A DNA stretch of 64,000 nucleotides from Oscillibacter sp. (GTDB taxonomy: Bacteria; Bacillota; Clostridia; Oscillospirales; Oscillospiraceae), in contig JAAVZX010000063.1 in NCBI GenBank assembly GCA_022791875.1, forward strand, positions 1 through 64,000, read 5' to 3'. The position numbers and the translations under genes were made by a program. Shown piece after piece: positions 1-64,000 of this stretch (the first letter of the stretch is position 1; the number at the start of each line of letters is the position of its first letter). A model generated the notes under the pieces. The model had not been told where the DNA came from and ran no database searches. It saw nothing but the letters and a program-made list of their open reading frames with translations.

Positions 1-73
1 ACGCAACTGCTTTTGCGTCGTGCGTTTTCTCATACGCTTCTACCAGCAAATTCCTTGCTTCGTTATGCAGCAT
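1..73 (-). CDS. Transposase/HTH protein N-terminus, cut by window edge
   Basis: An ATG at 73-71 on the minus strand follows a good ribosome binding site (GGGGTGAGGAAG). It opens a frame reading MLHNEARNLLVEAYEK and then THDAKAVA up to the window edge. This looks like the first helix-turn-helix of an IS630-type or related transposase, which commonly begins with a similar 'NEARNLLVEAY' stretch. Only 24 codons are visible, so the family is a guess from memory of that motif and intactness cannot be judged. Confidence 0.45.
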   Translation of the reverse strand, partial: MLHNEARNLLVEAYEKTHDAKAVA

Positions 74-148
74 CTTCCTCACCCCGCTGCCATCTTACCA
101 TATCTCTTCTCTTATTGCTATTTCAGAGAACTGCTCTAAGCTGACCAT

Positions 149-373
149 TTGGTGGGTTGCAGTTTTGCAGGCTGCGATGCTGTAGTTATACAGGTTGACC
201 CAGAGTTATATGCCAGTCTGTTCGAGCAGGAAAATTTGAGTTCTGAACAGTCGCTTTACGCTGATTTGCTGCGGGCCAAGGCAGAACGTGAGCAAGGCAT
301 GGAAGGAGTTCCCGCCAGCCAGCTTCTGGCGGATATGGACCGGGTCATCAGAGATGCAGAGAGTGGTGTCTAA
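149..373 (+). pseudogene. Phd/YefM-type antitoxin remnant (C-terminal part)
   Basis: This 74-codon frame can only start at a TTG and has a stop 10 bases upstream. The text GCDAVVIQVDPELYASLF resembles the second half of Phd/YefM antitoxins ('..DAVVISPEAYE..'). The end, ASQLLADMDRVIRDAESGV, resembles their C-terminal toxin-binding helix. The DNA-binding N-terminus is missing. The frame overlaps the start of the next, ParE-like frame, as in type II toxin-antitoxin operons. I read it as the decayed antitoxin half of such a pair next to a transposase; family identity is tentative. Confidence 0.35.
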
Positions 374-575
374 ATACGGGGTGGTCACCGCACACTGCGT
401 CCATACCATGCTGCTGCAACATATCGCTTTTATCGCAAGGGTGAGCATCCTTGCCGCAAAACGGTTCCGGGAGGAATTTGCCGGGGTGCTGAAAAGACTG
501 TCTGAAAGCCTGCTTCAATTCCCGCTAAATGATTCTATAAAAACGCCAGAGACAGCCAATGAAGCGTTGCCTTGA
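354..575 (+). pseudogene. ParE/RelE-type toxin remnant
   Basis: A 73-codon frame starts at an ATG inside the end of the antitoxin-like frame, an overlap typical of type II toxin-antitoxin pairs. The segment FIARVSILAAKRFREEF followed by VLKRLSESLLQFP is the pattern of the two N-terminal helices of ParE/RelE toxins. Family members are about 95-105 residues and carry a C-terminal beta sheet with the catalytic or binding arginines. Here the frame ends right after the helices, so the protein should be inactive. Identity is inferred from pattern only. Confidence 0.35.
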
Positions 576-709
576 GATACTTTGTCCCCTTCCACCGCAA
601 GCCCGACAGAGTGTCCCAAATAAAATGGCCGAGGTGGTGTGTCAATGCGGAAGGGGAAAGGACGAAATAAAAGGGAGAAGAACAAGCCCCATAAAACCGT
701 ATAGCAGAA

Positions 710-742
710 GGGACCCGTGCAGTGCCGCACGGGTCCCTTTTT
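710..742 (+). terminator. Strong hairpin with T-tract
   Basis: An 11-bp perfect stem (GGGACCCGTGC / GCACGGGTCCC) is followed by TTTTT on the plus strand. It lies between the toxin-antitoxin remnant and the converging NADAR gene. The plus-strand orientation is favoured by the T-tract; the stem would also act at the end of the minus-strand operon. Confidence 0.7.
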
Positions 743-757
743 GGCATCTTTCTGCAT

Positions 758-1237
758 CTATTGCAGGTTTTCCCGCACCATCATCAAGGCAAAGCCCAGC
801 AGGTTCTGCCCCCGCCACGCCTCCATCTGAAAACGGCGCTCGTCCTTCATGGACAGCCCGATCCCCCAGATCCGGTCCCGGACCGCGCACTCCGCCAGCA
901 CCGCGTCCCCGGTGCCCAGGAGCGCCGCCCGCAGGTCCTCATTCTGCCGGAACTTTTCCAGCAGGCCCTGGTAGACCGCGATTTGGCGGAGACCGTTCCA
1001 GATCAGATCGTCGTAGTTCCGGACGGCGCGGCCCAGGGCCTTGATTTTTCCCACGCTGTCTGTGGACAGAATTTCCTGGGCCGCGTCCGCGTCCTGGAAG
1101 CAGAGGGCCTTGCGGTGCATCATGTACTGCTCCATGGAGGAAAAATGGAGGCCGTCGGAGGCGAAGGGGGACAAGTACCAGTTGCTGAGCCAGCCGTTTG
1201 GCTCGTCTGGGTTGTGAAAACAGATGATTTGGCGCAT
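758..1237 (-). CDS. NADAR (YbiA-like) N-glycosidase family protein
   Basis: A 159-aa cytosolic protein that covers a whole NADAR domain. It starts RQIICFHNPDEPNGWLSNWY, the family's conserved N-terminal 'F..P.G.LSNWY' block. Further family-typical blocks are FSSMEQYMMHRKAL, GRAVRNYDDLIW and WRGQNLLGFALM. Characterised members (E. coli YbiA) hydrolyse the N-glycosidic bond of damaged riboflavin intermediates. Other NADAR proteins remove ADP-ribose from guanine in DNA as antitoxins to DarT. No DarT-like gene is adjacent, so the substrate is open. The gene starts 9 bp after the stop of the upstream PPC-repeat gene and is probably cotranscribed with it. Confidence 0.85.
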   Translation of the reverse strand: MRQIICFHNPDEPNGWLSNWYLSPFASDGLHFSSMEQYMMHRKALCFQDADAAQEILSTDSVGKIKALGRAVRNYDDLIWNGLRQIAVYQGLLEKFRQNEDLRAALLGTGDAVLAECAVRDRIWGIGLSMKDERRFQMEAWRGQNLLGFALMMVRENLQ

Positions 1238-1246
1238 AACGGGCTC

Positions 1247-2533
1247 CTATTCCATGGAGATTGTGACGGTGTAGTTCAGGGGCAGGCTGTTGTACTCCTG
1301 GTACACATTCAGAATATAGCTCACTCCACCTGCCAGGGAAACGGTCATATTTTTATAGTCCGTTTTCACGTTTTTGCTGTCCGCGTCTGTCAGCTTGTAC
1401 TTCACGCCGCTTTCCGACTTGAACGTGTAGGTGCCGTCCGCCGGTGCGGTGTACATGTACTGATCCTCCTGGCAGATGTACGTCAGCGTCCCCGACGCCT
1501 CCGACACGCCTGTTATCACGTACAGGGGCTGGGGCGTGTAAATCTGAATCGTGTAGTCGATGAGGTTGCTGTGCTCCTTCACCACCAGGGTATAGGTCTT
1601 CCCTGCCTCCAGTCTGGCCTGGGCCGAAACACTGCCTACGGAAATACGCTCGCCCTGGGCGTTGCACACATCCATATCCAGTGCGCCGAACATTTTGCCG
1701 GAGTCGAAAAGATGCACGCCGCTGAGGGCGGCGGTGTAAGTATAAACATTTTTCTGCCCGCCATATGTAAAGCTGCCGGAAACCGACGGCTGTCCGGTGA
1801 TATCTGTAACCGGGTTCGGGACGCCAATCTGGATCGTGTAGTCCAAAGGATTCCGGGTGTACTCCACTTTCAGGATGTACGTTTTCCCTGCCTCCAGCTC
1901 CGCGTTCATACTATAGCCGTAGCCGCTGGAGATTTTTCCGCCATATTCATTCCCCAGCCACATGTCGATTGCACCATAGTTTAGGCCGCTGTCAAAGCGG
2001 TACAGGCCGCTCACCGCCGCCGTGTAGCGGTACTCGTCCACATCGCCGTCCTGAATCACGTTCCCGGACACCGAGGTCTGGCCGCTGATGTCAGCCAGGC
2101 CGCTCAGCAGATCGGGGGGCTCCGGCTCCGGCGCAGGTGCGGGAGCCGGTTCCGGTTCCGGCGCGGGGGCAGGCGCTGGCGTGGGTTCCGGCGCAGGCGC
2201 CGGCGCGGGAGATGGGGACGCCTCCGGCGTCTGCTGCGGCGCAGAGGGCGCGGGCGCGGACGTGCCGCCCTCCGCGGTGTACTCCGCCCCGTCCGGCGCC
2301 GCGGCCGCCCCGCTGTCAGGCCGGGCCTCCGGACTTATCGCCTCTTCCGTCTTTGTCTCCCCGAAGATCAGCGGCTTGATCATATCCGCCGCCACCTCCG
2401 CAAACACATCCTTGGCGAAGAACAGCACAGCCAGAGCCACCGCCAGCGCGATCCCCTTCTCCTTGTGCTCCATAAACGCGCTGATCAGGATCACCACCGC
2501 GGCAATCAGAACGACTATGATCCCCTTCACCAT
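1247..2533 (-). CDS. Membrane-anchored protein with Pro/Ala linker and three PPC-like repeats
   Basis: The start at 2533 is preferred over a longer frame because AGGAGG lies just upstream (gcAGGAGGatacggaaATG). The 428-aa product begins with two hydrophobic segments (VKGIIVVLIAAVVILISAF and GIALAVALAVLFFA). An acidic and then Pro/Ala/Glu-rich linker (PAPAPEPTPAPAP type) follows. Three homologous ~85-residue modules come next, each starting 'DITGQ.SVSG' and containing 'YTAAVSGLYRFDSG', 'LEAGKTYILKV' and 'DYTIQIG'. These resemble bacterial pre-peptidase C-terminal (PPC) beta-sandwiches. No enzyme domain is present, so a surface-binding or structural role is inferred. It is the first gene of an operon with the NADAR gene. 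Confidence 0.7.
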   Translation of the reverse strand: MVKGIIVVLIAAVVILISAFMEHKEKGIALAVALAVLFFAKDVFAEVAADMIKPLIFGETKTEEAISPEARPDSGAAAAPDGAEYTAEGGTSAPAPSAPQQTPEASPSPAPAPAPEPTPAPAPAPEPEPAPAPAPEPEPPDLLSGLADISGQTSVSGNVIQDGDVDEYRYTAAVSGLYRFDSGLNYGAIDMWLGNEYGGKISSGYGYSMNAELEAGKTYILKVEYTRNPLDYTIQIGVPNPVTDITGQPSVSGSFTYGGQKNVYTYTAALSGVHLFDSGKMFGALDMDVCNAQGERISVGSVSAQARLEAGKTYTLVVKEHSNLIDYTIQIYTPQPLYVITGVSEASGTLTYICQEDQYMYTAPADGTYTFKSESGVKYKLTDADSKNVKTDYKNMTVSLAGGVSYILNVYQEYNSLPLNYTVTISME

Positions 2534-2590
2534 TTCCGTATCCTCCTGCTCTTTATATATAGCCCGTCTTACTCGTGAAAGCCCGCTCCC

Positions 2591-2619
2591 ATTATACGGC
2601 AAAGCCTCCCGCCTGTCAA
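2591..2619 (-). promoter_or_regulatory. Consensus sigma-A promoter
   Basis: On the minus strand TTGACA, a 17-base spacer and TATAAT match the consensus exactly. The promoter points at the PPC-repeat/NADAR operon, with a short leader to the ATG at 2533. The -35 box overlaps the stop codon of the LacI-family gene. Confidence 0.85.
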
Positions 2620-3632
2620 GTCCGCCGGACGGGCCCCGTGCTCTCCCGGAGCATCATGACGGGCCGGAAGCTCTGGTGGGGCTGCACCGCCTGGCCTGTG
2701 TGCTCGATGAGGGACACCGCCAGCTCCACCGCCGCCTTTCCAATCTCCGCCAGGGGCAGGCGGATGGTGGTCATGCTGAAATTCGGGTAGAGGCAGTGGT
2801 ACAGGTCGTCGTGGCCGATGACGGACACGTCTCCCGGCACCTCCAGGCCGTGGCGTTTCAGGGCCTGGATGGCCCCTACGGCCATGTAGTCGCTGGCGCA
2901 CCAGAGGGCCGTGGGCAGGGTCCCCTCGCAGATTAAGTGCTCCACGGACTCCGCCCCGGCCCCCAGGGCGTCGGCCACGTCCCCGGTGCGGAAGAACTGG
3001 GGCGTCAGGCCCCGGCGGGCCATGGCCTCCTGGAAGCCCGCCTCCTTTTGCAGGACCGTCCGGTTCTCCGGGCCGTAGGTCAGAAGGGCGATCCGCTGGT
3101 GCCCCAGGCCCGTCAGGTGCTCCACGGCCAGTTCCGCGCTGTAGCGGTAGTCGTTGGAGATGACGTACTCCTCCACATCCGTCCGCCCGCCGATGAAGAT
3201 CACCGGCGTGGCCCCGCAGGCCGCCTTGATATGGCTTGTCTCGCTGGTGCAGGCGGCCACGATCAGGGCCCCCACCTGGTTGCCCACCATCATCCGGCAG
3301 TGCCGCTCCTCCAGCTGGAGGCTGCGGTGGCTGCTGCCCAGGAGGACGCAGAAGTCCAGCGCCGCCGCTTTGGCGCTGATCTCGTTGAAAATCCGGTTGT
3401 AGGCCGTGTTGATCTCCATAGCGGGGACCACCATGCCGATGGAGTTGGTGCGCTGGAGGTAGAGGTTCCGGGCGGCGATGTTGGGCGTGTAGCCCACTTC
3501 CTCGGCGATCTTCCGGACCCGGGCCTTGGTGGCGCCGGATATGTCAGGGGCGTCCCGCAGGGCCTTGGACACCGCCACGTGGGACAATCCCGCCATCTGT
3601 CCTATCGTTTTCAAAGTTGGACGCTTCCGCAT
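2616..3632 (-). CDS. LacI-family transcriptional regulator
   Basis: A 338-aa repressor of typical length. Residues 1-55 form the LacI DNA-binding head (TLKTIGQMAGLSHVAVSKAL ... VGYTPNIAARNL) with helix-turn-helix and hinge. The rest is a periplasmic-binding-like effector domain (SIGMVVPAME, PVIFIGGRTDVEEY, DVSVIGHDDL). The start has an ideal ribosome site (GGAGGTGATGAA). It probably senses a sugar, but no carbohydrate operon is adjacent: the downstream genes have their own promoter and the upstream neighbour is the divergent chaperone island. The regulated target is therefore not evident and could be distant or itself. Confidence 0.92.
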   Translation of the reverse strand: MRKRPTLKTIGQMAGLSHVAVSKALRDAPDISGATKARVRKIAEEVGYTPNIAARNLYLQRTNSIGMVVPAMEINTAYNRIFNEISAKAAALDFCVLLGSSHRSLQLEERHCRMMVGNQVGALIVAACTSETSHIKAACGATPVIFIGGRTDVEEYVISNDYRYSAELAVEHLTGLGHQRIALLTYGPENRTVLQKEAGFQEAMARRGLTPQFFRTGDVADALGAGAESVEHLICEGTLPTALWCASDYMAVGAIQALKRHGLEVPGDVSVIGHDDLYHCLYPNFSMTTIRLPLAEIGKAAVELAVSLIEHTGQAVQPHQSFRPVMMLRESTGPVRRT

Positions 3633-3667
3633 TTCATCACCTCCTCTCCATTTTTATGTCTACCTCT

Positions 3668-3696
3668 ATTCTATCGGAAAACCGCCGGGAGGGCAA
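3668..3696 (-). promoter_or_regulatory. Promoter of the LacI-family gene
   Basis: On the minus strand TTGCCC, 17 bases and TAGAAT lie about 35 bases upstream of the start codon, with GGAGGTGAT between. Confidence 0.65.
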
Positions 3697-3757
3697 GGGA
3701 AATTTCGCTTTTTTCCCAAAATCCGCCCCTGTTTTTTCATCTTTCACACCCTGGCCC

Positions 3758-3786
3758 TTGCCGCGGCGGCACGGGCGGGCTATAAT
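3758..3786 (+). promoter_or_regulatory. Promoter of the SMI1-hscC-J-protein island
   Basis: TTGCCG, 17 bases and TATAAT lie upstream of the first gene of the island, followed by AAGGAG and ATG at 3825. The three genes have no other recognisable promoter between them, so one transcript is likely. Confidence 0.7.
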
Positions 3787-3824
3787 GGGAGGGAATGATC
3801 TGATTCTGGAAGGAGCGTTTTTCT

Positions 3825-5726
3825 ATGCCGGACCTGTTTTCCCCGGAGGCCCTTCGGAAGGGCCTTGAAAAGGCCCGCGCCGCGGACCCGGACTTCAAAG
3901 TTTTCGGCGCGGACCACCACAAATACTGCTGGAATCCCCCGGCCTCCCCGGAGGCCGTCGCCGCCTTCGAGGCGGACATCGGAACTGCCCTCCCGGAGGG
4001 CTATCGATCCTTCCTTCTCCAGGCCGGAGACGGCGGGGCGGGGCCCTTCTACGGCCTGTGGCCCCTGGAGCAGGCGCGGGGCTGGCTCACCTGGGAGGTG
4101 GAGCCGGAGAAAACTCCGTACCTGAAACCTGGCAGGGACCTCAAAGCCCCTGATGAGGACGGGGAGCAGAACTGGCGGCGGGGCTGCATCCCCATCGGCA
4201 CCCAGGGGGACACCTATTTTACATACCTGCTGGTCGCCGGGCCGGATCGGGGGCGGGTGGTCTACGTTGAGTACGAGCGCTCCTGGGTCTTCTTCCCCAG
4301 GGAGCCGGACTTTCTGAGCTGGTATGCCCGCTGGCTGCGGGAGGTGTCCCTGGGCTACGACCTGGGCTGGTTCGGCATCCATCTGGACGGGGACGAGCTG
4401 GCCCTGATCAGCCGCTACGCCGGTACGCAGGACCCCGGCGAGCGCCATCGCGTCCTCTCCAGCATGACGAAGTTCCCTGTCCTGTCGGAGACAACGCAGA
4501 CCTTCCTCCGGAACATCGCGGACGACTGGATCGGCGCGGAGGACGAGGGGGCCCTGCCGGACCTCCTGTTCCGAGTGGACCCGGCGCTCTATGAGGATTT
4601 TCTCTGCCGCCGCTGGGACGCGGGTCGCCGCGATTCCGTCCTCTACAACATCTACCACAGCCCCGGGGACAAGCAGGCCCTGGCGGAGCGCTGGCACGAC
4701 CGGATTCTTGCGAATGTCTCCGGCTTTTCGCCGGAGTATGCCTGCCTGGTAATTCCCACCCTCCGCAGGGGCGGCGGCATCACCTTTGAGCAGGCCGCGG
4801 CCCTTTTGCTGCCGCATTCCCAGGACCCCGCTATGCGGGGCCGCAGGCAGAATCTTCTCCATGACCTGGGCCGACTCCCCGACGCAAGAGAGCACATGGA
4901 CTTCTGGCTGGACCTCCTGGACGAGCGGGAGGACTTGAAGGATTTGGCTGACGTGCTGTCCGCCATGCCCCACGTGAACGCCCCCGGACTCAAGGAAGCC
5001 CTCCAGCGGATCATCGACGATTTCCCCTACGCCCAGGAGCGCCTGCCCGTTGACCGGGACGATCCGGAATCCGTGGATCGCTCCGTCCGCCGGTGCCAGG
5101 AAGCCGACGTGATCCGCTGCGTGAAAAACCTCGTCCGGGACCTGTACTATGAGGAAATCAATCCCGCCGCCATCTGCGTCCCACGGCCCTGGCGGCTGGA
5201 GATGTCCCCTTACGCCCTGGCGGATCTGGAGATGGACCGTCCCCTGCCGCCGGACGCGGTTCCGATTCACCCGCTGATCGCCCACGCCCTCCTGCGGGAG
5301 GAGGGACGCTTACCTTCCACCGCCTGGGACTGGGATCGGAAGCTGAAAAAGCTGAAACGCCTGGAGATCCGTCTCACCGATGAGACGGTCTGGATCCGCA
5401 ATGACCAGCAGCGGGTCATTCACCTCCATGCCCCCACCGATCACCCCCTTCCCCCGCCCTACTATTACGCCCTGGGGGACTGGTCCGCCGTGGGGCGGAT
5501 GCAGAGCCTGCGGGAGCTGTCAATCGCGGAGATCTGCGTGGAGGACTTCGGCTTTCTGGCCACCTGTAAGAGTCTCCGGACCCTGGATCTGCACAACACC
5601 AATTTCACCGACTGCCGCCTCCTGGCCTCCCTGCCAAAACTGCAATACGCCAACCTGCGGGACTGCCCCCTCACCCATACGGAGGCATTGGAGGCCCGGG
5701 AAAAATCCCTGTTCTGCCAGCGGTAA
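3825..5726 (+). CDS. SMI1/KNR4-family protein with C-terminal leucine-rich repeats
   Basis: This 633-aa cytosolic protein starts after AAGGAG. Residues about 20-165 form an SMI1/KNR4 domain (PASPEAVAAFEADIGTALPE, GYRSFLLQAGDGGAGPFYGL, GDTYFTYLLVAGPDRGRVV). The middle is helical and unrecognised. The last ~70 residues look like leucine-rich repeats (LRELSIAEICVEDFGFLATC, LRTLDLHNTNF, LQYANLRDC). SMI1/KNR4 domains are protein-interaction modules common among contact-dependent and polymorphic toxin immunity proteins. Here the gene leads a tight operon with an Hsp70 and a J protein (21-bp gap), so a client-recognition or adaptor role is a reasonable inference. An orphan immunity origin is the alternative. 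Confidence 0.75.
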   Translation: MPDLFSPEALRKGLEKARAADPDFKVFGADHHKYCWNPPASPEAVAAFEADIGTALPEGYRSFLLQAGDGGAGPFYGLWPLEQARGWLTWEVEPEKTPYLKPGRDLKAPDEDGEQNWRRGCIPIGTQGDTYFTYLLVAGPDRGRVVYVEYERSWVFFPREPDFLSWYARWLREVSLGYDLGWFGIHLDGDELALISRYAGTQDPGERHRVLSSMTKFPVLSETTQTFLRNIADDWIGAEDEGALPDLLFRVDPALYEDFLCRRWDAGRRDSVLYNIYHSPGDKQALAERWHDRILANVSGFSPEYACLVIPTLRRGGGITFEQAAALLLPHSQDPAMRGRRQNLLHDLGRLPDAREHMDFWLDLLDEREDLKDLADVLSAMPHVNAPGLKEALQRIIDDFPYAQERLPVDRDDPESVDRSVRRCQEADVIRCVKNLVRDLYYEEINPAAICVPRPWRLEMSPYALADLEMDRPLPPDAVPIHPLIAHALLREEGRLPSTAWDWDRKLKKLKRLEIRLTDETVWIRNDQQRVIHLHAPTDHPLPPPYYYALGDWSAVGRMQSLRELSIAEICVEDFGFLATCKSLRTLDLHNTNFTDCRLLASLPKLQYANLRDCPLTHTEALEAREKSLFCQR

Positions 5727-5747
5727 ACCGGAAGGGAGCGAACAAGT

Positions 5748-7469
5748 ATGGCCATCATCGGCATCGATCTGGGCACCACCAACAGCCTGGCCTGCGTCTA
5801 TCGGAACGGCAAGGCCGAGCTGATCCCCAACGCCCTGGGGGACTGCAAGACCAGCAGCGCCGTCAGCGTCCTGGAGGACGGGACCGTCCTCGTGGGCGCG
5901 GCGGCGAAGGAGCGCCTTGTGACCCACCCGGAGGCCACCGCCGCCTCCTTCAAGATCTGGATGGGCACGGAAAAGCGTATCACTTTGGGGGATCGCACTT
6001 TCAAGCCGGAGGAATTGTCCGCCCTGGTGCTGCGCCAGCTCCTGGCGGACGCGGAGGCGTACCTGCACGAGCCGGTCACGGAGGCCGTGATCAGCGTCCC
6101 CGCCTACTTCAACGACGATCAGCGCTGCGCCACAAAGCTGGCGGCACAGCTGGCGGGCCTGACGGTGAAACGGCTCATCAACGAGCCCTCCGCCGCGGCC
6201 CTCTGCCACCGGTACAGCGTCCAGAGCGGCGACGGCCTGCGTATGATCGTCGACTTCGGCGGCGGGACCCTGGATGTGAGCATCGTGGACTGCTTCGAGA
6301 ACATCATCGAGATCACCGCCATCGCCGGAGACAACCGCCTGGGCGGCGACGATATCGACCGCGCCATTGCCGCCCATTTCTGCAAGGAGAACGGCCTTGT
6401 GGAGGAACGCCTGGACCGCGCCCTGCGGTCCTCCCTCCTTCACCAGGCGGAGACGGCCAAGATCGCCCTCTCCAGCGCCCCGGCGGCGTCCATCTCCATC
6501 CAGCAGGACGAGTTTACCTACAGCCTCGTTCTGACGAATCCGCTTCTCCGGCGGCTCTGCGAGCCGATTTTTCAGAAGGTGCGGGAGGTGATCACCCGCG
6601 CCATGCGGGACCGGGACCGGACCGCCCCCATCCAGGATGTGATCCTGGTGGGCGGGTCCGCCCAATTGACGGTCTTCGGCGATTTTTTGCAGGAGCTGTT
6701 CGGACGCCGCCCCCATGTCGCCGCCGCGCCGGACGAGATTGTGGCTTTGGGCGTTGGGCTGTGCGCGGGGATCAAGGAGCGGGCGGAGGAATTGCAGGAT
6801 CTGGTGATGACGGACGTGTGCCCCTTCTCCCTGGGCGTCGCCACATACTCCCACGCCGGGGACAAGACCCCCCATATGGCCGTGCTGATCCCCAGGAGCA
6901 GTATGCTTCCCGCCAGCCGCCAGGAGCGCTTCGTCACCCTCCACGACGGGCAGAAGTACCTGCGCTTCGAGATCTACCAGGGAGAGGGGTACTTCGCCTC
7001 GGAAAATCTATATCTGGGGGAGCTGGAGGTCCGGGTGCCTCCCGGCCCCGCGGGACGGCACTCCGCCCTGGTCACTTTTACCTACGACATCGACGGTATT
7101 CTTCACGTCGCCGCCAAGAGCAGCGGCGGCGACTGCCGGGACAAGCTGATCCTCAACCCCAACCTCCACCTGACGCCGGGAGAGCTGGATCAAGCCATGG
7201 CCCGCATCCAGCAGATCCAGCTTGCCGCCCACGACAGCCAGCGGGACCAGGCCCTTCTGGACCGGGCCCTGGCGCTCTACGAGCGCTGCCGGGGACGGAA
7301 CCGGGACCTGTGCGGGGAGCTGATCGGCTTCTGGAGGCAAGTGCTGGAGCAGGGGAGCCGGAGCAGCCGTGAGCAGAACTATACAGAGGTAAAAAGCCGT
7401 CTGGACTGGCTGGAGGAGCAGATGAATCAGGACCCGCTGGAGGATTTTTGGCGGGATACGGAGGAGTAA
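5748..7469 (+). CDS. hscC: HscC-type Hsp70 chaperone
   Basis: A 573-aa Hsp70, shorter than DnaK (~610-640) and matching the HscC subgroup (~556 in E. coli). The ATPase domain is intact: GIDLGTTNSLA (5-15), VISVPAYFNDDQR, LINEPSAAAL, DFGGGTLDVSIV (169-180) and ILVGGSAQL. The HscC-typical TDVCPFSLGVATYS opens the substrate-binding domain, which is followed by a short helical lid. DnaK-like GrpE-loop and C-terminal EEVD features are not seen. In E. coli hscC lies beside its dedicated J proteins (djlB/djlC). Here the next gene, 3 bp downstream, encodes a J-domain protein, matching that arrangement. It is probably a specialised rather than housekeeping chaperone. Confidence 0.9.
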   Translation: MAIIGIDLGTTNSLACVYRNGKAELIPNALGDCKTSSAVSVLEDGTVLVGAAAKERLVTHPEATAASFKIWMGTEKRITLGDRTFKPEELSALVLRQLLADAEAYLHEPVTEAVISVPAYFNDDQRCATKLAAQLAGLTVKRLINEPSAAALCHRYSVQSGDGLRMIVDFGGGTLDVSIVDCFENIIEITAIAGDNRLGGDDIDRAIAAHFCKENGLVEERLDRALRSSLLHQAETAKIALSSAPAASISIQQDEFTYSLVLTNPLLRRLCEPIFQKVREVITRAMRDRDRTAPIQDVILVGGSAQLTVFGDFLQELFGRRPHVAAAPDEIVALGVGLCAGIKERAEELQDLVMTDVCPFSLGVATYSHAGDKTPHMAVLIPRSSMLPASRQERFVTLHDGQKYLRFEIYQGEGYFASENLYLGELEVRVPPGPAGRHSALVTFTYDIDGILHVAAKSSGGDCRDKLILNPNLHLTPGELDQAMARIQQIQLAAHDSQRDQALLDRALALYERCRGRNRDLCGELIGFWRQVLEQGSRSSREQNYTEVKSRLDWLEEQMNQDPLEDFWRDTEE

Positions 7470-7472
7470 ACG

Positions 7473-10400
7473 ATGAAGGATATGTGGAAGATTTTAGGGC
7501 TGGAACCCACAGAGGATACCGCCGCCATCAAGCGGGCTTACGCCCAGAAGGCCCGCACCTGCCACCCCGAGGAGGACCCAGAGGGCTTTCTCGCCCTGCG
7601 GAACGCCTACCAGGCCGCCCTGCGCTGGGCGGAAACCGGCGGCGAAGAGCCTCCCGACGAAGCGCCGGACCTCCCCGACACCGATGCGGACTCCGGCTGG
7701 GACCTCACCGGCGCCCCCAGGCCCCCGGAGGACGGCCCCAACCCCTACGCGGGCGGGGAGGCCATCGAAACCTTCCTGGCCCTCTACACCGGGAAGCAGC
7801 GGAAAAACCCAACCCAGTGGCTGGACTACTTCACCTCCGCCCCCTTCCTGGACGCCGCCTGGGACCGCCGCTTCACCGTACTGCTCCTGGAGCAGGTGGA
7901 CCGCCTGGAGGGGGAGTTCCAGGTCCCCCGAGAATTCCTGAACTGGCTGTGCGTGGCCTACCAGTTCCGGGTAAACAAGCAGGTTTACATGAACCCCGAC
8001 GGGAGCGAGCGGGTAGAATTCCGCTTCGAGGTCTACCAGGGCGCTCAGTTCGAGGGGATCGAATCCGTCTTTGAGATTGCGAAAAAGGGCCCCGCGCCCA
8101 GGGACTTCAAGGGGAACGAGCTGGGCGTGCTGCAAAGCTATTACGAGTACCGCGCCCTGTGCCGCATGGCGGACGCGGGCGTCTGGGACGAGCAGGCCGT
8201 CGGCGCGTTCAGCCAGATCATCGGCTGCTACGCCGCGGGGTACATCACCGACAAGTGCCAGCAGCGCCGGGACGTGGATTATGAGCGCCACCCCGCCGGA
8301 GTGCGCCTCATGGCCCACTTCCTCCGCCGGGAGGGCCTGCCGGAAGAGCTGTACCGCATCGCGTGGCAGAAGCTGGATCTCAAGACTGCCCTCATGGGCA
8401 AGGCGAAGCTGCTGTACGGAGACATGCGGGCCGTGACCGCGGAACGCTTTCCCGAGGTCGCGGGGGAGAAACGGGAGAGCTTCGCGAAGCTCAAATCGGA
8501 GTCCTTCGCCGTCTTCGCCGACTGCTACAAGCGGGGCGAAACCGACCCCCAGCGGAATATCGACGCTACCGACGCCCTCTTTGCCCGGGAGGATTTTCAG
8601 CGCGCCCTCCTGGACCGCCGCTTCGTGGAGGAAGAAATGCTCCACACCTGGGTGAACGAGGACCGCTGTGACTACTACCTGAAACGGGTCATCGACTTCT
8701 ACGAGGCCCACCCCTCCGCGCCCTGCGCCCGGAAGGTCATCGACCGCGCCCGGGAGATGCAGAAAATCCGGGACACCGCCGCGCGGGTCCAGGCGGATCG
8801 GGAGGCGGAGGCATCCGAGAACGCGGTCACGCTGAAAAACAGCGCCTTTTTCCGCCACTGGATCAACACGGGCTTCTACAGCGCCTGGGACCCGGCCTCC
8901 CGCCGCACCCTCCTGAGCTGGCTCAACGACAACCTCCCCTTCCTGCCGGACTGGGGGAAAGCGTTCCTGAATGTGGAGGGCGACAGCATTCCCGAACCCG
9001 CCTGCGTCACCTGCGCCCTGGGGGGCGACGCCGTGGAAGTCCGCTTCCACCTGCGCTGCATGTCCTTCCTCCTGAACGGCCAGCCCGTTTACCGCGCCTG
9101 CCTGGACTGGGACCGCGTCGCCGCCCTGACGGACACGGACTCGTTCTTCTTCCTCCTGCCCCTCGCCGCCGCCACCTACGACCGTTGCGAGGCCGTGAAA
9201 GCGGAACTCCTGCGCCGCCTGCCGGAAACCGCCGCGCCCCAGGAGGGCTGGGACCTGATCGCCGCCTGCCTGGCGGACCAGATTTGCAGCCTCCCCCTGC
9301 CGGGAGAGGTGGGGCTGGAGCCGGAGTACGACGGTGAGGAAGACGACCTCCGCCCCCGCCGCCAGCTGCCGCCGGAGTCCGTGCTGCCCTTCGAGGTCTT
9401 CGCCGAGGACGCGGACCGCCTCTATGGCTGTACCTGGGACCAGCGGGGCGAGGCTTTGATGCTCTTCGAGCAGCTTCCCATCGGGCGTCAGCCCGTCCGG
9501 GGCGGGCGCTGCGACGAGGTGCCCGACGCGGAGAGCGCCATGGCCATGGCCCGCCAGCTGCTGGAGGAAGCCCTGGCCCCCCAGCCCTTCCCCATGCACC
9601 TGCTGACCGTATTCCCCGAGGCCGTCTTCTGGCAGTGGGACTTCGGCGTCCTCTGCCGCATGGACGTCAAGCCCCTGCACTGGGAGAAGCCTCCCCGCCT
9701 CCTGGGGGCGGACATTGAAACGGATCGCCTGGAGGACCTTCTGGAGCAGTTCGCCCAGGGGCTGATGCTCCGCCTGGAGCTGTCCTGGCACACCGTGCCG
9801 CCGGTGGGGGAGGCCACGGACCGGGACTTCTGGCGCTCCCTGGTGCTGATGAAGGGGCCCAACGGCTATGTCTGCCTCTACTTCGACGACACCCGCGCCG
9901 AGTCCTGCGCCCTCCTGGAGCGCCCTGAGCTTTACGGCAAGCTCAAAGAGCGGGTCCAGTTCGTGAACTTCCGGAACGAGCGGATTTTCCGCACCAGCCT
10001 CCACCGCAGCTTCGCCAGCATCCGGCGGCGGATGGGTGACGTTTTCAAACAGGTCAGCTATGGCACCGTCCAGCCCCACGGCCTCTGGGAGTACGCCATC
10101 AACGTCACCCACGGGCGCACGAAGTACAACCTGGAAAAGCAGCTCCTGGGGGACTTCCCCCCGGAGCGGGCCCGGAACGCCCTGGACGCCCCCTTCTTCT
10201 TCGCCATCCACCCCGACACCGCCGCCATCGTGGAGGCCGCCGGGACCATCGACCGCCTGACAATCGGCCCCTTGGAGAAAGACCGCCTCCAGCAGCTTCT
10301 GACCCGCTTCCTCACCCGGCCCCAATACACGAAGCTCCGCATGACCTGGGGCACCCAGTCCAACCAGCGGCGGCACATCGTCCTTCTCCAGGACGGCGGG

Positions 10401-10706
10401 CGCTTCCTGATGGCCTGGATCGTGGAGGACCAGCAGCAGGTCCGCTTCCACGTGGCCGACACCTTCACCTACATGGACGTGGAGGGCAAAAAGTACCCGA
10501 AAGACACCTTCCAGGGCCGCGTCACCCCCGCCTACCTGATCCACAAAACGCCCTCCGATCTCCGGAATGCCTTGGAAATGCTGCTCGCAAATCTGGAGCA
10601 CCCCACCCTCGTCACCGGGAAAATGGCCGAGTACGCCGACGAAAAGCCCGTCAAGGCGCGGCCCTACGGGGCGCTCTGGGGAGAGCTTGTGGCGGATACG
10701 CTGTAG
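7473..10706 (+). CDS. Giant J-domain protein, presumed HscC cochaperone
   Basis: The 1077-aa protein begins with a short J domain (WKILGLEPTEDTAAIKRAYA, then the loop at 31-35 reading HPEED). The canonical HPD is HPE here, within the 'HPEEDPEGF..LRNAY' form typical of HscC-associated J proteins. An acidic linker follows (about 57-95), then ~950 residues with no domain I recognise. These are rich in aromatic residues with repeated helical stretches, suggesting TPR/SEL1-like or novel client-binding folds. No transmembrane segment is evident. It starts 3 bp after hscC, so translational coupling is likely. Its length is about twice that of E. coli DjlC, which is unusual. Function beyond HscC stimulation is unknown. 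Confidence 0.8.
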   Translation: MKDMWKILGLEPTEDTAAIKRAYAQKARTCHPEEDPEGFLALRNAYQAALRWAETGGEEPPDEAPDLPDTDADSGWDLTGAPRPPEDGPNPYAGGEAIETFLALYTGKQRKNPTQWLDYFTSAPFLDAAWDRRFTVLLLEQVDRLEGEFQVPREFLNWLCVAYQFRVNKQVYMNPDGSERVEFRFEVYQGAQFEGIESVFEIAKKGPAPRDFKGNELGVLQSYYEYRALCRMADAGVWDEQAVGAFSQIIGCYAAGYITDKCQQRRDVDYERHPAGVRLMAHFLRREGLPEELYRIAWQKLDLKTALMGKAKLLYGDMRAVTAERFPEVAGEKRESFAKLKSESFAVFADCYKRGETDPQRNIDATDALFAREDFQRALLDRRFVEEEMLHTWVNEDRCDYYLKRVIDFYEAHPSAPCARKVIDRAREMQKIRDTAARVQADREAEASENAVTLKNSAFFRHWINTGFYSAWDPASRRTLLSWLNDNLPFLPDWGKAFLNVEGDSIPEPACVTCALGGDAVEVRFHLRCMSFLLNGQPVYRACLDWDRVAALTDTDSFFFLLPLAAATYDRCEAVKAELLRRLPETAAPQEGWDLIAACLADQICSLPLPGEVGLEPEYDGEEDDLRPRRQLPPESVLPFEVFAEDADRLYGCTWDQRGEALMLFEQLPIGRQPVRGGRCDEVPDAESAMAMARQLLEEALAPQPFPMHLLTVFPEAVFWQWDFGVLCRMDVKPLHWEKPPRLLGADIETDRLEDLLEQFAQGLMLRLELSWHTVPPVGEATDRDFWRSLVLMKGPNGYVCLYFDDTRAESCALLERPELYGKLKERVQFVNFRNERIFRTSLHRSFASIRRRMGDVFKQVSYGTVQPHGLWEYAINVTHGRTKYNLEKQLLGDFPPERARNALDAPFFFAIHPDTAAIVEAAGTIDRLTIGPLEKDRLQQLLTRFLTRPQYTKLRMTWGTQSNQRRHIVLLQDGGRFLMAWIVEDQQQVRFHVADTFTYMDVEGKKYPKDTFQGRVTPAYLIHKTPSDLRNALEMLLANLEHPTLVTGKMAEYADEKPVKARPYGALWGELVADTL

Positions 10707-10707
10707 C

Positions 10708-10776
10708 CTCCGGCGGCCAGGGGCGCTGCCCCTGGACCCCGCCAGCCCTTTGAAAAGGTCTGGACCCTAAACTTTA
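10708..10776 (+). repeat. GC-rich intergenic repeat, family 2 copy
   Basis: The stretch contains CTCCGGCGGCCAGGGGC, GCTGCCCCTGGACCCC, GCCAGCCCTTTGAAAAGG and TCTGGACCCTAAACTTTATC. Nearly the same text occurs in inverse orientation at 46816-46890, and the first part recurs at 28253-28330. It can fold into two hairpins. Confidence 0.75.
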
Positions 10777-10796
10777 TCTTTCCGTGTTCTGAAATA

Positions 10797-10842
10797 ACAG
10801 CGCCCACCGAAAAGTCGTGCTTTTCAGTAGGCGCTGTTTTTA
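10797..10842. terminator. Bidirectional terminator between convergent genes
   Basis: ACAGCGCC..GAAAAG pairs with CTTTTC..GGCGCTGT, followed by TTTTTATTTTTT on the plus strand and preceded by an A/T-rich stretch on the other side. It ends the chaperone island and, read on the minus strand, the flavin reductase gene. Confidence 0.8.
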
Positions 10843-11406
10843 TTTTTTCAGTTTCAGACCATCCTTGAACGCCTCTCCCACTCGTTCCGCTACTCTGTAA
10901 TATCCATGCGTATATGGATCAAAGGCAATAGCGTTCACTAACGACATATCCAACCTGCCGTCGACCATCACGCTCTCATCTGCGGTGACACGAACCACCC
11001 TGCCAATCACCCCGCATCCATATTCGTTGGCCTGGTATTCAATAAACTCACATTCAAGACACAGGGGAAACTCATGGATCACCGGAGCGTCCACGGCCTC
11101 CGCCTTACTGGCGGTCAGCCCGCTGCGGGCAAACTTATCTGCGGCCCTGTTCCCGGATTCCACGCCGAAATAATCCGCTTCCGTCACGTGGGCCGCATCC
11201 GCGATGCTGACGGTAAACGCCTCCCGCGCCTTGATATTCTTCACGGTCTTATGGGTTTCGGTCAGATTCAGGACCACGGTCCCCCGCTCCTGCATCGTCC
11301 CCCAGGCGGCGTTCATCACATTGACGCTGCCGTCTTCATTGTAAGTGGCAACCATCAGGACAGGCATTGGGAAAATGCCCTCGGTGATATCCAGCTTCAT
11401 TCTCAT
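10840..11406 (-). CDS. Flavin reductase-like (FMN-binding split-barrel) protein
   Basis: A 188-aa protein matching the flavin reductase/DIM6-NTAB family. Visible family-typical blocks are the N-terminal VLMVATYNEDGSVNVMNAAW, NLTETHKTVKNIKAREAFTVSIA, ADYFGVESGNRAADKFARSG and FPLCLECEFIEY. Members bind FMN and reduce flavins or act as oxidoreductases. It is transcribed divergently from an HxlR-family regulator across a 125-bp region holding a palindromic site. This is the common arrangement in which the regulator, often redox or thiol sensing, controls the oxidoreductase. Confidence 0.88.
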   Translation of the reverse strand: MRMKLDITEGIFPMPVLMVATYNEDGSVNVMNAAWGTMQERGTVVLNLTETHKTVKNIKAREAFTVSIADAAHVTEADYFGVESGNRAADKFARSGLTASKAEAVDAPVIHEFPLCLECEFIEYQANEYGCGVIGRVVRVTADESVMVDGRLDMSLVNAIAFDPYTHGYYRVAERVGEAFKDGLKLKK

Positions 11407-11460
11407 TGCAATTACCTCACTTCACTGACAGAATTGACAGGTTCTGCTATCTTTAGTATC

Positions 11461-11488
11461 ATTATAGCGGCGCTCAAAATAAATTCAA
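11461..11488 (-). promoter_or_regulatory. Promoter of the flavin reductase gene
   Basis: On the minus strand TTGAAT, 16 bases and TATAAT. The -35 box abuts the inverted repeat at 11488-11512, so a protein bound there would compete with RNA polymerase. Confidence 0.7.
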
Positions 11489-11512
11489 GTACCATCTTTT
11501 TAGTAAGGTACT
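11488..11512. promoter_or_regulatory. Likely HxlR operator
   Basis: An inverted repeat AGTACC-13-GGTACT sits between the divergent flavin reductase and HxlR genes and touches the flavin reductase -35 box. Its dyad form and position fit HxlR-family operators (GTAC-type half-sites). Binding is inferred. Confidence 0.6.
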
Positions 11513-11531
11513 GTCTGAAAGGATAGCGGCT

Positions 11532-11867
11532 ATGTTCAAGGACTTTATTGAAAACGCGAATTTTGAGGATACCGGATTCAGCTATACCCTGTCCCTCATA
11601 TCGGGCAAACACAAGATGGTCATTCTGTACTGCCTGATGGAGTACGAAGTCGTGCGGTTTAACGAGCTGAAGCGCTATTTGAAAAGGATATCCGACAAAA
11701 CCCTCAGCACAAACCTGAAAGAGCTTGAACGGGATCAGCTGATTATCAGAACAGAGTACCCGCAAATCCCGCCAAAAGTGGAATACCGTCTCAGCGGACG
11801 AGGCAAGTCCCTGATGGCCGTTTTGGATCAGCTGTGCGTCTGGGGCGAGGAGAACCGGTTGGGCTGA
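11532..11867 (+). CDS. HxlR-family transcriptional regulator
   Basis: The 111-aa winged-helix protein is of standard length. Typical blocks are LSLISGKHKMVILYCLMEYE, VRFNELKRYLKRISDKTLST, NLKELERDQLI and IPPKVEYRLSGRGKSLM. HxlR proteins usually respond to aldehydes, quinones or redox stress and control a neighbouring oxidoreductase. This gene is divergent from a flavin reductase with a shared palindrome. The first ~20 residues lack the conserved cysteine found in many redox-sensing HxlR members, so the signal is uncertain. Confidence 0.9.
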   Translation: MFKDFIENANFEDTGFSYTLSLISGKHKMVILYCLMEYEVVRFNELKRYLKRISDKTLSTNLKELERDQLIIRTEYPQIPPKVEYRLSGRGKSLMAVLDQLCVWGEENRLG

Positions 11868-11888
11868 TATGTCTCGCGGCGTATAAAA

Positions 11889-11921
11889 GGACCAGGCAGA
11901 ACGTGATGGTCTGCCTGGTCC
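11889..11921 (+). terminator. Hairpin after HxlR gene
   Basis: A 12-bp stem GGACCAGGCAGA / TCTGCCTGGTCC is followed by CTATGCTTTTGG. It lies in the convergent gap between the HxlR gene and the CAP-domain gene. Confidence 0.6.
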
Positions 11922-11962
11922 TATGCTTTTGGCTTGGTATGGCCGTTACAGCGTCTGGTCTC

Positions 11963-12562
11963 TCAGTCCGCAAAGAGCTGTACCCAGGTATAGCCCTTGT
12001 AGCGGCCCGCGGTGTTCTTCTCCCAGCCCACACCGAGGCGGGTATAGCGCTCGTTCAGGATGTTGGCGCGGTGCCCCTCCGATTTCAGCCAGGACTCCAC
12101 CGCCTGCTCCGGCGAGGCGTGGCCCCGGGCCAGGTTTTCCCCCGTCCAGGCGGACTCGATGCCCGCCTCGATGATGGCCGTCTTGTAGGCCGATCCGTCC
12201 GGACGGTCGTGGGCAAAGCTGTTTAGGCACTCCGCCGCCCGCACCTGGGCCGCGCCGCAAAGCGCCTCGTCCAGGATCAGGGCCTCCAGGCCCGCCTCCG
12301 CCCGCGCCGCGTTCACCAGCGCCAGCACCTTCTGGGCAAAGCCCGCCTCCGGGCCCTCCGCCAGGGGGACTCCGCCGTCCTCGATCTCTTCCTCGGGCGC
12401 GCCGCTCAGGGGCACGTCTTCCTCTGGAAGGAGGATTTCTTCCTCTTCCGCAGGGGGCAGGCGCTCCCCGCCGGAGGGCGGAGGCGTCCCTGTATACAGC
12501 GCCAGGCCCAGGCCCAGCGCTGTGGCCGCTGCCAGCAGAATCACCGCCGGTCTTCTGTTCAT
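11963..12562 (-). CDS. Secreted CAP-domain (SCP/PR1-like) protein
   Basis: A 199-aa protein with an N-terminal signal/anchor (AVILLAAATALGLGLAL). An acidic low-complexity linker (about 30-75) follows, containing EEEEILLPEEDVPLSGAP. The CAP domain (about 78-199) shows KVLALVNAARAEAGLEAL, CLNSFAHDRPDG, GENLARGHASPEQAVESWL, SEGHRANILN and YTWVQLFAD. Spore and vegetative CAP proteins (YkwD/SafA-like) are usually extracellular with unclear activity. The acidic linker strongly resembles the segment just before the sorting motif of the adjacent giant adhesin (LEIPEEDVPLDEAP). This suggests a shared surface-localisation or processing element. The start follows GGGAGG. Confidence 0.85.
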   Translation of the reverse strand: MNRRPAVILLAAATALGLGLALYTGTPPPSGGERLPPAEEEEILLPEEDVPLSGAPEEEIEDGGVPLAEGPEAGFAQKVLALVNAARAEAGLEALILDEALCGAAQVRAAECLNSFAHDRPDGSAYKTAIIEAGIESAWTGENLARGHASPEQAVESWLKSEGHRANILNERYTRLGVGWEKNTAGRYKGYTWVQLFAD

Positions 12563-12628
12563 GCTGCATCCTCCCTTTTTCTCAGCCTTGCTCCGGAACC
12601 GTGTCCGCGCTCTGCTCCGTCTCTCAGG

Positions 12629-12662
12629 AAAAGCCCGGCGGCCCGCAGGGGACCGCCGGGCT
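12629..12662 (-). terminator. Terminator of the giant adhesin gene
   Basis: On the minus strand AGCCCGGCGG / CCGCCGGGCT forms a 10-bp stem followed by TTTTCC, 34 bases after the adhesin stop codon. Confidence 0.7.
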
Positions 12663-12695
12663 TCGGGCTCATGCCCGGGTCGGATTCAGATGCGC

Positions 12696-15600
12696 TTACT
12701 GCTCCTCTTCCTTTTTCCGTCCGCCAAGGGCCAGCCAAAGCATCGCCATGCCGGAGGACAGGGCCAGGCTCAGCCACAGTCCCCTCCGGGACTCGTCGCC
12801 GGTGGCCGGGGCCTCGTCCAGAGGAACGTCCTCTTCGGGGATTTCCAATTCCTCTTCCTCGGGAAGATTCGCCAGGGGTACGTCCTCCGCGGGCACCTCA
12901 ACGAATTCCTCGGGCACGTTCGCCAGAGGCGTCGGTGTCTCGGGGACGAAGACGTCGGGAGTCTCCGGAGTGGGGGTATTGGGGGTTCCGGGAGGCGTGC
13001 CGGGCCGGCCGGGGGTGGGACCGTCGGGGGTCCGGTTGCGGTAGTTGTCGAAGACGATGTCGTCCGTCTCGTCCGCCTCCACGGTGCCCGTCACGCTGAG
13101 GCTCCGGGAGGGAGCGCCGTTCTTCTGGGCGGTGGTGGCGTAATCGTTCAGGTTCGCCTCGTCCTCAGTGACGCGGTAGCTGACCCCGATGGGCAGACCG
13201 TGGAGAGTGGCGGTGACGCCGCCTGCCATGGCAATGCCGGTGTAGCGCCCGCCGGAGGTCCGGCTGGCCGTCCCGGTTCTGCCGTCGGAGTAGGTCACGC
13301 TGTAGCTGTCCGCCAGGGTCACGTAATCCTGGGGAGACTCCAGGGCCACGGTGAAGGCCCAGAGCTTGTTTGTTTCCGTGTTGTTGCCGGAGAGGGTCTT
13401 GGTGATTTTCAGCTCGCCCAGGCCGCGGGTGTACATGTTGGTGGCCGTGATGCCGTAGGTCTCATCCTGGCCCACTACCTTGACCTGGTAGGCGATGACG
13501 TTCTTGTCCGCGTCGGTGATCACCGCGAAGTTGCCCTCAGCGATGTTGGTCAGGCCGTCCCGGTCCTCGTTGGCCAGGTAGCGCACGCCCTTCCAGGTGT
13601 AGGCGTCCTTGTGGTCCTCGGGGGTCCGCTCCACGAGGGTGTACCAGCCATAGCGCAGGTCTTCGATGGTCTTGCTGGTTGCGCCGCTGCCGTAGCCCTT
13701 GAGTTCCAGGGGTTCTCCGGTGGGCGTCGCGGCGTCGATGGCTTCCTGGGTGTTCAGCCGGCCCTCATAGAGGTCGAAGGTGAAGCTGTAGCCGCGGAAG
13801 TCGGTGTGGCGGACGGTGGTGCCGTCCAGCTCCATCACCTTCGTCAGCTGGAGGGAGCCTTTGATGACTTGGTTTTCGATGGTGATTTCGCCGTTTTTGA
13901 TCTCGACTTCACCGTTGCCAACCGGGTTCCACGTCCAGGTGTTTTCACCGAGAATGGTATTGTCATTACCATTTTCATCTACCAGCCCGATTTCCTTTAC
14001 GGACTCGAGTCTAACCTTCTCAGCGCTTTCACGTTCAAAGACAATTTCCCAGGTGCGGCCCACGTTGCCGTTGGCGTCGTAGCCGTCAGGCACTTTCGTC
14101 TCAGTCAGGATATAGGTTCCCTCTTTCAGACCTTCAAAGCTGACTTTGCCGTCCGCATCGGTCGTCTGAGTGTCAAGGAACTTCTCCTCGCCTTCCGGAA
14201 CTGTTTCATCCTTCTTGGTCAGCTCGAAGGTGACGCCCTCAATGGGGTCCTTGGTTTCGCTGTCCACCTTGAGGACGGAGAAGAACGCGTCGCCCAGGTC
14301 TTCCTTGCCGCGCCACTGGTTGGTCAGGGTAATTTTGCCCTCTGTATCAACAGAGTTGCTATCGCTGACAATCCAGCCGCCGACGATCTCGTTGCCGCTG
14401 CCGTCAGCCGCTTCCACGCCGCTGCGCACGCGGATGATGTTGCCGTCGCGCTTGTCAGCAGTATAAACGGTTTTGCCCTCAGGCACTTCGGTAGGATAGG
14501 TGACACTGACTTCCCTAGCGGTATACGCGTAAGCCTCGGTAGAGGACTCTTCGGCGTACATGGGAAGGTCTTTCCAGCCGTTTGTCCAACCGTTCTTCTC
14601 GTTCAGGATCAAGGAGGGGGTGTTTTCGCAGAGTTCACCGTCCCGATACAGCTGCACAGTGATGAAATCTGGCTTGAAGTTGTCGCCGCCCTTCCACTCC
14701 TTCTCAACTGTCACGTCGGTGGTCTTGACGTTGAAGTAGTGGTTGTTAACGTTGACAATGGGGAGATCCTTCACAACCGTGCCGCCAGCGGCAAGAATGT
14801 CTTTGTTGGTGTTCTCGTAGTCAGTGCCGTTGATCTTGGTTTCCTCCACTTTGTACGCAGTCTTCGTGGGGATACCGGTAATCGTACCAGTCTCGCCGGA
14901 TGTTCCGTTGTCTTTCAGGGTAAAGACATAAACGCCGTTTTCCACGTATGCCGCAGTATTGTCAGCGGATTTAACCTCGGTTTTCTCGCCACTGCCGTTG
15001 CCCAGGGTTACGGTGATCTCGAAAGTATCATCCTTTGGAGCGGGCTTGCTGGTAGTCTCATTGCGGTTTACAACCTTTTTGACAACCAGGTTCGCTGTGT
15101 CGCGCTCGTTTACGAACTTCACCACAGGCGTCGTAACGACTCCCTCGGGGCCATCAGGCCCGATAGTGCCGCTCTGAACCTTCTGGCTGGCGGTTGTATA
15201 GTTCTCGACATCGCGTTCGGTCACAGTAAACGCAGCTCCAGCGGGTAGGCCCTTGATGGTCTTCACCATCTGCTGGCCGTCCTCTGTATAGGTCAGTGTA
15301 ACCGTACCCTTGCCGTTCGTGAACGTTATGCCGCTGTAGGTGCCGTTGGGCAGGCCCTTGATCTCAATGTCGAAGGTGAACTGCTCTCCAGCCTTAGCCA
15401 GGGAGGAATTCACCAGGGACTTGCTGATACTCAGGCTGCCTTCCTTCACATAGTTCTTGATGGTAACGCCATCTTTGGGAGATACCAGCTCCGCAGAGGA
15501 AGTGTGCGTTATGATGTACTTACCCGTATCCTTCCATTGCTGCTCTTTAGACGACGGAAATGCACCAATGATAAATTTATCTGTACGCCTGGTTACACGA

Positions 15601-18266
15601 ACTTGAATTGGGTGCTCTGTCTCATCGTAAGTGATATTATCATTATCACCTTTGACTTCCTTCACAATGAAGTTATACAGGGTTCCGCTTTCGCTTCCGG
15701 CATAGTTATTGCTGTCAACAATAAAACGAATAACACCATTGTTATCGTTGGTCGACTCAGCAACTGGTACCTTGGTATCTGCATTCAATAACTGGAACTT
15801 GAATGCCATATTATCTAGAACCTGAGATTCCTTCTTTACACCCAGCAGCTGTTTGTTAACCTCAATAGACCATGCGTTGTTGCTTTCCTCACCAGGAGTC
15901 AAAGTCCCCAAAAACAGCGCGCCATTGCAAGCAACGCCGCCGCCATGGGTCTTGCTGCTGTTTCCGCTAATCGTAACTCTAGGTGTTTGGTCTTTGAACT
16001 TCGGGGTACCTGCTGCGGTTAGGCCCAAAGACCCCCTTCCAAGAACAAACCACTTTCCTTCTGGAATAGTAACTTCATAGCCTGCGCTGACGTTTCCAGA
16101 CGGATAAGAGGCACGGCCTTTCCACCCCTCCGGCTGTCCCTGCACAGCAGAAGAATCTACACAATAGAAGTCCATTGCAAGCTCTTTTGTAAATCCTTTG
16201 TCGCCAGCAGCTACATAATCGCCAGTGCCATCTTTCATGTCCCAAAGGGAAGACGTTTCCCCAAAGGGCCAGATTCCCTTTGCTTCATTACCATAAATTA
16301 TAGCGCCGTCCATAAGAGTCATGCCGATATTTGCATGGGGACATCCCGACACGCCGCCACCGAAACCATCAGCAGAGTTGCCATTGATTTCAACGAGGGT
16401 AATTCTCAGGTCTGCGTAGGAGTTAACATAAACTCCACCGCCGCCCCAGTCGGTAGCTGTATTGCAGTGGTTGTTCTCAATTACGCCGCCGGTAATAACA
16501 TTTCTTGCGTCGCCCTTAGGATCTGAGCGTTTGCTTCCAATCCAAATGCCGCCACCTTCACCAGCACGGTAAGAAATGGCGTTTGGATTTGCAGGATTGA
16601 CCCATGTTTCTCCGCCTTGTGCTGTGAAGTTGTTGCTGACAGTACCGCCAGACATATTCAGTGTGCCACCAGGCGCTCCGGCCTGATTATCATGCACATA
16701 AATGCCGCCGCCTTTGTTGGCAGTATTCCCGTCAATCATGCCACTGGACATATTCAACGTGCCATGTTCGAGATAAACGCCGCCGCCAGCGTAGTAAGCT
16801 TCATACCACTTATTATACGAACCATTACTATTGTACTTGCTACCGGTTTCTATCGTGGTTCCACTTCCACCAGTAACAGTAACATCCCGCAGGTTTACTG
16901 TTGCGCCGCCCTTGATATGGATAACACTGCCAGTCCGGGTACTAGCAATGCCGGTTGTTTCATCAAATACAGCGCCGCCGTCAATGGTACCCTTACCAGA
17001 GATATTTACCGTCCCGCTGGTGTTGATCACAAACCGGCCTCTTACGGTGCCGCCATCTGGAATGACAAGATTACCGCCAGAGTTAACGGTATACACACCA
17101 TTCTTATCCGGCTTCATTTCTTTGCCGTCAAAGATAGGCCGTACATCCGCCAGCGTCACCGAAGCCAGCCCGAACGCCTCGATCAGCGCGTTATAGGCGC
17201 TGAGGAACTCCTCCGTCGCCTGTTCCGCCTCGCTCAGGGTATCCAGCAGCTCCATGACCCGCGTGTTGTACGCCTCCATGGCCGCGTTCAGCTCTTCCTC
17301 GCTGGTGAACGTCCGGGTTTCCAGCTCCGCGATCATCGCGTTCGCCGCCGCCACGAACTCCTCCAGCCGGTCATACACCACCACATTCCAGGTATAGGTG
17401 AAGGTGCTGCCGTCCTCGCTCTGATCAGAGAGGAACGTGCCGCCGGGTTCGTCGTCCGGGGCTTCGGAAGCATCCGGGGGCTCCGGGGCATCGGGGGCAT
17501 CCGGGGTGCTGGAGGTATCCGGACCCGCGGGTTCAGTCGGCCCCTCCGGCTCAGTCGGGCCTACGGGATCAGTCGGCCCCTCCGGATCAGCCGGGTCCAC
17601 GGGGTCGGTCGGTCCCTCCGGATCAGCCGGGTCCACGGGGTCGGTCGGTCCCTCCGGGTCAACCGGGTCTACAGAATCAGTCGGTCCCTCCGGATCAACC
17701 GGGTCCACGGGATCGGTCGGCTCTTCCGGGTCAACTGGGTCTACAGGATCAGTCGGTCCCTCTGGGTCAACCGGGTCCACGGGATCGGTCGGCTCTTCCG
17801 GGTCTGCCGGGTCCACGGGATCGACCGGTTCCTCCGGGTCAGCCGGGTCCACGGGATCGGTCGGCTCTTCCGGGTCTGCCGGGTCCACGGGATCGGCCGG
17901 ATTCTCCGGGTCGGCCGGGTCTGCAGGATTGATTGGTTCTTCGGGGTTCTCTGGAGCCTCAACTTCCCGCACGATAGTAAGCGTAACGGTGGCTTTGCCC
18001 GTTTTCAGGGCGGTGCCCACGCCGTTCTCGTCCACGCTGAGGACTTCGGGATTGCTGGAGGTCCAGGTCCCGTTCTCCAGGTCTGCGACTTCTGCGCCGA
18101 AGTCATAGGTCGTCTGAGTGCTCTCCCCGTCTTCGTTTACGGTCCACAGGGGGATCTCGACGTCCCCGATGCCGCCCTCCGCCGCGAACGCGGGAAGCTG
18201 GAGGAAGCCCAGGCACATCACAAGGACGAGCACCCACGAGGTTGCGCGTTTGCCCATAGTTTTCAT
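12696..18266 (-). CDS. Giant wall-anchored adhesin with beta-helix and Cna-B/FctA-like domains, riboswitch-controlled
   Basis: A start at 18266 (AAAGGA upstream) gives 1856 aa. The order is: a signal peptide ending near LPAFAAEGG; a BIG2-like Ig domain (TWTSSNPEVLSVDENGVGTA); an acidic Asp-Pro repeat stalk (about 104-275); a coiled helical segment; and a beta-helix (NGVYTVNSGGNLVIPDGGTV, NISGKGTIDGG, DNQAGAPGGTLNMSGGT). Then come FctA-type pilin domains (TLYNFIVKEVKGDNDNITYDE), Cna-B/SpaA domains (VTVEKEWKGG, EGVTFELTKKDE, LKEGTYILTETKVPDGYD) and a Pro-rich linker. The C-terminus has VPLDEAPATGDES, a hydrophobic helix and GGRKKEEEQ, a sortase-type signal with PATGD instead of LPxTG. No sortase lies in the window. 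It is preceded by two c-di-GMP-I riboswitches, so surface display is probably linked to the sessile/motile switch. Confidence 0.9.
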   Translation of the reverse strand: MKTMGKRATSWVLVLVMCLGFLQLPAFAAEGGIGDVEIPLWTVNEDGESTQTTYDFGAEVADLENGTWTSSNPEVLSVDENGVGTALKTGKATVTLTIVREVEAPENPEEPINPADPADPENPADPVDPADPEEPTDPVDPADPEEPVDPVDPADPEEPTDPVDPVDPEGPTDPVDPVDPEEPTDPVDPVDPEGPTDSVDPVDPEGPTDPVDPADPEGPTDPVDPADPEGPTDPVGPTEPEGPTEPAGPDTSSTPDAPDAPEPPDASEAPDDEPGGTFLSDQSEDGSTFTYTWNVVVYDRLEEFVAAANAMIAELETRTFTSEEELNAAMEAYNTRVMELLDTLSEAEQATEEFLSAYNALIEAFGLASVTLADVRPIFDGKEMKPDKNGVYTVNSGGNLVIPDGGTVRGRFVINTSGTVNISGKGTIDGGAVFDETTGIASTRTGSVIHIKGGATVNLRDVTVTGGSGTTIETGSKYNSNGSYNKWYEAYYAGGGVYLEHGTLNMSSGMIDGNTANKGGGIYVHDNQAGAPGGTLNMSGGTVSNNFTAQGGETWVNPANPNAISYRAGEGGGIWIGSKRSDPKGDARNVITGGVIENNHCNTATDWGGGGVYVNSYADLRITLVEINGNSADGFGGGVSGCPHANIGMTLMDGAIIYGNEAKGIWPFGETSSLWDMKDGTGDYVAAGDKGFTKELAMDFYCVDSSAVQGQPEGWKGRASYPSGNVSAGYEVTIPEGKWFVLGRGSLGLTAAGTPKFKDQTPRVTISGNSSKTHGGGVACNGALFLGTLTPGEESNNAWSIEVNKQLLGVKKESQVLDNMAFKFQLLNADTKVPVAESTNDNNGVIRFIVDSNNYAGSESGTLYNFIVKEVKGDNDNITYDETEHPIQVRVTRRTDKFIIGAFPSSKEQQWKDTGKYIITHTSSAELVSPKDGVTIKNYVKEGSLSISKSLVNSSLAKAGEQFTFDIEIKGLPNGTYSGITFTNGKGTVTLTYTEDGQQMVKTIKGLPAGAAFTVTERDVENYTTASQKVQSGTIGPDGPEGVVTTPVVKFVNERDTANLVVKKVVNRNETTSKPAPKDDTFEITVTLGNGSGEKTEVKSADNTAAYVENGVYVFTLKDNGTSGETGTITGIPTKTAYKVEETKINGTDYENTNKDILAAGGTVVKDLPIVNVNNHYFNVKTTDVTVEKEWKGGDNFKPDFITVQLYRDGELCENTPSLILNEKNGWTNGWKDLPMYAEESSTEAYAYTAREVSVTYPTEVPEGKTVYTADKRDGNIIRVRSGVEAADGSGNEIVGGWIVSDSNSVDTEGKITLTNQWRGKEDLGDAFFSVLKVDSETKDPIEGVTFELTKKDETVPEGEEKFLDTQTTDADGKVSFEGLKEGTYILTETKVPDGYDANGNVGRTWEIVFERESAEKVRLESVKEIGLVDENGNDNTILGENTWTWNPVGNGEVEIKNGEITIENQVIKGSLQLTKVMELDGTTVRHTDFRGYSFTFDLYEGRLNTQEAIDAATPTGEPLELKGYGSGATSKTIEDLRYGWYTLVERTPEDHKDAYTWKGVRYLANEDRDGLTNIAEGNFAVITDADKNVIAYQVKVVGQDETYGITATNMYTRGLGELKITKTLSGNNTETNKLWAFTVALESPQDYVTLADSYSVTYSDGRTGTASRTSGGRYTGIAMAGGVTATLHGLPIGVSYRVTEDEANLNDYATTAQKNGAPSRSLSVTGTVEADETDDIVFDNYRNRTPDGPTPGRPGTPPGTPNTPTPETPDVFVPETPTPLANVPEEFVEVPAEDVPLANLPEEEELEIPEEDVPLDEAPATGDESRRGLWLSLALSSGMAMLWLALGGRKKEEEQ
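17440..17955 (-). repeat. In-frame tandem repeat of Asp-Pro stalk
   Basis: About ten or more near-identical 36-base units encode variants of DPVDPEEPT / DPVDPEGPT inside the adhesin gene. Low divergence between units points to recent slippage or recombination, so stalk length is likely variable between strains. Confidence 0.85.
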
Positions 18267-18310
18267 CTTCTTAAATTCCTTTCTTTGCACTGTTCTTGCG
18301 CGGACGCAAA

Positions 18311-18393
18311 GAATCCGGTAACCGAACGAGCATGGCGCCAGGATGCGCAGTAGCCTCTGGTTTTGCGTCCCGCCGTTTCCGGCGGTTTGCCTG
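18311..18393 (-). ncRNA. Cyclic di-GMP-I (GEMM) riboswitch, gene-proximal copy
   Basis: On the minus strand the conserved GEMM core is present: GGCAAACC, stem CCGCCG-GAAA-CGGCGG with a GNRA loop, then GGGACGCAAAACC, a variable P3 arm, and CGGTTACCGG at the 3' side. This is the class I c-di-GMP aptamer architecture. It ends about 45 nt before the adhesin ATG. The spacer can form CTTTGC..GCAAAG immediately before the AAAGGA ribosome site, suggesting translational control. No clear intrinsic terminator is seen. Whether ligand turns expression on or off cannot be read from the sequence. Confidence 0.88.
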
Positions 18394-18486
18394 AGTTTGC
18401 AACCGGTCGTGCATAGCGTCCGCTTCCGCAGCCGCGACAGCGCCTGGCTTTGCGTCCCATCGTTTCCAATGGTTTGCCCATCTGCG
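18394..18486 (-). ncRNA. Cyclic di-GMP-I (GEMM) riboswitch, distal copy in tandem
   Basis: The second aptamer lies directly upstream of the proximal one. It has GGGCAAACC, stem CCATTG-GAAA-CGATGG, GGGACGCAAAGCC, a P3 arm, and GACCGGTTGC at the 3' side. The P2 stems of the two copies differ by compensatory changes (CCATTG/CGATGG versus CCGCCG/CGGCGG), good evidence for a conserved RNA structure. Tandem GEMM aptamers are known in some Clostridia and can sharpen the response. Confidence 0.88.
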
Positions 18487-18500
18487 CCTTTGCCGGGGGT

Positions 18501-18566
18501 TCACGCCCCGCCGCCAACGGCGCTCATAACGGCGGGCCGCCTCCACGGCGGTGCATCACCTGACAT
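18501..18566 (-). CDS. Possible 21-aa leader peptide upstream of the riboswitches
   Basis: ATG at 18566 follows a near-ideal ribosome site (AAAGGAGGAG, 6-base spacer) and encodes MSGDAPPWRRPAVMSAVGGGA. Its stop lies about 15 bases before the distal aptamer and its ribosome site is about 10 bases after the AP2 gene stop. No homologue is recognised. The strong ribosome site argues for translation, and ribosomes here could influence folding of the distal aptamer. It may instead be a truncated gene start. Confidence 0.4.
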   Translation of the reverse strand: MSGDAPPWRRPAVMSAVGGGA

Positions 18567-18599
18567 ACCGAACTCCTCCTTTCTGGAATCGACTTCTTA

Positions 18600-19097
18600 T
18601 CACTCAGCCGCACGGGCCTGTTCCGCGGAAGGCCCGTATGCGGCGAATTCCCTCAAAAATGTATCGTGCAGCTCCTCCTCGCCCCGCTTCCGGGCCTTGA
18701 CGGCGTCGTCGAAGAGGCGGTAGCAGCCCAGGTAATGGCGCTTGCCCTTGAAGCAGATGGAGGCGCGCCAGCGCTGCTTGCTGGCCACCCAGTCCACGCC
18801 GGGGATGCCGCTGGTGTTGTTCCGGCGCACGGTTTTGGCGCGGAGCATCTCCACGCAGGTGCCGTCCACGTAGGTCAGGCCCCGCAGGTCCACGCCGGGG
18901 GCGGCGCCCGGCCCCAGGCAGCCGCAGCTTGCGGTGTGGCCGGTCCGGAGGCGGCTGGTGCGCACCACGGCCTCCCCGCCGCAGTCGCAGCGGCACCGCC
19001 AGGCGGTTCTCCCGCCCACGTTTTCCGCGGCTTCCAGAACCGTCAGCTTTCCGTAGCGCTGTCCGATCAAATCCAGTTTCTTCCTGGAGTGTTCCAT
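18600..19097 (-). CDS. Zinc-ribbon plus AP2-domain DNA-binding protein
   Basis: The start at 19097 follows CAGGAGGCCCTTT and fits the promoter at 19172-19200, giving 165 aa. Residues 10-60 hold YGKLTVLEAAE and Cys pairs CRCDC (35-39) and SCGC (58-61), a probable zinc ribbon. Residues about 90-150 form an AP2-type domain (NNTSGIPGVDWVASKQRWRA, SICFKGKRHYLGCYRLFDDA). Such proteins are common in gut Firmicutes and are related to DNA-binding parts of homing endonucleases; no nuclease motif is seen. Lying upstream of and codirectional with the adhesin leader, it could be a regulator of the surface island or a domesticated mobile gene. Confidence 0.8.
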   Translation of the reverse strand: MEHSRKKLDLIGQRYGKLTVLEAAENVGGRTAWRCRCDCGGEAVVRTSRLRTGHTASCGCLGPGAAPGVDLRGLTYVDGTCVEMLRAKTVRRNNTSGIPGVDWVASKQRWRASICFKGKRHYLGCYRLFDDAVKARKRGEEELHDTFLREFAAYGPSAEQARAAE

Positions 19098-19171
19098 AAA
19101 GGGCCTCCTGTATCCGGTGTCCGCGGGGGAAAGGCGTCCCCGCGGGCGTCCTGCTCCACCTCTATAAAATA

Positions 19172-19200
19172 TATATATCACATGCGCAGTCTATTTTCAA
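19172..19200 (-). promoter_or_regulatory. Promoter of the AP2 gene (and possibly the adhesin)
   Basis: On the minus strand TTGAAA, 17 bases and TATATA. No separate promoter is obvious between the AP2 stop and the riboswitches, so a transcript may run from here through the leader into the adhesin. Confidence 0.6.
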
Positions 19201-19521
19201 TATATTTCTCACAATTATTTCTCCAAATTTTCATGACAAAAAGCGATGTGATATATGAGCCGTTAAATCCCACGCAGCCGCTGTAAATACGGAAAAATAT
19301 CCAATTTATGTGAATTTTTCCAGTGTTTTACGGCCAAGCGCCTCAAGCCCTATATTTCATTTTGTGCGTCCGAATGGAAAAGAATTGGTAAAATTTTTAT
19401 AAATACAAAAACTATAAGAATTTGATGTCAATTATTTTTAAGCAGCTCTGACGGCCAAAACGGGCCGGAAAAACGATTACGAATGTGCTTTTTGTATTTC
19501 ACAGAATTCCTATATTTTCTC
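19201..19521. other. AT-rich divergent intergenic region
   Basis: About 320 bases of low-GC sequence, in strong contrast to the GC-rich genes on both sides. It separates the divergent AP2 and 1905-aa adhesin genes. It contains short dyads but no ORF, riboswitch core or tRNA that I can recognise. It may hold regulator-binding sites or be of foreign origin. Confidence 0.6.
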
Positions 19522-19550
19522 TTGTAATACAGGCGGCCCTGTGATATATT
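19522..19550 (+). promoter_or_regulatory. Promoter of the 1905-aa adhesin gene
   Basis: TTGTAA, 17 bases and TATATT, followed by AAGGAGGGA and the ATG at 19602. Confidence 0.65.
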
Positions 19551-19601
19551 GATTGGAAGAATTCGGAATAATCCGGTTTAATTATCAAGGAGGGACTTTT
19601 C

Positions 19602-22600
19602 ATGGGAAAGCGTACAAAAGCATGGGCAAAAACGCTGTTCAGCCGTTGCACAGCGCTGGCACTGGTCCTGACCCTGGCCCTGCCGGCGGTCCTGACCGCC
19701 TCCCTGGCCGCGGAACCCGCCGTCCACCGGCACTCCTTCGCCTGCTATGAGCAGTCTGCCTGGGAAACCTGCGGCGCGCGGGAGGACGCGGGACACCTGC
19801 ACGAAAACGGCTGCTTCCAGCTTCTCTGCGGCGATCCAGAGCACGCGCATACATACGGCTGCCTGGCTTTGGCCTGCGGGCTGGAGGAAACGCCGCCCCA
19901 CTTCCACAGCTTGGCGTGCTATACCGCCCCTGGGGGCCTGCCGCCCCTCTGCGGCCTGAGGGAGGGCGAGCCAGAGCATGTACACAGCGAGGAGTGTACG
20001 CCTATCCGTGTCCTGGCGTGCGGAAGGGAAGAGCATGTCCACACGGTCCTGTGTACCATCGATCCGGAGCCGGGGATTATGCCGATCCCGGAGGATGAGG
20101 AGGCTGAGGAACCGGAAGTGCCGGAGGTTTTGGAGGATGTGGAAATCCCGGAAACGCCGGAGATTTCCGGAGAACCGGAAAGCCCCGACATTCCGGAAAT
20201 TCCCGAGACGCCGGAACCTCCAGAAGAGCCGGAGACGCCGGAGGTCCCGGAAACGTCTGAAATGCCGGAGCTTCCCGAAGCGCCGGAACCCGCCGAGCCT
20301 CCAGAGGTTCCTGAATCTTCGGAGGTTCCGGAAAATCCGGACCTCCCCCAGGAGGACGCCCCCGACAACGTAATCAACGCCTCCGACGAACCCCTCACAG
20401 GCCCCTTCTACTGCGGCATGGAGGCCCACCGCCACGCCGAGGAAAACGGCTGCTTCGCCACGGTATACCTCTGCCGTGTTGGCAGCGATGAGGAACCGCC
20501 GGCCCCCGAGGTTCCGCCCCTCGCCTTCAACGGCGCTGCCGCAATCGTGGGCCCCGATGGCAGGATTGTCAATCAGGGCTTCCTGTCGCTGGAGTCGGCT
20601 GTGAAGCAGTCGGTCACTGGCCAGACGGTGGTTTTGGGCAGGGACGTGAAGGAGAATATCAACATTGTGTTTACGCTGGGGAAGTTCGATCAGAACGTCG
20701 TAATTGATTTGAACGGGCATACTGTCAGCGCTAAAAAATCCGGGATTCCGGTCTTTTCCCTCAGCGGCAACACGTCCAAGAAGCCAGAAAACACCCGCAG
20801 CATCACCATCAAAAACGGGACCATCAGCGGTGGAAGCGCTCCGAACGGCGGCGGGATTTACGCGAAGGACACCTTAAATATCACGCTAGACCACATCACC
20901 GTAACCGGAAACACATCTACTGAATCCAACGGCGGCGGAATGTATGTGAGCATATATGGCAACGCGCCTGCTGCCAATGTGACCATCCAACACTGTACGT
21001 TCACCGAGAATTCCTCCGGCAGCGGCGGCAGAGGGGGCGGCTTTACCATCGCAGGCAAAGATATTACCAGTCAGATCTCCATTTCTGACACCGTTGTGTC
21101 CGAAAACACCGGCGGCGGAATCTGCCTCAATGTCACCAGCATAGCCGGGGCCCCGCCCGTGTCTCTCGACTGTGTCACAATCGCGGGGAATTACGCGGCA
21201 GCAACCAACAGTGCCGCGCTTCATATGGATACCAAGCATCAGGCAGAAGTGAGGATCTCCAACAGCACTATCTCAGGCAACAACTTCAAAAGCACAAGCA
21301 GTGCGTCAGGCATTGTCAGGCTGCACAAGGGCAGTTACATATTTGAAAACTGCGATATCGTCGATAACGGCCATGACACCCAGTGCTATTCCATCGTCAA
21401 TTCGTCGCAGCCTGATACCCAGGTCACCTTTATAAACGGCCGCATTTCCGGCAATATTGCAGCAGCAGCCAGTGCAATTTTTTGCAAGTCCGGAGGGTCT
21501 GCCCTGACAATCGACGGCACCGTCATCACGGGCAACAGCACAACCAAAACCGACAGTGATGCCGCGGCTGTCCATGTGTCTGGCAACAAGAATTCAACGC
21601 CCATCAGCGTCCGGTTTTCCTCTGGTGCTCTTTACGGAAACACCGCCCTGGACGGTTCCGCGAACGACATGCTTTTGCAGTATGCCGAGCCGTCCATTCT
21701 GCCCGCAAATCAGATGGCGGACGGCGCTTTGGCCTCCGATTATTTCAGCCGTTTTCAATACACCTGGAGCCACACGGTTCCGGAGAAGAACGACCATATT
21801 GAACGGTCTCTCCTGCCAATCGGTACAGGAATTGAAAACTCGAATTTCAGCGCTGACAGTGAAAATATGTACTGTGCCGTCCCCAACGCGGTCCCGTCTC
21901 CGATCGCCGCAGTCAACGGGGCGGAATACGCGGCGCTCTCCGCCGCCGTGAGCGCGGCGGGCAGCGGCGACACAATCCAGATTCTGGAAAACACGGGCTG
22001 CAATCCGGACGCGGTTCCCGTCAGCGTCGCTAAGACCGTCACGCTGGACCTGAACGGGCAGGTGCTCAGCGGCGCCGGCGATCCGCTGTTCACCGTTGAC
22101 GGCGGCGCTCTAACCTTGATTGGCGGCGGGCTCGCAGAGCAGGGGATCGCGCTGAAACACGGGGCCCTGACGCTGGGGGACGGCGTGGATATTGCACAGG
22201 CCGTGGACTTCCAGGGCGGCGTTTTCCTGGTCAACGGTACGCACAGCGCTCTGCGCGTCTCCCTGGGCAAGGACTGTAAACTCACTGCGGGAGAGGGCTT
22301 CCGAGTTGATGAGCTGGTCCTCTCCCTGGACGAAAGCAGTCTGGCGGACCTTGCCGCCGGGAACGCTGTCGCGGTCATGACCGGCTTCCCGGCGGGCGGC
22401 GTCCTCCCCGCCATCACCCTCTCCAACGGAACCGATCTCGCCATCCGCGCCGCCGCGGACGAAAGCGGCACCGTGTATCTGAAAGCCGGAACGCCCTCCG
22501 CAGTCTACGCAAACGGCTCCAGCGGCAGCGACGGAAACGACGGGCTTTTCCCCGATTCCCCGGTCAAAACCTTCCAGCGCGCCGCGGCGGTTCTGGCCGG

Positions 22601-25319
22601 TAATCCGACCCTTGATACCATTTTCATCACCGGCACCCTCTCCCCCTCCGGCAGCGAAACCTGGACCCTGCCTGCGGACAAGCAGCTGGTCCGCGCCAGC
22701 GGATTCCGCGGCGAGCTGGTATCCGTCGGGAGCGGCGCGGAGCTCACACTGCAAGATATTACCATTGACGGCGCAGGCGGTTCCGTCCAGGCAGAAGGGC
22801 CTCTGGTGCGCGTCAGCGGCGGCGGAAACCTGATTGTCAACTCCGGAGCCGTGCTGCAAAACAACCGCAATGTCAGCCGCCCCGGCGGCGGTGTGTGCAT
22901 CGACGCAGGCGGCGCGGCTGTCCTGAACGGCGGCACCATCGCCCACAACGAAGCCCGCCTTGGAGGCGGCGGAATTTATGTAAACGGCAGTCTCACGATC
23001 CCCGGCGACGCGCTGTTCACTGACAACAAGGCCCTCTACGGCTCGGCAATCTCATCCAGCCCCAGCGCCGATCTGAGCCTTTACGCAAACGCCGTCTCCA
23101 TCCCACAAGGCCAAAATACGACATCCAGCGGTGCAAAGCCCCTGGGCGACATTTACATCGTCCGCAGTGCGGAAACCCCAGACAGCCAAGGCCATCTGCA
23201 CCTGGCCGACACAGGCATCAACGGCCAGCCCAACGCCTGGACCGCCCCCGGCGGCAAACCCATCGACAGCGGGAAATACTACAGCCACAGTACAAGCAGC
23301 AGCGATCAGATCATCCTGTTCAGCGGCATGGAGAACGCATCTGAAACCGCCAGCGTCGTTTTCATCGGAAACAGCGCGGGCCAAAACGGCGGCGGCGCAA
23401 TTGCCAGCACTGAAAGCGTCTCCGTCGGAAACAGCGCGCCGTTAGGCCGCATCGACGTCACGCAGGTCTGGCAGGATGAGATCGGCAATGTGCTGACGGA
23501 TCGCCGGGAATCCGAAATTCAGCTTCTTCAAGATGGTCAAATCGTCCGCAGCGCCCGCCTCCCCACCGTCGAAGGCCGCCGGACCCACGCCTTCACCGAC
23601 CTGCCCCTGAACACCGCCTACACCATCCAGGTCCCCCACACCGACGGCTTCTTCACCATCTACGGATCAGATACCACTGAAACCACTGCACCCCTAACGG
23701 CACAGACCACCAGCACCCCAATCGCCGTCACCGTAACCAACACCCGGATGGCCCCCGGAAAAGCCGTCATCAGCGGCGTGAAACACCTGGAGGGCCGCAG
23801 CTTCATGACTGGCGACGCGTTCTCCTTCACCCTCAAAGCCTGCGGCGATCCCGCCGCGCCTCTGCCGGAGGAAACCACCATTACGGTAAACCCCAAAGCC
23901 GGCAACACCTTCTCCTTCGGCGAAATCACATTCCGCACTCCAGGCCAATACCGCTACACCGTCAGCGAAAACCGCCCCGACGACGCCCTCCCCGGCATCA
24001 CCTACGATCCCACCCTCTACCGCGTGACCATCGCAGTCACAGAGGGAACCGGAAACCGCCTCGACGCCAAAATCTGCAATGTCGAAGCAGTCGCCCCCGG
24101 CTCCCCCGGCGCAGAGACCGACCCCACCCAACCCCTGCAATTCACCAACACTTTCAGCACCGGGGAAATCGCCTGCGCCATCCGCCCCACCGTAACCCTC
24201 CAGGGCAGACCTCTCGTCGAAAACGAATTCACCTTCCGCCTGGAACCCGCAGGCTCCGCCCCCTGGGACCCCGCGTGGGACAACAGCGCCGCCATAACCG
24301 CCCTCCTGGACGGCCAGCCCTTCGCCGAACACGCCGCCCAGCCCATGCCGGACCCTGCCGAGGCCCCCAACACCGCCAGCGGCGACATCCTCTTCGGCAG
24401 CATCCCCTATACCGCCCGCGACGCAGGCCCAGCCTCCGAAACCGGCACAGTTTACCGCTACACCATCCGCCAAATCATCCCCGTTGAATCGGACCGCGCC
24501 CCCAACGTCTCCTACTCCGAGGCGGTCAAAACCGCCTACGTTCACGTGTACATTGACGCCTCCGGCCTCGTCTGCGCCAGCGTCTATGGCAGCGATACCC
24601 CCTTCGCCAACGCCTACACCCCCGGCAGCCTGCACATCACCAAGCGCGTCACCGGCGCGCCCGCGCCCGCCGCGTACACCCTCGCCGTCACCGGCCCCGA
24701 CAACTACAGTACCACCTTCTCCCTCCGGGACGGCGAAACCAAGCATCTGGAAGACCTGTCCCCCGGCGTCTACACCGTCTCCGAAGCCGACGCCGACGTC
24801 AGCGGCTATATCTGGACCGTCACCGGAACCGGAGACGTGACCGTCGAACCCGGCCAGCCCACCGAGGTCACCGTGACGAACCGTTACGCCGCCATCCCGC
24901 CGGAAACGCCGCCCGAAGTGCCGCCGGAGACTCCCCCTGAAACGCCGGAAATACCTCCTGAAATTCCTCCGGAAACGCCCCCGGAACCCCCGCCCGCGTC
25001 ACCGTCCGGGAACACCCGCAAAAGCACATCCCGCACCCCCGTCGTCCTCGCCGCCCTCCCCGACCCCAACGAACCCACCGCCCCCGAGACCGTAACCGTC
25101 TGCGACGAGGACGTTCCCACCACCTACATCCGTGTCCCGGCCCCCGACGAGGACGCATACATCTACATTCCCACCGAGGAAATCCCCCTCACCGAGGCTC
25201 AGCCCGATCCCGTCCCCGCCACCGGAGACGCGTCCCGCACAGCCCTCCGGGCCGCGCTGACCGCCCTCGCCGGAGCCGCGTTCCTTCTCCTGTGGTTCCC
25301 CCGCAAAAGGGAAGCCTGA
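19602..25319 (+). CDS. Giant wall-anchored adhesin with N-terminal HxH/Cys repeat array
   Basis: The 1905-aa protein has a signal peptide (about 1-37). Six units of the form HxH-x3-5-C...C follow in residues 42-151 (HRHSFAC, HLHENGC, HAHTYGC, HFHSLAC, HVHSEEC, HVHTVLC), several ending LxCG. A Glu/Pro stalk (about 165-255) leads to a seventh unit (HRHAEENGC near 277). A long right-handed beta-helix region follows (SITIKNGTISGGSAPNGGGI, LNGGTIAHNEARLGGGGIYV). Then come a Cna-B domain, two FctA-like pilin domains (PGQYRYTVSENRPDDALPGI, YRYTIRQIIPVESD), a DUF5979-like domain (GSLHITKRVTGAPAP) and a Pro-rich linker. The signal VPATGDAS plus hydrophobic helix plus RKREA ends the protein. It should be sortase-anchored. 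The His/Cys units may bind metal. Transcribed divergently from the riboswitch-controlled adhesin. Confidence 0.88.
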   Translation: MGKRTKAWAKTLFSRCTALALVLTLALPAVLTASLAAEPAVHRHSFACYEQSAWETCGAREDAGHLHENGCFQLLCGDPEHAHTYGCLALACGLEETPPHFHSLACYTAPGGLPPLCGLREGEPEHVHSEECTPIRVLACGREEHVHTVLCTIDPEPGIMPIPEDEEAEEPEVPEVLEDVEIPETPEISGEPESPDIPEIPETPEPPEEPETPEVPETSEMPELPEAPEPAEPPEVPESSEVPENPDLPQEDAPDNVINASDEPLTGPFYCGMEAHRHAEENGCFATVYLCRVGSDEEPPAPEVPPLAFNGAAAIVGPDGRIVNQGFLSLESAVKQSVTGQTVVLGRDVKENINIVFTLGKFDQNVVIDLNGHTVSAKKSGIPVFSLSGNTSKKPENTRSITIKNGTISGGSAPNGGGIYAKDTLNITLDHITVTGNTSTESNGGGMYVSIYGNAPAANVTIQHCTFTENSSGSGGRGGGFTIAGKDITSQISISDTVVSENTGGGICLNVTSIAGAPPVSLDCVTIAGNYAAATNSAALHMDTKHQAEVRISNSTISGNNFKSTSSASGIVRLHKGSYIFENCDIVDNGHDTQCYSIVNSSQPDTQVTFINGRISGNIAAAASAIFCKSGGSALTIDGTVITGNSTTKTDSDAAAVHVSGNKNSTPISVRFSSGALYGNTALDGSANDMLLQYAEPSILPANQMADGALASDYFSRFQYTWSHTVPEKNDHIERSLLPIGTGIENSNFSADSENMYCAVPNAVPSPIAAVNGAEYAALSAAVSAAGSGDTIQILENTGCNPDAVPVSVAKTVTLDLNGQVLSGAGDPLFTVDGGALTLIGGGLAEQGIALKHGALTLGDGVDIAQAVDFQGGVFLVNGTHSALRVSLGKDCKLTAGEGFRVDELVLSLDESSLADLAAGNAVAVMTGFPAGGVLPAITLSNGTDLAIRAAADESGTVYLKAGTPSAVYANGSSGSDGNDGLFPDSPVKTFQRAAAVLAGNPTLDTIFITGTLSPSGSETWTLPADKQLVRASGFRGELVSVGSGAELTLQDITIDGAGGSVQAEGPLVRVSGGGNLIVNSGAVLQNNRNVSRPGGGVCIDAGGAAVLNGGTIAHNEARLGGGGIYVNGSLTIPGDALFTDNKALYGSAISSSPSADLSLYANAVSIPQGQNTTSSGAKPLGDIYIVRSAETPDSQGHLHLADTGINGQPNAWTAPGGKPIDSGKYYSHSTSSSDQIILFSGMENASETASVVFIGNSAGQNGGGAIASTESVSVGNSAPLGRIDVTQVWQDEIGNVLTDRRESEIQLLQDGQIVRSARLPTVEGRRTHAFTDLPLNTAYTIQVPHTDGFFTIYGSDTTETTAPLTAQTTSTPIAVTVTNTRMAPGKAVISGVKHLEGRSFMTGDAFSFTLKACGDPAAPLPEETTITVNPKAGNTFSFGEITFRTPGQYRYTVSENRPDDALPGITYDPTLYRVTIAVTEGTGNRLDAKICNVEAVAPGSPGAETDPTQPLQFTNTFSTGEIACAIRPTVTLQGRPLVENEFTFRLEPAGSAPWDPAWDNSAAITALLDGQPFAEHAAQPMPDPAEAPNTASGDILFGSIPYTARDAGPASETGTVYRYTIRQIIPVESDRAPNVSYSEAVKTAYVHVYIDASGLVCASVYGSDTPFANAYTPGSLHITKRVTGAPAPAAYTLAVTGPDNYSTTFSLRDGETKHLEDLSPGVYTVSEADADVSGYIWTVTGTGDVTVEPGQPTEVTVTNRYAAIPPETPPEVPPETPPETPEIPPEIPPETPPEPPPASPSGNTRKSTSRTPVVLAALPDPNEPTAPETVTVCDEDVPTTYIRVPAPDEDAYIYIPTEEIPLTEAQPDPVPATGDASRTALRAALTALAGAAFLLLWFPRKREA

Positions 25320-25329
25320 ATCCGCGAAA

Positions 25330-25361
25330 AAAGCCCCCGCGGCACCCGCCGCAGGGGCTTT
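25330..25361. terminator. Hairpin between convergent genes
   Basis: AAAGCCCC pairs with GGGGCTTT between the convergent adhesin and DUF362 genes, with A/T runs on both sides of the stem. Confidence 0.6.
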
Positions 25362-25378
25362 CCCTATCCGCACGTCAA

Positions 25379-26572
25379 TCAGGCGTACCGCGCTCCGTAA
25401 TCCTTCCGGTCCCCCAGAATCCCCTGGGCCACGTCGGCGTTGCACGGCGGGCACCCGTTCACCCACCGCAGGCCCAGCCGCTCCGCCAGCCCCCGGCTGC
25501 ACACGCCCACGCAGACCGTATTCTCCGCCGAGGCCCCGTCAGGCAGATCCGCCTCCGTACAGGGGCCCACGCACACGTTCATGTGCTCCAGGTACGCAAA
25601 CAGGCCCCGGGCCTTCATGTCCATCAGGGCGCTGAGCACAGTGTTGTGGCACCCGGTGCAGGCGTCCCGGTGGAAAATCAGGCTGAAGGACGCGGGCACG
25701 CCCTCAATGGTAATCTCGCAGGAGCGCTTGAAGCGGCTGGCGACCTCCTCAATGGCACAGCCCAGCACCTGGATCTTCCCCAGGTCCATCTCCCCCAGGC
25801 CCCGCTCGTGGGCGGCTTTCGTGATCATGACCTCCTCCGGCTCGTAGCCCATGATCTTCCCCACCACGGCCTCGCAGGCCACCAGATCCTTCGACCCGCA
25901 GATCAGATCCATCCGCTTTGTCTCGCCGAAGATAGGCCCCAATCCCTGCTGGCCGTAGGTGCCGTCCACGATCTCCAGCGCGGGTTTCAGCACGGAGCAC
26001 CAGTCCGCCACGCCCTCCACAAGGCCCTCCTTGTGGAACGCCTTCTTCTGGGCGTCGCTGAGCAGGCCCTTCATATTTTTCAGCCCCAGGGTAATCTCCG
26101 TCTGGTCGTGGGTCTTCATCACGGGCACGGTGATGAACACATCCGTATCCCGCACCAGCTCCCAGGTGTTGATTTTCTCGAAAACCACCCCGCCGGGAAC
26201 CTCCATCACACAGCGGGCGTTCTCCTTCTGTTTCAGGTCGATCACGGGAATCCCACGGTCCCGCAGGCCCTGATACCCGCACTTCTGAATCACCTGCTCC
26301 GTGTCCGCCCCGGCGGCGGAGGACTCCGCAATATAAGCCCGCCCTCCCGCGGCCTCCACGGCCTCGTAAACGGCGAGGCACACCTCCCAGCGCGTCACGC
26401 CGCCGGAGAGGCGCTCCGTCGGGCAGGCCACCAGGTTCGGCTTGATCATCACCCTGTCTCCGGGTTTGATAATGTCCCCCAGCCCGCCCAGGTCCGCGAG
26501 AACCTGGTCCACGGTCCTCTTGATGTCCTCATAGCCCTCCCCCCGGGTCCTGCGTACAGATACAGTCGCCAT
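25379..26572 (-). CDS. DUF362 domain protein with C-terminal cysteine clusters
   Basis: The start at 26572 follows AAGGAGG and gives 397 aa. The N-terminal ~280 residues match DUF362 (DRVMIKPNLVACPTERLSGG, AAGGRAYIAESSAAG, VPVMKTHDQTEITLGLKNMK). The C-terminal ~110 residues carry several cysteine groups (CTGCHNT, CVGPC, CVGVCSRG, CPPCN). These could hold iron-sulfur or other metal centres, although they do not spell the classical 2x[4Fe-4S] ferredoxin pattern often fused to DUF362. DUF362 proteins are of uncertain function; some are linked to iron-sulfur or corrinoid biology. No pathway partner is adjacent. Confidence 0.8.
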   Translation of the reverse strand: MATVSVRRTRGEGYEDIKRTVDQVLADLGGLGDIIKPGDRVMIKPNLVACPTERLSGGVTRWEVCLAVYEAVEAAGGRAYIAESSAAGADTEQVIQKCGYQGLRDRGIPVIDLKQKENARCVMEVPGGVVFEKINTWELVRDTDVFITVPVMKTHDQTEITLGLKNMKGLLSDAQKKAFHKEGLVEGVADWCSVLKPALEIVDGTYGQQGLGPIFGETKRMDLICGSKDLVACEAVVGKIMGYEPEEVMITKAAHERGLGEMDLGKIQVLGCAIEEVASRFKRSCEITIEGVPASFSLIFHRDACTGCHNTVLSALMDMKARGLFAYLEHMNVCVGPCTEADLPDGASAENTVCVGVCSRGLAERLGLRWVNGCPPCNADVAQGILGDRKDYGARYA

Positions 26573-26634
26573 AGTGAAAATCCTCCTTCTTTTTCCTGAA
26601 TTCCCGCTGTTTCCATATCCATTGATTACAGCTT

Positions 26635-28209
26635 CTACAGAAGCGTTGCCACAGCTTTCAGCAGAATCCCCGTCAGCTTCTGGGTCCACTTTTCATCCCG
26701 CACCGTCTCCTTCGTCCCCGGACGGCACGCCTTCAAAGTCCCCTGGAAATCCGCCTCGATATCCGCGATGCAGTCCGCGCCGCACATGTACGTGGCGCAC
26801 TCAAAGTGGTGGTACAGGCTCCGGTAGTCCAGATTGATGGTTCCCACCACCGCCTCCCGGCCGTCCGCCACGAACAGCTTCGAGTGGACAAACCCGGGCG
26901 CATACTCGTAGATCCGGACCCCCGAGTCCAGGAGGGAGCAGTAGTGGGTCCGGGCCAGGGCGTAAGGCACAGGCTTGTCCGGGATGCCGGGCAGAATCAG
27001 GGACACTTCCACCCCTCGTTCCGCGGCGAATTTCAGCGCCGTCTCCATCTCGCCGTCCAGAATCAGGTACGGCGTCATGATGTGGACATAGCGGCAGGCG
27101 CGGTTCAGCAGGTCCATGTAGACCCGCTCCCCCACCCGCTCGCCGTCCAGGGGGCAGTCGGCGTAGGGGATCACGAAGCCCTTTCCCTCCTGGGGCGGGG
27201 CGGGTGGCAGGATAAAGCGGTCAAACTCCGGCTCCTTCTCGTCGATGGCCCACATCTCCAGGAACATCCTAGTGAAGCTCCGCACCGCCTCCCCTTTGAG
27301 CATCACGGCGGCGTCCTTCCAGTGCCCGAAGCGCTCGATATGGTTGATGTACTCGTCCGCCAGATTCACCCCACCGTTGAAGGCGGTCTTTCCGTCGATG
27401 ACCAGGATTTTCCGGTGGTCCCGGTAGTTGTAGTGGGTGGACAGGAAGGGGGTCAGGGGGGAGAACACCTTGCACTGAATCCCCAGCCGCCCCAGGCGTT
27501 TGGGGTAGTCGCAGGGCAGCGTGGAGAACTCGCAGGTTCCGTCGTACATGACCCGCACGTCTACGCCCGCCGCCGCCTTCCGCGCCAGCACTTCTAAGAT
27601 CTTGCCCCACATCAGCCCTTCGTTGATGATAAAAAATTCCAGGAAGATGAAGGACTCCGCCTTTTCCAGCTTCGCCAGCAAAGCCTCCCACATCCGCTCC
27701 CCGGAGGGGAAATAGGTCACGCCGGTCCGGCCAAATACGGGGAAACACCCGCTCCGCCGGATATAGCGCGCCAGGGACGCCGCCCCCGGATTCTCCCGTT
27801 CCAAAGCCTCCCGCACGCCGGGAGGCTGCGGCACCGCGTCCCAGGTCTGCCTGGCCAGCTGGGCCAGCCGCCCCTTGATCATCCGGTGCCCCAAATCGCT
27901 CTGCGTATAAAAGAACAGCAGAGCCCCGAACACCGGCATCAGCATGATGACCACCAGCCAGGTAATTTTCGCCGTAGGGTCCAGCCTGCTGTTCAGCAGA
28001 TACAGCACCATCCCCACGATAAATGCCACAGAAACGCCCACAATATGGGGGATAAACGCACCAAACCACTGAAACATGCTGAACAGCACCGCCACTTGCA
28101 GCCCCAGCAGCAGCACAATCAAGCCTAACCGGCTGAACACCGCGCGAAAAAAGCCTTTCTTTCCTTTGTCCAACAGCGCTATGCCGTTCGCGTCAATCCG
28201 GAATTTCAT
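26635..28209 (-). CDS. cls: Cardiolipin synthase (phospholipase D family)
   Basis: The start at 28209 follows CAGGAGG, giving 524 aa. Two N-terminal membrane helices (about 25-80; LIVLLLGLQVAVLFSMFQWF and HIVGVSVAFIVGMVLYLL) and a third (WLVVIMLMPVFGALLFF) are followed by two PLD domains. Each has an HKD motif: HRKILVIDGKTAFNGG and HSKLFVADGREAVVGTINLD. The enzyme condenses two phosphatidylglycerols to cardiolipin at the membrane. Length and layout match bacterial Cls. It stands alone with a long leader that includes a repeat element. Confidence 0.93.
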   Translation of the reverse strand: MKFRIDANGIALLDKGKKGFFRAVFSRLGLIVLLLGLQVAVLFSMFQWFGAFIPHIVGVSVAFIVGMVLYLLNSRLDPTAKITWLVVIMLMPVFGALLFFYTQSDLGHRMIKGRLAQLARQTWDAVPQPPGVREALERENPGAASLARYIRRSGCFPVFGRTGVTYFPSGERMWEALLAKLEKAESFIFLEFFIINEGLMWGKILEVLARKAAAGVDVRVMYDGTCEFSTLPCDYPKRLGRLGIQCKVFSPLTPFLSTHYNYRDHRKILVIDGKTAFNGGVNLADEYINHIERFGHWKDAAVMLKGEAVRSFTRMFLEMWAIDEKEPEFDRFILPPAPPQEGKGFVIPYADCPLDGERVGERVYMDLLNRACRYVHIMTPYLILDGEMETALKFAAERGVEVSLILPGIPDKPVPYALARTHYCSLLDSGVRIYEYAPGFVHSKLFVADGREAVVGTINLDYRSLYHHFECATYMCGADCIADIEADFQGTLKACRPGTKETVRDEKWTQKLTGILLKAVATLL

Positions 28210-28252
28210 ACGAAACCTCCTGCGGCCTCCGGCGGGCGGGGGACGATGGACG

Positions 28253-28330
28253 GGGGGCCTCCGGCGGCCAGAGGGCTTTGCCCTCTGGCCTCCCACCAGG
28301 GAGGCACGCGCCTCCCTGGACCCTGGCAGA
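28253..28330. repeat. GC-rich intergenic repeat, family 2 variant
   Basis: Contains GGCCTCCGGCGGCCAGAGGG followed by CTTTGCCCTCTGGCC, then CCACCAGGGAGGC..GCCTCCCTGGACCC. This has the same hairpin logic as the copies at 10708-10776 and 46816-46890, with changed but self-complementary arms. It lies in the cls leader. Confidence 0.65.
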
Positions 28331-28404
28331 TCAGTCCGCTTTTGTCAGCCGGTGCTTTTTGTAAGCTGTTTCCATTGTATCACATTTTGCTGGGGGGCGT
28401 CCAG

Positions 28405-28462
28405 CGGAAAAGGCCGCGGAATCACTTCTTTTTTGGTGGTTTCGCGGCTTTTTTCCGCTGGC
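28405..28462 (-). terminator. Long-stem hairpin after the HAD gene
   Basis: On the minus strand AGCGGAAAA..GCCGCG pairs with CGCGGC.TTTTCCGCT around an A-rich loop, just after the HAD gene stop. Confidence 0.5.
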
Positions 28463-28476
28463 ACGGGCCGGCGGGG

Positions 28477-29130
28477 TTACAGGAGGCCTGATTCGATCGC
28501 TTTTTGGGCTTCTGTGAGGCTGGGGTAGATGCCTGCGCATTCGTCGCGCAGATCCGGGGTGGGCGGTACTAAATCCGGGATCATGATCGTCGCACATCCG
28601 GCGGCTGTGCCTGCCCTGGCGCCGTTTACGCCGTCCTCAAAGACGTAGCAGTCCTCCGGGCGCGCGCCGATGCGCTGAGCGGCCAGGAGGAAAATGTCCG
28701 GCTCCGGCTTGCCGCGGGACACCTCGTCGCCGCTGATTACGGCGTCGAAAAAGTCCTTGAAGCCGCTTCGCTGGAGGTTCTTCTCTACGATGTCCGCGTG
28801 GCTTCCGCTGGCTAAGGCCATGCGCACGCCGTTGGCCTGAAAATACTCCAGGATTTCCCGCGCGCCCGGCCGCAGGGGCGTGCCGTGGGTCTCCAAGTAC
28901 GCCTGCACCCAGCGGACGCAGCCCGCCTCGAACGCCTGGGGGTCCACGTTCGGGTAATACTTACGGATGACCGCGAACATACTCTCCCCGCTGGTCCCGC
29001 AGACCGCCCCGGGAAAGTCCGGCTGAAGCTCCTGCCCGAACTCCCCGGCCATCGCGGCCCACCCGCTCTGATAAAGCCGTTCCGTATCAAATAAAAGCCC
29101 ATCCATATCAAAAACAGCGAATTTCTTCAT
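28477..29130 (-). CDS. HAD-superfamily hydrolase (beta-phosphoglucomutase-like)
   Basis: The start at 29130 after GAGAGGAG gives 217 aa beginning KKFAVFDMDGLLFDTERLYQ. The DxDxL nucleophile motif is at residues 8-12, with a helical cap, ALASGSHADIVEKNL (motif II) and VISGDEVSRGKPEPDIFLLA with EDCYVFEDGVNGARAG (motifs III/IV). The subfamily dephosphorylates small sugar or nucleotide phosphates or isomerises hexose phosphates. Single-gene context gives no substrate clue. Confidence 0.9.
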   Translation of the reverse strand: MKKFAVFDMDGLLFDTERLYQSGWAAMAGEFGQELQPDFPGAVCGTSGESMFAVIRKYYPNVDPQAFEAGCVRWVQAYLETHGTPLRPGAREILEYFQANGVRMALASGSHADIVEKNLQRSGFKDFFDAVISGDEVSRGKPEPDIFLLAAQRIGARPEDCYVFEDGVNGARAGTAAGCATIMIPDLVPPTPDLRDECAGIYPSLTEAQKAIESGLL

Positions 29131-29267
29131 AAATTTCTCCTCTCCAGCAGCCCCTAACCGACCGCTTATATTATAGTATACCAAAATTCCCCTCCCCCCA
29201 CAAGCCCCGTTGCCGTCGCAAACGCCATCATATCCCACCAATCCACAGAGCGGATCTAAAAATTCTT

Positions 29268-29345
29268 TTGGTTACTTTTCTTATAAGAAAAGTAACACAG
29301 CCTGTCGAAAAGCGGCCTGTTTAGAGAAAAACCAGACAGGCCGCA
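29268..29345. repeat. Partial copy of composite inverted-repeat element
   Basis: TTCTTTTGGTTACTTTTC..GAAAAGTAAC matches the terminal hairpin of the element at 56905-57217, then continues with a different CAGGCCGC-type dyad next to the transposase remnant. Confidence 0.55.
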
Positions 29346-29348
29346 AAG

Positions 29349-29976
29349 TTAAAATATAAAGGCAGTTGTGGAGTGGGAAGGTGAAACCCGATCAATGGCT
29401 TCTTTGCGTTTTGCGTAAAGCTCCTTGTATTCCAAGGTATACCTGGCATCATCGGCCAGTTCCCCATAATCCTTTCGGATGTGCCGCAGGACGATCTTTA
29501 CGCAGTTTTTGGGTATGCTGGGCGGCGCACTGGACGCAGGTTTTTTGGGTGCTTGCGTATTCCCGGCAACCATCACGGTTGGGAGTGCAGTAGGCTAAGG
29601 GCTGGTATTCAGGACAAATCACGCAGTCATAATATTCATCATAGTCGTAAGCCCACCGGGGATGTCCGCCTTTCATGGTCTGTGGGTGCTTGTAAGCAGT
29701 AGACAGCACCCGGTCATCATCAAACACCTTCTTACAGATGTGTGGGGTCTTGTAGGCGGTGTCTGCCACCACTGTTTCTACCTCAGGAAATTTCTGGATC
29801 ATTTTGTTGTAAACATTATCAAACGCCACGCTGTCGTAGACATTGCCAAGAGTGCCTGCAGCCTCCAGCACATAGTCGTTCTCGTTGCAGGCAGTGTGAG
29901 CTTCGCAGGCAAAGCAGCACTTATGCTCCCCTTTGCGGAACAACCTACGCTCCGGGACTGTAGCAGATGCTCTCAC
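29349..29976 (-). pseudogene. IS1182-family transposase, truncated and frameshifted
   Basis: On the minus strand one frame (about 29449-29976) encodes ETVVADTAYKTPHICKKVF and YDEYYDCVICPEYQPLAY, the central DDE-region signature of IS1182-type transposases. The C-terminal continuation, VLRHIRKDYGELADDARYTL with EYKELYAKRKEAIDRV, is in another frame (29349 to about 29510), so a frameshift lies near 29500-29530. The N-terminal half is missing. It is inactive. Confidence 0.75.
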
Positions 29977-30133
29977 CGCTCTTCCCTTTTCTGGATGTAT
30001 CCTAAAGGAGTCTTAAAAAGCGATTGCAATCTTCACGCCACACTCAGACAGAGACGGAACGCCATCGATGCCGTATCTGACCGGCACTCTATCTCCATTT
30101 CTTCCGGGCACCTGAGGTCAACCGCAGCACCTG

Positions 30134-30445
30134 TTGCAAACACCTACGGCATCTCATACCGATCAGGGCACTCAGTTTACTTCTAGGGACTTCCGAATGG
30201 TCATCGATGAACTGGGGATAATCCAGTCCTTTTCCGCCAAAGGCTTTCCCTACGTCAACACTGTTATGGAGTGCTTTTTCAAGTATTTGAGAAAAGAGGA
30301 ACTGAACCGGCGCTGCTTCCAGCCCCTTGTGCAGTTCAAGCAGAGCCTGCTATCCTATATCTCCGGCTTCTGCAACTGCAAAACGCCCCTTTCCCTCAAC
30401 CGCGGTCTGCCTCCCATCCCAGCTGAAAATTCATTCTTTATTTAA
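30134..30445 (+). pseudogene. IS3-family transposase OrfB C-terminal fragment
   Basis: The frame HTDQGTQFTSRDFRMVIDEL with GIIQSFSAKGFPY, MECFFKYLRKEELNRR and the terminal SLNRGLPPIP corresponds to the end of the rve integrase core of IS3-type OrfB. The first catalytic region and OrfA are absent, and the upstream 150 bases are not in frame. It sits back to back with the IS1182 remnant. Confidence 0.75.
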
Positions 30446-30534
30446 TTTTTCTTGTCCTCTTTATTGACTATGGTCCACCATTTTATTATATTTGCACGAA
30501 AAAATCTGCCTTGAGGCGAACTTTTTTGACAGGC

Positions 30535-30753
30535 TATGGGCCCTTCCATTGAAATGGATGGACCCACAGATTTTTCTTATGAGAACGTAAAACGTAAGAA
30601 ATTAAGTGGTCCTTACCTCGCTTCGAGGTAAGGACCACTTTGCTCAGCACTCCGTTACGGTGTGGCAGACTACATCAACCACCAGATTCGCGTCGAGTTA
30701 AAAAGTTCTTTTTTCGGTTCCTTTTTTCTTTCAAGAAAAAAGGAACCTCACAG
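30535..30753. repeat. Composite inverted-repeat element, right-hand half
   Basis: Contains an imperfect dyad GGGCCCTTCCATTGAAATGG..GGACCC, CAGATTTTTCTTATG, the dyad GTGGTCCTTACCTCGCTTCG..GGACCAC, the shared text ACCAGATTCGCGTCGAGTTAAA, and the terminal hairpin GGTTCCTTTTTTCTTTC..AAGAAAAAAGGAACC. It matches the right arm of the complete copy at 56905-57217. It ends at the 3' end of nadE. Confidence 0.75.
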
Positions 30754-32658
30754 ACCTTCGATCTCCGCCTCCCACAAAACACGGTGGGCATCACTGGGCA
30801 TCCGCCAGTCCCCACGCGGGGACATGGCAACCGTCCCGATCTTCGGGCCGTTGGGCACACAGTCCCGTTTGAACTGCTGGGTAAAGAAGCGGCGGTAGAA
30901 GACCTTCAGCCACTTGCGGATGACGTCGTGGCTGTACTTGCGGCCCAGGGCGTACTGGGCGAGGCGGTCGATCTTCCTGGGGGAGAAGCCCCAGCGGAGG
31001 ACGTAGTAGAGGAAGAAGTCATGGAGCTCGTAGGGGCCGACCAGGTCCTCCGTACGCTGGGAGATCTCGCCCTGGACGGCGGGGAGGAGCTCGGGGGAAA
31101 CCGGCGTGTCCAGAATGTCCTCCAGAACGTCGTGAAGATTCTGCTTCTCGCCGTCGTTGGCGAGGTAGCCTACCAGGTGGCGGACCAGCGTCTTCGGAAT
31201 GGAGGCGTTGACGCCGTACATGCTCATGTGGTCGCCGTTGTAGGTACACCAGCCCAGGGCCAGCTCGCTGAGGTCGCCGGTGCCGATCACTAAGCCGCCG
31301 CCGGCGTTGGCGATGTCCATCAGGACCTGGGTGCGCTCCCGGGCCTGGGCGTTCTCGTAGGTCAGGTCCGTGGTTTCCAGGTCGTGGCCGATGTCGCGGA
31401 AGTGGGAGCGGACGGAGTTAGAAATGTCCACCGTTCTAAGGGTCGCGCCCAGGCGCTCCGCCAGAATTACAGCGTTGTTCTTCGTGCGGCTGGTGGTGCC
31501 GAAGCAGGGCATGGTGACGGCGATGATATCCGTCATAGGCCGGTTCAGGAGCTTCATGGCCAGACCCGTGATCAGGACGGCCAGGGTGGAGTCCAGACCG
31601 CCGGAGAGGCCCACCACGGCGCACTTCGCCCCCGTGTGCTCCAGACGCTGCTTCAAGCCCAGGGAGGCGAGCAGCAGAATTTCCTGACAGCGGGCGTCCC
31701 GGTCCTCCCGGTTCTCGGGGACAAAGGGCTGGGGGGAGACGTAACGGGTGAGCTTCGTGGGGGAGACGGTGAGGCCGAACCCGACCGTGCAGGGCTTCGT
31801 CTGAGGCGGATTGCCCAGAGACTGAGTGCGGCGGCGCTCGGAGGCCAGCTTCGACACGTCGATCTCAGAGGCCAGCAGCCCCCCCTCAAAGCGCCGCTCC
31901 GCGAGAATCGTACCGTTCTCGGCGATAATCTGGTGAGCCCCGAAGACCAGATCGGCAGTGGACTCCCCCGCCCCGGAACTGGCGTAGACATAGCCGCACA
32001 GGAGCTTCGCGCTCTGCATCGTGACCAGCTGGCGGCGGTAGGCGTCCTTGCCAAGCACCTCATTGCTGGCGGAGGGGTTGCCGATAATGGTGGCCCCCGC
32101 CTGGGCCATCTGAATGGAGGGCGAGTCCGGGGACCAGAGGTCCTCGCAGATCTCAAAGCCCAGAATCAGGTCCGGAACGCTGTCACAGCGGAACAGCAGC
32201 CCCGCGCCGAAGGGCACGTCCTCCTGCCCCAGAATGGAGATGGACGCAGTCCCCTCCGGGGCGGGGGCGAACCAGCGCTTCTCGTAGAACTCGCCGTAAT
32301 TGGGCAGATGGGTCTTGGGGACGAGGCCCAGAATCCGGCCCTTCTGTATAATCGCGGCGCAGTTATACAGCCCGTTTTCGACACGAAGCGGCAGGCCCAC
32401 CGCCGTGACCACCTCCAGGTTCCGGGTGGCCTCCAGGACGGTGCCCAGGGCCTCCACGGTGGCGGAGAGCAGCGCCTCCTGCGCGAAGAGGTCGCCGCAG
32501 GTGTAGCCCGTGAGGCCCAGCTCCGGGAGCACCAGGACCTTGACCCCCGCCGCCTCCGCGGCCCGCATGATGCGGAACGTCTGCTCGGCGTTATAGGCGC
32601 AGTCGGCCAGGCGGAGCTTCGGCGCGCCGCTGGCTGCGGAAATGAAACCGTCTTTCAT
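30748..32658 (-). CDS. nadE: Glutamine-dependent NAD+ synthetase
   Basis: The 636-aa bifunctional enzyme has an N-terminal nitrilase-type glutaminase domain (LVLPELGLTGYTCGD with the catalytic Glu, KTHLPNYGEFYEKRWF with Lys, EICEDLW with Cys) and a C-terminal NAD synthetase domain. The latter has the ATP-pyrophosphatase loop LSGGLDSTLAV and GTGDLSELALGWCTYNGDHM. It amidates nicotinate adenine dinucleotide to NAD+ using ammonia channelled from glutamine. Length is normal for the two-domain form. The start follows CAGGAGG. Confidence 0.96.
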   Translation of the reverse strand: MKDGFISAASGAPKLRLADCAYNAEQTFRIMRAAEAAGVKVLVLPELGLTGYTCGDLFAQEALLSATVEALGTVLEATRNLEVVTAVGLPLRVENGLYNCAAIIQKGRILGLVPKTHLPNYGEFYEKRWFAPAPEGTASISILGQEDVPFGAGLLFRCDSVPDLILGFEICEDLWSPDSPSIQMAQAGATIIGNPSASNEVLGKDAYRRQLVTMQSAKLLCGYVYASSGAGESTADLVFGAHQIIAENGTILAERRFEGGLLASEIDVSKLASERRRTQSLGNPPQTKPCTVGFGLTVSPTKLTRYVSPQPFVPENREDRDARCQEILLLASLGLKQRLEHTGAKCAVVGLSGGLDSTLAVLITGLAMKLLNRPMTDIIAVTMPCFGTTSRTKNNAVILAERLGATLRTVDISNSVRSHFRDIGHDLETTDLTYENAQARERTQVLMDIANAGGGLVIGTGDLSELALGWCTYNGDHMSMYGVNASIPKTLVRHLVGYLANDGEKQNLHDVLEDILDTPVSPELLPAVQGEISQRTEDLVGPYELHDFFLYYVLRWGFSPRKIDRLAQYALGRKYSHDVIRKWLKVFYRRFFTQQFKRDCVPNGPKIGTVAMSPRGDWRMPSDAHRVLWEAEIEGL

Positions 32659-32787
32659 AGTAATGTAAACCTCCTGTCAGAGCGTGGTGGGTGAACAAGG
32701 AGTATTTTACACCGCCGGGGGGCGTTTTACAAGGGCGGGCGGCGTAAAAATATCCCTTTTCTCCTTCGCGGCGGCGGCTCCGGGCGC

Positions 32788-32816
32788 TTGACGTGGAAAG
32801 TGATCCGTGATATAAC
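32788..32816 (+). promoter_or_regulatory. Promoter of the DUF6881 gene
   Basis: TTGACG, 17 bases and TATAAC, about 40 bases before the ATG at 32855. Confidence 0.7.
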
Positions 32817-32854
32817 CGGTTTAACAAATTAGGGGTTCTGTGAGGTGATGAGCT

Positions 32855-33169
32855 ATGGATGAGAATATTGAATACATACAGATATTTATGGAGTATGAAT
32901 CTGATGATATGCCGGTGGTATATTTTTACGAGGTCAGCCTGATGAAAGACCGCATGGCTCTGAGAGAGATAGAAGTCTTTGCGAACAGGACGGTAAGTCT
33001 TTATGACGACCCATATTGTGACGTTATAGAGGAGTGTCCGATCCCAACCGTTGATGAATTAAATGCAGAAATCTGGGGAGAAGGCTTTTGCGCGGCTGTG
33101 ATTTCTAAATTGCAGTTTGACGAGATCTGGAATACTGGAATTTATAACGGAAGCCTGACGCCTGCTTAA
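32855..33169 (+). CDS. DUF6881-like protein
   Basis: The 104-aa cytosolic protein resembles DUF6881: an N-terminal strand pair (EYIQIFMEYESDDMPVVYFY), then MALREIEVFANRTVSLYDD, a conserved IPTVDELN, and a terminal VISKLQFDEIW. This small family often occurs as an immunity or orphan immunity protein in toxin loci and as a stand-alone gene. No toxin is adjacent. It has its own promoter and terminator. AT-richer than its neighbours, possibly acquired. Function unknown. Confidence 0.65.
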   Translation: MDENIEYIQIFMEYESDDMPVVYFYEVSLMKDRMALREIEVFANRTVSLYDDPYCDVIEECPIPTVDELNAEIWGEGFCAAVISKLQFDEIWNTGIYNGSLTPA

Positions 33170-33181
33170 CGTCCGCCTTAC

Positions 33182-33216
33182 CGGGCGGCGATCCCCCTAG
33201 ATCGCCGCCCGTTCCA
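33182..33216 (+). terminator. Terminator of the DUF6881 gene
   Basis: CGGGCGGCGAT / ATCGCCGCCCG is an 11-bp perfect stem followed by TTCCATTTTTG. Confidence 0.85.
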
Positions 33217-33241
33217 TTTTTGTTTATCCGCGGAGTTTTTT

Positions 33242-33406
33242 ATGAAAATAATTGCAATCATTGCAGCAATCGTTATCGGTTTTCTGGTAAGTTGGATCAT
33301 CGGAATAATTGGCGTTTCCATGAACTGGCCCAATATCGGCCCTGTCTTTTCCGTTGCCGCAATGGGCGCTTTCATCCTCTATGTGATCATGAGAAAGGAC
33401 AAATAG
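33242..33406 (+). CDS. 54-aa two-helix membrane protein
   Basis: ATG at 33242 follows CGGAG with an 8-base gap. The product has two hydrophobic helices (IIAIIAAIVIGFLVSWIIGI and FSVAAMGAFILYVIM) joined by SMNWPNIGP and ends with the basic tail RKDK. Hydrophobic coherence and clean boundaries support a real small protein, although it begins just after the preceding terminator. No family is recognised; a topology-only annotation is justified. Confidence 0.6.
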   Translation: MKIIAIIAAIVIGFLVSWIIGIIGVSMNWPNIGPVFSVAAMGAFILYVIMRKDK

Positions 33407-33449
33407 CGATTCCACCGTTTCCAACGTCGGAAAAAATCGGAAAAAGGGA

Positions 33450-33478
33450 TTGACAAACCGCGGCAAGGCGGGTATGAT
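33450..33478 (+). promoter_or_regulatory. Consensus promoter of the PTS EIIC-like gene
   Basis: TTGACA, 17 bases and TATGAT. The leader then carries three spaced copies of ACAGGTG[TG] and the outer dyad GTGTC..GACAC before the ATG at 33557. Confidence 0.85.
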
Positions 33479-33556
33479 AGGCGGAACAGGTGTCAAGACA
33501 GGTGTACATATCCGTACGCAGACACTAAAACCGACGAAAGAGACAGGTGGATACCC

Positions 33557-34660
33557 ATGGAACAGGCAAAAGCATTCCTGAAGCGGAAGAACATCGTGTT
33601 CTCCGCGAAGCGCTACGGCATCGACGCCCTGGGGGCCATGGCCCAGGGGCTGTTCTGCTCGCTGCTCATCGGCACGATTCTCAACACCATCGGCGCCCAG
33701 TTCGGCATCGGCTTCCTGAACACCCCCGTCATCGAAATCAACGGGACCGCCTACACCGTTGGGGGCCTGGCCTCCTTCATGAGCGGGCCCGCCATGGCGG
33801 TCGCCATCGGCTACGCCCTGCAAGCCCCGCCCCTGGTCCTCTTCTCCCTTCCCACGGTGGGCTACGCCTGCAACGCCCTGGGGAAGGCCGGAGGCCCGCT
33901 GGCGGTGCTCTTCGCGGCCATCATCGCGGCGGAGTGCGGCAAGGCCGTCAGTAAGGAGACGAAGGTGGACATCCTGGCCACCCCCATTACCACGACCCTG
34001 ATCGGCATCGGCGCGGCCTGGGTGATTGCGCCGCCCATCGGGGGCGCGGCCAGCGCTTTCGGGCGGCTGATCATGGAGGCCACGAATTTGCAGCCCCTGT
34101 GGATGGGCATCCTGGTGTCCGTGCTGGTAGGCGTGGCCCTGACGCTGCCCATTTCCTCCGCCGCCATCTGCTCCGTGCTGGGCCTGACGGGCCTGGCGGG
34201 CGGCGCGGCGGTTGCCGGGTGCTGTGCGCAGATGGTGGGCTTCGCCGTGATGAGCTTCCGGGAGAACGGCTGGGGCGGCCTGGTGAGCCAGGGCCTGGGG
34301 ACCTCCATGCTGCAAATGCCCAACATCGTGAAAAACCCGCGGATCTGGATTGCGCCCACCCTGGCCTCGGCGATTACGGGGCCCATCGCCACCTGCCTGT
34401 TCCGCCTGGAGATGAACGGCGCGGCCATCAACTCCGGCATGGGCACCTGCGGCCTCTGCGGCCAGCTGGGCGTGTGGACTGGGTGGGTGTCCCCCAGCGA
34501 GCAGGCGATTGCCAACGGCGCGGCGGCGATAGTGCCGGGGGCCTTCGACTGGGCAGGGTTGATTCTGATCTCGTTCATCCTCCCCGCGGTGCTGTGCCCG
34601 CTGATCAACGGATTCTGTCGCCGCATGGGCTGGGTGAAGGACGGCGATCTGACCCTGTGA
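33557..34660 (+). CDS. PTS EIIC_2-like membrane transporter, stand-alone
   Basis: The 367-aa protein has about ten hydrophobic helices and matches the PTS_EIIC_2 family. Typical blocks are the N-terminal KRYGIDALGAMAQGLFCSLL, ATPITTTLIGIGAAWVIAPP and MNGAAINSGMGTCGLCGQLG. No EIIA or EIIB domain is fused or adjacent, so a classical phosphotransfer role is doubtful. Stand-alone members are widespread in Clostridia and may transport substrates without phosphorylation. Own promoter and own terminator. The gene lies between a small membrane protein and spoIIE. Confidence 0.85.
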   Translation: MEQAKAFLKRKNIVFSAKRYGIDALGAMAQGLFCSLLIGTILNTIGAQFGIGFLNTPVIEINGTAYTVGGLASFMSGPAMAVAIGYALQAPPLVLFSLPTVGYACNALGKAGGPLAVLFAAIIAAECGKAVSKETKVDILATPITTTLIGIGAAWVIAPPIGGAASAFGRLIMEATNLQPLWMGILVSVLVGVALTLPISSAAICSVLGLTGLAGGAAVAGCCAQMVGFAVMSFRENGWGGLVSQGLGTSMLQMPNIVKNPRIWIAPTLASAITGPIATCLFRLEMNGAAINSGMGTCGLCGQLGVWTGWVSPSEQAIANGAAAIVPGAFDWAGLILISFILPAVLCPLINGFCRRMGWVKDGDLTL

Positions 34661-34703
34661 GCGGTTAAAAAAACGGAAAAGCGAGGCCAGCTTTTCCCGA
34701 CAG

Positions 34704-34744
34704 GTTTTTCCCCATTGTAAGGTTACAATGGGGAAAAACTTTTG
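34704..34744. terminator. Perfect palindromic terminator before spoIIE
   Basis: A 17-bp perfect stem GTTTTTCCCCATTGTAA / TTACAATGGGGAAAAAC with a 2-base loop and TTTTG after. It ends the transporter gene. Being A/T-tailed on both sides it may act both ways. Confidence 0.85.
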
Positions 34745-34760
34745 TTGGGAGGGACAAGCT

Positions 34761-36791
34761 GTGTCTCAGATCCATGTCCGCGCCGCCCTGCGGCAGGAGA
34801 ACCGCCTGCTGTCCTGGGGCATCCATTTCTTCCTCACCGCCGCCCTCACCGCCGCGCAGCCGCCGGGGGGCTATGCACCCTTTGCCCTGGGGTGCATTGC
34901 CGCGGCGGGGCCGGGGGCCGCGGGGTACGCGGCTCTGGCGGGGGGCGTCGCGGGAGCGGCGCTCTTTATGGAGTTCGCCCAGGCGCTTCCGTTTCTGGCG
35001 GTGGGCATCCTGATTGTGACCGCCGCGTCGGCCCTCCGGGGGCCGTGGATGGAGCGCCACCCGAAAGCGCCTGCGGCTATCGCCGTGGGGCTGTTTCTGA
35101 CGGTGGAAATGCTGTACGTGTTTCAGGCCCTTTCGCCGCTGGTGCGGCTGGGGAACTGCGTCACGGCGGCGGGGCTCCTGGGGGCCTCGGCGTGGCTGTT
35201 CCGGCCTGTGCTGGAATCGGGGGCGGAGCGGGCCGCCGACGGCCTGGTGTACATGGGGTCCGTCCTGCTTTTAGCGGCGGCGGATCTGGAAGTGATAGGC
35301 TTGTCCCCCTGCCGGGGCGTGCTGTGCGTGCTTCTGGCGTGGTCCGCCTACGGTCGGGGACCCTCCGGCGGGGCCGCGCTGGGGCTGGGCGTCGGGCTGA
35401 CGGCGGACCTGTGCGGCGGAACCGCGGGCGTTTACACCGCCGCCTTCGGCCTGGCGGGACTGCTCTGCGGGAGCTGCTATAGGCGCTGGCGCTGGTGTGC
35501 GGCCCTGGCGTTTCTGGGGGGCATCGCGGCGGCGTCTCTGCCGGGGCGGAATGTAGGCTTGGTGGTGGAGACGGCGGCGGGGATGTCGGTGTTTCTGCTG
35601 CTGCCGGGGCGGGTCTTCGGCGGCAAGCGGGTCCGCAGGCCCAGCCAGGAGGAGCGGGACCGGGAGGCGGGCCAGCAGTGGAAGATACAGCTCAGCCGCG
35701 CCGCCGGGGCCCTCCGGGACCTCTATGACAGTTTAGGACGCGGTGCGCCCCAGCCCGCCGACGAGAACCCCGCTGTCGTCTTCGACCGCGCGGCGGAGAA
35801 GGTGTGCCGGAACTGTGCTCTGTGCGAGCTCTGCTGGCAGAGGGAGTACGGCGGCACCTTCAACGCCCTCAACGACGCCACGCCTCACCTGTTAAACCGC
35901 GGCCGCGCCCTGGCGAAGGACTTCCCCACCTATTTCACCAGCCGCTGCATCCACCTCCAAGACCTTCTCTCAGCCATAGACGCAGAGCTTTCAGCATTCC
36001 TTCTCCGCAAGCAGTACCGCCGCCAGCTGGAGGAAACGCGCCGCAGCGCCAGGGGCCAGTACGCCCAGCTCTCAGAGCTCCTGACCGCCACCGCCGCCAG
36101 CCTGGGCGCCGCCGTCCCCGCCTCCGGCACAAATAACCAAACAGACTGCCGAATCGGCGCAGTTTTACGCCCAAAAGAAGGAGAAAGCGTCTGCGGCGAT
36201 ACCTTAATGTCGTTCCAGACAGAGCAGGGAACCTGGTGTCTCCTTCTGGCCGACGGCATGGGCAGCGGCGAAGCCGCCAGAAAGGAATCCGCCCTGACCT
36301 GCCGTCTTCTAAGGCAGTTCCTGGAAGCAGGCATCGCCCCTGACGCCGCCCTGAAGACCCTGAATTCCGCCATGGCCCTCCGCGGCGCAGACACAGGCAG
36401 CTTCACCACGATAGACCTATGCGTCTATGACCCCAGAACAAGCGAAGCGTCGTTCTACAAATTCGGCGCAGCCCCCAGCTACCTGAAAAAAGGCGGCACC
36501 GTCCGCCGCATCACCGGCGGAAGCCTCCCCGCCGGCCTCCGCGGCGCCTCAGCCGCCCCGGACATCACCAGAACCCCCCTGGAACCCGGCGCCTTCGCCA
36601 TCATGATCAGCGACGGCGCCGCCGACCCCAACGAAGACGACTGGCTCCAAACCCTCCTGGCCGCCTGGACCGGCGACGACCCCCAAGCCCTCGCCACCCA
36701 AATCCTGACCGAAAGTGCCCGCCACGAGCACATGCGCGACGACTGCGCAGTACAAATCCTGCACCGGCCTGTCGGGGCTGTGCCGTGCTGA
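34761..36791 (+). CDS. spoIIE: Stage II sporulation protein E
   Basis: A GTG start at 34761 is preferred: GGGAGGGA lies 6-8 bases upstream, while the ATG at 34728 falls inside the terminator stem. The product of 676 aa has about ten membrane helices in the first ~290 residues. A central regulatory region follows, with the conserved cysteine cluster VCRNCALCELCW. The C-terminal PP2C phosphatase domain has LLLADGMGSGEAARKESALT and IMISDGAADPNEDDW, holding metal-binding aspartates. SpoIIE dephosphorylates SpoIIAA-P to activate sigma F in the forespore and acts in polar division. It is shorter than the B. subtilis protein (827), as in many Clostridia. No spoIIAA-AB neighbours. Confidence 0.95.
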   Translation: MSQIHVRAALRQENRLLSWGIHFFLTAALTAAQPPGGYAPFALGCIAAAGPGAAGYAALAGGVAGAALFMEFAQALPFLAVGILIVTAASALRGPWMERHPKAPAAIAVGLFLTVEMLYVFQALSPLVRLGNCVTAAGLLGASAWLFRPVLESGAERAADGLVYMGSVLLLAAADLEVIGLSPCRGVLCVLLAWSAYGRGPSGGAALGLGVGLTADLCGGTAGVYTAAFGLAGLLCGSCYRRWRWCAALAFLGGIAAASLPGRNVGLVVETAAGMSVFLLLPGRVFGGKRVRRPSQEERDREAGQQWKIQLSRAAGALRDLYDSLGRGAPQPADENPAVVFDRAAEKVCRNCALCELCWQREYGGTFNALNDATPHLLNRGRALAKDFPTYFTSRCIHLQDLLSAIDAELSAFLLRKQYRRQLEETRRSARGQYAQLSELLTATAASLGAAVPASGTNNQTDCRIGAVLRPKEGESVCGDTLMSFQTEQGTWCLLLADGMGSGEAARKESALTCRLLRQFLEAGIAPDAALKTLNSAMALRGADTGSFTTIDLCVYDPRTSEASFYKFGAAPSYLKKGGTVRRITGGSLPAGLRGASAAPDITRTPLEPGAFAIMISDGAADPNEDDWLQTLLAAWTGDDPQALATQILTESARHEHMRDDCAVQILHRPVGAVPC

Positions 36792-36825
36792 GGTGCCTGC
36801 CTACGGGGGCTGCCAGCCGGGCTTC

Positions 36826-37010
36826 CGGCCTCCGGCGGCTTACTTTTCTTGAAAGAAAAGTAAGCAAAAGAACTTTAATACCGCTCTACACTCTAGTGGT
36901 TGCGAAAGTCTGTCACACGGTAACGAAGCAAGTGCAAAAGGGGCCTTCCATGATAATGGAAGGCCCCTCAGATTTTTACTGGTGCCTGTGGAAACGTACC
37001 CCGTAGGGGC
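36826..37010. repeat. Composite inverted-repeat element, left-hand half
   Basis: Starts with GGCCTCCGGCGGCTTACTTT and the hairpin CTTACTTTTC..GAAAAGTAAG. It continues with ACCGCTCTACACTCTAGTGG and TGTCACACGGTAACG, then the dyad GGGGCCTTCCAT..ATGGAAGGCCCC and CAGATTTTTAC. It matches the left arm of the copy at 56905-57217 and is then replaced by unrelated sequence. Confidence 0.75.
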
Positions 37011-37016
37011 GGACCA

Positions 37017-37148
37017 GTGACGGCCTATGAGCGCGAAATTTACCACATCATTACCGGTTCCGTGCAGCACCTGACGGTGGAGCAGATTTACGCGGAAATT
37101 GTCAACGCCAATCTGAAATTGCAAGAAAACGCCGAAGAAACATTGTAG
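37017..37148 (+). CDS. Possible 43-aa protein or gene fragment
   Basis: The frame starts at a GTG and reads TAYEREIYHIITGSVQHLTV then EQIYAEIVNANLKLQENAEE up to TAG. The amphipathic helical pattern with regular charged residues looks like a true coding segment, possibly a C-terminal fragment. No ribosome site is clear. It sits between a half repeat element and IS debris, so it may be a remnant carried by a mobile element. Family not recognised. Confidence 0.35.
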   Translation: MTAYEREIYHIITGSVQHLTVEQIYAEIVNANLKLQENAEETL

Positions 37149-37189
37149 TTTTTTGAGGGAAACAGAATTCAGGTGCTTCCTTGCTCAAA

Positions 37190-37325
37190 AGCGTGTTCAT
37201 ACCGTCTGGCAATAAGCTAGAAGAAAAGATTAGTGCCTTGGATATCCATGGGAAAGCGGCTGATCTCGTCAATGATAAGCATCCTGTATTTGTGATAGGG
37301 AAGCCAGACATCTGAACCTGCTTCT
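37190..37325 (-). pseudogene. IS21 IstB-type ATPase fragment with internal stop
   Basis: On the minus strand the frame reads LPYHKYRMLIIDEISRFPMD then IQGTNLFF, a TAG, and LIARRYEHAFEQGST. This is the Walker B and sensor region of IstB (LLIIDEIGYLP..ANLFFQLIARRYE), with the conserved Gln turned into an amber stop. Only about 45 codons remain. Confidence 0.6.
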
Positions 37326-37420
37326 CATAAGCCCGACTCCGACTCCGGGTCCGTGCTGCTCACCTTATTTACTTGGATTTGAATGATTCCCAATTGCGGC
37401 AAGTGCACAAAAGTCTCTCA

Positions 37421-37654
37421 CTATACGCCCTTTTTCGCCCAGCGGTTCACCCAGACATAAATCACATGCCAGCCCCCGTATTCTTCGGGCAGCCTCATCC
37501 ACTTGCGCCTGTTCTCTGCGACGTACAGCACTGCGTTCAATACTTCCAGGTTCCTGATTTTCTCTTTTTCCCTTGCGTGAACGCCATTTAGCTTCATAGT
37601 CAGAAATCGCCCAAAATACTGTGCAATATAAACAAATCTATCTCCTGCATTCAC
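37421..37654 (-). pseudogene. IS5-family transposase N-terminal fragment
   Basis: The 77-codon frame contains LEVLNAVLYVAENRRKWMRL and PEEYGGWHVIYVWVNRWAKK. This fits the DUF4096-type N-terminal domain of IS5-group transposases ('NGIFYVLRTGCQWRDLPKEFGPW.TVY..F.RW...G'). It ends at a stop right after the domain; the DDE part is missing. The sequence is AT-rich. Confidence 0.6.
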
Positions 37655-37708
37655 ACAAAAAATAGTGCTATTGGCAATGAAAGTGTACCAAAATAAAAAT
37701 ATTGGGAT

Positions 37709-37737
37709 TTACAAAAAAATGCAGGAATGATACAATA
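37709..37737 (+). promoter_or_regulatory. Promoter of the sugar ABC operon
   Basis: TTTACA, 17 bases and TACAAT in AT-rich sequence. A ~120-base leader follows, with a GCCCCAATTG..TTGGGG-type dyad, then AAGGAGG before the ATG at 37859. Confidence 0.7.
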
Positions 37738-37858
37738 AAAATATAAAATTTAGATGTGACGAGTTCCGGCAGCGGAAAGCATTTTCATACTCTGTATGTT
37801 GCGCCCCAATTGTGCGCAGGTTGGGGAGTACATGATTTATATCATAAGGAGGATAAAA

Positions 37859-38860
37859 ATGAAAAGAATCGGAACCTGCCTGCTGGCTGTGTCAATGATG
37901 CTTGCCTTGTTTGCGGGCTGCGGGACCTCCCAAACGCAGGCGCCCCCGGCTCAGACGCCGGATTCGGACGCTGCTCAGACCTATAAAATCGGCGTCAGTG
38001 TGCCCTCTATGGAATACACTTTCTTTGCGCAGATGGAGACGGAACTGGAAGCGGTTTACCCGAAGGACGGCGTGGAAGTGGTTGTCTATGACGGAGAAAA
38101 CAACCAGGAAAAGCAGAACAAAGACGTGGAAGACATGATTACCATGGGCTTTGACGGTATTGTGCTGATGCCCATCACGGTTGAGGGCGCAGCTCCGGCA
38201 ATCGCTTATGCAAACGAGAAGAAGGTCCCCGTCATCACGGTGGACCGGGAAGTAACCAGCGACGCCGGAGTCGATGTAATCGGCTTTGTGGGCGCGGAGC
38301 ACATCCAGATGGGCGAGCAGTGCGGAGAGCTGATGATTGCCGCCCTCAGTGAGATGTTCCCGGACGAAGCCACGTGGAACGTCGTTGAGCTGGAGGGGAC
38401 ACAGGGCGCGTCCGCTACGCTCAAGAGAGGCGAGGGCATCCACAACGTACTGGACAAGGATTCCCGCGTAAATGTAATTGCATCCCTCGATGCAAACTTC
38501 TCCACAACAGAGGCGATTTCCATCGCCGAGGACATGCTGATTGCCAACGAGAACCTCCATGGCTTTATCTGCCATAATGACGACGAGGCGATGGGCTGCT
38601 ATCAGGCGCTTGTGAATGCAAACCGGGTGGGCGAGGTCGCCATCACCGGCATCGACGGAACCCTGGCGTGCGTGCAGACAATTGCCGACGGCGGCATTCA
38701 GGGAACGGTCATCCAGTATCCCGCCATGGTGGTGCTGGGCGTGGAAACCATCGTGAAGTACCTGAACGGCGAGAGCGTTGAATACTACAACTACTATCCC
38801 ACCGAGGCAATTCCGGCGGATGAGGCGCAGTCTTTCATTGACGCAGGCAAGCCCTACTAA
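37859..38860 (+). CDS. Sugar ABC transporter substrate-binding lipoprotein
   Basis: The start at 37859 follows AAGGAGG and gives 333 aa. The lipobox LFAGC places the lipidated cysteine at residue 21. The mature protein is a type 1 periplasmic-binding fold of the RbsB family (YKIGVSVPSMEYTFFAQMET, NNQEKQNKDVEDMITMGFDG, IVLMPITVEGAAPAIAYA, VIGFVGAEHIQMGEQCG, FICHNDDEAMGCYQAL). It should capture a sugar or polyol outside the cell and pass it to the ATPase and permease encoded next. The dehydrogenase downstream suggests a polyol, but no ligand can be read from sequence. Confidence 0.93.
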   Translation: MKRIGTCLLAVSMMLALFAGCGTSQTQAPPAQTPDSDAAQTYKIGVSVPSMEYTFFAQMETELEAVYPKDGVEVVVYDGENNQEKQNKDVEDMITMGFDGIVLMPITVEGAAPAIAYANEKKVPVITVDREVTSDAGVDVIGFVGAEHIQMGEQCGELMIAALSEMFPDEATWNVVELEGTQGASATLKRGEGIHNVLDKDSRVNVIASLDANFSTTEAISIAEDMLIANENLHGFICHNDDEAMGCYQALVNANRVGEVAITGIDGTLACVQTIADGGIQGTVIQYPAMVVLGVETIVKYLNGESVEYYNYYPTEAIPADEAQSFIDAGKPY

Positions 38861-38877
38861 ACGATCTGGCTGATCAT

Positions 38878-38921
38878 CAACGAGCAAATCGGGCTGCTTT
38901 CCTGATTTGCTCGTTGAATTA
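38878..38921 (+). terminator. Internal attenuating hairpin after the binding-protein gene
   Basis: A 13-bp perfect stem CAACGAGCAAATC / GATTTGCTCGTTG followed by AATTATT, between the binding-protein and ATPase genes. Such hairpins commonly make the binding protein more abundant than the membrane parts. Confidence 0.7.
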
Positions 38922-38970
38922 TTCAGAAGCAGGACCCCCCTGCAGAATGGACTTCAAGTGAGGTGATAGC

Positions 38971-40515
38971 TTGCACAACGAGCAATATAGCGGATATGCC
39001 TTGTCAGCAGCAGGCATAACCAAGAAATACGGAAGCGTAACCGTTCTCCACGACATGTCATTTTCCCTGAAACAGGGCGAAATTCATACGCTGCTGGGCG
39101 CGAACGGAGCGGGCAAGAGCACACTGCTGAAAATTATCGACGGCGTGATTACGGATTACGAGGGTCAGCTCTTCATAAATGGGGAGGCTGTGCGGCTGGC
39201 AGGCCCCGCCGACGCCCAGAAAAAGGGAATCGGGATGGTCCATCAGGAGCTGTCGGTTCTGCCCAATATCACCGTGGCGGAAAATATTTTCCTGAACCGT
39301 CTGCCGCGCACCCCTTTGGGGACTGTAAACTGGAAAAAGCTGTACCAGGACGCGCGGGAAATTCTCTCTTCCATCGAGCTGGACATCGACCCAAAACTTC
39401 CGCTGGACAGGCTGACCGTAGCCGATATGCAGATGGTGGAAATCGCGCGGATTCTCTCTATGAACGTGCCGATTCTGCTTCTGGACGAGCCGACCTCCGC
39501 ACTTTCGGAGGCGGAAATCCGCAGGCTTCTGGTGCTGATGCGGAAACTGAAGGAGTCGGGCAAGAGCATCGTATTCATCACCCACAAGCTGGATGAAATT
39601 CTGGAGGTTTCTGATCGTGTTACCGTGATGCGGGACGGATATCTGGTGGACACGATTACGGTGGAGGACCGCTCCGCCGCCGGGCAGCGTGCCCTTGTGG
39701 GCATGATGATCGGCGATAACATAGACGATATGTCAGAGCTCTTCCCGCCAAAGGGTTCCGATTTCGGAGAGGTCATTCTCCGCACGCAGGGCCTGAGCCG
39801 AGAGGGATTCTTTTCGGATATCAGCTTCTATGTCCGGGAGCGGGAGGTCGTCGTTCTGACCGGCCTGAAGGGCGCGCGGCGCACAGAGGTGGTCCGGTGT
39901 ATCTTCGGCGCAGATCCCCATACCTCCGGTGAAATTGAATACAGGGGAAAACCTCTGGGGAAGAGCTCCATTCAAAAATCCATAGCGAACCACATCGCCA
40001 TGCTGACAGAGGACCGGAAAAACGAGGGGCTGGTCCTGCCCATGAGCGTGAAGCAGAATATATCCCTGTCCACAATCGGGGACTGTACATTTTTGAAGGA
40101 CATGATTGACGGAAAAAAGCTGGGCCGGAAGGCCGGCCGTTTCATTGAGAGCCTCAGCATCAAGGTTCCCTCCGCCAATCAGCCGGCCAGCGCCCTCTCC
40201 GGCGGCAACCAGCAAAAAGTCGTTCTGGCAAAATGGCTGGCCGCCGCTCCGAAGGTGCTGATTCTGGATGAGCCGACCCGCGGAATCGACATCGGCGCAA
40301 AGCGGGAGATTTACCGCCTCATCCGTGAAATGGCCAACAGCGGCACCGCCGTCATCGTCGTCTCGTCGGAAATCCCGGAGGTCATAGGCATGGCGGACCG
40401 GGTCTACGTGATGAACGAGGGACAGATGGTGGGAGAATTACAGCAGAATGAGCTTGGAAACGATGTTATCATGCACATGATGTTCAAGCACGACGTAAGT
40501 GAGGAACTGCTATGA
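38971..40515 (+). CDS. Sugar ABC transporter ATPase (RbsA/MglA type)
   Basis: The TTG start at 38971 follows GAGGTGAT. The 514-aa protein has two fused nucleotide-binding domains. The first has Walker A GANGAGKST, a DMQMVEIARIL signature variant and LLLDEPTSAL. The second has degenerate Walker A (LKGARRTEVVR, lacking GKST), an intact signature LSGGNQQKVVLAKWL and LILDEPTRGIDIG. This asymmetry is typical of the RbsA/MglA family. It powers import through the permease encoded next (4-bp overlap). Confidence 0.95.
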   Translation: MHNEQYSGYALSAAGITKKYGSVTVLHDMSFSLKQGEIHTLLGANGAGKSTLLKIIDGVITDYEGQLFINGEAVRLAGPADAQKKGIGMVHQELSVLPNITVAENIFLNRLPRTPLGTVNWKKLYQDAREILSSIELDIDPKLPLDRLTVADMQMVEIARILSMNVPILLLDEPTSALSEAEIRRLLVLMRKLKESGKSIVFITHKLDEILEVSDRVTVMRDGYLVDTITVEDRSAAGQRALVGMMIGDNIDDMSELFPPKGSDFGEVILRTQGLSREGFFSDISFYVREREVVVLTGLKGARRTEVVRCIFGADPHTSGEIEYRGKPLGKSSIQKSIANHIAMLTEDRKNEGLVLPMSVKQNISLSTIGDCTFLKDMIDGKKLGRKAGRFIESLSIKVPSANQPASALSGGNQQKVVLAKWLAAAPKVLILDEPTRGIDIGAKREIYRLIREMANSGTAVIVVSSEIPEVIGMADRVYVMNEGQMVGELQQNELGNDVIMHMMFKHDVSEELL

Positions 40516-41480
40516 AAAAAAGACAGATTGGGAAGCAGCTGGACATTGCAACGCTGGCGCCAGCCTTTTTCCTGCTGGTCCTGGTGATCGTCTATTCCAT
40601 TTTTGCGAAGAATTTTATGACCGCCGGAAACCTCCTGAATATTCTGAGGCAGGTCTCCATCACCGGCATCATGGCAATCGGCGTGACGATGGTGATTCTG
40701 CTGGGGGAGATTGACCTCTCCATCGGCACGGTGATGGCCTTTTGCGGCATGATGGCCGGCGGCCTTGCCACCGGCAAATACTTCGGGCTCTCCCCGCTGC
40801 CCGTCGGAGCCGCCATTGCAATCACGCTGCTCCTGGGCGCGCTGATTGGCGTGATCTCCGGCCTGGCCTGCGCCTGGCTGAAAATTCCGGGCTTTATGGC
40901 AACCCTGGCCATGCAGTATATCTGCGAGGGCCTCATGCTGATGATCACCAAGGCGAAGCCGATCAGCAATCTGCCCAAGCGGCTGACCTACTGGGGGAGC
41001 GGCTACTTCCTCAGTATTCCCGTCATTATATTCGCATTTCTGATTGTCTTCATTGTGGGGCTGATTTTGCTGCGGTACTCTGTCTTCGGAAGAAATCTCT
41101 ATGCGATTGGCGGAAGCCTGGAGGCCTCCAGAATGTCGGGCATCCACGTGGTCAAAAACAAGGTCCTGGCCTTTACCATATGCTCCGCCCTCTGTGCCCT
41201 GGCGGGTATCCTGATGGTGGGGCGCATCGGAAGCGCCCAGGTAACCGCGGGAGATTCCTTGCAGATGCAGCCGATTGCGGCGGCGGTTCTGGGCGGCGCC
41301 AGCCAGATGGGCGGCAAGGGCACCATGATCGGGACCCTTCTGGGCGTCCTGCTGATGGGCGTCCTGGTGAACGGACTGAATCTGATGAACGTCGGCAGTG
41401 ACGCGCAGAAACTGGTCACCGGCATTGTGCTGTTTGCCGCGGTGGCATTCAATATCTGGTCGTCGAAAAAGGACAAATAG
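40512..41480 (+). CDS. Sugar ABC transporter permease (RbsC type)
   Basis: The ATG overlaps the ATPase stop by 4 bases. The 322-aa protein has 8-10 hydrophobic helices. Family-typical blocks are RQVSITGIMAIGVTMVILLG followed by EIDLSIGT, and IPGFMATLAMQYICEGLMLM; GRNLYAIGGSLEASRMSGI is the ATPase-coupling loop. It should homodimerise and import the sugar bound by the lipoprotein at 37859. Confidence 0.95.
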   Translation: MKKRQIGKQLDIATLAPAFFLLVLVIVYSIFAKNFMTAGNLLNILRQVSITGIMAIGVTMVILLGEIDLSIGTVMAFCGMMAGGLATGKYFGLSPLPVGAAIAITLLLGALIGVISGLACAWLKIPGFMATLAMQYICEGLMLMITKAKPISNLPKRLTYWGSGYFLSIPVIIFAFLIVFIVGLILLRYSVFGRNLYAIGGSLEASRMSGIHVVKNKVLAFTICSALCALAGILMVGRIGSAQVTAGDSLQMQPIAAAVLGGASQMGGKGTMIGTLLGVLLMGVLVNGLNLMNVGSDAQKLVTGIVLFAAVAFNIWSSKKDK

Positions 41481-41499
41481 AATGATAGGAGGAGCAAGT

Positions 41500-42549
41500 A
41501 TGAAAAATATGGCGATTACCGTGCATGGGCCTATGGACATCCGCTATGAGGACCGCGGCGTAAAAGCCCCAGGCCCGGGGGAGGTCCTCATCAAGGTAGC
41601 GGCCGCCGGGCTCTGCGGCACAGACGCGGAGGTTCTGAGCAATGAGATGTTCTATTACACCTCCGGGATGGCAAAGCTGCCCATTGTTCCGGGCCACGAG
41701 TGGTGCGGTGTGATTCAGGAGGTGGGCGGCGGCGTCACCGGCTTTGCCGTCGGGGACAAGGTGACGGGAGAATGCACGGTCAACTGCGGCCACTGCCCGC
41801 AGTGCACCGCCGGCCGCGCGAACCTCTGCGTGAACCGGACGGAAACCGGCGTTATGAACCGGGACGGCGGCTATGCGGAGTACATCACCTTCCCGGCTAC
41901 GCACCTGCACAAATTCACGAAGCTCTCCTTTGAAGAGGGGGCTGTCATCGAACCCACCTGCGTCTCCATGAACGCGGTTATCCGCGGCAGAATCACCCCC
42001 AGGGACAATGTGCTGGTCATTGGTCCGGGGCCGATTGGCCTGACCGCAGCACAGATTGCGAAGAATATCTACGGCGCGAAGCGCGTCATCATCTGCGGGA
42101 CCAGGGACGAGCGCCTGGCCAGAGCGGCGGGTTACACCGACGCGCAGATCAATGTGAAGACCTCTGACGCCGCCGTGGAGATCCGGCGGCTCACAGACGG
42201 CGAGGGCATCCACGTCATTCTGGAGACTGCGGGGGCGGAGGATTCCTTCCAGCTGGCGGCAGAGGTGCTGGCTCCGGCGGGGCGGATCGTCCTGTGCGGC
42301 TTCTTCGGGACAAAGCAGGCGCCGTGCAGCTGGGACTTCATCAGCACCAATGACGCCGAGATTATCGGCAGCCTCGGCAGCCCCGGAATCTGGGATTTTG
42401 TCATCTCCCTAATGGAGTCCGGACGGCTGGACGTGAAGGGAATCATCTCCCACGAGCTTCCCTTGAAGAGCAAAGACGATTTTATGAATGCCTTCGGCAT
42501 TATGACGGAGCGCAGAGAAAATGTGTGTAAGGTGGTATTGAAGCTATGA
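41500..42549 (+). CDS. Zinc-dependent medium-chain alcohol/polyol dehydrogenase
   Basis: The start at 41500 follows AGGAGGA; 349 aa. Catalytic zinc ligands are in AGLCGTDAE (Cys) and VPGHEWCGV (His, Glu). Structural zinc cysteines are in VNCGHCPQCTAGRANLC. The Rossmann motif VLVIGPGPIGLTAAQIA binds NAD(P). Fold and length match sorbitol/threonine-type dehydrogenases. It lies in the sugar ABC operon 19 bp after the permease and overlaps the cyclase by 4 bp, so it most likely oxidises the imported polyol or sugar. Confidence 0.93.
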   Translation: MKNMAITVHGPMDIRYEDRGVKAPGPGEVLIKVAAAGLCGTDAEVLSNEMFYYTSGMAKLPIVPGHEWCGVIQEVGGGVTGFAVGDKVTGECTVNCGHCPQCTAGRANLCVNRTETGVMNRDGGYAEYITFPATHLHKFTKLSFEEGAVIEPTCVSMNAVIRGRITPRDNVLVIGPGPIGLTAAQIAKNIYGAKRVIICGTRDERLARAAGYTDAQINVKTSDAAVEIRRLTDGEGIHVILETAGAEDSFQLAAEVLAPAGRIVLCGFFGTKQAPCSWDFISTNDAEIIGSLGSPGIWDFVISLMESGRLDVKGIISHELPLKSKDDFMNAFGIMTERRENVCKVVLKL

Positions 42550-43172
42550 AAATCGTGGATCTCTCTCATGAAATTACGGACGGCATGAGCGTGTTCCCCG
42601 GCGATCCGGAATGCGCGGTGGAAACTGCCCACAACTACGAAAACGGGTACTTCGTCAGCAAGCTCACCATGAATACCCACACAGGCACCCACCTGGACGC
42701 GCCGGCCCATAAAATCAAAGGCGGACGCTCCGTGACCGATTTTGATCTGGACGCTTTTTGTGCCGAAAGGGCGTTTGCACTGGACTGCCGCGGCCTCAGC
42801 GGCGAAGTTGACGCGGCGTTCCTCAAGGCCCATGAAGACCAAATCAAGGGGTGCAGGGCGGTTCTCCTTTGCAGCGGCTGGAGCAGCAAGTGGGGAAGCG
42901 ACGCCTTTTTTGAAGGCTTTCCCGGCCTGAACGAGGACGCCGCCAAGGCGCTAAAGGAGATGGGCGTCCGCATGATCGGGCTGGAATCCCCCTCGGTGAA
43001 TCCGGAGCGGCACACGTCCGTCCATCAGGCGCTGCTCGGGGAGGAAATCATCGTCGTGGAAGCCCTTTGCGGGGTGGAGGCGCTGCTGGGAAAGCCATTC
43101 TCGTTCTTTGCCGCGCCGCTCAGGCTGACTGGGCGGGACGGCTCTCCGGTCCGGGCGTTTGCGATCCTTTAG
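42546..43172 (+). CDS. Cyclase-family (kynurenine formamidase-like) metal hydrolase
   Basis: 208 aa beginning KIVDLSHEITDGMSVFPGDP. The metal-binding motif HTGTHLDAPAH (45-55) is intact, as are LLCSGWSSKWG and IGLESPSVNPE. The family includes kynurenine formamidase, isatin hydrolase and lactonase-like enzymes. Overlap with the dehydrogenase (ATGA) and the transport operon context favour opening a lactone produced by the dehydrogenase over tryptophan degradation; this is inference. Confidence 0.85.
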   Translation: MKIVDLSHEITDGMSVFPGDPECAVETAHNYENGYFVSKLTMNTHTGTHLDAPAHKIKGGRSVTDFDLDAFCAERAFALDCRGLSGEVDAAFLKAHEDQIKGCRAVLLCSGWSSKWGSDAFFEGFPGLNEDAAKALKEMGVRMIGLESPSVNPERHTSVHQALLGEEIIVVEALCGVEALLGKPFSFFAAPLRLTGRDGSPVRAFAIL

Positions 43173-43318
43173 GCGGAATTTTTGCTGAGAAATAAAGCAG
43201 GTGGAATGGGGCAAGCTGCGGAGTGTTTCCGCGGCTTGCCCCTGTGTCAAAACCGGCCTGGAGTGTCCGTTTGGATTGGGATTTTGGTACGCCGCCGTCT
43301 TTTGTATGAAGGAGACTT

Positions 43319-44905
43319 ATGGAAAAGGTTTCTTTTTATAGAAGTATACGCTTCCAGATACCCGTTACGCTCTGCATTGCAATTCTGATACCGCTGTCGG
43401 TTTTATTCTATTTCAATTATGCCTCTATTCAGGAGGCCGCGCTGGAGAGCACAAAAGCCGCCATCCAGAATGACCTCTCCACCAAGGCGATTTCGGTGGA
43501 TCACATGGTGAACGAGGTGACGCGGTTCGCCCAGCTACAAAGCTCCGATCAGGAGCTGCTGGACCTTGTACACGCCTATTATGACGCCGCGGGCTGGAAA
43601 GAGCGCAGGGTGGCCCGCAGCGTTTTGACGCTGAATATGCGGCAGCGGATTGTCAACAACCTGACGATCCGCGCCATCTACCTGTTCATTGACGGGGACG
43701 AGATGATCTGCTCCACGCTGACGGGCGAAAAGGAAATCTCCATTCACTCTCCCAGGGGTCAGCCTCTTTATGCGGACTACCTGGAAAACAAGGGAATGCT
43801 TGCCTGGTCGTCCAATATGGCGGGGGATCAGACGCAGATGATGTATTACCGCCCCCTTGTGGAGGAGGGGCTTCCGTCATGTATGCTGGTCTTTGAAATC
43901 AACACGGACTATGTTTTGCAGGTGATTGAGAAGAAGGCCTTTGAGGACGGATGCCTGCTTGTCTGCGATTACCGGGGGAATATCATGCTGCAAAGCGGCG
44001 CTTTCTTCGGCGGCGGGGCGGTTCCCAAAAGCATTGCCGGGAACGCCGTTCTCCAAAAGGTGCTGGAAACCAGAAGCAAAAGCGGCTCCTACCAGCTGGA
44101 TACGGAGGAAGGGGAGCTGGTGGTGGAGTACAATTCCTCCTCCCCGTCTGTTACAAACTGGAAATATATCGAAATCCTGAACCTGAGCAGGAACTCCCCG
44201 GTCGTCTATCACACCCAGAAAAACAGTCTGATGCTTTCCATGCTGATTGGCATCTGTGTGTCCTTTTTAGGCGCGGCTGTGATTTCAGGCATTATTCTCA
44301 AGCCGATGAACCAGGTGCTGTCCGCCATGAAACGGACGGAAAACGGGCGTTTTCTGACGGTGCCGGGCCCTGTCCCCGGGAATGAGCTGGGCGTGCTGAT
44401 CCGCGGGTACAACCACATGATCCACCACCTGGAGGAGCTGATTGAAAACGTATACATGCAGGAAATATCCAAACGGGAAGCCCAGCTGAAACTTATGCAG
44501 TCCCAGATGGATGAGCACTTTTTATACAATACATTGAACACCATATTCTGCGTCATGAAGCGGGGGGACACCGGGCTTGCGTCCGAAATGGTGCTGATGC
44601 TCACAAGGTTTTTCCGCCTGAATCTGTCGGAGGGAAAATATTATCTGAAAATTTCGGAGATTTATGAGCTGATCCAGTGCTATCTGATGATACAAAAGAC
44701 CCGGTTCGGAAACCGGATGCGGCTGCATATCAAAATGGAAGAGGACCTGGCGGACTTTTACGCGGTCAAGTATCTCTTTCAGCCCATTGCGGAAAATGCC
44801 ATCATACACGGGATAGAAAGCCGCCTGGACGGAGGGGAGATTCAGATTTTCTTCCTATTTTCTTTCAAGAAAAAAGGAACAACCCCCGCGTGTTACTTCA
44901 CATGA
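43319..44905 (+). pseudogene. YesM-type sensor histidine kinase lacking its ATP-binding domain
   Basis: A clear start (GAAGGAGACTT ATG) leads into a membrane helix (IPVTLCIAILIPLSVLFYF), an extracellular cache-like sensor region and a second helix (LMLSMLIGICVSFLGAAVIS). A HAMP domain follows, then the His_kinase motif DEHFLYNTLNTIFCVM (phospho-His) and the N-box LFQPIAENAIIHGI. At about residue 510 the text turns into FFLFSFKKKGTTPACYFT, encoded by a palindromic repeat (44848-44886). The G-boxes that hold ATP are missing, as is the AraC-type (YesN) regulator gene normally found beside it. The kinase should be inactive. It follows the sugar operon it probably once controlled. Confidence 0.85.
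44848..44886. repeat. Repeat-element hairpin at the kinase truncation point
   Basis: CCTATTTTCTTTCAAGAAAA plus AAGGAACAACCCC resembles the terminal hairpin of the element at 30535-30753. It forms the junction between the kinase gene and the converging ABC-2 permease gene. Confidence 0.6.
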
Positions 44906-45480
44906 TACAGCTTCATCGACAGCGGGATCGATACTGCGGTAGCGATCACGGCGGCGGCGGCTGCGATTCCGAAGCCTGGCAGGGAGGGAATCTGCACGTA
45001 GCCTGCGGCTTCCAGAACTATGCCGCCCAGTATCGCTGTGCCAAATATCACCGCCATGAACACCAGACGGCCCTTTTCTACGCCCAGACAAAACACTAAC
45101 GGTAAGGTTATGTCCAGCGCTAAGGTGCCCATGAAAAAGCTCATAATCAGCAGTTTGGGGTCCGCACTTATATCCATAAATCTTGACGCCGCCGTCTGTA
45201 TTACGAGGCTCAATGCCACGGATATGGACATGCAGGCCCAGCCCATTACGTACTTGCTCAGCACCAGGTCCCGCTTCGTGTAGGGCATCATCGCGGCCAG
45301 CTGGTCCCAGTGGCTGCGCTCGTCGTAGGCTATGGCCGTGTAGGGCAGCATGGAGGACCACACTACTATGAATATGCTGTTAAACGCGCCGCCCAGGGTC
45401 GCCATGAACAGAACCCCTATGAACAGCAGCTTTACCTGCTTCCAGAGCACATAGGCGTCCTTCCGAATCAATGCTTTCAT
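44893..45480 (-). CDS. ABC-2 type transporter permease
   Basis: The 195-aa membrane protein has about five hydrophobic helices. It starts KALIRKDAYVLWKQVKLLF, typical of short ABC-2 permeases, with PYTAIAYDERSHWDQLAAMM and PYTKRDLVLSKYV in the loop. It is the last gene of a GntR-ATPase-permease operon (1-bp gap to the ATPase). Such YtrA-type cassettes usually export or sense cell-envelope-active compounds; substrate unknown. Confidence 0.85.
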   Translation of the reverse strand: MKALIRKDAYVLWKQVKLLFIGVLFMATLGGAFNSIFIVVWSSMLPYTAIAYDERSHWDQLAAMMPYTKRDLVLSKYVMGWACMSISVALSLVIQTAASRFMDISADPKLLIMSFFMGTLALDITLPLVFCLGVEKGRLVFMAVIFGTAILGGIVLEAAGYVQIPSLPGFGIAAAAAVIATAVSIPLSMKLYHVK

Positions 45481-45481
45481 C

Positions 45482-46330
45482 TTACCTCGCTCCCTTCACC
45501 ATAAACAAAATGATATCCTCCACGCCGGCGCGCTCCAGCTCCAGGCCCGCCGGGACCTCGCTGCGCCGTACCAGGGCCCGGACGCCGCCGTAGCCGTTGG
45601 CCTCGCGGCCTACTACCGCCTCCTCCCGGAGGCTCTCCAGCTGCTCCGCCGTCCCGGCGAAGATGCCGTAGGTGTCCAGAAGCCGGTCCTTTTCGTCGCA
45701 GAAGAGGAGGCGTCCCTGATGCAGAAAGGCAATGTAGTCGCAGAGCTTCTCCAGGTCCGAGAGGATGTGGGAGGAAATCAGAATCGAGTGGTCTTCCTCT
45801 CGGGTAAACTCGTTGAAAAGCTCCAGAACTTCATCCCGGACGATGGGGTCCAGGCCGGAGGTGGCCTCGTCTAGGAGCAGGAGCTTCGGCGCGTGGCTCA
45901 GGGCCGCGGCAATGGCCAGCTTCATTTTCATGCCCCGGGAAAAATCCTTGAACTGCTTCTTTTTCGGCAGATTGAAGCGGTCCAGATAGTTATCGTACTG
46001 CTTCTGGCTCCAGCGGCGGTAGGTGTCCGCCATGACGCGGCCAACCTGTTCCGCCGTCAGGGTTTCGGGGTAATACGCCTCGTCCAGAACGACGCCTACA
46101 TCCTCCTTTACGTCCCGGAACTCCGGGGAATTCACGTCCACGCCCAGGACGGAGGCGGTTCCGCTGTCGGGGCGGAGGGCGTTCATGATCAGGCGGATGG
46201 TGGTGGACTTTCCGGCGCCGTTTTCGCCCACCAGGCCGCAGATGCAGCCGGAGGGGACGCGGAGGCTCAGGTCCTGGATGGCAAAGCCTCCGAAGGATTT
46301 GCAGATGTGGGAGAGCTCGATTGCGTTCAT
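45482..46330 (-). CDS. ABC transporter ATP-binding protein
   Basis: The 282-aa ATPase has Walker A GENGAGKST, a Q-loop region (VGVVLDEAYYPETLTAEQVG), a degenerate signature (KDFSRGMKMKLAIAAALSHA) and Walker B LLLLDEATSGLDP. The C-terminal ~65 residues are the BcrA/YtrB-type extension. Its start overlaps the upstream GntR regulator stop by 4 bases. It works with the ABC-2 permease downstream. Confidence 0.95.
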   Translation of the reverse strand: MNAIELSHICKSFGGFAIQDLSLRVPSGCICGLVGENGAGKSTTIRLIMNALRPDSGTASVLGVDVNSPEFRDVKEDVGVVLDEAYYPETLTAEQVGRVMADTYRRWSQKQYDNYLDRFNLPKKKQFKDFSRGMKMKLAIAAALSHAPKLLLLDEATSGLDPIVRDEVLELFNEFTREEDHSILISSHILSDLEKLCDYIAFLHQGRLLFCDEKDRLLDTYGIFAGTAEQLESLREEAVVGREANGYGGVRALVRRSEVPAGLELERAGVEDIILFMVKGAR

Positions 46331-46710
46331 AGTGGTGTTTCCTCCTCAGATAGTATGCGCAGCATTTCGTGCAGCTCGTCCAGGGATACGCCGCAGCTTC
46401 TGGAGAGCTCCAGCGCGGCGCTCAGGTGGTCCTCCAGGTCCTTCATCTGGCGCTCCCGGATCAGGTCCAGATTTTTTTCGGCTACGAAGCAGCCCTTTCC
46501 GGCGATGGTGTAGAGGAAGCCCTCGGCCTCCAGCTCATCGTAGGCCCGCTTCGTGGTGATGACGGAGATTTTCAGGTCTTTTGCCAGGGCCCGGATGGAG
46601 GGCAGCGCCTCGCCGGGGGAGAGTTTTCCAGCGATGATCTGGGCCTTGATTTGGGCGCAGATCTGGTCGTAGGTTGGCTGGTTGACGGTATTTCGGATAA
46701 TGATGTCCAC
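46327..46710 (-). CDS. GntR-family regulator, YtrA subfamily
   Basis: The GTG start at 46710 is chosen because GAGGGGG lies just upstream and the promoter at 46754-46781 would not transcribe a longer start; 127 aa. The winged-helix domain (QPTYDQICAQIKAQIIAGKL, LPSIRALAKDL, VITTKRAYDELEAEGFLYTI, KGCFVAEKN) is followed by a short helical tail, as in YtrA repressors that lack a large effector domain. It heads the ABC operon and probably autoregulates it. Confidence 0.92.
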   Translation of the reverse strand: MDIIIRNTVNQPTYDQICAQIKAQIIAGKLSPGEALPSIRALAKDLKISVITTKRAYDELEAEGFLYTIAGKGCFVAEKNLDLIRERQMKDLEDHLSAALELSRSCGVSLDELHEMLRILSEEETPL

Positions 46711-46753
46711 ACAAAGCCCCCTCTCGCATATTCTGTTCGCTCTGTATATAAAC

Positions 46754-46781
46754 AGTATACACAGAATGAGCAGTTTGTCAA
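46754..46781 (-). promoter_or_regulatory. Promoter with overlapping operator of the YtrA-type operon
   Basis: On the minus strand TTGACA, 16 bases and TATACT. The -10 box lies inside an imperfect dyad (CTGTGTATACTGTTTATATACAG), a plausible site for the GntR repressor. Confidence 0.75.
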
Positions 46782-46815
46782 GAGCCAAAAATTTTTTCTT
46801 TGCGGGTAAACGCCC

Positions 46816-46890
46816 GTTTACCCGCAGATAAAGTTTAGGGTCCAGCCCTTTTCACAGGGCTGGTGGGGTCCAGGGGCAAAGCCCCTGGCC
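46816..46890 (-). repeat. GC-rich intergenic repeat, family 2 copy
   Basis: Inverse copy of 10708-10776: GATAAAGTTTAGGGTCCAGC, CCTTTTCACAGGGCTGG, GGGGTCCAGGGGCAAAGCCC and CTGGCCGCCGGAGG. Found between the YtrA-type operon and the LRR-VWA-MoxR cluster. Confidence 0.8.
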
Positions 46891-46979
46891 GCCGGAGGCG
46901 GGAAGCCCCGCTGGCAGCCCCCCGTCCCCCGTATGCAAGCACCACAGTAAAAATAGCACTAGGAAATCACGGAAACTTG

Positions 46980-46989
46980 TGGTATACTA
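46980..46989 (+). promoter_or_regulatory. Extended -10 promoter of the LRR-VWA-MoxR cluster
   Basis: TGTGGTATACT has a TG one base before TATACT, an extended -10 element; no good -35 box is seen. It implies that translation of the next gene starts downstream, near 47012. Confidence 0.5.
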
Positions 46990-47011
46990 TAGCCGCAACA
47001 TCACTCAGGGG

Positions 47012-48001
47012 GTGAATGATACGGAAACTGTCAGCGGGCTCAGTAACTGGAGGCTTATTGTCCGGCGTGAAGCTGACCACGTTATTATCCTTCGCGGGAC
47101 TACCTGCGATGTTCGCGCGGCGCTGCCTGATACGCTCTTTGGGCTTCCCGTTACGGCGCTGGAACGGCACGCGCTCTCTCCCGAGCAGCGTGAAACCGGG
47201 GGCGAGGAAGTCCTGATCACCTGCGGGGGCGTCCCCGCTCAGGCGGAGTGGAATACGCGCCTGGTGCAGGACCTTACCTTTCCCTCCGGATTGACCCGGG
47301 TGGGCGATTACGCTCTGTTGAACTGCGTGGGCCTGAAAACGATCCGTCTTCACGATTCCGTCACCCACTGGGGCGGCGGGGCCCTCATGAACTGCCGCCA
47401 GCTGGACACCTTCTTCCTCACCCGCACAGGCGCGGAGCAAGGCGAATCCCTGGCCTTCTTCGCCGGGGAGCTGCCCCGTGAACTGGACGTCACCGTCAAC
47501 TACCCCGACGGCACCGTTGCCCGCCTGCTGTTCCCCGAATACCAGGAAATCTACGAGGAAAACTGCCCCGCCCACCACTTCGATTACGTCATCTCCGGCG
47601 CGGGCTACCCCTATCACCACTGCTTCCGCCAGAAGCAATTGCGGCTCAAGGAGTACGACGCCCTGTGGCCCGCGTACCTGGGCATGGAGCACGAGCCGGA
47701 GGCCGCGGTGCGGCTGGCCTGGCAGCGCCTGCGCTGGCCCGCGGAGCTGACGGACAAAGCCGCCAGCCGCTACCGCGCCTATCTGCAAGCCCACGTCCCG
47801 GAGGCCATGGACTGGCTGCTGAAAACCGGGGATGCGGAGGGCCTGCAATTCCTGCTGTCCTTCACGGAGCCGGACCACGAAACGCTGGCCGCGGCCTCCG
47901 CCCAGGCGCGGGAGGGGCAGAATACCGCCGCCGTGGCTATCCTGATCGAGGAACAGCACCGCCGGTTCCCGGCGGGGGCGCTGAAATCGTTTGACCTGTA
48001 A
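47012..48001 (+). CDS. Cytosolic protein with a BspA-type leucine-rich repeat segment
   Basis: About 329 aa. The start is uncertain: the GTG at 47012 lies directly after GGGGG and is the best fit to the promoter, while an upstream GTG at 46979 lies within it. Residues about 80-150 match BspA-like LRR_5 repeats (LTFPSGLTRVGDYALLNCVG, LKTIRLHDSVTHWGGGALMN). The C-terminal ~150 residues are helical (EPEAAVRLAWQRLRWPAEL, VPEAMDWLLKTGDAEGLQFL), ankyrin-like in appearance. No signal peptide. It precedes the VWA protein by 28 bp, suggesting a partner or substrate role in the MoxR-VWA system. Function unknown. Confidence 0.65.
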   Translation: MNDTETVSGLSNWRLIVRREADHVIILRGTTCDVRAALPDTLFGLPVTALERHALSPEQRETGGEEVLITCGGVPAQAEWNTRLVQDLTFPSGLTRVGDYALLNCVGLKTIRLHDSVTHWGGGALMNCRQLDTFFLTRTGAEQGESLAFFAGELPRELDVTVNYPDGTVARLLFPEYQEIYEENCPAHHFDYVISGAGYPYHHCFRQKQLRLKEYDALWPAYLGMEHEPEAAVRLAWQRLRWPAELTDKAASRYRAYLQAHVPEAMDWLLKTGDAEGLQFLLSFTEPDHETLAAASAQAREGQNTAAVAILIEEQHRRFPAGALKSFDL

Positions 48002-48029
48002 AAACTGCTGAAACCAAAGGGTGTTTTTT

Positions 48030-49388
48030 GTGAAGGATTACGTAAAAATCGGAGAGGAAATCCTCTTTGCCGCCCGGAATGAGCTGTACATGAACCTGCC
48101 CTACCTGGACGTGGCCCTCTGCGCCCTGCTGTTCCGCCCTGGAGACGAGGTGGGCACGCTGTCCCTCGCCACCGACGGCGAGCACCTTTTCTACGACGGC
48201 TCCTGGCTGGGGGAGCGGTATCTGCGGTCCCGTGTGCTGGTGAACCGGGCCTACCTGCACGTGATACTCCACTGTATGCTGCGGCACCTGGGGAAGAAAA
48301 AGGGGAAGGTCCCGGAGCTGTGGGACCTGGCCTGCGACGCGGCGGCGGAGAGTATCTTAGACGAGCTGGACTACCGCTGCCTCAACGGCGGGACGGTGCC
48401 CATGAAGCAGAAATTCTACGGCGAGTGCCGCGCCGACATGCCCGTGCTGACGGCGGAGGGCATTTACAGGCGGCTTCTGCGGCTGGATTTGCCGGAGTAC
48501 GAGCTGGCGCGGCTCCAGCGGGGCTTTCTCGTGGACGACCACGCCCTCTGGGCCCCCGAGCAGCAGGATCAGGAGCAGCAGAGCCAGCGGCAGGATCAGA
48601 AGTGGCAGGACCTGTCCGGGAAGACCCAGACCAGCATGGAGACGATGCTGGCGGGGCAGGGGACCGGGGGCCAGGCCGTCCTGGAGCAGGTGCGGGTGGC
48701 GGTGCGGGACGACGTGGACTACCGGGCCTTCCTGCGGCGCTTCGCCGCGCCGAGGGAGGTCATCGCCGTGGACGGGGACGCGTTTGACTACGGGTTCTAC
48801 TCCTACGGGCTGCGGCTTTACGGCAATATGCCTCTTGTGGAGCCGCCGGAGACGCGGGAGGAACACCGGATTGAGGATTTCGTCATCGCCGTCGATACCT
48901 CCATGTCCACCTCCGGGGAGCTGGTGCGGCAGTTTCTGGCCTGCACCTACGCCGTCCTGCGGAGTGCGGGGACCTTTACGCGGAAAGTGAACATCCACAT
49001 TATTCAGTGCGACGATCAGGTCCGCTCCGACACCGTGATCCAGGACCTGGAGGATTTGCGGGACTACATGGATCACTTCGAGCTGAACGGCGGCAGCGCC
49101 ACGGACTTCCGGCCCGTGTTCGAGCACGTGGCGAAGCTCCAGGAGGCCAAGGCGTTCTCCAATCTGCGGGGGCTGCTGTACTTCACCGACGGCATGGGGA
49201 TTTACCCGGACAAGCGGCCCACGTATGACACGGCGTTCATCCTCCTGCGGGAGCCGCCGATGTCCATCCGGATTCCGCCCTGGGCCATCCGGCTGGTGCT
49301 GGAGCTTCCGGACCTGGAGCGGGCGGCGCGGGAGGCCGCCGCGGAGCTGCCGGACGAGATCGACTGGGACGAGCTGCCCAGGACCTGA
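48030..49388 (+). CDS. VWA-like DUF2201 putative metallopeptidase
   Basis: The GTG at 48030 after AAAGGG is the likely start; 452 aa. The N-terminal half matches the DUF2201 metallopeptidase-like region (YLHVILHCMLRHLGK with His pairs, WDLACDAAAESILDEL). A Gln-rich linker follows (EQQDQEQQSQRQ). The C-terminal VWA-like domain has the MIDAS start IAVDTSMSTSGE and NGGSATDFRPVF. The canonical HExxH is not exact (ILHCMLRH), so peptidase activity is uncertain. Such proteins pair with MoxR AAA+ ATPases in metal insertion or complex assembly; a MoxR gene lies 0.8 kb downstream on the same strand. Confidence 0.85.
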   Translation: MKDYVKIGEEILFAARNELYMNLPYLDVALCALLFRPGDEVGTLSLATDGEHLFYDGSWLGERYLRSRVLVNRAYLHVILHCMLRHLGKKKGKVPELWDLACDAAAESILDELDYRCLNGGTVPMKQKFYGECRADMPVLTAEGIYRRLLRLDLPEYELARLQRGFLVDDHALWAPEQQDQEQQSQRQDQKWQDLSGKTQTSMETMLAGQGTGGQAVLEQVRVAVRDDVDYRAFLRRFAAPREVIAVDGDAFDYGFYSYGLRLYGNMPLVEPPETREEHRIEDFVIAVDTSMSTSGELVRQFLACTYAVLRSAGTFTRKVNIHIIQCDDQVRSDTVIQDLEDLRDYMDHFELNGGSATDFRPVFEHVAKLQEAKAFSNLRGLLYFTDGMGIYPDKRPTYDTAFILLREPPMSIRIPPWAIRLVLELPDLERAAREAAAELPDEIDWDELPRT

Positions 49389-49400
49389 GAGGAGGCGCTT

Positions 49401-50093
49401 ATGTTTGCTGATACGCTGAAAAAGCACAGAAAGCTGTGGGCCGCTGTTCTGATTGGGCTGCTGGCTTATACGGGGCTGTCCTGCTTCGCCGGGTTTCCCA
49501 TTGGACTGGGGTCCGCGATTGCCAGGAGCCATGTGAAGCAATACTGTAGGGAGATTTACCCGGATGCTGAGTTCGGGAGCAGCGGATACAATATTGTCTC
49601 CGACTCGTTCTATACTGAGGTGTTCGTGGACGGCGAAAGGATTGACATCGATATCTCCCGCGGTTCAACGACGGTCAGCGACCAGAAACGCGAGGATGCG
49701 GTATTTGAGGAATTGGGCGTCAGCGAGGTGGTTTCCTTCCTCCACCGGCAGCTCCGTGCGGATCACAGTTCTATTTACTTCCACATGACCTGGCCTTATA
49801 AAGCCCCTGACGCCCCTATTACCACGCTCCGCATTGATTGTACCGGCGGGCATTCTTCCGAACCGCTGCCCTCGGAGACGGAGATGAAACAGCTTTTGTT
49901 TCCCATTGTGTCCCGCTGCTATGAGGAACTGAATCCCATCGTGGATATCAACCAAATCAGGGTCTCATATTCCCATCCCGATCTTAATCCCGAGAAACGT
50001 GGTATGACCTGGCGGATCATGCAGATAGACCTGGAGGACGGCGCTTCCTGGGATCTGGATCTGCTCATGAACGCGGAGGTCACTACAAATTAA
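49401..50093 (+). CDS. Single-pass membrane protein of unknown function
   Basis: 230 aa after GAGGAGG. One N-terminal membrane helix (LWAAVLIGLLAYTGLSCFAG) is followed by a ~190-residue extracytoplasmic domain of alternating strands (SDSFYTEVFVDGERIDIDIS, LRADHSSIYFHMTWPY, GMTWRIMQIDLEDGASWDLD). It recalls YfjL-like proteins, but I do not place it with confidence. It sits between the VWA and MoxR genes. Its lower GC content suggests later insertion into the cluster or a different origin. Confidence 0.6.
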   Translation: MFADTLKKHRKLWAAVLIGLLAYTGLSCFAGFPIGLGSAIARSHVKQYCREIYPDAEFGSSGYNIVSDSFYTEVFVDGERIDIDISRGSTTVSDQKREDAVFEELGVSEVVSFLHRQLRADHSSIYFHMTWPYKAPDAPITTLRIDCTGGHSSEPLPSETEMKQLLFPIVSRCYEELNPIVDINQIRVSYSHPDLNPEKRGMTWRIMQIDLEDGASWDLDLLMNAEVTTN

Positions 50094-50146
50094 AAGGCAG
50101 ACATTCTATACAAGCCCGCCCGCTGAGGGCGCAGGAGGTTGCACAT

Positions 50147-51685
50147 ATGAACATCAAACAGGCAAAGCAGGAAATCGCAGACACTTTGCGGGCCTACCTG
50201 GCCAAGGATTCCCTGGGGAACTACCTGATTCCCCCCGTCCGCCAGAGGCCCGTGCTACTCATGGGGCCTCCGGGGATCGGAAAAACCCAGATTATGGAGC
50301 AGATCGCCGCGGAAACCGGCGTGGGGCTGGTGGCCTACACCATCACCCACCACACCCGCCAGAGCGCCGTGGGCCTCCCCTTCATCGAGAAGCGGATCTA
50401 CGGCGGGGAGGAGTTCTCCGTCACCGAGTACACCATGAGCGAAATCCTCGCCTCCGTGTACCAGCTCATGGAGAAAACGGGGCTGAAGGAGGGCATTCTG
50501 TTCCTGGACGAGATCAACTGCGTCTCCGAAACCCTGGCCCCCATGATGCTGCAATTCTTACAGTGCAAGACCTTCGGGAACCAGCGCCTGCCCGAGGGCT
50601 GGCTGATCGCCGCCGCGGGGAACCCGCCGGAGTACAACCGCTCCGTCCGGGACTTCGACGTGGTGACGCTGGACCGGGTGAAGCGGATCGACGTCAGCGA
50701 GGATTTTTCCGTATGGAAGGAGTACGCCCGCCGGAAGGGGCTTCACGGGGCCGTGGTGTCCTACCTGGATATCAAGAAGGAGAATTTCTACCAGGTGGAG
50801 ACCACCGCCGAGGGCTTGCAGTTCGCCACCGCCCGGGGCTGGGAGGATCTCTCCGAGCTGCTTCTGGCCTACGAGACGTTAGGACTGCGGGCCAGCCGGG
50901 AGGTGGTGGGGCAGTATATCCAGCTTCCTCGGATTGCCCGTGATTTCGCCAACTACCTGGAGCTTTACAACAAGTACCAGAAAATCTACCACGTGGACGA
51001 CATCCTCCGGGGCGCCTGGCAGGCCATCACCGTCCGGGAACTGCGGGCCGCGCCCTTCGACGAAAAGCTGTCCGTGATGGGGCTGGTCCTCTCCCGCCTG
51101 TCCGACGCCGCCCGGGAGGCCCGCCGCCAGGACGCGCTGGCCTCCGCCCTCCACGCCGCCCTCAGCACCTTCAAGGCGTCCCTGGACACGGGGAACCACC
51201 CCAGCGGCCTGCTCCAGAACCTGGCCAAGGAGCGCCGGGACCTCATCAAGCGCGAGAAGGACGCCGGACAGATTGACAAGGAGCGCCAGAACCTTTTGCA
51301 GCGGGAGATCAACGTCCTGGAGGACTACGCCGTCCGCCTGGTTCACGAGGACTTCCCCACGCCGGAGGAGTCCATGGACGCGGTGCGGGGCTGGTTCGCC
51401 CGGGAGGTGGAGCGCCGGAACAGCCTGGGGGCGGAGGCCGGGAGGCAGATGGACAACGCGTTCCGCTTCCTGGAGGAAACCTTCGGGCAGGGCCAGGAGC
51501 TGGTCATCTTTGTCACGGAAATCACCGCCGGATACGACACAAGCTGGTTTGTCGAGACCTTCGGCTGCGACGCCTACTTCCGCCACAACCGGGAACTGCT
51601 CTTCGACGACGCCCAGCACCGTATCCGGGAAGAAATCATGGCCGCGAAGTCGGCCCAATTGGAGGAGGAAACACCCCATGAATGA
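50147..51685 (+). CDS. MoxR-type AAA+ ATPase
   Basis: 512 aa. The AAA+ core (about 33-300) has Walker A GPPGIGKT (40-47), Walker B ILFLDEINCVSE, sensor 1 IAAAGNPPEYNRS and an arginine-rich sensor 2 region. A long helical C-terminal extension (300-512) includes a basic/acidic coiled segment (AKERRDLIKREKDAGQIDKE). MoxR ATPases act with VWA proteins as chaperones for metal-cofactor insertion or protein-complex remodelling. Its stop overlaps the start of a NifU-like gene, so the two are translationally coupled. Confidence 0.88.
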   Translation: MNIKQAKQEIADTLRAYLAKDSLGNYLIPPVRQRPVLLMGPPGIGKTQIMEQIAAETGVGLVAYTITHHTRQSAVGLPFIEKRIYGGEEFSVTEYTMSEILASVYQLMEKTGLKEGILFLDEINCVSETLAPMMLQFLQCKTFGNQRLPEGWLIAAAGNPPEYNRSVRDFDVVTLDRVKRIDVSEDFSVWKEYARRKGLHGAVVSYLDIKKENFYQVETTAEGLQFATARGWEDLSELLLAYETLGLRASREVVGQYIQLPRIARDFANYLELYNKYQKIYHVDDILRGAWQAITVRELRAAPFDEKLSVMGLVLSRLSDAAREARRQDALASALHAALSTFKASLDTGNHPSGLLQNLAKERRDLIKREKDAGQIDKERQNLLQREINVLEDYAVRLVHEDFPTPEESMDAVRGWFAREVERRNSLGAEAGRQMDNAFRFLEETFGQGQELVIFVTEITAGYDTSWFVETFGCDAYFRHNRELLFDDAQHRIREEIMAAKSAQLEEETPHE

Positions 51686-51971
51686 GGACTTGAAGCGCAT
51701 TGAAGCCGTGCTGGACGAGAGGGTCCGGCCCGCCCTGCGGAGCCACGGCGGGGAAATCGAGGTGGACCGCTTTGAAAACGGCGTGCTGTACGTGAAGCTG
51801 CTGGGACAGTGCGCGGGCTGTCCGTCCTCCGATCTCACCAACGAGACCATCGTGGAGGCGGAGCTGAAAGCCGCTCTGCCGGAGCTGGTGCAGAAGGCCG
51901 TGGTGGTCCAGGACATCAGCGACGAGCTGTGGGAACAGGCGAAGCGCCTTTTGCGGGACCACCACCTGTGA
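51678..51971 (+). CDS. NifU C-terminal-domain iron-sulfur protein
   Basis: 97 aa; the ATG lies within the last codons of the MoxR gene (8-bp overlap). It covers one NifU-like domain: RPALRSHGGEIEVDRFENGV and LGQCAGCPSSDLTNETIVEA, with CxxC at residues 45-48 and a C-terminal helix. NfuA/NifU-type proteins scaffold and deliver [4Fe-4S] clusters. The tight coupling suggests the MoxR-VWA machine works on an iron-sulfur protein. Confidence 0.92.
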   Translation: MNEDLKRIEAVLDERVRPALRSHGGEIEVDRFENGVLYVKLLGQCAGCPSSDLTNETIVEAELKAALPELVQKAVVVQDISDELWEQAKRLLRDHHL

Positions 51972-51979
51972 GCGCGGAG

Positions 51980-52005
51980 AAAGCGCCCCCGTTTTTGGGG
52001 GCGCT
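51980..52005. terminator. Hairpin between convergent nifU-like and GerMN genes
   Basis: AAGCGCCCCC / GGGGGCGCTT is a perfect 10-bp stem with a GTTTTT loop; the tail is weak in T, so efficiency is uncertain. Confidence 0.55.
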
Positions 52006-52017
52006 TCTGCTGTGCCG

Positions 52018-52941
52018 TTATGAGAAATCGCCGTATCCTCCCGCCACGTAGGGGTCCCCTACGTCCACGGTTCCGTAGTAGCGGCTGAACTCGCCGTCCA
52101 CCAGGAAGCGGGTTTCATTCACGCTGTCCAGGGAGGCCAGGGAGTTTCCAAGGGCCTCGATCGCCAGGGCCAGCACGGCCTCGTCCCGGAGGCCGTCGGC
52201 GGAGGAGAGGTTGACGTAACACACGTCGCCCTCCTGCCAGACGGAGCCCAGGCGGAAGCCCTCGGGGAGGGCGGGGGAGAGGTCCCGGTTCTCCGGCCCC
52301 GCCTCCAGGGCGCGGGCGACGGCCCCCACCTGGGTGTCGCCCTCGTAGAGGTCCAAGGTGCGCTGCTCCGGAACCAGGCGTCCGCCGCCGTCGGGGAAGT
52401 ACAGGGTCACGGAGAGGGTGCGCACCACGTCCTCCTCCTGGGAGAGAAGGGCCTCCCGGGCGCTAAAGACCTGCTTTTCGCGGTACGCCAGCTCCCGGCC
52501 CCGGACCGTGATCTGGACGGAGAGGATTTCCGGAATCTGGGTGAGGGTGAGGGTGATGGCGTAGTCGGCGAGGGTGAGGGCCACGCCGGAGAGGCTGCTG
52601 TAGCCTCCGGAGAGGTCGACGACGGCCCGCCGTCCCTGCAGCTCCACGCCCAGGAGACTGGTGCCGGAGGGGATGGGGCTTTTCAGGTTTTCGCCGTGGG
52701 GGCCTTGCAGGAGTTCGCCCATAAGGGCCTCCGCCTGGTCCAGGGGCGTGTCCATGGGCGCGAGGTAAACCCGTTCCGTCTCAAACGCGCCCCCTCCCAC
52801 GGCCAGATCCAGGTCCGCCGCCCGAAAGTAAAGCTCATAGCTCTCCGCCCGCGCCCCCTCTTCCCCGCCGCAGGCCGTCAGAAGCAGCAGCGCCAGAAGC
52901 AGGGAGCACAGGCGCGGGAACATCCGCCGGATTCCTTTCAC
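52018..52941 (-). CDS. GerMN-domain lipoprotein, LpqB-like partner of a two-component system
   Basis: 307 aa with signal peptide and lipobox LLTACGG (Cys24). Two GerMN domains follow: about 35-165 (YELYFRAADLDLAV, EALMGELLQGPHGENLKSPI, LGVELQGRRAVVDLSGGY) and about 175-300 (SVTLYFPDGGGRLVPEQR, GDVCYVNLSSADGLRDEAV). GerMN occurs in the spore germination/cortex protein GerM and in LpqB. Its start overlaps the histidine kinase stop by 4 bp. In actinobacteria LpqB modulates the MtrAB kinase system, so a sensor-modulating role is a natural inference. Confidence 0.85.
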   Translation of the reverse strand: MKGIRRMFPRLCSLLLALLLLTACGGEEGARAESYELYFRAADLDLAVGGGAFETERVYLAPMDTPLDQAEALMGELLQGPHGENLKSPIPSGTSLLGVELQGRRAVVDLSGGYSSLSGVALTLADYAITLTLTQIPEILSVQITVRGRELAYREKQVFSAREALLSQEEDVVRTLSVTLYFPDGGGRLVPEQRTLDLYEGDTQVGAVARALEAGPENRDLSPALPEGFRLGSVWQEGDVCYVNLSSADGLRDEAVLALAIEALGNSLASLDSVNETRFLVDGEFSRYYGTVDVGDPYVAGGYGDFS

Positions 52942-54314
52942 GAGCCCTCGCCTCCTTCCATGCGCGGCCAGCGGACGGTGAAGACGGAGCCTCCGCCGGT
53001 GCGGTTGGCGGCTTCCACGGTGCCGCCGCGGCGCTTTACGGTGTCGCTGACGATGGAGAGGCCGAGGCCGGTGCCGCCGGCTTCCCGGGAGCGGGCTTTG
53101 TCCACGCGGTAGAAACGCTCGAAGATGCGGGGGAGGTCCGCTTCGGGGATGCCGACGCCGTTGTCGGCTACGGTGAGGACTACTTCGCCGCTTTCGCGGC
53201 TTAGAGAGACTTGGACCGCGCCGCCTGGAGGGGTGTACTTGACGGCATTGTCGGTCAGGTTGTAGATGACCTGGTGGATCTCGTCTTTTGCCGCCAGGAC
53301 GGTGCAGCCTTCGGAGGCGGAGTAGGTCAGATCCACGCCCTTTTCCTGGGCGACCAGGCTCATCATGCGCATAGCCTGCTCCAAAACCGGCAGCACGTCC
53401 ACCACCGTACCCGGCTCCAGAACGCCGCTGTCCAGGCGGGTGAGGCGCAGCAAGTCCTCCGTGATGCGGCCCAGGCGTTCCGCCTCGCGGCCGATGTCGG
53501 AGACAAATTCCCTGGTCGTCTCCGGGTCGATGTTGTCGGTCTGCAAAATCGAGTCCGACAGGAGGCGGATGGCCGCCAAGGGGGTTTTCAGCTCGTGGGA
53601 GGCGTCGGAGACGAAGCGGCGGCGGACGTTTTCTGTGCTTTGCAGGCGGTCCGTGAGACTGTTGAACTCGTGGCCGATCTGGGCGATCTCGTCCCGGCCC
53701 TTAATCTCCGCCCGGTGGCTGTAGGCCCCCTCCCGCACCTCCCGGATGGCCGTGAGAAGGAGGCTGATTTTCAGCGTCAGGGCCTTCGAGAGAAGCAGGC
53801 TCAGCAGCAGCACCACCACGCCTACGATGCCCGACAGCCGCAGGAGGTTGCTTTGCAGGTCCGCCAAAAGCGCCGCCTGCTCCGTGTCGTATTCGTAGGC
53901 GTAGACCGCGCCGATGATCTGATTCTGATACAGCACCGGCGACGAGGCGCGGCTGCGGAAGGCCGCGCCCTTGTAGGTGCAGCTGAAGGCGTCCTCCCCC
54001 ATCAGGGCCTGGACAATTTCTGTGTACAGGGCGTAGTCGCCCACGTTCGCCCCCGTCTCCCGGGTGTCGTAGAGGACGCGCCCCGCGCTGTCCGTCACCA
54101 GAATGCGGGACAGGCCCGTCTCCTCCACAACGCTCATGGCCGTGGTCACGTTCTCCTCCGTCAGGCGGTCCAGGCCCGACAGGGAGTTCACCATCACGGA
54201 GACGCTGGCCTGGAGCGTGGTGGCCTTGGAGCGGAACACCAGGTCCTCCGATACCAGAAGGGGGTACGTGTTCAGCAGAAGCAGCACCCCGATGATGACC
54301 GAAATGTAGCTCAA
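52938..54314 (-). CDS. HAMP-domain sensor histidine kinase
   Basis: At least 458 aa. A membrane helix (ISVIIGVLLLLNTYPLL), an extracellular PAS/cache-like sensor (about 25-160) and a second helix (IVGVVVLLLSLLLSKAL) lead to HAMP, HisKA with VSDASHELKTPLAAIRLLSD (phospho-His) and HATPase boxes (NLTDNAVKYTPPGGAVQV, VADNGVGIPEADLPRIFERF, GTGLGLSIV). The start is odd. The TTG at 54314 lacks a ribosome site and cuts into the first helix region. The frame stays open upstream through WDSLQFRIG to a CTG at 54344, 8 bases after the regulator stop and about 10 after AAGGAG. CTG initiation is therefore possible. Confidence 0.93.
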   Translation of the reverse strand: MSYISVIIGVLLLLNTYPLLVSEDLVFRSKATTLQASVSVMVNSLSGLDRLTEENVTTAMSVVEETGLSRILVTDSAGRVLYDTRETGANVGDYALYTEIVQALMGEDAFSCTYKGAAFRSRASSPVLYQNQIIGAVYAYEYDTEQAALLADLQSNLLRLSGIVGVVVLLLSLLLSKALTLKISLLLTAIREVREGAYSHRAEIKGRDEIAQIGHEFNSLTDRLQSTENVRRRFVSDASHELKTPLAAIRLLSDSILQTDNIDPETTREFVSDIGREAERLGRITEDLLRLTRLDSGVLEPGTVVDVLPVLEQAMRMMSLVAQEKGVDLTYSASEGCTVLAAKDEIHQVIYNLTDNAVKYTPPGGAVQVSLSRESGEVVLTVADNGVGIPEADLPRIFERFYRVDKARSREAGGTGLGLSIVSDTVKRRGGTVEAANRTGGGSVFTVRWPRMEGGEGS

Positions 54315-54351
54315 GCCGATGCGGAACTGGAGGCTGTCCCACAGCGAGCGT

Positions 54352-55029
54352 TCACTCCTTGAAATAGTACCCCACCCCCCACTTCGTCATGATGTGGTCC
54401 GGCTCCGCCGGGTTCTTCTCCAGCTTTTCACGGAGGCGGCGGATGTGGACGTCCACGGTGCGGTAGTCCCCGGCGTAGCTGTAGCCCCAGACCACGTTCA
54501 TCAGGTTTTCCCGGCTGTAGACCCGCCGGGGGTTCCGCATGAGCAGCTCCATCAGGTCGTACTCCTTGGCCGTCAGGTCCACCGTCTCCCCCTCCCGGAC
54601 GGCCACACGGGCCTCCGTGTCCAGGGAGAGGTCCCCCGCCGTCAGGAGGCTCCCGCGGCTGCGCTGGACCCCCGCCGCACGGCGCAGGAGGGCCCGGGCA
54701 CGGGCTTTCAGCTCCAGGATGTTGAAGGGCTTGGTCACGTAGTCGTCCGCGCCGCACTCGAAGCCCATCAGCTTGTCCGCGTCCTCGCTCTTGGCCGTCA
54801 GCATGATGATGGGCACGTTGGAGAACTCCCGGATGCGCATACACGCCTCCAGACCGTCCAGCTCCGGCATCATCAGGTCCAGGATAATCAGGTCGAAGCG
54901 GCCCTCCCGGGCCAGCTCCACCGCCGCCGCGCCGTCGTAGGCGCACTCCACCTCGTAGCCCTCGTTTTCCAGGTTGAACTTCATGCCCTTCACCAGGGGC
55001 TTTTCGTCGTCCACCACCAGAACTCTCAT
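54352..55029 (-). CDS. OmpR/PhoB-family response regulator
   Basis: 225 aa. The receiver domain ([20 protein letters not shown], phospho-acceptor Asp51 in [28 protein letters not shown]) is joined to a winged-helix output domain ([43 protein letters not shown]). It overlaps the upstream HhH gene by 4 bp and is followed by its kinase and the GerMN lipoprotein, forming one four-gene operon. Targets are unknown; the MtrA parallel and the divergent D,D-carboxypeptidase hint at cell-wall genes. Confidence 0.96.
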
Positions 55030-55415
55030 TCCGTCTCCTTTCCGTCCACGGCGATCAAGCCTTCCATTCCGGCCAGCTTTCCCTCGCCGATGCCGGATAC
55101 GTTCATAATGTCCTCCACCGCCTCAAAGGGGCCGTGGGCCTCCCGGTAGTCCACAATCCGTTGGGCCAGCGCCTCCCCGATGCCGGGGAGAGCCGTCAGC
55201 TCCTCCGCCGTGGCCGTGTTCAGGTCCAGGGGCGTCAGGTCCGGCTGAATTTCCTCCTGGGGGACGCTGATCTCTGTTTCCACCGCTATGGGCGCCTCCA
55301 GCGCCTTTCGGTCCCGGAGGTACAGGGCCGTCACCAGGCACAAAAACGCCGCCGTCAGCGCCAGAAGGAGGGCCTCGCCTCCTGTGATTCTCTTTACAGA
55401 CCGTTCACGCTTCAC
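55026..55415 (-). CDS. Membrane-anchored helix-hairpin-helix protein (ComEA-like)
   Basis: 129 aa: one N-terminal membrane helix ([20 protein letters not shown]), a linker, and two helix-hairpin-helix motifs ([20 protein letters not shown] and [20 protein letters not shown]). This is the ComEA architecture: a DNA receptor at the outer face of the membrane used in DNA uptake. ComEB/ComEC are not adjacent, and the gene is the first of the two-component operon with a 4-bp overlap, so a role outside competence is possible. Confidence 0.85.
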
Positions 55416-55417
55416 AG

Positions 55418-55446
55418 TTGCACTCCCCCGTTTTTTTTGGTATACT
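55418..55446 (+). promoter_or_regulatory. Promoter of the D,D-carboxypeptidase gene
   Basis: TTGCAC, 17 bases and TATACT (with TTGG before it). It lies in the divergent gap next to the HhH gene start. Confidence 0.7.
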
Positions 55447-55523
55447 TACAACGATCCATGAGGGACGGGCTTCCCTGTCCCGGCGGTACGCTTCTATTAT
55501 AACATACATTTTGGGGGATGGAT

Positions 55524-56885
55524 ATGAAAACCAAACGCTTTTTATCACTTTTTTCCGCGGCCCTTCTCATCGTGACTCTGTGGACGGTCCCCGCCGCCGC
55601 CTTCGACGTTCCGGACCCCCAGATTCAGGCCAAGGCCGTCCTCCTGGTGGACCGGAAGACCGGAGCCGTGGCCTACGCGAAGAATGAGCACCAGGAGCTG
55701 TACCCCGCCAGCCTCACGAAGGTCATGACGGCCCTGCTGGTCCTGGAGGCCGTGGACGCAGGCAAGCTGTCTATGGACCAGGTGGTCACGGCCAACGCCA
55801 CCGCCCTGGACGATCTGGACGAGCTGGGCAGCACCGCCGGCATCAAGGCGGGCGAGGAGATGACGGTCCGGAATCTTCTGTACTGTATGCTCCTGAACTC
55901 CGCCAACGAGGCCAGCACCATTCTGGCGGAACGCGTCTCCGGCTCCGTCGGCGCTTTCGTCGCGGACATGAACGCCAAGGCCCAGGAGCTGGGCTGCAAG
56001 AATACGCATTTCATGAACCCCCACGGCCTCCACGACTCCCAGCACTACGCCTCCGCCTGGGACCTCTATCTGATCACGGAGGAAGCGCTGAAACACCCCG
56101 CGTTTATGGAGATCTGCGACACGCCGTCCATCACCATCCCCGCCACCAATCTTTCAGAGGAACGCCTTTTGCGCAACACGAACTATCTGATTTCGGGCCG
56201 CTCCAAGGATTATCTGAACAAGGACGCCCACGGCGTCAAAACGGGCTCCCACTCCCAGGCGGGACACTGTTTAATTTCGACGATCCAAAGGGCCAATCTG
56301 AATTTTATCTGCGTGATTATGGGCACCGAGCGCATCCAAAGGGAGGACGGCATCTGGTGGACCTACAGCTTCGGCGAGACGAACCGCCTCTACGACTGGG
56401 CCTTCGACAATTTTACTTACCAGACCGTCCTGGAGGAAACGGACGTAGTAGGCGAAGCCGCGGTATCTCTCTCAAAGACGGACCGCGTCACCCTCCGCCC
56501 GGCGAATGAGGTAGAAATTCTGCTTCCAAGAGAGCTAAAGCCAGAAGAGCTGGAACAGGTAATCACCCTGACCAACGACCCCATAGAAGCGCCCATCGCC
56601 GAAGGCGATAAGCTGGGAACGCTCTCGATCCAACTGGACGGCGAAGAATGCGCCTCCGTAGACCTCTTAGCCTTCACCGACGTAGAAGCCTCCCAAATCC
56701 TGATTTTCTGGAAAAACACAAAGGAGTTCTTCTCCAAACCCACCGTAAAAATAGCCTGCGCCGCCATAGCCGCTCTCGCCATCCTCTTCACCATCTGGAA
56801 AGTCTTCTTCAGCAAACGCCGCTACCGCTACGGCCGCAGCGTCAGCAGCGGCCGAAACGGCTACCGCGGGCGGAAGCGCCGCTAA
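55524..56885 (+). CDS. D-alanyl-D-alanine carboxypeptidase (peptidase S11)
   Basis: The ATG at 55524 has GGGGG at a proper distance; an in-frame ATG at 55518 is also possible. 453 aa with a cleavable signal (LFSAALLIVTLWTVPAAAFD). The penicillin-binding fold shows SLTK (catalytic Ser, SxxK), SAN in MLLNSANEAS, and KTG in HGVKTGSHSQAG. A PBP5-like C-terminal beta domain, a final membrane helix (IACAAIAALAILFTIWKVFF) and a basic tail follow. It trims the terminal D-Ala of peptidoglycan stems. DacF/DacB-type members act in spore cortex; which one this is cannot be told. Confidence 0.94.
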   Translation: MKTKRFLSLFSAALLIVTLWTVPAAAFDVPDPQIQAKAVLLVDRKTGAVAYAKNEHQELYPASLTKVMTALLVLEAVDAGKLSMDQVVTANATALDDLDELGSTAGIKAGEEMTVRNLLYCMLLNSANEASTILAERVSGSVGAFVADMNAKAQELGCKNTHFMNPHGLHDSQHYASAWDLYLITEEALKHPAFMEICDTPSITIPATNLSEERLLRNTNYLISGRSKDYLNKDAHGVKTGSHSQAGHCLISTIQRANLNFICVIMGTERIQREDGIWWTYSFGETNRLYDWAFDNFTYQTVLEETDVVGEAAVSLSKTDRVTLRPANEVEILLPRELKPEELEQVITLTNDPIEAPIAEGDKLGTLSIQLDGEECASVDLLAFTDVEASQILIFWKNTKEFFSKPTVKIACAAIAALAILFTIWKVFFSKRRYRYGRSVSSGRNGYRGRKRR

Positions 56886-56904
56886 GGTGCGGTGATACGG
56901 GGGG

Positions 56905-57217
56905 CCTCCGGCGGCCTACTTTTTCTCGAGAGAAAAAGTAGGCAAAAAGAGCTTTCATACCGCTCTATACTCTGGTGGTTGAGGAAGCCTTGTCACACGG
57001 TAACGCGAGAACTGCGTGTGGGGCATACCTTTCTGGTATGCCCCACAGATTTTCTTTTTGGGACGTAAAAAATCTGTGGGCCTTACCTCGAAGCGAGGTA
57101 AGGCCCACATGCACAGCGCCCCGTTTCGGCGCAAAGGCCATAGCGGCCACCGGATTCGCGTCGAGTTAAAGCTCTTTTCGCTTCCTTTTCTCTCGAGAAA
57201 AGGAAGCCGCCGGAGGC
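56905..57217. repeat. Composite inverted-repeat element, complete copy
   Basis: About 310 bp bounded by inverted arms. The left is GGCCTCCGGCGGCCTACTTT with CTACTTTTTCTC..GAGAAAAAGTAG; the right is GCTTCCTTTTCTC..GAGAAAAGGAAGC with CGCCGGAGGC. Inside are the dyads GTGGGGCATACC..GGTATGCCCCAC and TGGGCCTTACCTCG..CGAGGTAAGGCCCA and the shared text ACCGGATTCGCGTCGAGTTA. No ORF is seen. Partial copies are at 29268, 30535, 36826, 44848 and 60749. It looks like a non-autonomous (MITE-like) element. Confidence 0.8.
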
Positions 57218-57227
57218 ACAAAAATCT

Positions 57228-57740
57228 TCACAGATACTTCACCAGTTCCCCCAGCGGCCTGCGCTCCGCGTGCAGCCGCGCCGGGTGCGCACCCTCCGCC
57301 GGATACCCCAACGGAAGCAGTGCTATCGGACGCGTGCCCGACATCTCCGGGAACGCTGCCAGCAGCTTTTCCGGCTCGAACATGCCCACGTAGGTCGTGC
57401 CCAGGCCCAGGTCGGCGGCCTGGAGCATCATCTGCGTTGCCGCTATCGCGGCGTCGATTTCGCCGTGGTCTTTGCCGTCTGTCTCGCGCTTCCAGGAAAC
57501 CTCCGGGTCATACGCTACCGCTATGATCACAGGCGGGTGGAAGTGGGAGCCCATGCAGGCGTCTGCCTTTTCCAGCGCCTCCGGCGACTGGAGGACAAAT
57601 ATGCGCTGGGGCTGGTTGTTGTGGGCGGTGGGGGCGTTCCGCCCCGCTTCCAGAATCAGCGCCAGCTTTTCCGGCTCTACCGGCTGGCCGCTGAACTTCC
57701 TCAGAGAATACCGGGCGGCGGACAGTGCTTCAAAATCCAT
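57228..57740 (-). CDS. Nitroreductase-family protein
   Basis: 170 aa, the short form of the FMN-dependent nitroreductase family. Typical blocks are SAARYSLRKFSGQPVEPEKL, LEAGRNAPTAHNNQPQRIFV, EIDAAIAATQMMLQAADLGL with GTTYVGMF, and PIALLPLGYPAEGAHP. It reduces nitro or quinone-like substrates with NAD(P)H. It is a single gene between a composite repeat and gerQ; physiological substrate unknown. Confidence 0.92.
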   Translation of the reverse strand: MDFEALSAARYSLRKFSGQPVEPEKLALILEAGRNAPTAHNNQPQRIFVLQSPEALEKADACMGSHFHPPVIIAVAYDPEVSWKRETDGKDHGEIDAAIAATQMMLQAADLGLGTTYVGMFEPEKLLAAFPEMSGTRPIALLPLGYPAEGAHPARLHAERRPLGELVKYL

Positions 57741-57807
57741 GGTCTGTTCCTCTTTTCCTTAGAATACCTGGATTTTAGCACATTTTTCCTGCCTCCGCAA
57801 GCCCTAA

Positions 57808-58620
57808 TCAACAGCCGCTCTGCCAGCCGTTCTGCCACATCAGATTGTCGCAGACCTCCTTGCGCTGGGTGTCGTAGAACTCAATATATTTCAGAGAGTA
57901 TAAATCGCAGGCAATATAACGGTCCCGGCCCATCTGGTGGATAATCAGATAATCGTTGCCCACGTCGTAGAGCAGGCCCTCCCAGGTGGTGGTCCCCTGG
58001 GTGCCGATCAGGAAAGTCGCCACGACGAAGTTGCCCCGGTTCCGGGCCAGCATGGCCTTCATAGACCCCAGATACGCCTCGGAAACGGTGGTGGGGGACT
58101 CCAGGACTTCATCGGGGACATGGGTGCGCATATCGAGGAGGCCGCTGCTGCCCGCCAGCTCGCTGCGCATGATCGGCACGAACGTGGGGTGGGTCTCCCC
58201 CTGGTCCTGAGCGCTTTGCAGGGGGGAAATCTCGGTGGACCAATCCTTCATGGGCAGACCCTGGATTGTCTGGCCGCTGTTTTCAGCCGTCTGCGCACCG
58301 TCTTGGGGCATCTGCGCACCGTTTTGAGGCATCTGCATGCCGTTTTGGGGCATCTGCGTGCCGCTTTGAGGCATCTGTGCGCCGCTCTGGGGCATCTGCG
58401 CGCCGCTCTGGGGCATCTGCGTGCCGCTTTGAGGCATCTGCACACCGCTCTGAGGCATCTGCGCACCGCCCTGGGACGGCTGTGTAAACTGCGGGGGCTG
58501 GGTCACTTGCATATTCGTCTGTCCGGGCATGGGGGGGACCTGGAAGGACTGCCCCGGCTGCACATTATGCTGGATGTTCTGGATATTCTGTACGTTCTGT
58601 ACATTCTGCGTATTCGCCAT
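57808..58620 (-). CDS. gerQ: GerQ-like spore coat protein with heptapeptide repeats
   Basis: 270 aa. The first ~55 residues are Gln/Asn/Pro-rich (TQNVQNVQNIQNIQ). Residues about 50-115 are nine or so tandem heptads of the type GAQMPQS. The last ~110 residues form the GerQ domain (VSEAYLGSMKAMLARNRGNF, VVATFLIGTQGTTTWEG, LLYDVGNDYLIIHQMGRDRY, DLYSLKYIEFYD). In Bacillus GerQ is a coat protein that holds the cortex hydrolase CwlJ and is crosslinked by transglutaminase. Here the CwlJ-like gene is directly upstream, supporting the assignment. The Gln-rich repeats could be crosslinking substrate. Confidence 0.85.
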   Translation of the reverse strand: MANTQNVQNVQNIQNIQHNVQPGQSFQVPPMPGQTNMQVTQPPQFTQPSQGGAQMPQSGVQMPQSGTQMPQSGAQMPQSGAQMPQSGTQMPQNGMQMPQNGAQMPQDGAQTAENSGQTIQGLPMKDWSTEISPLQSAQDQGETHPTFVPIMRSELAGSSGLLDMRTHVPDEVLESPTTVSEAYLGSMKAMLARNRGNFVVATFLIGTQGTTTWEGLLYDVGNDYLIIHQMGRDRYIACDLYSLKYIEFYDTQRKEVCDNLMWQNGWQSGC

Positions 58621-58661
58621 AATGACACCTCATCAGGTTTGGATTAAGCATTTGTTAATAT

Positions 58662-59102
58662 TTACGTTTTGTAATAAGCATCTGTCGGGTTATAAAAACA
58701 ATGATCGCCGATGCGGGTCTGCCAGTAGCCCACATCTGAGGGAAAACGGCTCCGGCACTCGGGGCCGAAGGGATTGTAAAACCACAGGGATTCCGCCACC
58801 ACCGGGACGCGGTTCCCCGCGATGGCCCAGTCGGCAATCTCGTAGTGAATTGCCTCCGGACGCATATTGTATATGTTCTGCGGGTTGTATGCGCCGCCTT
58901 CCGTTTCACTGGCACACACGAACTGGTATGGCTGGAAGATAATATTCCGAATGCTCCCCTTGCCCACCCGCGCATACTCTCCGCCCTTGGCGTGGACGCG
59001 GTTCATCACCACCCCGGCCACGGCCTTCATGCCGATCTCTCCCTCGCCGCCCGCTTCACATTCGATCAGGCGCGCCAGCAGCTCACGGTCGGAATATGCC
59101 AT
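58662..59102 (-). CDS. cwlJ: CwlJ-like spore cortex-lytic hydrolase
   Basis: The start at 59102 lies 7 bases after AAGGAGG, giving 146 aa, close to B. subtilis CwlJ (142). It is a single Hydrolase_2 (SleB/CwlJ) domain: ELLARLIECEAGGEGEIGMK (with the catalytic Glu), AVAGVVMNRVHAKGG, SIRNIIFQPYQF and SLWFYNPFGPECRSRFP. Like CwlJ it lacks a signal peptide and peptidoglycan-binding domain, consistent with localisation through the coat via GerQ, encoded 41 bp downstream. It would cut spore cortex during germination. A SigK-like promoter precedes it. Confidence 0.9.
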   Translation of the reverse strand: MAYSDRELLARLIECEAGGEGEIGMKAVAGVVMNRVHAKGGEYARVGKGSIRNIIFQPYQFVCASETEGGAYNPQNIYNMRPEAIHYEIADWAIAGNRVPVVAESLWFYNPFGPECRSRFPSDVGYWQTRIGDHCFYNPTDAYYKT

Positions 59103-59127
59103 GTTCATTCCTCCTTCGTTGCTGAGG

Positions 59128-59155
59128 TATTCTATGCCGCCCGGGGCCGGGAGGT
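59128..59155 (-). promoter_or_regulatory. Sigma K-like promoter of cwlJ-gerQ
   Basis: On the minus strand AC, 17 bases and CATAGAATA match the SigK pattern (AC-16/17-CATANNNTA), about 30 bases before the cwlJ ATG. Mother-cell expression fits a coat-localised hydrolase. Confidence 0.6.
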
Positions 59156-59162
59156 GCCTGCC

Positions 59163-59203
59163 CAAAAAAAAGCTGGCCGCATGCCCCTGGGGGCCGCAGC
59201 CAG
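59163..59203 (-). terminator. Terminator of the GT4 glycosyltransferase gene
   Basis: On the minus strand CTGGCTGCGGCCCCC..GGGGCATGCGGCCAG is followed by a run of eight T. Confidence 0.85.
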
Positions 59204-59213
59204 TCCGCGCCTT

Positions 59214-60353
59214 TCAGGGGCGCGGTCCTCTTTGCTCTTTGATTGCGGTGCGGAACATCTCTTCCGTCTGCTCGATGGAGCGCTCCAGGGCGTACTGCTT
59301 TGCGTGCTCGCCGTAGCGCCGCCCCATGGCCTCCCGCTCCTCCGGGTGCTCCAGCCACCAGTCGATTTTCTCCGCCAGGGCGCCGCTGTCCCCCGCCGGG
59401 AACAGGCTTCGTTCGTCCAGGGCGAACTGGGGCGTGGCCGACCGGGTCGAGTCCGCGATCACGGGCACCAGCCCGCAGGCGAACGCCTCCATGCAGCTCA
59501 TGGCCTCGATCTCCGCGTCGGAGGTGTGGACGTACAGGTCCGCCATGTGCAGGATTTCCAGCAGGCGGGAGGGCTCGTAGAACTCCATGACAATAGGGTT
59601 GGACAGCTTTTCCGCCATGCGGCGGTATTTCTTTTCCAGCGGCCCCTTGCCGGCCAGAATGACCTGGATCTCGTCCTTGTGGCGGCACTTCGCACACGCG
59701 TCGATCAGCACGTCCTGCCGCTTCTCCCCCGCGTAGCGCCCCACCATCAGCACATTGAACCGCCCCTGCATCCAGTCCTCCTGGGGCGCACGGCCATAGC
59801 TGTACTGGGGGCTGATCCCGTTGGAGATCACGTGCAGCTCCGCCGTGTACCCGTGCTCCCGCAGCTGGTTCGCAATCATGGTACTGGGGCAGTGGATGTG
59901 GGTGAAGCGGTTGAAGAAGGTATCCCGGAAGCGGTTGTACACGAAGTCGTTCACCCGGCGGTTATTCCCCATATGGAGGGTAAAAGTGATGTTCTCCGGC
60001 TGGCAGTGAAACGCCGCCGTGTGGGGAATCCCAAGCCGCTCCACGTGCCGCAGCCCCATGATCGCCAGAGGCGAGGGCATCATGAAATGCACCACATCCG
60101 CCCACGCCGCCGCCTTTTCAAACACGTGCCGGTTTGGAATCGCCAGCCGCATTCCCTGGCTGGTAATCAAGTGCTCCACGATGGGCAGGAACTTCATCTG
60201 CCGGACCGCGTACTTGTAATCGGTAGGCTTCCCCGTCGCGATCACCCGCACCTCGTTCCCGTGCTCCTTCAAGGCGGACGCGAAGCGGCGCGCGCTGATA
60301 GTGGTGCCGTTATTGGCGTCGTCAAACTGGTCGATGACCAATACGATCTTCAC
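59214..60353 (-). CDS. Family 4 glycosyltransferase
   Basis: 379 aa with a GT-B fold. The N-terminal half begins KIVLVIDQFDDANNGTTISA and has VVHFMMPSPLAIMGL and TAAFHCQPENITFTLH. The C-terminal half has VLMVGRYAGEKRQDVLIDAC, VILAGKGPLEKKYRRM, and the donor-binding EAMSCMEAFACGLVPVIAD (EX7E type). It resembles diacylglycerol glucosyltransferases and other membrane-associated GT4 enzymes of Firmicutes, so a glycolipid product is a reasonable guess. It is followed by a strong terminator and preceded 18 bp upstream by a TSCPD gene. Confidence 0.9.
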   Translation of the reverse strand: MKIVLVIDQFDDANNGTTISARRFASALKEHGNEVRVIATGKPTDYKYAVRQMKFLPIVEHLITSQGMRLAIPNRHVFEKAAAWADVVHFMMPSPLAIMGLRHVERLGIPHTAAFHCQPENITFTLHMGNNRRVNDFVYNRFRDTFFNRFTHIHCPSTMIANQLREHGYTAELHVISNGISPQYSYGRAPQEDWMQGRFNVLMVGRYAGEKRQDVLIDACAKCRHKDEIQVILAGKGPLEKKYRRMAEKLSNPIVMEFYEPSRLLEILHMADLYVHTSDAEIEAMSCMEAFACGLVPVIADSTRSATPQFALDERSLFPAGDSGALAEKIDWWLEHPEEREAMGRRYGEHAKQYALERSIEQTEEMFRTAIKEQRGPRP

Positions 60354-60371
60354 CGTGCGCCTCCTGCCTTC

Positions 60372-60635
60372 TCACTCCTGGGCCTGAGCCAGAATCTGCT
60401 CCAGCCCCCGCGCCAGCTGATCAGGGCAGGAGCTCTCCCGCATCCCGCACCGAATCCCCCGCAGCCGCGCCACAGCCTCCTTCGCCGTCATACCCTTCAC
60501 CAGGGCCGAAATCCCCTGCAAATTCCCACTGCACCCGCCAATCACCTGGAGCTCCCGAATCACGCCCCCATCGTCAATTTCCACGTGCATCTCCTGAGAA
60601 CAAACCCCTCTGGGGCGAAACGAATACATAGCCAT
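60372..60635 (-). CDS. TSCPD-domain (TIGR03905-like) small protein
   Basis: The start at 60635 has AAAGGA nine bases upstream; 87 aa. The text YSFRPRGVCSQEMHVEIDDG then IRELQVIGGCSGNLQGISAL and GIRCGMRESSCPDQLARGL matches the stand-alone TSCPD family with its conserved cysteines (VCS, GGCSGN, GIRCG, SCPD). TSCPD domains are otherwise found at the C-terminus of some ribonucleotide reductases. The role of the free form is unknown. Probably cotranscribed with the GT4 gene. Confidence 0.88.
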   Translation of the reverse strand: MAMYSFRPRGVCSQEMHVEIDDGGVIRELQVIGGCSGNLQGISALVKGMTAKEAVARLRGIRCGMRESSCPDQLARGLEQILAQAQE

Positions 60636-60748
60636 TTTCATACATCCTTTCACGCCCGCTTTCCACGGACCTTATTTTCTGTTTTTTCCAGAAACAGTAT
60701 ACCATATGCCCTGCAAAAACGCAAGTGGAGAAAATTGCAGACTTTTGT

Positions 60749-60896
60749 GCCTCCGGCGGGTTACTTTTTCTCGAGAGAAAAAGTAACCAAAAAGAGCTTT
60801 AACTCGACGCGAATCCGGTGGGCGCGGGGGCTTTCCGCACCGTGACAGGGTGCGGTGCAGGTGGGACCTTCCATTGCCATGGAAGGTCCCACACAT
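60749..60896. repeat. Composite inverted-repeat element, rearranged copy
   Basis: GCCTCCGGCGGGTTACTTTT with the hairpin GTTACTTTTTCTC..GAGAAAAAGTAAC, then AGCTTTAACTCGACGCGAAT and CCGGTGG (the inverse of the right arm of the complete copy). The dyad GGGACCTTCCAT..ATGGAAGGTCCC ends it. It lies upstream of the TSCPD gene. Confidence 0.75.
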
Positions 60897-61033
60897 TTGG
60901 TATAATTGCCTGAAATGGACAGACGCGGACGGCCTGCTGTGCGTGGCGTTTTTCTCCACCTGTATGGGAAAGGCTCTGCTGAAGCGGGGCATGGTGGAGA
61001 AGTTTACCACGGCGGCGGAGAGGAGGGCGGCCT

Positions 61034-61423
61034 GTGGCGCTGTGTAAATTCTGCGGCCAGGAAATCGACCGGATCACCAGCCTGGAGGGCAAGTTGGTCC
61101 CCGTGGACCCGGAACCCGTTTTTGAAATTGAGGACGGAGACCTGGAGGCGTTTCTGGACGATATGGGCACCACCATCACCGGGCGGCAGGCCAGACCGGA
61201 GGACGGGCGCCAAGATCTCCCCGCGGTCTTTGTCCCACACATGCGAGCCTGTCCGTGTGTGGACAGGCCGGCACCGCGCCGCGTGGAAAGGGGCGGCGGG
61301 TACACTGTCAACAGCCAAAGTGAACGCGGCGTCACCCCGTCTGCTCCACCAGGCTCCGGAAAAACGCCCGGTTGCGGCGGACCTCAGGTGAATCCGGCTT
61401 GCACAATGCGGCCAGCTCGTTGA
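61034..61423 (+). CDS. Small zinc-ribbon protein, probably eroded at its C-terminus
   Basis: A GTG start gives ALCKFCGQEIDRITSLEGKL and VPVDPEPVFEIEDGDLEAFL, then FVPHMRACPCVDRPAPRRVE. CxxC at 4-7 plus HMRACPC suggests a zinc ribbon. Similar small proteins are frequent hypothetical genes in phages and integrative elements of Clostridia. After about residue 87 the text turns low-complexity and overlaps the end of the converging GT2 gene by ~90 bases, so the natural stop has probably been lost. No ribosome site is clear. Confidence 0.45.
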   Translation: MALCKFCGQEIDRITSLEGKLVPVDPEPVFEIEDGDLEAFLDDMGTTITGRQARPEDGRQDLPAVFVPHMRACPCVDRPAPRRVERGGGYTVNSQSERGVTPSAPPGSGKTPGCGGPQVNPACTMRPAR

Positions 61424-62414
61424 AAACCTCCGCTCGCTTCTGATCTCCCAGACGGCTGTGGCAGACGCACAGCTGGATACAGGGGAGGTAGCCATAGCAG
61501 TCCGGGGACACAAACGCCCCTCGGCTATCATCCCTCACGCAGGTCAGGGCCAGGGCATACCAGTAAGCGGCCTGGCGGTACTGCTCCCGCCGGAAAAACC
61601 AGGAGCCGATTTCGCAGCAGGTCTCGGCCCGGGGGCGATCATATGCAAACGTGCGGAACAGGGCCGCCAGCGCCGCCTGGTCATGGCCCAGCTCCCTGTG
61701 ACAATAGGCGCAGTGGCAGCAGGCGTCGATCTCGTTTTCCACCCAGCCCCGGCCTTCCGCCAGGAACCGCTCAAAGACGTCCAGCGCCTCCGCCCAGCGG
61801 CGGTGGTAGTACAGCTCCCGCCCATAGTAGAACTGCTGGCGGGGGTCCAGGTTCCTTCCGGCGGCCAGCTGCGCCTCATAGATCCGCAGGTTCCGATCCG
61901 GATCGGAGGGACGGGTCTTGCGGTGGGTGACGGCGAAACCGGCATACAGGATTTTTCCGGCTGGTGTAATCACCTCATGGACGGCCCCCGTCCAGCGCAT
62001 TCCGGCACGGTTTCGTATCAGGCGCTCCCGGCAGTAGGAGAAGGTTACACGGCCGTTCTCATCAAATCCGGCGTGGTAAGGCGCCATAACCACCGAGACG
62101 GCGGGGTCCAGCGTCTCCTTTAAGGCAAGAAATGCCTTCCGGTCCTCCTCCAGCAGCACATCGTCCGCATCCAGCCACATGCAGTAATCCATGGAGGCGT
62201 GGGAAAAGGACTCGTTCCGGGCGGCGGAAAAATCGTCCCGCCAGGGGAAATCGTAAACCTTGTCAGTAAAGCGGGCGGCAATCTCCCTGGTGCGGTCGGT
62301 GGAGCCAGTGTCCACGATGATGATCTCCTCCACCAGATCCGCCGCGCTCTCCAGACAGCGCTCCAGTACGTCCTCCTCGTTTTTCACAATCATGCACAGA
62401 CTGACGCTTACCAT
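61332..62414 (-). CDS. Family 2 glycosyltransferase with TPR-like tail
   Basis: 360 aa after AGGAGG. The GT-A domain (1-~220) has SVSLCMIVKNEEDVLERCLE, EIIIVDTGSTDRT, the metal-binding DADD (82-85) in MWLDADDVL, and MRWTGAVHEVI. A C-terminal helical repeat region (about 200-340; QFYYGRELYYHRRWAEALDV, FRREQYRQAAYWYALAL) is TPR-like. This SunS/YkoT-like architecture is known for protein glycosyltransferases. It lies directly after two collagen-like genes on the same strand, as in exosporium (BclA) clusters, so glycosylation of their Gly-X-Thr regions is the likely job. Confidence 0.88.
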   Translation of the reverse strand: MVSVSLCMIVKNEEDVLERCLESAADLVEEIIIVDTGSTDRTREIAARFTDKVYDFPWRDDFSAARNESFSHASMDYCMWLDADDVLLEEDRKAFLALKETLDPAVSVVMAPYHAGFDENGRVTFSYCRERLIRNRAGMRWTGAVHEVITPAGKILYAGFAVTHRKTRPSDPDRNLRIYEAQLAAGRNLDPRQQFYYGRELYYHRRWAEALDVFERFLAEGRGWVENEIDACCHCAYCHRELGHDQAALAALFRTFAYDRPRAETCCEIGSWFFRREQYRQAAYWYALALTCVRDDSRGAFVSPDCYGYLPCIQLCVCHSRLGDQKRAEVFNELAALCKPDSPEVRRNRAFFRSLVEQTG

Positions 62415-62444
62415 AGAGGGACCTCCTTCTATTCCTCATGCTCT

Positions 62445-62472
62445 GCTCCCGCCGGCAAAAGCTGGCGGGAGC
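62445..62472 (-). promoter_or_regulatory. Hairpin between collagen-like and GT2 genes
   Basis: GCTCCCGCC / GGCGGGAGC is a 9-bp stem without a T-tract, lying between the collagen-like gene stop and the GT2 gene start. It could attenuate or process the transcript. Confidence 0.4.
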
Positions 62473-62493
62473 AATATTTGGGCGGCATTCCGC

Positions 62494-63450
62494 TCACTCG
62501 TCATCTATCTCTACTTCGGAGTCGTGCTCCCCTGGATCAGGCGGTATTTCGCCCGCCCCGACGGCTTCATCCAGCCGGATGATGGTCAGGGAAGCCCCTG
62601 CGCCGTCCGCAAGGACAGCGGTTCCGGCAACCTTGGAGAAGAGACGAAGCGAAATTTTGGAGTTCGCGGGCAGTTTGACCTTAATTTTATTTTCAAAACT
62701 GGATGTGGGCGCCACCGAATTGACGGCAGAGGGAACACTGTCCGCATAGTTGATCCGCAGCCGTGTCTCTAGGGGAAGGGCCGTTGTGGTATTCACATGG
62801 TAGGAAATCTGATAGATGCCGGACTCAGCCACAGTGAATATCGTGTTCCAGGCGTTGGTTGTAATACCGGGAGACAGGACCTGGGCGTCGGGCAGGGCAA
62901 CGAGGGTTCCATTCGGCGATACCTGGATGCTGCTTCCTCGGGTATTGGCGGCAAAGGCGGAGGCGGCGGTAAGATTCGGACCGGGGGCCCCTGTCGGCCC
63001 AACGGCCCCGGCAGCGCCTGCGGCGCCGGCGGGACCCGCGGCCCCTGCGGCGCCAGTCGGGCCGTCCGCTCCGGTGGGGCCGGTGGGACCCGCGGGCCCT
63101 GTGGGGCCCTCGGCGGGACCAGCCGCCCCTGCGGGGCCCGCAGGACCGGTGGGACCGGGCAGGATCGGAGCGTTCAGCGCGGCGATCAGCTTGCCGGTCA
63201 GCAGAAGCTGCTGTTCCATAACATCAGACAAGGTATTCTGCACGCTCTGGTTGACCTGCATGACCTCCTCAAAGGACGCCGCCTCATCCAGGCCCGAAAG
63301 GGTACCCAGGACATATTGCAGCTTTTCACCCTCGGTGTTGAGAATGTGGCTCAGGCTGAGCTCCTCGGCGGCAATAGAGGCGATGATTTCATTGAGGCTC
63401 CCCTGGCGGGTCAGCGGGGGGGCCATCTGAGGGAAAGACGGCATTGACAT
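62494..63450 (-). CDS. Collagen-like (BclA-type) spore surface protein
   Basis: 318 aa. A helical N-terminal domain (about 15-95; GSLNEIIASIAAEELSLSHI, FEEVMQVNQSVQNTLSDVME) is shared with clostridial exosporium-type proteins. A Gly-X-Y region (about 97-160; [16 protein letters not shown]) has one phase break where an AEG inserts (GPAEGPTGP). A C-terminal TNF/C1q-like trimerisation domain (VALPDAQVLSPGI, NAWNTIFTVAESGIYQISYH) and an acidic tail (EHDSEVEIDDE) follow. Trimeric filaments on the spore surface are expected. It starts 13 bp after the second collagen-like gene and is followed by a GT2 gene. Confidence 0.85.
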   Translation of the reverse strand: MSMPSFPQMAPPLTRQGSLNEIIASIAAEELSLSHILNTEGEKLQYVLGTLSGLDEAASFEEVMQVNQSVQNTLSDVMEQQLLLTGKLIAALNAPILPGPTGPAGPAGAAGPAEGPTGPAGPTGPTGADGPTGAAGAAGPAGAAGAAGAVGPTGAPGPNLTAASAFAANTRGSSIQVSPNGTLVALPDAQVLSPGITTNAWNTIFTVAESGIYQISYHVNTTTALPLETRLRINYADSVPSAVNSVAPTSSFENKIKVKLPANSKISLRLFSKVAGTAVLADGAGASLTIIRLDEAVGAGEIPPDPGEHDSEVEIDDE

Positions 63451-63463
63451 GAGACATCCCTCC

Positions 63464-64000
63464 TCAGCTCAGACGGGTGATGGAAAGGGTCGCGCCGGCG
63501 GAGCCGGGCAGCAGGGTGACTGTGGAGTCGATACCGAACATTTGCAGGGAGACCGTGTCCCCGTCCTTCAGATTCAGCAAAACCTCATTGGAAAAGTGGT
63601 TCAGGGGCACTGTGGGCACTATGGTGGAGGCCGTATTGGGCGCGCCGCTGATGAGCAGCCGGGTCTTGACGGCCAGGGGCTCGGTGATGTTGAGGCCGTA
63701 GGAGAGCAGATAGCGCCCGGCACTGTCCACAGTGAACACCGTGTTGTCACGATTGACCGTGATGTCCGGCGACAGCTCCTGGCTGTCCGGCAGGGGGACC
63801 AGGACGCCCTCCGCATTTACGCTCAGAATCTGTCCGCTGGTATTGGCGGCAAAGGCGGAGGTGGCGGTGACATTGGGACCGGTGGGGCCGGCTGCGCCGT
63901 CCGCACCATCCGCGCCGGTGGGTCCGGTAGGGCCGGTGGGGCCGGTGGGGCCCATTGCGCCGGTAGGGCCCGTTGCGCCCGCGGCGCCGGTGGCCCCGGC
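63464..64000 (-). CDS. Second collagen-like protein, 5' end outside the window
   Basis: The frame is open to the window edge and reads Gly-X-Y triplets ([20 protein letters not shown]) there, so the Met codon at 63955 is internal and the true start lies beyond the window. The visible part has a collagen-like region and a C-terminal domain ([57 protein letters not shown]) homologous to that of the next gene. It ends without the acidic tail of its neighbour. The pair looks like a tandem duplication that has diverged. Confidence 0.85.

Follow-up and report, generated by a model that had tools for sequence, protein, structure and literature searches.

Fused c-di-GMP-I aptamers and a single predicted pseudoknot platform in the leader of an Oscillibacter adhesin gene

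Tandem c-di-GMP-I (GEMM-I) aptamers are well documented. In the accessible part of one survey, more tandems are recorded for c-di-GMP-I than for any other class; these 347 doublets and 12 triplets are placed under multiple expression platforms and treated as independent serial switches (PMC9481103). The same text describes homologous aptamers with one platform for the glycine and NAD+-I riboswitches, and some candidates with overlapping coordinates were discarded there as false positives or single riboswitches (PMC9481103). According to the portion available of a further study, serial arrangements of complete riboswitches are enriched in the c-di-GMP class (PMC12452182). A literature search at the level of titles and abstracts, with most subscription papers and preprints outside its scope, returned no report of fused c-di-GMP-I arrays or of the platform described below.

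The window analysed here is the whole stretch of 64,000 nt. On its minus strand, read 5' to 3', a short upstream ORF (uORF), two aptamers, a platform (18317..18277) and an adhesin gene follow one another (Table 1). The initial annotation had placed two complete GEMM cores head to tail in this leader and had proposed a search with the Rfam covariance model as a check. Both cores scored above the RF01051 cut-off of 35 bits, the downstream aptamer with 62.4 bits in the whole-window cmscan and the upstream aptamer with 49.5 bits, the same score being obtained when the stretch was scanned alone. Of the two matches, which share 7 nt, only the stronger appears in the whole-window cmscan at gathering scores, presumably because the best of overlapping clan matches is kept. 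In a narrow scan the upstream aptamer region was assigned to c-di-GMP-I-GGC (RF03167) at 38.2 bits, below the cut-off of 59 for that family. The pocket bases G, A and C (20, 47 and 92) are present in both aptamers in the RF01051 alignment; we take position 11 of the model to be 'G20', the specificity base, and A47 and C92 likewise to follow the Vc2 numbering.

Table 1. Features of the adhesin leader and gene in the window; the pseudoknot and its parts are predicted
Feature	Position	Strand	Remark
Short uORF MSGDAPPWRRPAVMSAVGGGA, possible leader peptide, Pro-Pro-Trp	18501..18566	-	strong Shine-Dalgarno
Upstream (distal) c-di-GMP-I aptamer	18395..18488	-	RF01051 49.5 bits; pocket G18478, A18451, C18399
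Linker, 7 nt, ligand-pairing C of aptamer 1 to position 11 of aptamer 2	18392..18398	-	measured
Downstream (proximal) c-di-GMP-I aptamer	18314..18401	-	RF01051 62.4 bits; pocket G18391, A18364, C18318
Pseudoknot stem 1, 5' strand CGGAU	18313..18317	-	begins right after ligand-pairing C; in 81 distinct leaders
Pseudoknot stem 2, 5' strand CUUUGC	18306..18311	-	within loop of stem 1
Pseudoknot stem 1, 3' strand GUCCG	18301..18305	-	platform comparison
Loop 3, 12 nt	18289..18300	-	4-14 nt across 81 distinct platforms
Pseudoknot stem 2, 3' strand GCAAAG	18283..18288	-	exact complement of CUUUGC
Shine-Dalgarno AAAGGA	18277..18282	-	abuts stem 2
Secreted adhesin, 1856 aa	12696..18266	-	Big_2, FctA, Cna_B, SpaA, DUF7601 domains; LPXTG_double wall anchor

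P2 reads CCAUUG/CGAUGG in one aptamer and CCGCCG/CGGCGG in the other, while GGCAAACC, GAAA and GGGACGCAAA are unchanged, so the compensatory substitutions around conserved core motifs that had been pointed out initially are seen in both aligned aptamers. P3 also differs in length and sequence; with these differences in P2 and P3, the two aptamers do not look like an assembly duplicate. The model scores and the reappearance of this layout in other leaders exclude chance, and, judged from its sequence, the feature is two complete c-di-GMP-I aptamers, fused, on the minus strand. The gene that follows, with its start codon at 18266, agrees with the wall-anchored adhesin described at the outset in both its length and its LPXTG_double anchor, which scored 51.3 against a curated cut-off of 48.

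The platform was compared across 106 groups of leaders from 102 sources, identical arrays being merged before counting. Its near-invariant consensus is CGGAN, CUUUGC, NUCCG and then GCAAAG abutting the Shine-Dalgarno sequence, with AAAGGAA immediately 3' of GCAAAG in 65 of 86 leaders. Searched in the form CGG(A/G), 1-4 nt, YUUUGC, N, YCCG, loop, GCAAA(A/G), it was found in 68 of 82 multi-aptamer groups and in 18 of 24 groups with one detected core, all gathered without using the platform. Among the other 14 multi-aptamer groups, L158 agrees with a more relaxed form of the platform, stem 2 is retained with one G-U pair in L192 and L206, and L194, L215 and L218 retain GCAAAG with a long loop 3. 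In L100 and L105 the platform is located after a third aptamer, and the leaders of L141, L145 and L216 run past the contig end. L108, L157 and L175 lack the platform although the sequence is present, both stems failing in L157. In a further leader, L155, stem 1 is broken. The long loop 3 of L194 and L215 measures ca. 38 nt, with GCAAAG and the Shine-Dalgarno sequence still present. As a measure of specificity, the 86 congeneric genomes contain CTTTGCRTCCG..GCAAAG 27 times, in 24 cases within ca. 300 nt of an RF01051 match, against a single occurrence of the reversed control.

Since the MAFFT alignment shifts a few rows by one column, stem pairs were counted directly, in 81 distinct leaders selected for having this platform. 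The fifth pair of stem 1 was standard in 73 of the 81 platforms and mismatched in 8, against a shuffle mean of 64.3 (0 of 5000 shuffles as high), and the pair types were T-A, T-G, C-G, G-C and A-T (Fisher, main four types, p = 0.006); these statistics ignore relatedness among the platforms. Stem 2 read CUUUGC/GCAAAG in 78 of the 81, was changed on both sides to UUUUGC/GCAAAA in one, and carried a one-sided, pair-keeping change in two (partner GCAGAG or GCAAGG). The covariation support for stem 2 is thus one two-sided and two wobble changes, the stem being near-invariant. Loop 1 was 1 nt in 62 of the 81 platforms and 4 nt at most. A 1-nt loop that crosses a six-pair stem is a known feature of H-type pseudoknots, and the platform reads as a predicted pseudoknot of this type. 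The initial annotation had proposed that CTTTGC pairs with GCAAAG adjoining the ribosome site and that control may be translational. The two strands are exact complements, and in the 81 leaders, which were chosen by their platform, the pairing is either identical or altered only by substitutions that preserve it. Because of this conservation beside the Shine-Dalgarno sequence, translational control is the best reading, and for the adhesin gene it is a well-supported prediction. The segment at 18306-18311 (CUUUGCGUCC) also complements the aptamer core GGACGCAAAG, and an empty core could compete for it; the core reads GCAAAG in 163 of 190 cores of platform leaders.

The layout recurs in the same genome, which has nine RF01051 matches over the cut-off. 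Eight of them are arranged as four tandem pairs, with overlaps of 7-10 nt. These pairs are the window, two divergent leaders on C57 (L090) and one on C58 (L091), where the tandem faces a single aptamer on the opposite strand; the C57 and C58 leaders share the platform. An RF01051 match was present in 39 of the 86 congeneric genomes, and overlapping same-strand matches in at least 11. Outside the genus, a fused pattern, in which a second core begins 3-13 nt past the GGNYGC end of the first, picked out 81 stretches among 84,980 species, one genome each, 80 of which were retrieved (L141-L220). Of these, 78 are labelled as Clostridia, under other Bacillota names or as unnamed bacteria, the two exceptions by label being Candidatus Aegiribacteria (L175) and a Proteobacteria MAG (L210). 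Many of the carriers are probably gut commensals, judging by the record names and the collections to which they point. Four fused aptamers are present in Flintibacter muris DSM 110149 (L199). With a narrower pattern, 2 of 250 family genomes matched, namely that of the window and one from a different genus. Among the matches listed outside the window's genus, the closest same-strand gaps were 36-70 nt, with no overlap of model hits, and a thin spacing control in other genera gave 2 same-strand neighbours in 38 loci; the fused pairs of other genera were found by pattern scans. The lenient signal-peptide test was passed by all 83 readable proteins downstream of the leaders. The ORF that follows the plus-strand leader of L090 (C57:5878-6108) ends at 118 aa, possibly through a frameshift or an assembly error; most other leaders precede large proteins.

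A stricter core pattern missed cores, and many groups scored as single were pairs, so a recount was made with a looser one. Under the looser pattern, the 91 platform leaders from the 102 sources carry one core in 8 cases, two in 46, three in 31, four in 5 and five in 1; L100, L105 and L137, among the eight one-core leaders, belong to longer arrays by other scans. In 83 platform arrays, 80 linkers measured 2-7 nt, 30 measured 8-11 nt and 10 were longer, so that 110 of 120 fell within 2-11 nt (7 of 127 were unmeasurable). The stricter pattern gave 68, 26 and 6, i.e. 94 of 100 within 2-11 nt, with 4 unmeasurable. Both patterns require CAA(A/G) and the linker measures also C at 92, variants there being uncounted, and the looser one puts a few of the first or last bases in the wrong place (in L106, L146, L170 and L213 it disagrees with the stricter). 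The conclusions on linkers and pocket bases were the same under both. Position-specific aptamer lineages were considered but found no support, the last aptamer being closer to other last aptamers than to its own first in 28 of 67 cases.

We consider it quite probable from these comparisons that the locus is a fused c-di-GMP-I riboswitch whose two aptamers, through one shared translational platform, control the wall-anchored adhesin. The 7 nt between the window aptamers leave no space for a platform, and the one present starts with the first nucleotide beyond the ligand-pairing C of the last aptamer, where P1 would sit. P1, the helix closing the aptamer, lies outside the RF01051 model. Its pairing was weak in stand-alone aptamers (31% against 16% in shuffles, z 2.1, n = 35, a set that includes three fused-array aptamers, L078, L084 and L087). 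In arrays, with positions set by the stricter core pattern, the same weak test gave no P1 pairing above shuffles for first (z -0.4, n = 67), middle (z 0.8, n = 33) or last aptamers (z -1.3, n = 68). Since no P1 partner was seen, stem 1 may replace P1 beneath the bound ligand, and ligand binding and the pseudoknot would then be coupled. Ligand occupancy would then influence how readily ribosomes reach the site, by changing how often the RNA adopts the pseudoknot, the presumed repressed state, rather than another fold. Upstream aptamers have no platform of their own and might act, like those of the glycine riboswitch, by affecting how their neighbours fold. Two further pairings were tried and discarded. 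An outer helix around the whole array, between the 5' flank of the first aptamer and the 3' flank of the last, gave no clear signal (z 1.4), and a pairing of CUUUGC with the 5' GCAAAG of the window leader, which would span both aptamers, was by visual inspection not conserved in the other leaders compared.

A different arrangement would be two riboswitches in series, each with its own platform and together pseudo-cooperative, which would give a more digital response. The survey cited above classes its doublets and triplets in this way (PMC9481103), and the accessible description of Bc3-5 does the same (PMC4759541). A terminator or ribosome site cannot fit into 7 nt, nor into the 2-11 nt of nearly all linkers, and we regard independent switches as very improbable here. 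It is also unlikely, if less so, that the last aptamer alone functions and that the upstream copies are duplication relics or spacers. Such a view agrees with the platform being touched only by the last aptamer, with the lower score of the upstream copy in the window, and with the one-core platform leaders, three of which are really longer; L091 is single by RF01051 too. Against it, the upstream copy keeps its core and pocket, exceeds the cut-off and shows compensatory changes in P2, and position 11 was G in the first aptamer of 61 of the 64 arrays with distinct platforms. The last aptamer of these arrays has G in 28, A in 25, C in 10 and T in 1; a first G with a last non-G occurred in 35 arrays and the reverse in 2. 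With the looser pattern, the first aptamer had G in 77 of 83 arrays, the last had G in 35, A in 33, C in 12 and T in 3, and the two orders occurred 45 and 3 times. Among L090-L107 and L141-L220, the specificity base is mostly G in the first aptamer and often A, C or T downstream. We know of no ligand for the C-pocket type. An A at this position marks cGAMP-type aptamers in the part of the survey available (PMC9481103), and the frequent A in last aptamers could mean that the arrays read two ligands, c-di-GMP in G-pocket and 3',3'-cGAMP in A-pocket aptamers. Both window aptamers have G where cGAMP (GEMM-Ib) aptamers have A, and Bc2, apparently with A there, responds to c-di-GMP according to the accessible text (PMC4933901). 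Of 43 listed GGDEF matches, 30 were examined and the motif was found in 28, two of genome G371 being misfits. We took the Hypr site to be the D of GHxxGD. In all 28 motifs, which come from 14 of the 15 genomes with arrays, this residue is the canonical Asp, and in none is it the Ser that marks Hypr-type cGAMP synthases in the available text (PMC6456294), the search having covered the Hypr type only. A second ligand is improbable, and tuned affinity of the pockets seems likelier. Two GGDEF matches in the genome of the window make production of c-di-GMP by this organism likely.

For the shared-platform riboswitch, we lean only slightly towards ligand favouring the pseudoknot and switching the gene OFF, because stem 2 abuts the ribosome site and no conserved hiding element was found. 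The opposite sign, in which the unliganded fold would hide the Shine-Dalgarno sequence and the pseudoknot or the bound fold would expose it, is a distinctly possible outcome, though not the one we expect. Folding of the window leader points in this direction, its Shine-Dalgarno sequence being unpaired with probability 0.25 when free and 0.79 with the knot imposed, and the adhesin gene cap is under an ON switch in B. thuringiensis, as far as the accessible text goes (PMC4933901). Across the 86 leaders, however, the hiding element is not conserved. The site was unpaired below 0.3 in the free fold of the full leader in 14% of them, and imposing the knot raised access by more than 0.3 in 13% and lowered it likewise in 6%. 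Nested folding of these leaders showed no consistent change, with mean values of 0.63 when free and 0.64 with the knot imposed, and stem 1 itself reached a probability of only 0.12-0.14. Forcing stem 1 with stem 2 open cost ca. 5 kcal/mol on average, and the six stem-2 pairs were worth -5.3 in a test hairpin; by this crude model without pseudoknots, the states would be roughly balanced.

The uORF was compared in 105 leaders, those with less than 170 nt upstream being left out. A start preceded by a Shine-Dalgarno sequence and followed by an in-frame Pro-Pro within 12 codons was found in 62 of the 105, against 21 and 16 in the other frames. The residue after Pro-Pro was Trp in 26 of the 62 and Gly in 15. 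A Pro-Pro uORF was present in 1 of 65 c-di-GMP-I aptamers without the platform, a control unmatched for base composition. Conservation as a protein was rejected, the same-sense fraction outside the Pro codons being 0.33 in frame and 0.45 and 0.22 in the other frames; an earlier in-frame value of 0.57 had been inflated by selection on PP. Since no coding constraint was seen outside PP, a conserved element would be an early pause rather than a protein, and we treat this pause as a lead only. In the accessible text of a study of a B. subtilis efp mutant, PPW had the highest EF-P dependence of three motifs (PMC5885033). A 165-aa protein with similarity to phage HNH-endonuclease families (PHROG 374, 5.7e-30) is encoded at 18600-19097 on the minus strand and ends 33 nt before the uORF start; it had no NCBIfam match, and a longer reading had no Pfam match.

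One way to combine these elements, which we put forward as speculation and think doubtful, is that the arrays work as RNA integrators, which would count the occupancy of their two to five pockets in an AND-like manner. CUUUGC would pair either with GCAAAG at the ribosome site or with the same sequence in an aptamer core, so that empty aptamers would compete and the pseudoknot would form only once all cores are occupied. With pocket bases that change along the array, from G in the first aptamer to A, C or T in later ones, affinities would be graded or a second ligand would be read, and ribosome pausing would be brought in through the Pro-Pro-Trp/Gly uORF.

The initial annotation was right on the elements and on the likely level of control; the fusion, the shared platform, the predicted pseudoknot and the wide spread go beyond it. 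The digital or two-threshold response that it had suggested is conceivable. What appears to be new is the architecture, i.e. fused aptamers with a single predicted pseudoknot platform and wide conservation. Ordinary annotation has a blind spot here, as overlap removal conceals some members of fused arrays: cmscan with this option displays two of four aptamers in L199, three of four in L166, two of three in L148 and one of two in each L090 pair. The layout connects c-di-GMP with large surface proteins of Clostridia, and the arrays offer a direct test of cooperation between fused c-di-GMP aptamers, for which Flintibacter muris DSM 110149 is a usable named strain.

Compared with known systems, the arrays share with c-di-GMP-I (RF01051) the core, the pocket bases, the P2/P3 layout and the association with adhesins, and differ from it by fused aptamers, by the lack of a P1 signal in a weak test and by a predicted pseudoknot abutting the Shine-Dalgarno sequence. 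Bc2, which precedes the adhesin gene cap, resembles them in the c-di-GMP-I control of a surface adhesin, but the accessible text describes one aptamer with a transcriptional anti-terminator, shown to be ON (PMC4933901), whereas the arrays are fused and their control is predicted to be translational. Bc3-5 of Bacillus thuringiensis likewise has several c-di-GMP-I aptamers per leader, but comprises, in the text available, three complete riboswitches with terminators (PMC4759541), whereas one predicted translational platform would serve all aptamers here, and the 7 nt between those of the window do not provide each with its own. The tandem glycine riboswitch differs in ligand and fold, and the relatives described here reach five aptamers. 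Its arrangement of homologous, adjacent aptamers with one platform is found in the window, with a 7-nt linker and a single platform after the last aptamer, and several aptamers feeding one platform would give c-di-GMP-I a glycine-like architecture.
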